Assembly: GCF_946885885.1 (NCBI RefSeq)
Contig: NZ_CAMPHN010000132.1
Coordinates: 1-12,035, forward strand
DNA length: 12,035 nt
From: an uncultured Pseudomonas sp.
GTDB taxonomy: Bacteria > Pseudomonadota > Gammaproteobacteria > Pseudomonadales > Pseudomonadaceae
Direction of reading: 5' to 3'
Every line of letters begins with the position of its first letter. Positions within the stretch are counted from its first letter, which is position 1. The position numbers and the translations under genes are program-made. Shown here piece by piece: positions 1 through 12,035 of this stretch. Under the pieces are notes generated by a model. The model was not told the origin of the DNA. It ran no database searches and worked only from the letters and a program-made list of their open reading frames with translations.

Positions 1-28
1 ATTGCATCCGGGCTACAAAAGCGCTGCC
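1..28 (-). repeat. Half of a GTAGCCCGGATGCAAT-type intergenic repeat
   Basis: Read on the minus strand, the bases just after the VWA gene stop are CGCTTTTGTAGCCCGGATGCAAT-like, ending at the window edge. CCCGGAT-GCA-ATCCGGG would be a palindrome, and only its first arm plus the centre lies inside the window. This resembles a short intergenic palindrome that I recognise as common 3' of genes in Pseudomonas. It could act as a transcript-end hairpin for the operon. The second arm is outside the window, so the full palindrome is inferred. A related TTTTGTAGCCCG stretch follows cbtA at the other end. Confidence 0.45.
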
Positions 29-766
29 CTATTGCTCGCCAAGCAGATCCACCGCCCGCAGATGTTCGGCGCCCCATAGCCGCGCAATCTGCGCGGCGCG
101 ACCGAGCGGCACGCGCTGGTTCTCGAAATCCACCACCACGCAGAAGTCGGCATGCCGCGGGCGCTCGGGCAGTTGGCTGAAGCGGCCGTCGCTAAGCAGC
201 CACAGGCCGATTTTTTTGCCTGGCGCGGCCTTGCGCACCTTGGCCAGGGTTTGCTCGGCCAATTGCACCCCACTGACCGCTGGCGAGCCGCCGCCACCGC
301 CGATCGCGGCTATCCAGGCGTCGTTGTAGGCCACGGCCTTTTGCGGGCGTTGCAGTAGGCACGCCTGGTTGCCGGAAAAAGCGATCACCGCGAGTTCTTC
401 ACGCTGCCGGTAGATCTGCTCGCTCCAGCGCAGCAGCAGGCCCTTGGCCATGGCCAGGTTGCTGCGTTTGAGCATCGAGCCTGAGCAGTCAAGCAACAGG
501 CAGTGCAGCAGGCCGCTCTCGCTCGCTTGCCGATGAAAACGCAGGTGCTCCGCCAGCAGCGGCGCGGCCTGCTTGGTGAGCAGGGTGCGCGGCCAATGGA
601 TACGTTGGCTGGCGGCGCTGCCCGTCGCCCGCAAGCGTCCAGCTTGTTTGCCCTTCCCCGCCAGCGGCCCGCTCGCAGGCCGTTGGCTCAGGGCTTTTTT
701 AGCGGCAGCGGCCTCGCCCCGGCCAGGTGCTGAGTCGGCACGGGTTGCGGCGGCATTTCGCCCCAA
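29..766 (-). CDS. chlD: VWA-domain protein, the C-terminal half of a ChlD-like chelatase subunit
   Basis: This is a von Willebrand A domain of the kind found in ChlD/BchD and CobT, the medium subunits that bridge the AAA+ motor to the chelatase. As an independent 245-residue frame it would begin at a TTG (766) with no convincing ribosome binding site. The MIDAS metal site is visible: DCSGS (93-97), a GGGGGSP loop (156-162) where Ser161 stands at the usual Thr position, and LSDG (191-194). The first 55 or so residues are a low-complexity Ala/Gly/Lys linker. The frame overlaps chlI by 79 nt and lies in its -1 frame, so the domain is probably made mainly as a ChlI-VWA fusion of about 559 residues by frameshifting at 700-694. 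It ends the operon. The family assignment is strong, but the start is uncertain and may not be used. Confidence 0.85.
   Translation of the reverse strand: MGRNAAATRADSAPGRGEAAAAKKALSQRPASGPLAGKGKQAGRLRATGSAASQRIHWPRTLLTKQAAPLLAEHLRFHRQASESGLLHCLLLDCSGSMLKRSNLAMAKGLLLRWSEQIYRQREELAVIAFSGNQACLLQRPQKAVAYNDAWIAAIGGGGGSPAVSGVQLAEQTLAKVRKAAPGKKIGLWLLSDGRFSQLPERPRHADFCVVVDFENQRVPLGRAAQIARLWGAEHLRAVDLLGEQ
660..720 (-). other. Predicted programmed -1 ribosomal frameshift signal joining chlI to the VWA frame
   Basis: In the chlI frame the minus strand reads CTA AAA AAG CCC TGA, so the heptamer A_AAA_AAG (700-694) is in the exact zero-frame phase of the classical dnaX-type slippery site, two codons before the stop at 690-688. 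After a 6-nt spacer a stem-loop follows. Bases 687-684 pair with 660-663 and 682-678 with 665-669, with one A-C mismatch (683/664), a T-G wobble (677/670) and loop GCGAGC. A GAGG (715-712) lies 11 nt upstream, like the internal Shine-Dalgarno stimulator of dnaX. A -1 slip continues ...LKK-ALSQ... straight into the VWA frame, giving a 559-residue product. The geometry is read from sequence, and activity is inferred. Confidence 0.8.
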
Positions 767-1707
767 TCGCTGCCGCCATCGTGTGGCTGCTGGTCATTGG
801 CAGCGCTGTTGCCTGGGTTGTCCTGGGCGGACGACTGCGGCACCTGCGGTGGTTTTTTGCGTCTATGCGCCAACACCAGCTCGGCCACCGCCTCGACATC
901 CGCCGCGCCGATTTCGTCCTTCTGCTGCCAGGCGGCGTGGGCGCAAGCAGCGCGCAGCAGCACCAGGTCGGCGCGTACCCCTTCCACCCCGGCGGCATAG
1001 CAGAGCGCGCTGACCTGGCGGTGCAGCGCATCGCCGAACTCCAGGCGGGCGACCCTCGCCCGTGCCTGTTCCAGGCGTTCGCCGAGGCGCTGCTGTTCGT
1101 CGCGTTGCGCCTCGACAAAGCCCGGCGGGTCGCGGTCGAACTGCAGGCGGCTACGCACGATGCGCTCGCGGGTGGCGGCATCGATCTGCTGGCCCAGGCG
1201 CACGAACAAACCGAAGCGATCCAGCAGCTGCGGGCGCAGCTCGCCCTCCTCCGGGTTCATGGTGCCGACCAGGGCGATGCGCGCCGGGTGCTGATGGGAA
1301 ATGCCGTCGCGCTCGATGCGGTTGACCCCGCTGGCGCAGACGTCCAGCAGCAAATCGACCAGGGCATCGGCAAGCAAATTGACCTCGTCGACATAGAGCA
1401 CGCCACCATCGGCGCGGGCCAGCAGGCCGGGTTTGAACTGCACGCTGCCATCCTGCAACGCGGCCTGGATATCCAGCGAGCCGACCAGTTGTTCCTCACT
1501 GCTGCCCAGCGGCAGGTTGACGAAACGCCCGCTCGGCAACAGGTCGGCCAGGGCCCGGGCGCTGGTGGATTTGGCGGTGCCGCGCGGGCCTTCGATCAGC
1601 ACCCCGCCGATCTGCGGGTCGATGGCCGCGAGCAGCAGCGCCAGTTGCAGCTGCGGCTGGCCGTGCACGGCGGAGAACGGAAAATGCGGTCGAATGGTGC
1701 TGTTCAT
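688..1707 (-). CDS. chlI: ChlI-like AAA+ ATPase, small subunit of the CobN-type cobaltochelatase
   Basis: This 339-residue AAA+ ATPase of the magnesium-chelatase ChlI/BchI family would drive cobalt insertion with CobN, in the role CobS plays elsewhere. Walker A is GPRGTAKST (40-48), Walker B is GGVLYVDEVNLL (101-112), and sensor-1/arginine-finger motifs are VGTMNPEEGELRPQLLDRFG (147-166). The C-terminal helical domain ends in HRRKKPP (281-287), followed by a Pro/Gln/Asn-rich linker to residue 335, like the linker that joins the AAA+ and VWA parts of ChlD. The ATG at 1707 is 4 nt after the cobN stop, which fixes the start. The stop is immediately preceded by A_AAA_AAG, so the same reading frame can yield this short protein or, by -1 slippage, the ChlD-like fusion. 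The family call is strong; use for cobalt rather than magnesium is inferred from cobN next to it. Confidence 0.93.
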   Translation of the reverse strand: MNSTIRPHFPFSAVHGQPQLQLALLLAAIDPQIGGVLIEGPRGTAKSTSARALADLLPSGRFVNLPLGSSEEQLVGSLDIQAALQDGSVQFKPGLLARADGGVLYVDEVNLLADALVDLLLDVCASGVNRIERDGISHQHPARIALVGTMNPEEGELRPQLLDRFGLFVRLGQQIDAATRERIVRSRLQFDRDPPGFVEAQRDEQQRLGERLEQARARVARLEFGDALHRQVSALCYAAGVEGVRADLVLLRAACAHAAWQQKDEIGAADVEAVAELVLAHRRKKPPQVPQSSAQDNPGNSAANDQQPHDGGSDWGEMPPQPVPTQHLAGARPLPLKKP

Positions 1708-1711
1708 CGGC

Positions 1712-5491
<3,780 letters not shown>

Positions 5492-5494
5492 CGA

Positions 5495-6559
5495 TCAGGC
5501 CTCGATCACGGCGGTTTGCAGGGCGCGGGTCAGCACCTGGGCATCGAGATCCTGGCCAATCAGCACCAGATGGGTACTCGGCGTTTCGTCGGCGTTCCAG
5601 CGACGGTCGAAATAGCTGTCGAAACGCTGGCCAACGCCATGCACCACTAGGCGCATGGGTTTGTCGGCCAGGGCGACGAAGCCCTTGATGCGGAAGATCC
5701 GCTGCTGCTCGACCAGGCTTTGCAGACAGGCCAATAGACGCTCGCGATCCACCAACGGCAGTTTGACCACCACCGAATCGAACTGCTCGTGGTCGTGATC
5801 GTGTTCTTCGTCGTCGCCGTGGTCGTGATGGCTTTCGCGCAGATGGATGCTCTCCTCCGAGGCATGGGACAGGCCGAGGATCAGCTCCAGATCGAGGCGG
5901 CCACGGTCGCTGGCCAGCACCTTGACCTGGGCCGGCAGCTCCTGGCGCACCAGGGCGATAACCCGCTCGACCGCGGCGGGCTCGACCAGATCGGTCTTGC
6001 TCAGCACCACCAGATCGGCCGCCAGCAATTGGTCTTCGAACAGCTCGTGCAGCGGCGATTCGTGATCCAGATTGGGGTCGGCACGACGCTGCGCATCGAC
6101 CGCCTCGGGGTTGGCGGCGAACAGGCCGGCGGCGGTGGCCGGCACGTCGACCAGGGTCAGCACCGCATCGACGGTGCAGGCGTTCTTGATTTCCGGCCAG
6201 TTGAACGCCTGCACCAGCGGCTTGGGCAACGCCAGGCCGGAGGTTTCGATCAGGATATGGTCGAGTTCGCCGCGGCGTTCGATCAGCTCGCGCATCACTG
6301 GATAGAACTCCTCCTGCACGGTGCAGCACAGGCAGCCATTGGACAGTTCGTAGAGCTGGCCGGCCGCTTCCTGGCCCTCCTCGTCGCAGCCGATGCCGCA
6401 GCCCCGGAGGATTTCGCCGTCGATGCCCAGCTCGCCGAATTCGTTGACGATCACCGCGATACGCCGGCCGTTGGCGTTCTCCAGAATGTGCCGTAGCAGC
6501 GTGGTTTTACCGCTGCCGAGAAAGCCGGTGACTATGGTTACGGGGATCTTGGCCAACAT
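5495..6559 (-). CDS. cobW: CobW, COG0523-family metallochaperone GTPase
   Basis: CobW is a G3E-family P-loop GTPase thought to deliver cobalt for corrin synthesis. The 354-residue protein shows Walker A GFLGSGKTT (12-20), the metal-binding GCLCC motif (75-79), a switch-region ETSGLA (105-110) and the guanine-specificity motif SKTD (187-190). A histidine/acid-rich loop HHDHGDDEEHDHDHE (244-258) precedes the CobW C-terminal domain (about 262-352). Two extra cysteines, C54 and C58, lie in GCGIGC. The ATG at 6559 follows TTGGAG, a usable ribosome binding site, and starts right at the conserved IPVTIVTGFLGSGKTT. The frame is open further upstream, but that part overlaps the DUF1636 gene. It lies 35 nt after DUF1636 and 3 nt before cobN. 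Placement inside the riboswitch-led operon supports CobW proper rather than a zinc-responsive paralogue. Confidence 0.96.
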   Translation of the reverse strand: MLAKIPVTIVTGFLGSGKTTLLRHILENANGRRIAVIVNEFGELGIDGEILRGCGIGCDEEGQEAAGQLYELSNGCLCCTVQEEFYPVMRELIERRGELDHILIETSGLALPKPLVQAFNWPEIKNACTVDAVLTLVDVPATAAGLFAANPEAVDAQRRADPNLDHESPLHELFEDQLLAADLVVLSKTDLVEPAAVERVIALVRQELPAQVKVLASDRGRLDLELILGLSHASEESIHLRESHHDHGDDEEHDHDHEQFDSVVVKLPLVDRERLLACLQSLVEQQRIFRIKGFVALADKPMRLVVHGVGQRFDSYFDRRWNADETPSTHLVLIGQDLDAQVLTRALQTAVIEA

Positions 6560-6594
6560 GGGACTGCTCCAATCGATGTGTGGGGGCGCCGCGC

Positions 6595-6966
6595 TTAGAG
6601 CGGCGGAATACGGGCGACAAACTTGCCTTTGATGCCGACAGGCCAGGTGCGAAACGGCACTTGGCCCGTGTCCGACTGCTGGTATTTGCGGCTGTAGTCG
6701 AGCAGCGCCTCGGCCGCTTCGCGTTCGGGCTGAAAGTCGCCGAGCACATAGGCGATCTTGCCGGGGGCTTGTAGCACCGCCGTGCAATGCCGCTGGCAGG
6801 CCATCAGGCAGCGCGTGCGTTTGATCGTCAGCGGCGGCGCGCCGGCTTCGAGCTGGGCCTGCAACAGCCCCTCGACCTCAGCGGCGAAGCGTTCGCCCTT
6901 GCGCGCGGCGTTGGGCGCGGCAGCGTCCTGGCCGCAGGTTTCGCAGAGCAGCAGCGTGGTGGTCAT
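6595..6966 (-). CDS. DUF1636 small Cys-rich protein, putative metal or Fe-S binding
   Basis: This 123-residue protein matches what I know as DUF1636, a family of unknown function often found beside cobW and cobN and resembling thioredoxin-like [2Fe-2S] ferredoxins. It has a CETC pair (C8, C11) and CLMACQRHC (C53, C57, C61), a plausible cluster or metal site. It ends in the family-typical KGKFVARIPPL. The middle (about 26-45) is probably helical. It has no signal peptide or membrane segment, so it should be cytoplasmic. Its ATG overlaps the ATPase stop in ATGA, which fixes the start and implies translational coupling. cobW follows after 35 nt. A role in cobalt handling or redox for corrin metallation is inference from the neighbours only. 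Confidence 0.85.
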   Translation of the reverse strand: MTTTLLLCETCGQDAAAPNAARKGERFAAEVEGLLQAQLEAGAPPLTIKRTRCLMACQRHCTAVLQAPGKIAYVLGDFQPEREAAEALLDYSRKYQQSDTGQVPFRTWPVGIKGKFVARIPPL

Positions 6967-7796
6967 GGTTGTTCCTGCAATTGTGGATGCTGAAGTGGCT
7001 CGCCCTGCGGCGGCGCGGTGGGCGGGCGGCAGGCCCAGGGCAGCACGAAGCGCTGCTCCTGGTGCTCGCCGAGCATCGCCTGGACCTGATAAACCTGCTG
7101 CAGGTTCTTCGGCGTCAGCACCTGGCGGGTCGTGCCGCAGTCAACCACCCGGCCCTGGTCGAGCAGCAGCAGGCGGTCGCAGAAGCGGCTGGCCAGGGTC
7201 AGGTCGTGCAGCACCACCAGCGCGGCCTTGCCCTGGGCGCACTGGTCGCGCAGCAGCTGCATCACATTCAACTGGTGGAAGGGATCGAGCGCAGCCACCG
7301 GCTCGTCCGCCAGCAACAGCGGACTGCCGACCGCCAGGGCGCGGGCCAGACGCGCGCGGGCGCGTTCGCCGCCGGACAGCTGATCGAAGCGCCGCTGCGC
7401 CAGCTCGCCCAGATGCATTTGCGCCAGCGCTTGGTCGATAGCCGCTTGGTCGTCGCCACCCAGGCCCTGCAACAGGCCCCAGTTGCCGCGGTGCGGCAGG
7501 CGGCCGAGGGCGACATAATCGCGCAGGCGTAGCGGCCAACTGCTCTGGTCGCCCTGCCCCAGATAGGCCAGGCGCAAGGCGCGCTGGCGCGGCGACAGAT
7601 CGCTCAGCCGCTCGCCGTCCAGGCGGATTTCGCCCTGGTACGGCAGCAGGTGAGCCAGGGCCTTGAGCAGGCTGCTCTTGCCGGCGCCGTTGGGCCCGAT
7701 CAGGCCGAGCAGTTCGCCGCGCTCCAGGCTCAGCGACACCTGATCGACCAGGCGCCGGCCGTCGATTTCGACGCAGATGCCCTCCAGACTCAGCAT
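6963..7796 (-). CDS. btuD: ABC transporter ATPase of a BtuCDF-type corrinoid importer
   Basis: This is the nucleotide-binding subunit of a type II ABC importer (FepC/BtuD group), 277 residues. Visible motifs are Walker A GPNGAGKS (34-41), a Q-loop at Q81 (YLGQGDQ), the signature LSGGE (140-144), Walker B LLLADEP (160-166) with D-loop ALDP (169-172), and the switch His in VLHDLTLAS (H197). The last 25 or so residues are Pro/Gln-rich and beyond the usual domain. The ATG at 7796 overlaps the permease stop by 7 nt, and the TGA overlaps the DUF1636 start as ATGA. The family also includes siderophore importers. Corrinoid specificity is inferred from the operon and its riboswitch. Confidence 0.92.
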   Translation of the reverse strand: MLSLEGICVEIDGRRLVDQVSLSLERGELLGLIGPNGAGKSSLLKALAHLLPYQGEIRLDGERLSDLSPRQRALRLAYLGQGDQSSWPLRLRDYVALGRLPHRGNWGLLQGLGGDDQAAIDQALAQMHLGELAQRRFDQLSGGERARARLARALAVGSPLLLADEPVAALDPFHQLNVMQLLRDQCAQGKAALVVLHDLTLASRFCDRLLLLDQGRVVDCGTTRQVLTPKNLQQVYQVQAMLGEHQEQRFVLPWACRPPTAPPQGEPLQHPQLQEQP

Positions 7797-8812
7797 GGCG
7801 AAGCCGTCCGCTGACGCAGCACCAGCAACAGGAAGAACGGCGCGCCTATCATCGCCGTGACCACCCCGAGCATCAGTTCCTGCTCGCCGCTGACCAGGCG
7901 CAGCAGGATATCCGCCGCCAGCAGCAACACCGCGCCGCCGAGGGCGCTGCTCAGCAGCAGGCGCGAGGGGTGGTAGGCGACCCATTTGCGCAGCAGGTGC
8001 GGCACCACCAGGCCGATAAAACCGATGGCGCCGGTCACCGCCACACTGGCGCCGACGCACAACGCGGTGCCGACGATGATCTGCACGCGCAGCCGCGGCA
8101 GGTTGACGCCCAGGCTGCTGGCTTCGTCTTCGCCGAGGGTCAGGGCATCCAGTTGCGGGCCGCAGGCGAACAGCAGCACCAGGCCGGCGGCGATAAACGG
8201 CAGGCACAGGCGGATATCGGCGAAGCTGCGATCGCTCAGCGAGCCCATCAGCCAGAGGACGATGTCCTGCACGTCGGTGGGATTCGGTGCCAGGTTGATC
8301 GCCAGCGAGGTCAGCGCCGCGGTCAGCGACGACAGGGCGACGCCGCAGAGAATCAGGGTCAGGTTGCTCGCGCTACGCCGGGCGATGGCGTAGAGCACCA
8401 GGGTGGTCAGGGCCGCGCAGCCCATCGCCGACAGCGGCACCAGCCAGGCGCTCAGGCTGCTGAGGCCGTAATACAGGCAGAGCACCGCGCCCAGGCTGGC
8501 GCTGGAGCTGACACCGAGCAGCCCAGGTTCGGCCAGCGGGTTGCGCAGCAGGCCTTGCAGCGCCGCGCCGGCCGCACCCAGCGACATACCGACGAGGATC
8601 GCCAGCAGTACCCGCGGCAGGCGGATTTCGTTGACGATCACCTGTTGCTGCACCCGGATATCGGCCAGGTCCGCACCGGTCGCCGCCGGGGACAGCAGCG
8701 CACGGCCGATATCGCCGAGGGCCAGCGGCACCGAACCGATGCTCAGGGACAGCAGCAACAGCGTCAGCAGGGCTAGCAACAGCAGCGGATTGAGCAGGCC
8801 GATACGGCTCAT
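7790..8812 (-). CDS. btuC: ABC transporter permease of a BtuCDF-type corrinoid importer
   Basis: This 340-residue FecCD/BtuC-family permease has the hydrophobicity of about ten membrane helices. Family landmarks are RLPR (64-67), the long conserved stretch around GAALQGLLRNPLAEPGLLG (82-100), the ATPase-coupling segment LGEDEASSLGV (226-236) and GFIGLVVPHLLR (264-275). The ATG at 8812 overlaps the binding-protein stop as ATGA and begins directly before the first membrane helix. A longer in-frame extension upstream would be Arg-rich and atypical. It forms the inner-membrane channel with the ATPase encoded next. Heme or siderophore import is possible from family alone; B12 context favours cobalamin or cobinamide. 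Confidence 0.93.
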   Translation of the reverse strand: MSRIGLLNPLLLLALLTLLLLSLSIGSVPLALGDIGRALLSPAATGADLADIRVQQQVIVNEIRLPRVLLAILVGMSLGAAGAALQGLLRNPLAEPGLLGVSSSASLGAVLCLYYGLSSLSAWLVPLSAMGCAALTTLVLYAIARRSASNLTLILCGVALSSLTAALTSLAINLAPNPTDVQDIVLWLMGSLSDRSFADIRLCLPFIAAGLVLLFACGPQLDALTLGEDEASSLGVNLPRLRVQIIVGTALCVGASVAVTGAIGFIGLVVPHLLRKWVAYHPSRLLLSSALGGAVLLLAADILLRLVSGEQELMLGVVTAMIGAPFFLLLVLRQRTASPC

Positions 8813-9651
8813 GGTTGCACCCCACCGGCCACATTCAGTTGATCGAGCTGAGCGGCCAGCTCTTCGGCGGCGTAGATCAATTGCCAATCGCTACAGCCCC
8901 AGCGGTTGCCGCTGATGCTCAGCACCGGGCGCGTGGCCATCAGTTGTTGCAAGCGCTGGTGACGCGAATAGGCGGATTTGGCATAGCCGTTGTCAATGCG
9001 CATATCGGCGGTGACGAACAGATCCGGCGGATTATCGACCAGCTCTTCGAGGGCATAACGGCTCCAGCCGGAACGGCCCTGACTGGACATATGATTGTTC
9101 AGCCCCAGAGCCTGGAACACCGTATCGACATAGGTATTGGCCCCGGCGCTGCCGCCGTTGGCACGCAGATAAAGCGCACTGAGCGGGCGCGGGCGCTGCT
9201 GCAAACGGGCCAGGCGCATCTGCACATTGGCGACCAGTTCGGCCCCGGCGGCCTCGCGGCCGATCTGCCCGGCGACCCAGTTGGTGCTGTCGAAAATTTG
9301 CTGCCAAGTGGTCGGGTAAGGCACCACGACCGTCTTGATGCCGTGGCGACTGAGCAGTTCGGCCTGGTTGTGCGCCTGCCAGCGCCGCGAGGCGAGGACG
9401 ATGTCCGGATGCAGAGCGATGATTTCCTCCGCCGTGGCGTCGTTCGCCGGGAAACCCCGGGCCTGTTCGGCCATCGAGGAAACCCGCGGGTCCTGGCTCT
9501 TGCGCGACACCGAGAGCAGCTGCACAGGCGCGGCCAAACTCAACGCCAGCATATCGGCGCAGAGATTGGTCGAAACCACGGTTGGCAACGTAGCGGCCCC
9601 GGCAAGCGGGGTGCAGAGCATCAACAGCGCCAAGGCGCAGGCGCGCAGCAT
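8809..9651 (-). CDS. btuF: Periplasmic substrate-binding protein, BtuF-like
   Basis: This 280-residue protein has a clear signal peptide: MLRAC, hydrophobic core ALALLMLCTP, and a likely cleavage after AGA near residue 19. The mature part begins TLPTVVSTNLCADML, as in class III (helical backbone) metal-chelate binding proteins. Other family features are AEEIIALHPDIVLAS (74-88) and a long central helix around 120-150 linking the two lobes. The ATG at 9651 shares a base with the cobO stop (TGATG), which fixes the start and suggests coupling. It would capture a corrinoid in the periplasm and deliver it to the adjacent permease. No btuB outer-membrane receptor lies in the window, so the substrate rests on context. 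Confidence 0.88.
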   Translation of the reverse strand: MLRACALALLMLCTPLAGAATLPTVVSTNLCADMLALSLAAPVQLLSVSRKSQDPRVSSMAEQARGFPANDATAEEIIALHPDIVLASRRWQAHNQAELLSRHGIKTVVVPYPTTWQQIFDSTNWVAGQIGREAAGAELVANVQMRLARLQQRPRPLSALYLRANGGSAGANTYVDTVFQALGLNNHMSSQGRSGWSRYALEELVDNPPDLFVTADMRIDNGYAKSAYSRHQRLQQLMATRPVLSISGNRWGCSDWQLIYAAEELAAQLDQLNVAGGVQP

Positions 9652-10259
9652 CAGAAGTCGATACCGGCCTGGGCCTTTACGCCGGCATTGTAGGCGTGTT
9701 TGACGTCGCGAATCTCGCTGACGGTATCGGCCAGTTCGATCAGCTCGGGCTTGGCCGCGCGGCCGGTGACGATCACGCTTTGGCCGGCCGGGCGATTGCG
9801 AATCGCCTCGATCACCATGGCCGCGTCCAGGTAGTTGTACTTGAGCATGTAGGTCAGTTCGTCGAGCAGCACCAGGTTCAGGCTCGAGTCCGCAAGCATG
9901 CGCGCGGCATGCACCCAGGCCTCGTCCGCGGCGGCCTTGTCGGCGTCCCAATTCTGCGTGTCCCAGGTAAAGCCGGTGGCCATGGCGTGGTAAGCGACCT
10001 GCACGGCGTTCTGGCGCAAGTAGGTCACTTCGCCGGAGGCCTGGGTGCCCTTGATAAATTGCACCACGCCGACCTGATGGCCATAGCCCAGAGCGCGATA
10101 CAAGGTGCCGAAGGCCGAGGTGGTCTTGCCCTTGCCGTTGCCGGTGATCAGCACCACTATGCCGCGCTCCTCCTGGGCTCTTTCGATACCCGCGTCGACC
10201 ACGGCTTTCTTGCGTTGCATGCGCTCGGCGTGGCGCTGTTTTTTCTCATCGTCGATCAT
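9651..10259 (-). CDS. cobO: Corrinoid adenosyltransferase CobO (CobA/BtuR family)
   Basis: This enzyme transfers the 5'-deoxyadenosyl group of ATP to cob(I)yrinic acid a,c-diamide or other corrinoids, the step after cobalt insertion. The 202-residue length is normal. A P-loop GNGKGKTTSAFG lies at 40-51, a Walker-B-like LVLLDELTY at 129-137 and VIVTGR at 162-167. The C-terminus VKHAYNAGVKAQAGIDF (186-202) is the characteristic CobO ending. The basic N-terminal helix (KKQRHAERMQRKK) is also typical. The ATG at 10259 has CTGGAG about 9 nt upstream. It is the first gene of the operon and lies about 200 nt downstream of a minus-strand cobalamin riboswitch, so expression should fall when B12 is plentiful. 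Confidence 0.97.
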   Translation of the reverse strand: MIDDEKKQRHAERMQRKKAVVDAGIERAQEERGIVVLITGNGKGKTTSAFGTLYRALGYGHQVGVVQFIKGTQASGEVTYLRQNAVQVAYHAMATGFTWDTQNWDADKAAADEAWVHAARMLADSSLNLVLLDELTYMLKYNYLDAAMVIEAIRNRPAGQSVIVTGRAAKPELIELADTVSEIRDVKHAYNAGVKAQAGIDF

Positions 10260-10458
10260 CGGTCACACTCCAGCCTGGGCCGAATACGGCCATGACGAAT
10301 GCCTCGCGCAAGCGCGACGCTTTAGTGCAACCACGGGGAGCAGGCGCGCGGCGACAAGCCTCGAACCCTGATGACGACTACTGAGGGAAGACCGCCCGAA
10401 ACGCGGGCATGCAACAGCACCGGCAACCACCCACACCCCGGGGTACGCACCTTGTTTC
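10260..10458 (-). other. Leader between the minus-strand riboswitch and cobO, no gene
   Basis: This 199-nt transcribed leader has no credible gene; short frames such as a 10-codon ATG frame and a 15-codon frame overlapping the cobO start lack support. It holds three small GC hairpins: GCCCG/CGGGC near 10392-10407, TCGCG-cttg-CGCGA at 10317-10304 and GGCCG-tatt-CGGCC at 10291-10278. The last sits just ahead of the cobO ribosome binding site (CTGGAG, 10273-10268). No run of four or more T occurs on this strand, so a Rho-independent terminator is not apparent. The expression platform may act on translation or through Rho. Confidence 0.5.
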
Positions 10459-10649
10459 GATCAGGCCGGTCTTCTGGCTCACCTTCATCCGAAGTTCGCG
10501 CCTTCCCGGGCGGAGGCCCAGTGGCTTGTTGCAGACTTCGTCAGGTATACAGCAGCGGGGGCTGCGCCGGAATGCTCGGGGATTACTCCCAGAGGTCACC
10601 GGACTTCCCGTTTCAGCTCCTTCGCGATTGCGCATGGAGGCACCTGTTC
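10459..10649 (-). ncRNA. Cobalamin riboswitch aptamer controlling the cobO-chlD operon
   Basis: Read on the minus strand, this holds the conserved cobalamin aptamer blocks in order: AGGTGCC at the 5' side, GCTGAAACGGGAAGTCCGGTG (core, about 10617-10597), CCGGCGCAGCCCCCGC (about 10570-10555), GCCACTGGG (10525-10517), CGGGAAGG, and the B12-box GAGCCAGAAGACCGGCC (10480-10464). P1 closes by GAACAGG (10649-10643) against CCTGATC (10465-10459), with one mismatch. It binds adenosyl- or other cobalamins and lowers expression of downstream B12 genes. It heads the minus-strand operon starting with cobO. Confidence 0.95.
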
Positions 10650-10659
10650 GTTGGCCGGC

Positions 10660-10688
10660 AGGGTAACCCAGTCGGCACCTTCCGGCAA
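10660..10688 (-). promoter_or_regulatory. Candidate sigma-70 promoter for the cobO operon
   Basis: On the minus strand TTGCCG (10688-10683) is followed after 17 nt by TACCCT (10665-10660), matching 4 of 6 and 3 of 6 consensus positions. A start about 7 nt downstream, near 10653, would place the 5' end just ahead of the riboswitch P1 stem at 10649. The match is weak and rests partly on position. Confidence 0.35.
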
Positions 10689-10698
10689 TTCGCCGCGG

Positions 10699-10728
10699 TT
10701 GACGGAGCCAACACATCATGCTCAGCTA
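10699..10728 (+). promoter_or_regulatory. Candidate promoter for cbtBA
   Basis: TTGACG (10699-10704) is a good -35 element. At 17-18 nt spacing the -10 would be TCAGCT or CAGCTA (10722-10728), which is poor. Initiation would fall near 10734, directly before the plus-strand riboswitch P1 at 10736. The -35 lies only 10 bp from the -35 of the opposite promoter. A weak -10 could mean dependence on an activator, or that the true element is elsewhere. Confidence 0.35.
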
Positions 10729-10735
10729 GCGGCCT

Positions 10736-10938
10736 GTTTCAGGTGTCTCGCGTCATTGCGCGCGAGGTGAAACGGGAAGCCGGTGGGTTCGATCCGCAAG
10801 ATCGAACGAGTCCGGCGCTGCCCCCGCAACGGTAAGCGCACGCAAGGGTCGTCATCGCCACTGTACCAGTAGGTATGGGAAGGCCGACTCTCACTGTCCA
10901 GTCGACAGTCGTCGCAAGCCCGGAGACCGGCCTGGAAC
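10736..10938 (+). ncRNA. Cobalamin riboswitch aptamer controlling cbtBA
   Basis: A second, divergent cobalamin aptamer. P1 pairs GTTTCAGG (10736-10743) with CCTGGAAC (10931-10938), with one G-T wobble. Conserved blocks follow in order: TGAAACGGGAAGCCGGTG (about 10768-10785), CCGGCGCTGCCCCCGC (10812-10827) then AACGGTAAG, GCCACTG (10857-10863), TGGGAAGG (about 10876-10883) and the B12-box AAGCCCGGAGACCGGCC (10916-10932). It precedes the cobalt transporter genes cbtB and cbtA, a known target of this riboswitch class. Confidence 0.96.
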
Positions 10939-10960
10939 TTGTTTGGCAACCCGCGGTGGG

Positions 10961-11012
10961 CGGGGCGCGCCGAAATCGGGTTGGTTTCGCTGTCCGCGCT
11001 CGCCCCGTTTTT
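10961..11012 (+). terminator. Rho-independent terminator in the cbtBA leader (riboswitch expression platform)
   Basis: CGGGGCG (10961-10967) is perfectly complementary to CGCCCCG (11001-11007), which is followed directly by TTTTT (11008-11012). The interior can fold further through CGAAA (10971-10975) with TTTCG (10985-10989). It starts 22 nt after the riboswitch and ends 54 nt before cbtB, so it is well placed to stop transcription when cobalamin is bound. I did not identify the competing antiterminator strand. Confidence 0.7.
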
Positions 11013-11066
11013 GTGCTGCTTCCCTTCCTCGCGTGGCCGTTTTTCGACTCCCAGGAAGGTTCATAT

Positions 11067-11252
11067 ATGTCCACCAGCACCCTGTCCGCCAGCCCCTCGC
11101 TCGCCCTGCCCCTGTCCCAACGCCTGCTCCTGGCTATCGGCAGTTGCCTGCTCGGCGCCACGCTGATCTTTTTTGCCGGCTTCGCGCCCATGGATGTGCT
11201 GCATAACGCCGCCCACGACGCCCGCCACAGCGCCGCCTTCCCCTGCCACTGA
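11067..11252 (+). CDS. cbtB: CbtB, small membrane subunit of predicted cobalt transporter
   Basis: This 61-residue protein has a single membrane helix (about 18-41, QRLLLAIGSCLLGATLIFFAGFAP) and a C-terminal His motif HNAAHDARHSAAFPCH (46-61) with H46, H50, H54, C60 and H61. That tail is the hallmark of CbtB, which with CbtA is predicted to import cobalt for B12 synthesis. The ATG at 11067 follows AGGAAGG at good spacing. A longer in-frame extension back to 10875 would run through the riboswitch and is not real. cbtA starts 11 nt after its stop. The His/Cys tail probably binds the metal ion; transport direction and selectivity are from family knowledge. Confidence 0.93.
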   Translation: MSTSTLSASPSLALPLSQRLLLAIGSCLLGATLIFFAGFAPMDVLHNAAHDARHSAAFPCH

Positions 11253-11263
11253 GGTCTTTCGAC

Positions 11264-11959
11264 ATGTTCAAGCGAATCGCCCAGACCGCAGGCTTTGCGG
11301 GGCTGCTGGCCGCCCTGTTGCTGACCCTGCTGCAGAGCCTGTGGGTCACCCCGTTGATCCTCGAGGCGGAGACCTATGAAAGCGCCGAGCCGGTAGCCGA
11401 ACATAGCCATACCGCTGACGCGGCGACCCATGAGCACCATCATGACGATGACGCCTGGGCACCCGAAGACGGTGCGCAGCGCACCCTGTTTACCGGGCTA
11501 AGCAACCTGGTGGTGGCGGTCGGCTTCGCCCTGATGCTGGCGGGCCTCTACAGCCTGCGCGCACCGGGCCATACCTGGCAGGGGCTGCTCTGGGGCCTAG
11601 CCGGCTTTGCCACCTTCAACCTGGCACCGGCTATCGGTCTGCCGCCGGAACTACCGGGCACCGCCGCGGCGGACCTGCTGCTGCGCCAGTACTGGTGGGT
11701 CGGCACAGCCGCTAGCACCGCCGCCGGCCTGGCCTTGCTCGCCTTCGGTGGGCAGTGGTGGCTGCGACTCCTTGGCCTGCTGTTGCTGCCCCTGCCGCAT
11801 CTGGTCGGCGCGCCGCAGCCGGAGGTGCATGAAAGTCTGGCCCCTGAAGCCCTCAGCCAGCACTTTATCGTCACCTCGTTGCTGGTCAACGCGCTGTTCT
11901 GGACCGCCCTCGGCCTGATCAGCGCCTGGTTGTTCAACCGCACACAGAGGGCGAACTGA
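11264..11959 (+). CDS. cbtA: CbtA, predicted cobalt transporter membrane subunit
   Basis: This 231-residue integral membrane protein has about five to six hydrophobic segments (near 9-29, 78-98, 105-124, 143-163, 166-183 and 203-224). Between the first two lies a His/Asp-rich loop from H47 to D63, including HEHHHDDD, a likely cobalt-binding site. GLPPELPG (125-132) is the conserved CbtA motif. Length and layout match CbtA. The start at 11264 has only a modest GAGGT upstream but lies 11 nt after cbtB, so coupling is likely. Both genes follow a cobalamin riboswitch, consistent with cobalt uptake shut off when B12 is abundant. The transport mechanism is not shown by sequence. Confidence 0.95.
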   Translation: MFKRIAQTAGFAGLLAALLLTLLQSLWVTPLILEAETYESAEPVAEHSHTADAATHEHHHDDDAWAPEDGAQRTLFTGLSNLVVAVGFALMLAGLYSLRAPGHTWQGLLWGLAGFATFNLAPAIGLPPELPGTAAADLLLRQYWWVGTAASTAAGLALLAFGGQWWLRLLGLLLLPLPHLVGAPQPEVHESLAPEALSQHFIVTSLLVNALFWTALGLISAWLFNRTQRAN

Positions 11960-11970
11960 ACAGGCAAGTG

Positions 11971-11989
11971 AGCGTTTTTTTGTAGCCCG
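11971..11989 (+). repeat. AGCG-T7-GTAGCCCG element after cbtA
   Basis: Twelve bases after the cbtA stop comes AGCG, a run of seven T and GTAGCCCG. The last 12 bases, TTTTGTAGCCCG, are identical to the minus-strand bases following the VWA gene at the left edge, in the same sense relative to the upstream gene. The right copy continues TATATGG and lacks the GATGCAATCCGGG arm. It may be a degenerate copy of the same intergenic element. The T-run could help end the cbtBA transcript, but I see no strong stem before it. Confidence 0.35.
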
Positions 11990-12035
11990 TATATGGACTC
12001 CTCCTCTAGCGCAAGTAGCAAGATGATGATCAACG

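Follow-up and report, generated by a model that had tools for sequence, protein, structure and literature searches.

In 2020 Antonov reportedly proposed, in Mol Biol Evol, that two cobalt chelatase subunits are made from a single chlD gene by frameshifting. Earlier, 23 'magnesium chelatase' frameshift genes had been listed in six genera, namely Pseudomonas, Burkholderia, Delftia, Herpetosiphon and two archaeal ones (part of Antonov 2013, PMC3711429). In E. coli, three cassettes from that study shifted frame at rates of 63, 40 and 10%; their A runs are of 11, 9 and 7, none being A6G, and the section that describes them omits the genus of origin of each (PMC3711429). A 2016 review gives, in its part on this family, the A_AAA_AAR site and a stem from P. 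protegens (PMC5009743), and part of Kuznetsov 2022 (PMC9227772) restates that both subunits can derive from such a frameshifted chlD gene (fs-chlD). The same review, in its sections on recoding in E. coli, ranks A_AAA_AAG as the most shift-prone among the heptamers compared and describes dnaX, whose zero frame gives the long product and whose -1 frame the short one; reversed dnaX polarity is reported there in a few bacteria (PMC5009743).

The DNA analysed here (the window) is a stretch of 12,035 nt from an uncultured Pseudomonas sp. in which a chlI gene adjoins a frame for a VWA domain. On sequence evidence the two very probably form a single fs-chlD gene, expressed by ribosomal -1 slippage, so that what is annotated as a gene pair can be read as a single gene encoding two proteins. 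The parts of Antonov 2013 and the 2016 review cited above cover Pseudomonas, and the window adds a member to a kind already published. It shares with the family, as the consulted parts of PMC3711429 and PMC9227772 describe it, the gene pair, the -1 direction, the poly-A slippery site, the downstream stem and cobN, as well as the lack of a separate ChlI-family gene in those relatives of the window that were searched. Nothing essential sets it apart; it has a short A6G site and an upstream GAGG that is common to some relatives.

Layout of the chlI-VWA locus

The features of the window are as follows.

29..793, minus strand: -1 frame with linker and VWA domain (MIDAS motif DCSGS); 221 residues after the predicted slip
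660..687, minus strand: putative stimulatory stem-loop, 6 nt 3' of the heptamer, from folding
688..690, minus strand: TGA stop of the zero frame, one codon past the heptamer, read directly
694..700, minus strand: slippery heptamer A_AAA_AAG in zero-frame phase, read directly
712..715, minus strand: SD-like GAGG, 11 nt 5' of the heptamer, its AGG being an in-frame Arg codon
688..1707, minus strand: chlI, a ChlI-type AAA+ ORF in the zero frame with its ATG at 1707-1705; 339 aa, the predicted termination product
1712..5491, minus strand: cobN, large cobaltochelatase subunit, directly 5' of chlI (TIGR02257, 1616 bits, cut-off 822)
10447-10662, minus strand: cobalamin riboswitch upstream of the minus-strand B12 genes
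10724-10949, plus strand: cobalamin riboswitch upstream of the plus-strand CbtA gene

The chlI ORF is backed by Pfam and NCBIfam matches and by ChlI/BchI relatives in the PDB, and Walker A (GPRGTAKST) and Walker B (VLYVDE) motifs are visible in its translation. On the minus strand its 3' end reads CCG CTA AAA AAG CCC TGA in the zero frame. The heptamer's first A falls on the third position of a codon, which gives it the phase of an X_XXY_YYZ site. The heptamer, its phase, the TGA one codon on and the GAGG 11 nt upstream were all found where a reading of the sequence alone had put them.

The -1 frame is open from 793 to a stop at 31-29. Its VWA half scores 26.9 bits against Pfam VWA_2, just below the cut-off of 27, and 71.9 bits against TIGR02442 (putative cobaltochelatase), a single profile that matches both halves. 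Recomputing the predicted slip product gave the expected 338 + 221 = 559 aa, next to 339 aa for the terminated form; it is related to TIGR02442 and scores 467.4 bits, under the curated cut-off of 779.45. The AAA+ and VWA halves of one ChlD sit in adjacent frames, as in fs-chlD. The further claim that such a pair would normally be annotated as two unrelated genes does not always hold for the VWA half, since a number of JGI or NCBI records carry the name 'magnesium chelatase subunit ChlD-like protein'.

The window also encodes CobW, DUF1636, BtuR/CobO and CbtA, which together with the riboswitches place the locus in a B12 cluster. The two riboswitches stand divergently.

In E. coli dnaX the SD-like element lies about 10 nt upstream of the slip site and the stem about 6 nt downstream. 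With A_AAA_AAG, an SD-like GAGG and a stem at about these spacings, the window has a cassette of the dnaX type, and like dnaX tau/gamma it would give long and short products with a common N-terminal part from one gene. The name 'dnaX-like' proposed for it therefore holds for the cassette and fails for the polarity: the -1 product is short in E. coli dnaX and long in the window.

The mechanism may be pictured as follows. Ribosomes that stay in frame would decode CTA AAA AAG CCC TGA and release the 339-aa ChlI-like AAA+ subunit. A fraction would be slowed by the downstream stem-loop, and probably also by pairing of the anti-SD to the upstream GAGG; their lysine tRNAs would slip from AAA-AAG into the -1 frame, and translation would run on through the VWA domain to give the 559-aa ChlD. 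From the layout, the conservation, the conserved stem and the related genomes without another ChlI-family gene, all of them observed directly, we infer slippage in this organism, its efficiency and the need for both products.

Conservation of the heptamer and its surroundings

Relatives were fetched with ChlI peptide patterns that excluded the slippery site, and the best 80 of 583 confirmed matches were compared. Loss of the heptamer or stem from relatives that keep both domains had been named as the finding that would speak against frameshifting. It was looked for, and of these best 80 of 583 loci 79 combine a -1 VWA domain with A_AAA_AAR in phase; the lone exception is an in-frame fusion in Marinomonas gallaica. 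A_AAA_AAG accounts for 57 of the 79 sites and A_AAA_AAA for 22, and the distance from the first heptamer base to the stop is 10 nt in 78 and 7 nt in one. Codon choice points the same way. The 58 A6G sequences (the window together with those from the best 80 of 583) have AAA in 58/58 and AAG in 58/58 at the two lysines, columns that rank 2 and 7 of 176 conserved columns for codon conservation, whereas another conserved lysine column in the same sequences is split into 19 AAA and 39 AAG. Both lysines are AAA in 22/22 of the A7 sequences from that set, ranking 10 and 11 of 169.

Could the heptamer be there by chance? AAAAAAG occurs twice on the minus strand of the window, and an in-phase A_AAA_AAR fell within the last 34 chlI codons in 1.6% of 5000 synonymous shuffles. 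The conservation in 79 of the best 80 of 583 loci is decisive here, and a chance origin is rejected; heptamer, phase and -1 VWA frame are confirmed as real. We also considered whether the locus is an in-frame chlD fusion that has decayed or was sequenced wrongly. Genes that join these two domains in frame do occur, but both halves are open in the window and the same frame relation and heptamer recur in 79 of 80 assemblies (best 80 of 583), so this explanation has next to no probability. Sequencing error and pseudogene were rejected on that same conservation.

The downstream structure needs the relatives to carry it. Folding of the window gives 11 pairs (10 Watson-Crick, 1 G-U) flanking one A.C mismatch; the start 6 nt downstream and the single mismatch were as first described, and the count of nine Watson-Crick pairs was one short. 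At -20.4 kcal/mol (z -1.8) the stem is unremarkable by itself, because the DNA is GC-rich and 14/200 shuffles fold equally well. Across the best 80 of 583 loci, the 60 nt downstream have a mean fold z of -3.0, with 67/80 below -1 and 56/80 below -2. An equivalent stem is kept in 44 aligned Pseudomonas loci (37 distinct): its 14 pairs are formed in 97.9% of cells, against 96.5 in shuffles and 41-52% in slid versions. Double changes occur at three pairs (15 cells), although 13 of the 15 are in one pair and may reflect few events, and the number of further pair types is not above shuffles (51/500). The window's own stem differs in sequence from this one and is common to the window and P. benzenivorans. 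Weak in the window alone and clear across relatives, the structure is a putative stimulator of slippage.

The SD-like element is more restricted. AGG makes up 1.7% of the Arg codons in these genes, yet among the window and 79 relatives from the best 80 of 583 it stands 11 nt from the heptamer in 13/80, namely the window itself and 12 of the relatives, which are P. benzenivorans, Stutzerimonas, three Zoogloeaceae, five Caballeronia and two Candidatus Paraburkholderia; the full GAGG of the window is common to P. benzenivorans, Stutzerimonas, the three Zoogloeaceae and some of the Caballeronia/Candidatus Paraburkholderia loci. GAAG is found at 13 nt upstream in 28/80 and GAGG at 13 nt in 6/80, and 31/80 have none of the six SD-like motifs scanned at 5-16 nt (best 80 of 583), so the element is lineage-specific.

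A rival explanation is RNA polymerase slippage on the A run, yielding mixed mRNAs that are each translated normally. The run is a homopolymer, and a few relatives have longer ones: nine A's in two split genes related to that of M. gallaica (L138, L139) and ten in a gene from the class-wide survey described below (L144), lengths at which RNA polymerase slippage could contribute. The window has six A's only, the part of the 2016 review on this subject discusses slippage on runs of 9 (PMC5009743), and a kept RNA stem with an SD-like AGG is a better fit to slippage by ribosomes; we regard the transcriptional route as extremely unlikely for the window. In L138, L139 and L144 the A run is followed by G and the window's polarity is kept.

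Is the VWA protein perhaps translated by itself, either from its own start or by coupling near the chlI stop, for example from a TTG at 634? The -1 frame of the window was said to lack a good start, and this proved correct: before the MIDAS motif it has only TTGs, at 766, 634 and 496, and the 20 nt before each are free of GGAG, GAGG, AGGA and AAGG. Eight of the nine closest homologs are nevertheless catalogued at 201 aa, the length expected from TTG 634. Among the best 80 of 583 loci, start codons recur at +132 (33/80) and at -63 (18/80), and in 20/80 the -1 frame offers an ATG or GTG, accompanied by an SD-like motif, ahead of the MIDAS motif, nine of them at -63. But no position is common to even half of the 80, ATG is absent before the MIDAS motif in 57/80, and 21/80 have a -1 stop less than 30 nt upstream of the heptamer (best 80 of 583), which confines the frame change to the region of the site. 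Two overlapping genes would moreover leave unexplained why 79 of the best 80 of 583 have A_AAA_AAR in phase, as well as the lysine codon bias and the kept stem. Given the starts and SD-like motifs in some relatives, independent or coupled initiation is disfavoured rather than dismissed, and we judge it very unlikely. A single gene giving ChlI and ChlD by frameshifting is supported by the conservation of heptamer, phase, VWA frame and stem, and the 201-aa entries then mean that catalogues either miss the medium subunit of the cobalt chelatase or list it too short.

The genomic setting agrees with this reading in most respects. TIGR02030 (ChlI) has one matching gene only in 52/52 related genomes, P. 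benzenivorans included, at E 1e-10, and CobN (TIGR02257) is above cut-off in 24/24 genomes searched. Counting against frameshifting are weak extra ORF matches to TIGR02030 (at most 32.8 bits) in six of 12 genomes searched at E 1e-5, and strong CobT-like genes in 4/52 genomes; weak CobT-like genes are present in 2/52. A tree built from 74 AAA+ domains puts the window in one clade with P. benzenivorans, Stutzerimonas and Zoogloeaceae (96/85), in a wider branch that also takes in Burkholderiales (100/99). The fluorescens/putida Pseudomonas group is separate (100/99), and because of this grouping the window's chlD may have been laterally transferred.

In-frame chlD genes around Marinomonas

The exception in M. 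gallaica (L052) is an in-frame fusion of 581 aa in a genome with no second ChlI-family gene, and it carries the candidate slip segment CCGGGAAAG. Of 56 related genomes, 38 have the gene: 35 copies are in-frame, two are split (L138 and L139, with the window's polarity) and one is broken. In 30 of the 35 in-frame genes (L102-L135, L137) the linker holds one in-phase G_GGA_AAG, soon followed by a stop in the -1 frame, and the predicted short products are of 329-392 aa. GGGAAAG is the phage lambda G-T slip site.

We think it likely that chlD polarity is flipped in this group: the zero frame would give ChlD, and slippage at an independent G_GGA_AAG a ChlI-like protein. The fused protein is homologous to that of the window, and the genomes searched have CobN and a single ChlI-family gene; the difference is that here the zero frame is the long one, and the short ChlI would arise by slippage at G_GGA_AAG and termination soon afterwards in the -1 frame. 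Outside the linker these genes have no G_GGA_AAG with an early -1 stop, and synonymous shuffles gave 0.43 linker sites on average, with no round of the 200 exceeding two. The sites occupy four columns of the alignment (22, 5, 2 and 1 genes) and lie before the conserved W/F-G linker motif in seven genes and after it in 23, so the site moved at least once and, by the alignment, up to three times. At the main site the codons CCG, GGA and AAG are invariant (22/22 genes for each), ranking 2, 1 and 4 of 312 conserved columns, with a Glu codon that is GAG in 22/22 (rank 12 of 312), and GGA makes up 13% of the Gly codons in these chlD genes; as the genes are related, 22/22 does not stand for 22 independent events. 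An SD-like GAGGT lies within 15 nt upstream of G_GGA_AAG in 21/30.

A downstream hairpin was taken from the fold of one gene (L120), with pairs chosen by hand and two of 12 dropped before the count, these two being paired in only 9/22 and 5/22 genes. The remaining 10 pairs are formed in 84.3% of cells, against 29-55% when slid. None of 500 shuffles attains its covariation score, whereas 122/500 reach its number of doubly changed pairs. The hairpin being modestly supported, the case for flipped polarity is made by the heptamer and the codons. Of the five in-frame genes without G_GGA_AAG, L131 and L137 carry A_AAA_AAA in phase, the -1 frame closing 7-8 codons later, and L132, L133 and L135 have no convincing slip site.

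The site persists in each of its positions, and selection appears to maintain the two-product output rather than a particular site or polarity. If this is true, the same two-product output reached by opposite polarity, another heptamer and a moved site would be evidence from nature for a need of both subunits. It would also offer a testable explanation for the lack of a small-subunit gene in genomes that have cobN and a fused chlD. We found no report of flipped chlD polarity in the literature searched, and the phenomenon may be new.

Distribution in a class-wide survey

A survey of 369 genomes of the class, in which at most three candidates per genome were scored, found a match in 21. The window's polarity recurs in L144, L145 and L147-L149. 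In the fusions L140-L142, L146, L150 and L152-L154 the linker is free of X_XXY_YYZ heptamers. Four of these (L140, L141, L142 and L150, in genomes G431, G259, G345 and G361) are in genomes that also have no second ChlI-family gene, and in view of such cases a pair of separate products may not be essential everywhere. One of the four genomes, G361, carries a CobT gene. L143 is a fusion with a late frame break, L151 is AT-rich and full of heptamers, and a further six (L155-L160) are plain ChlI-like genes.
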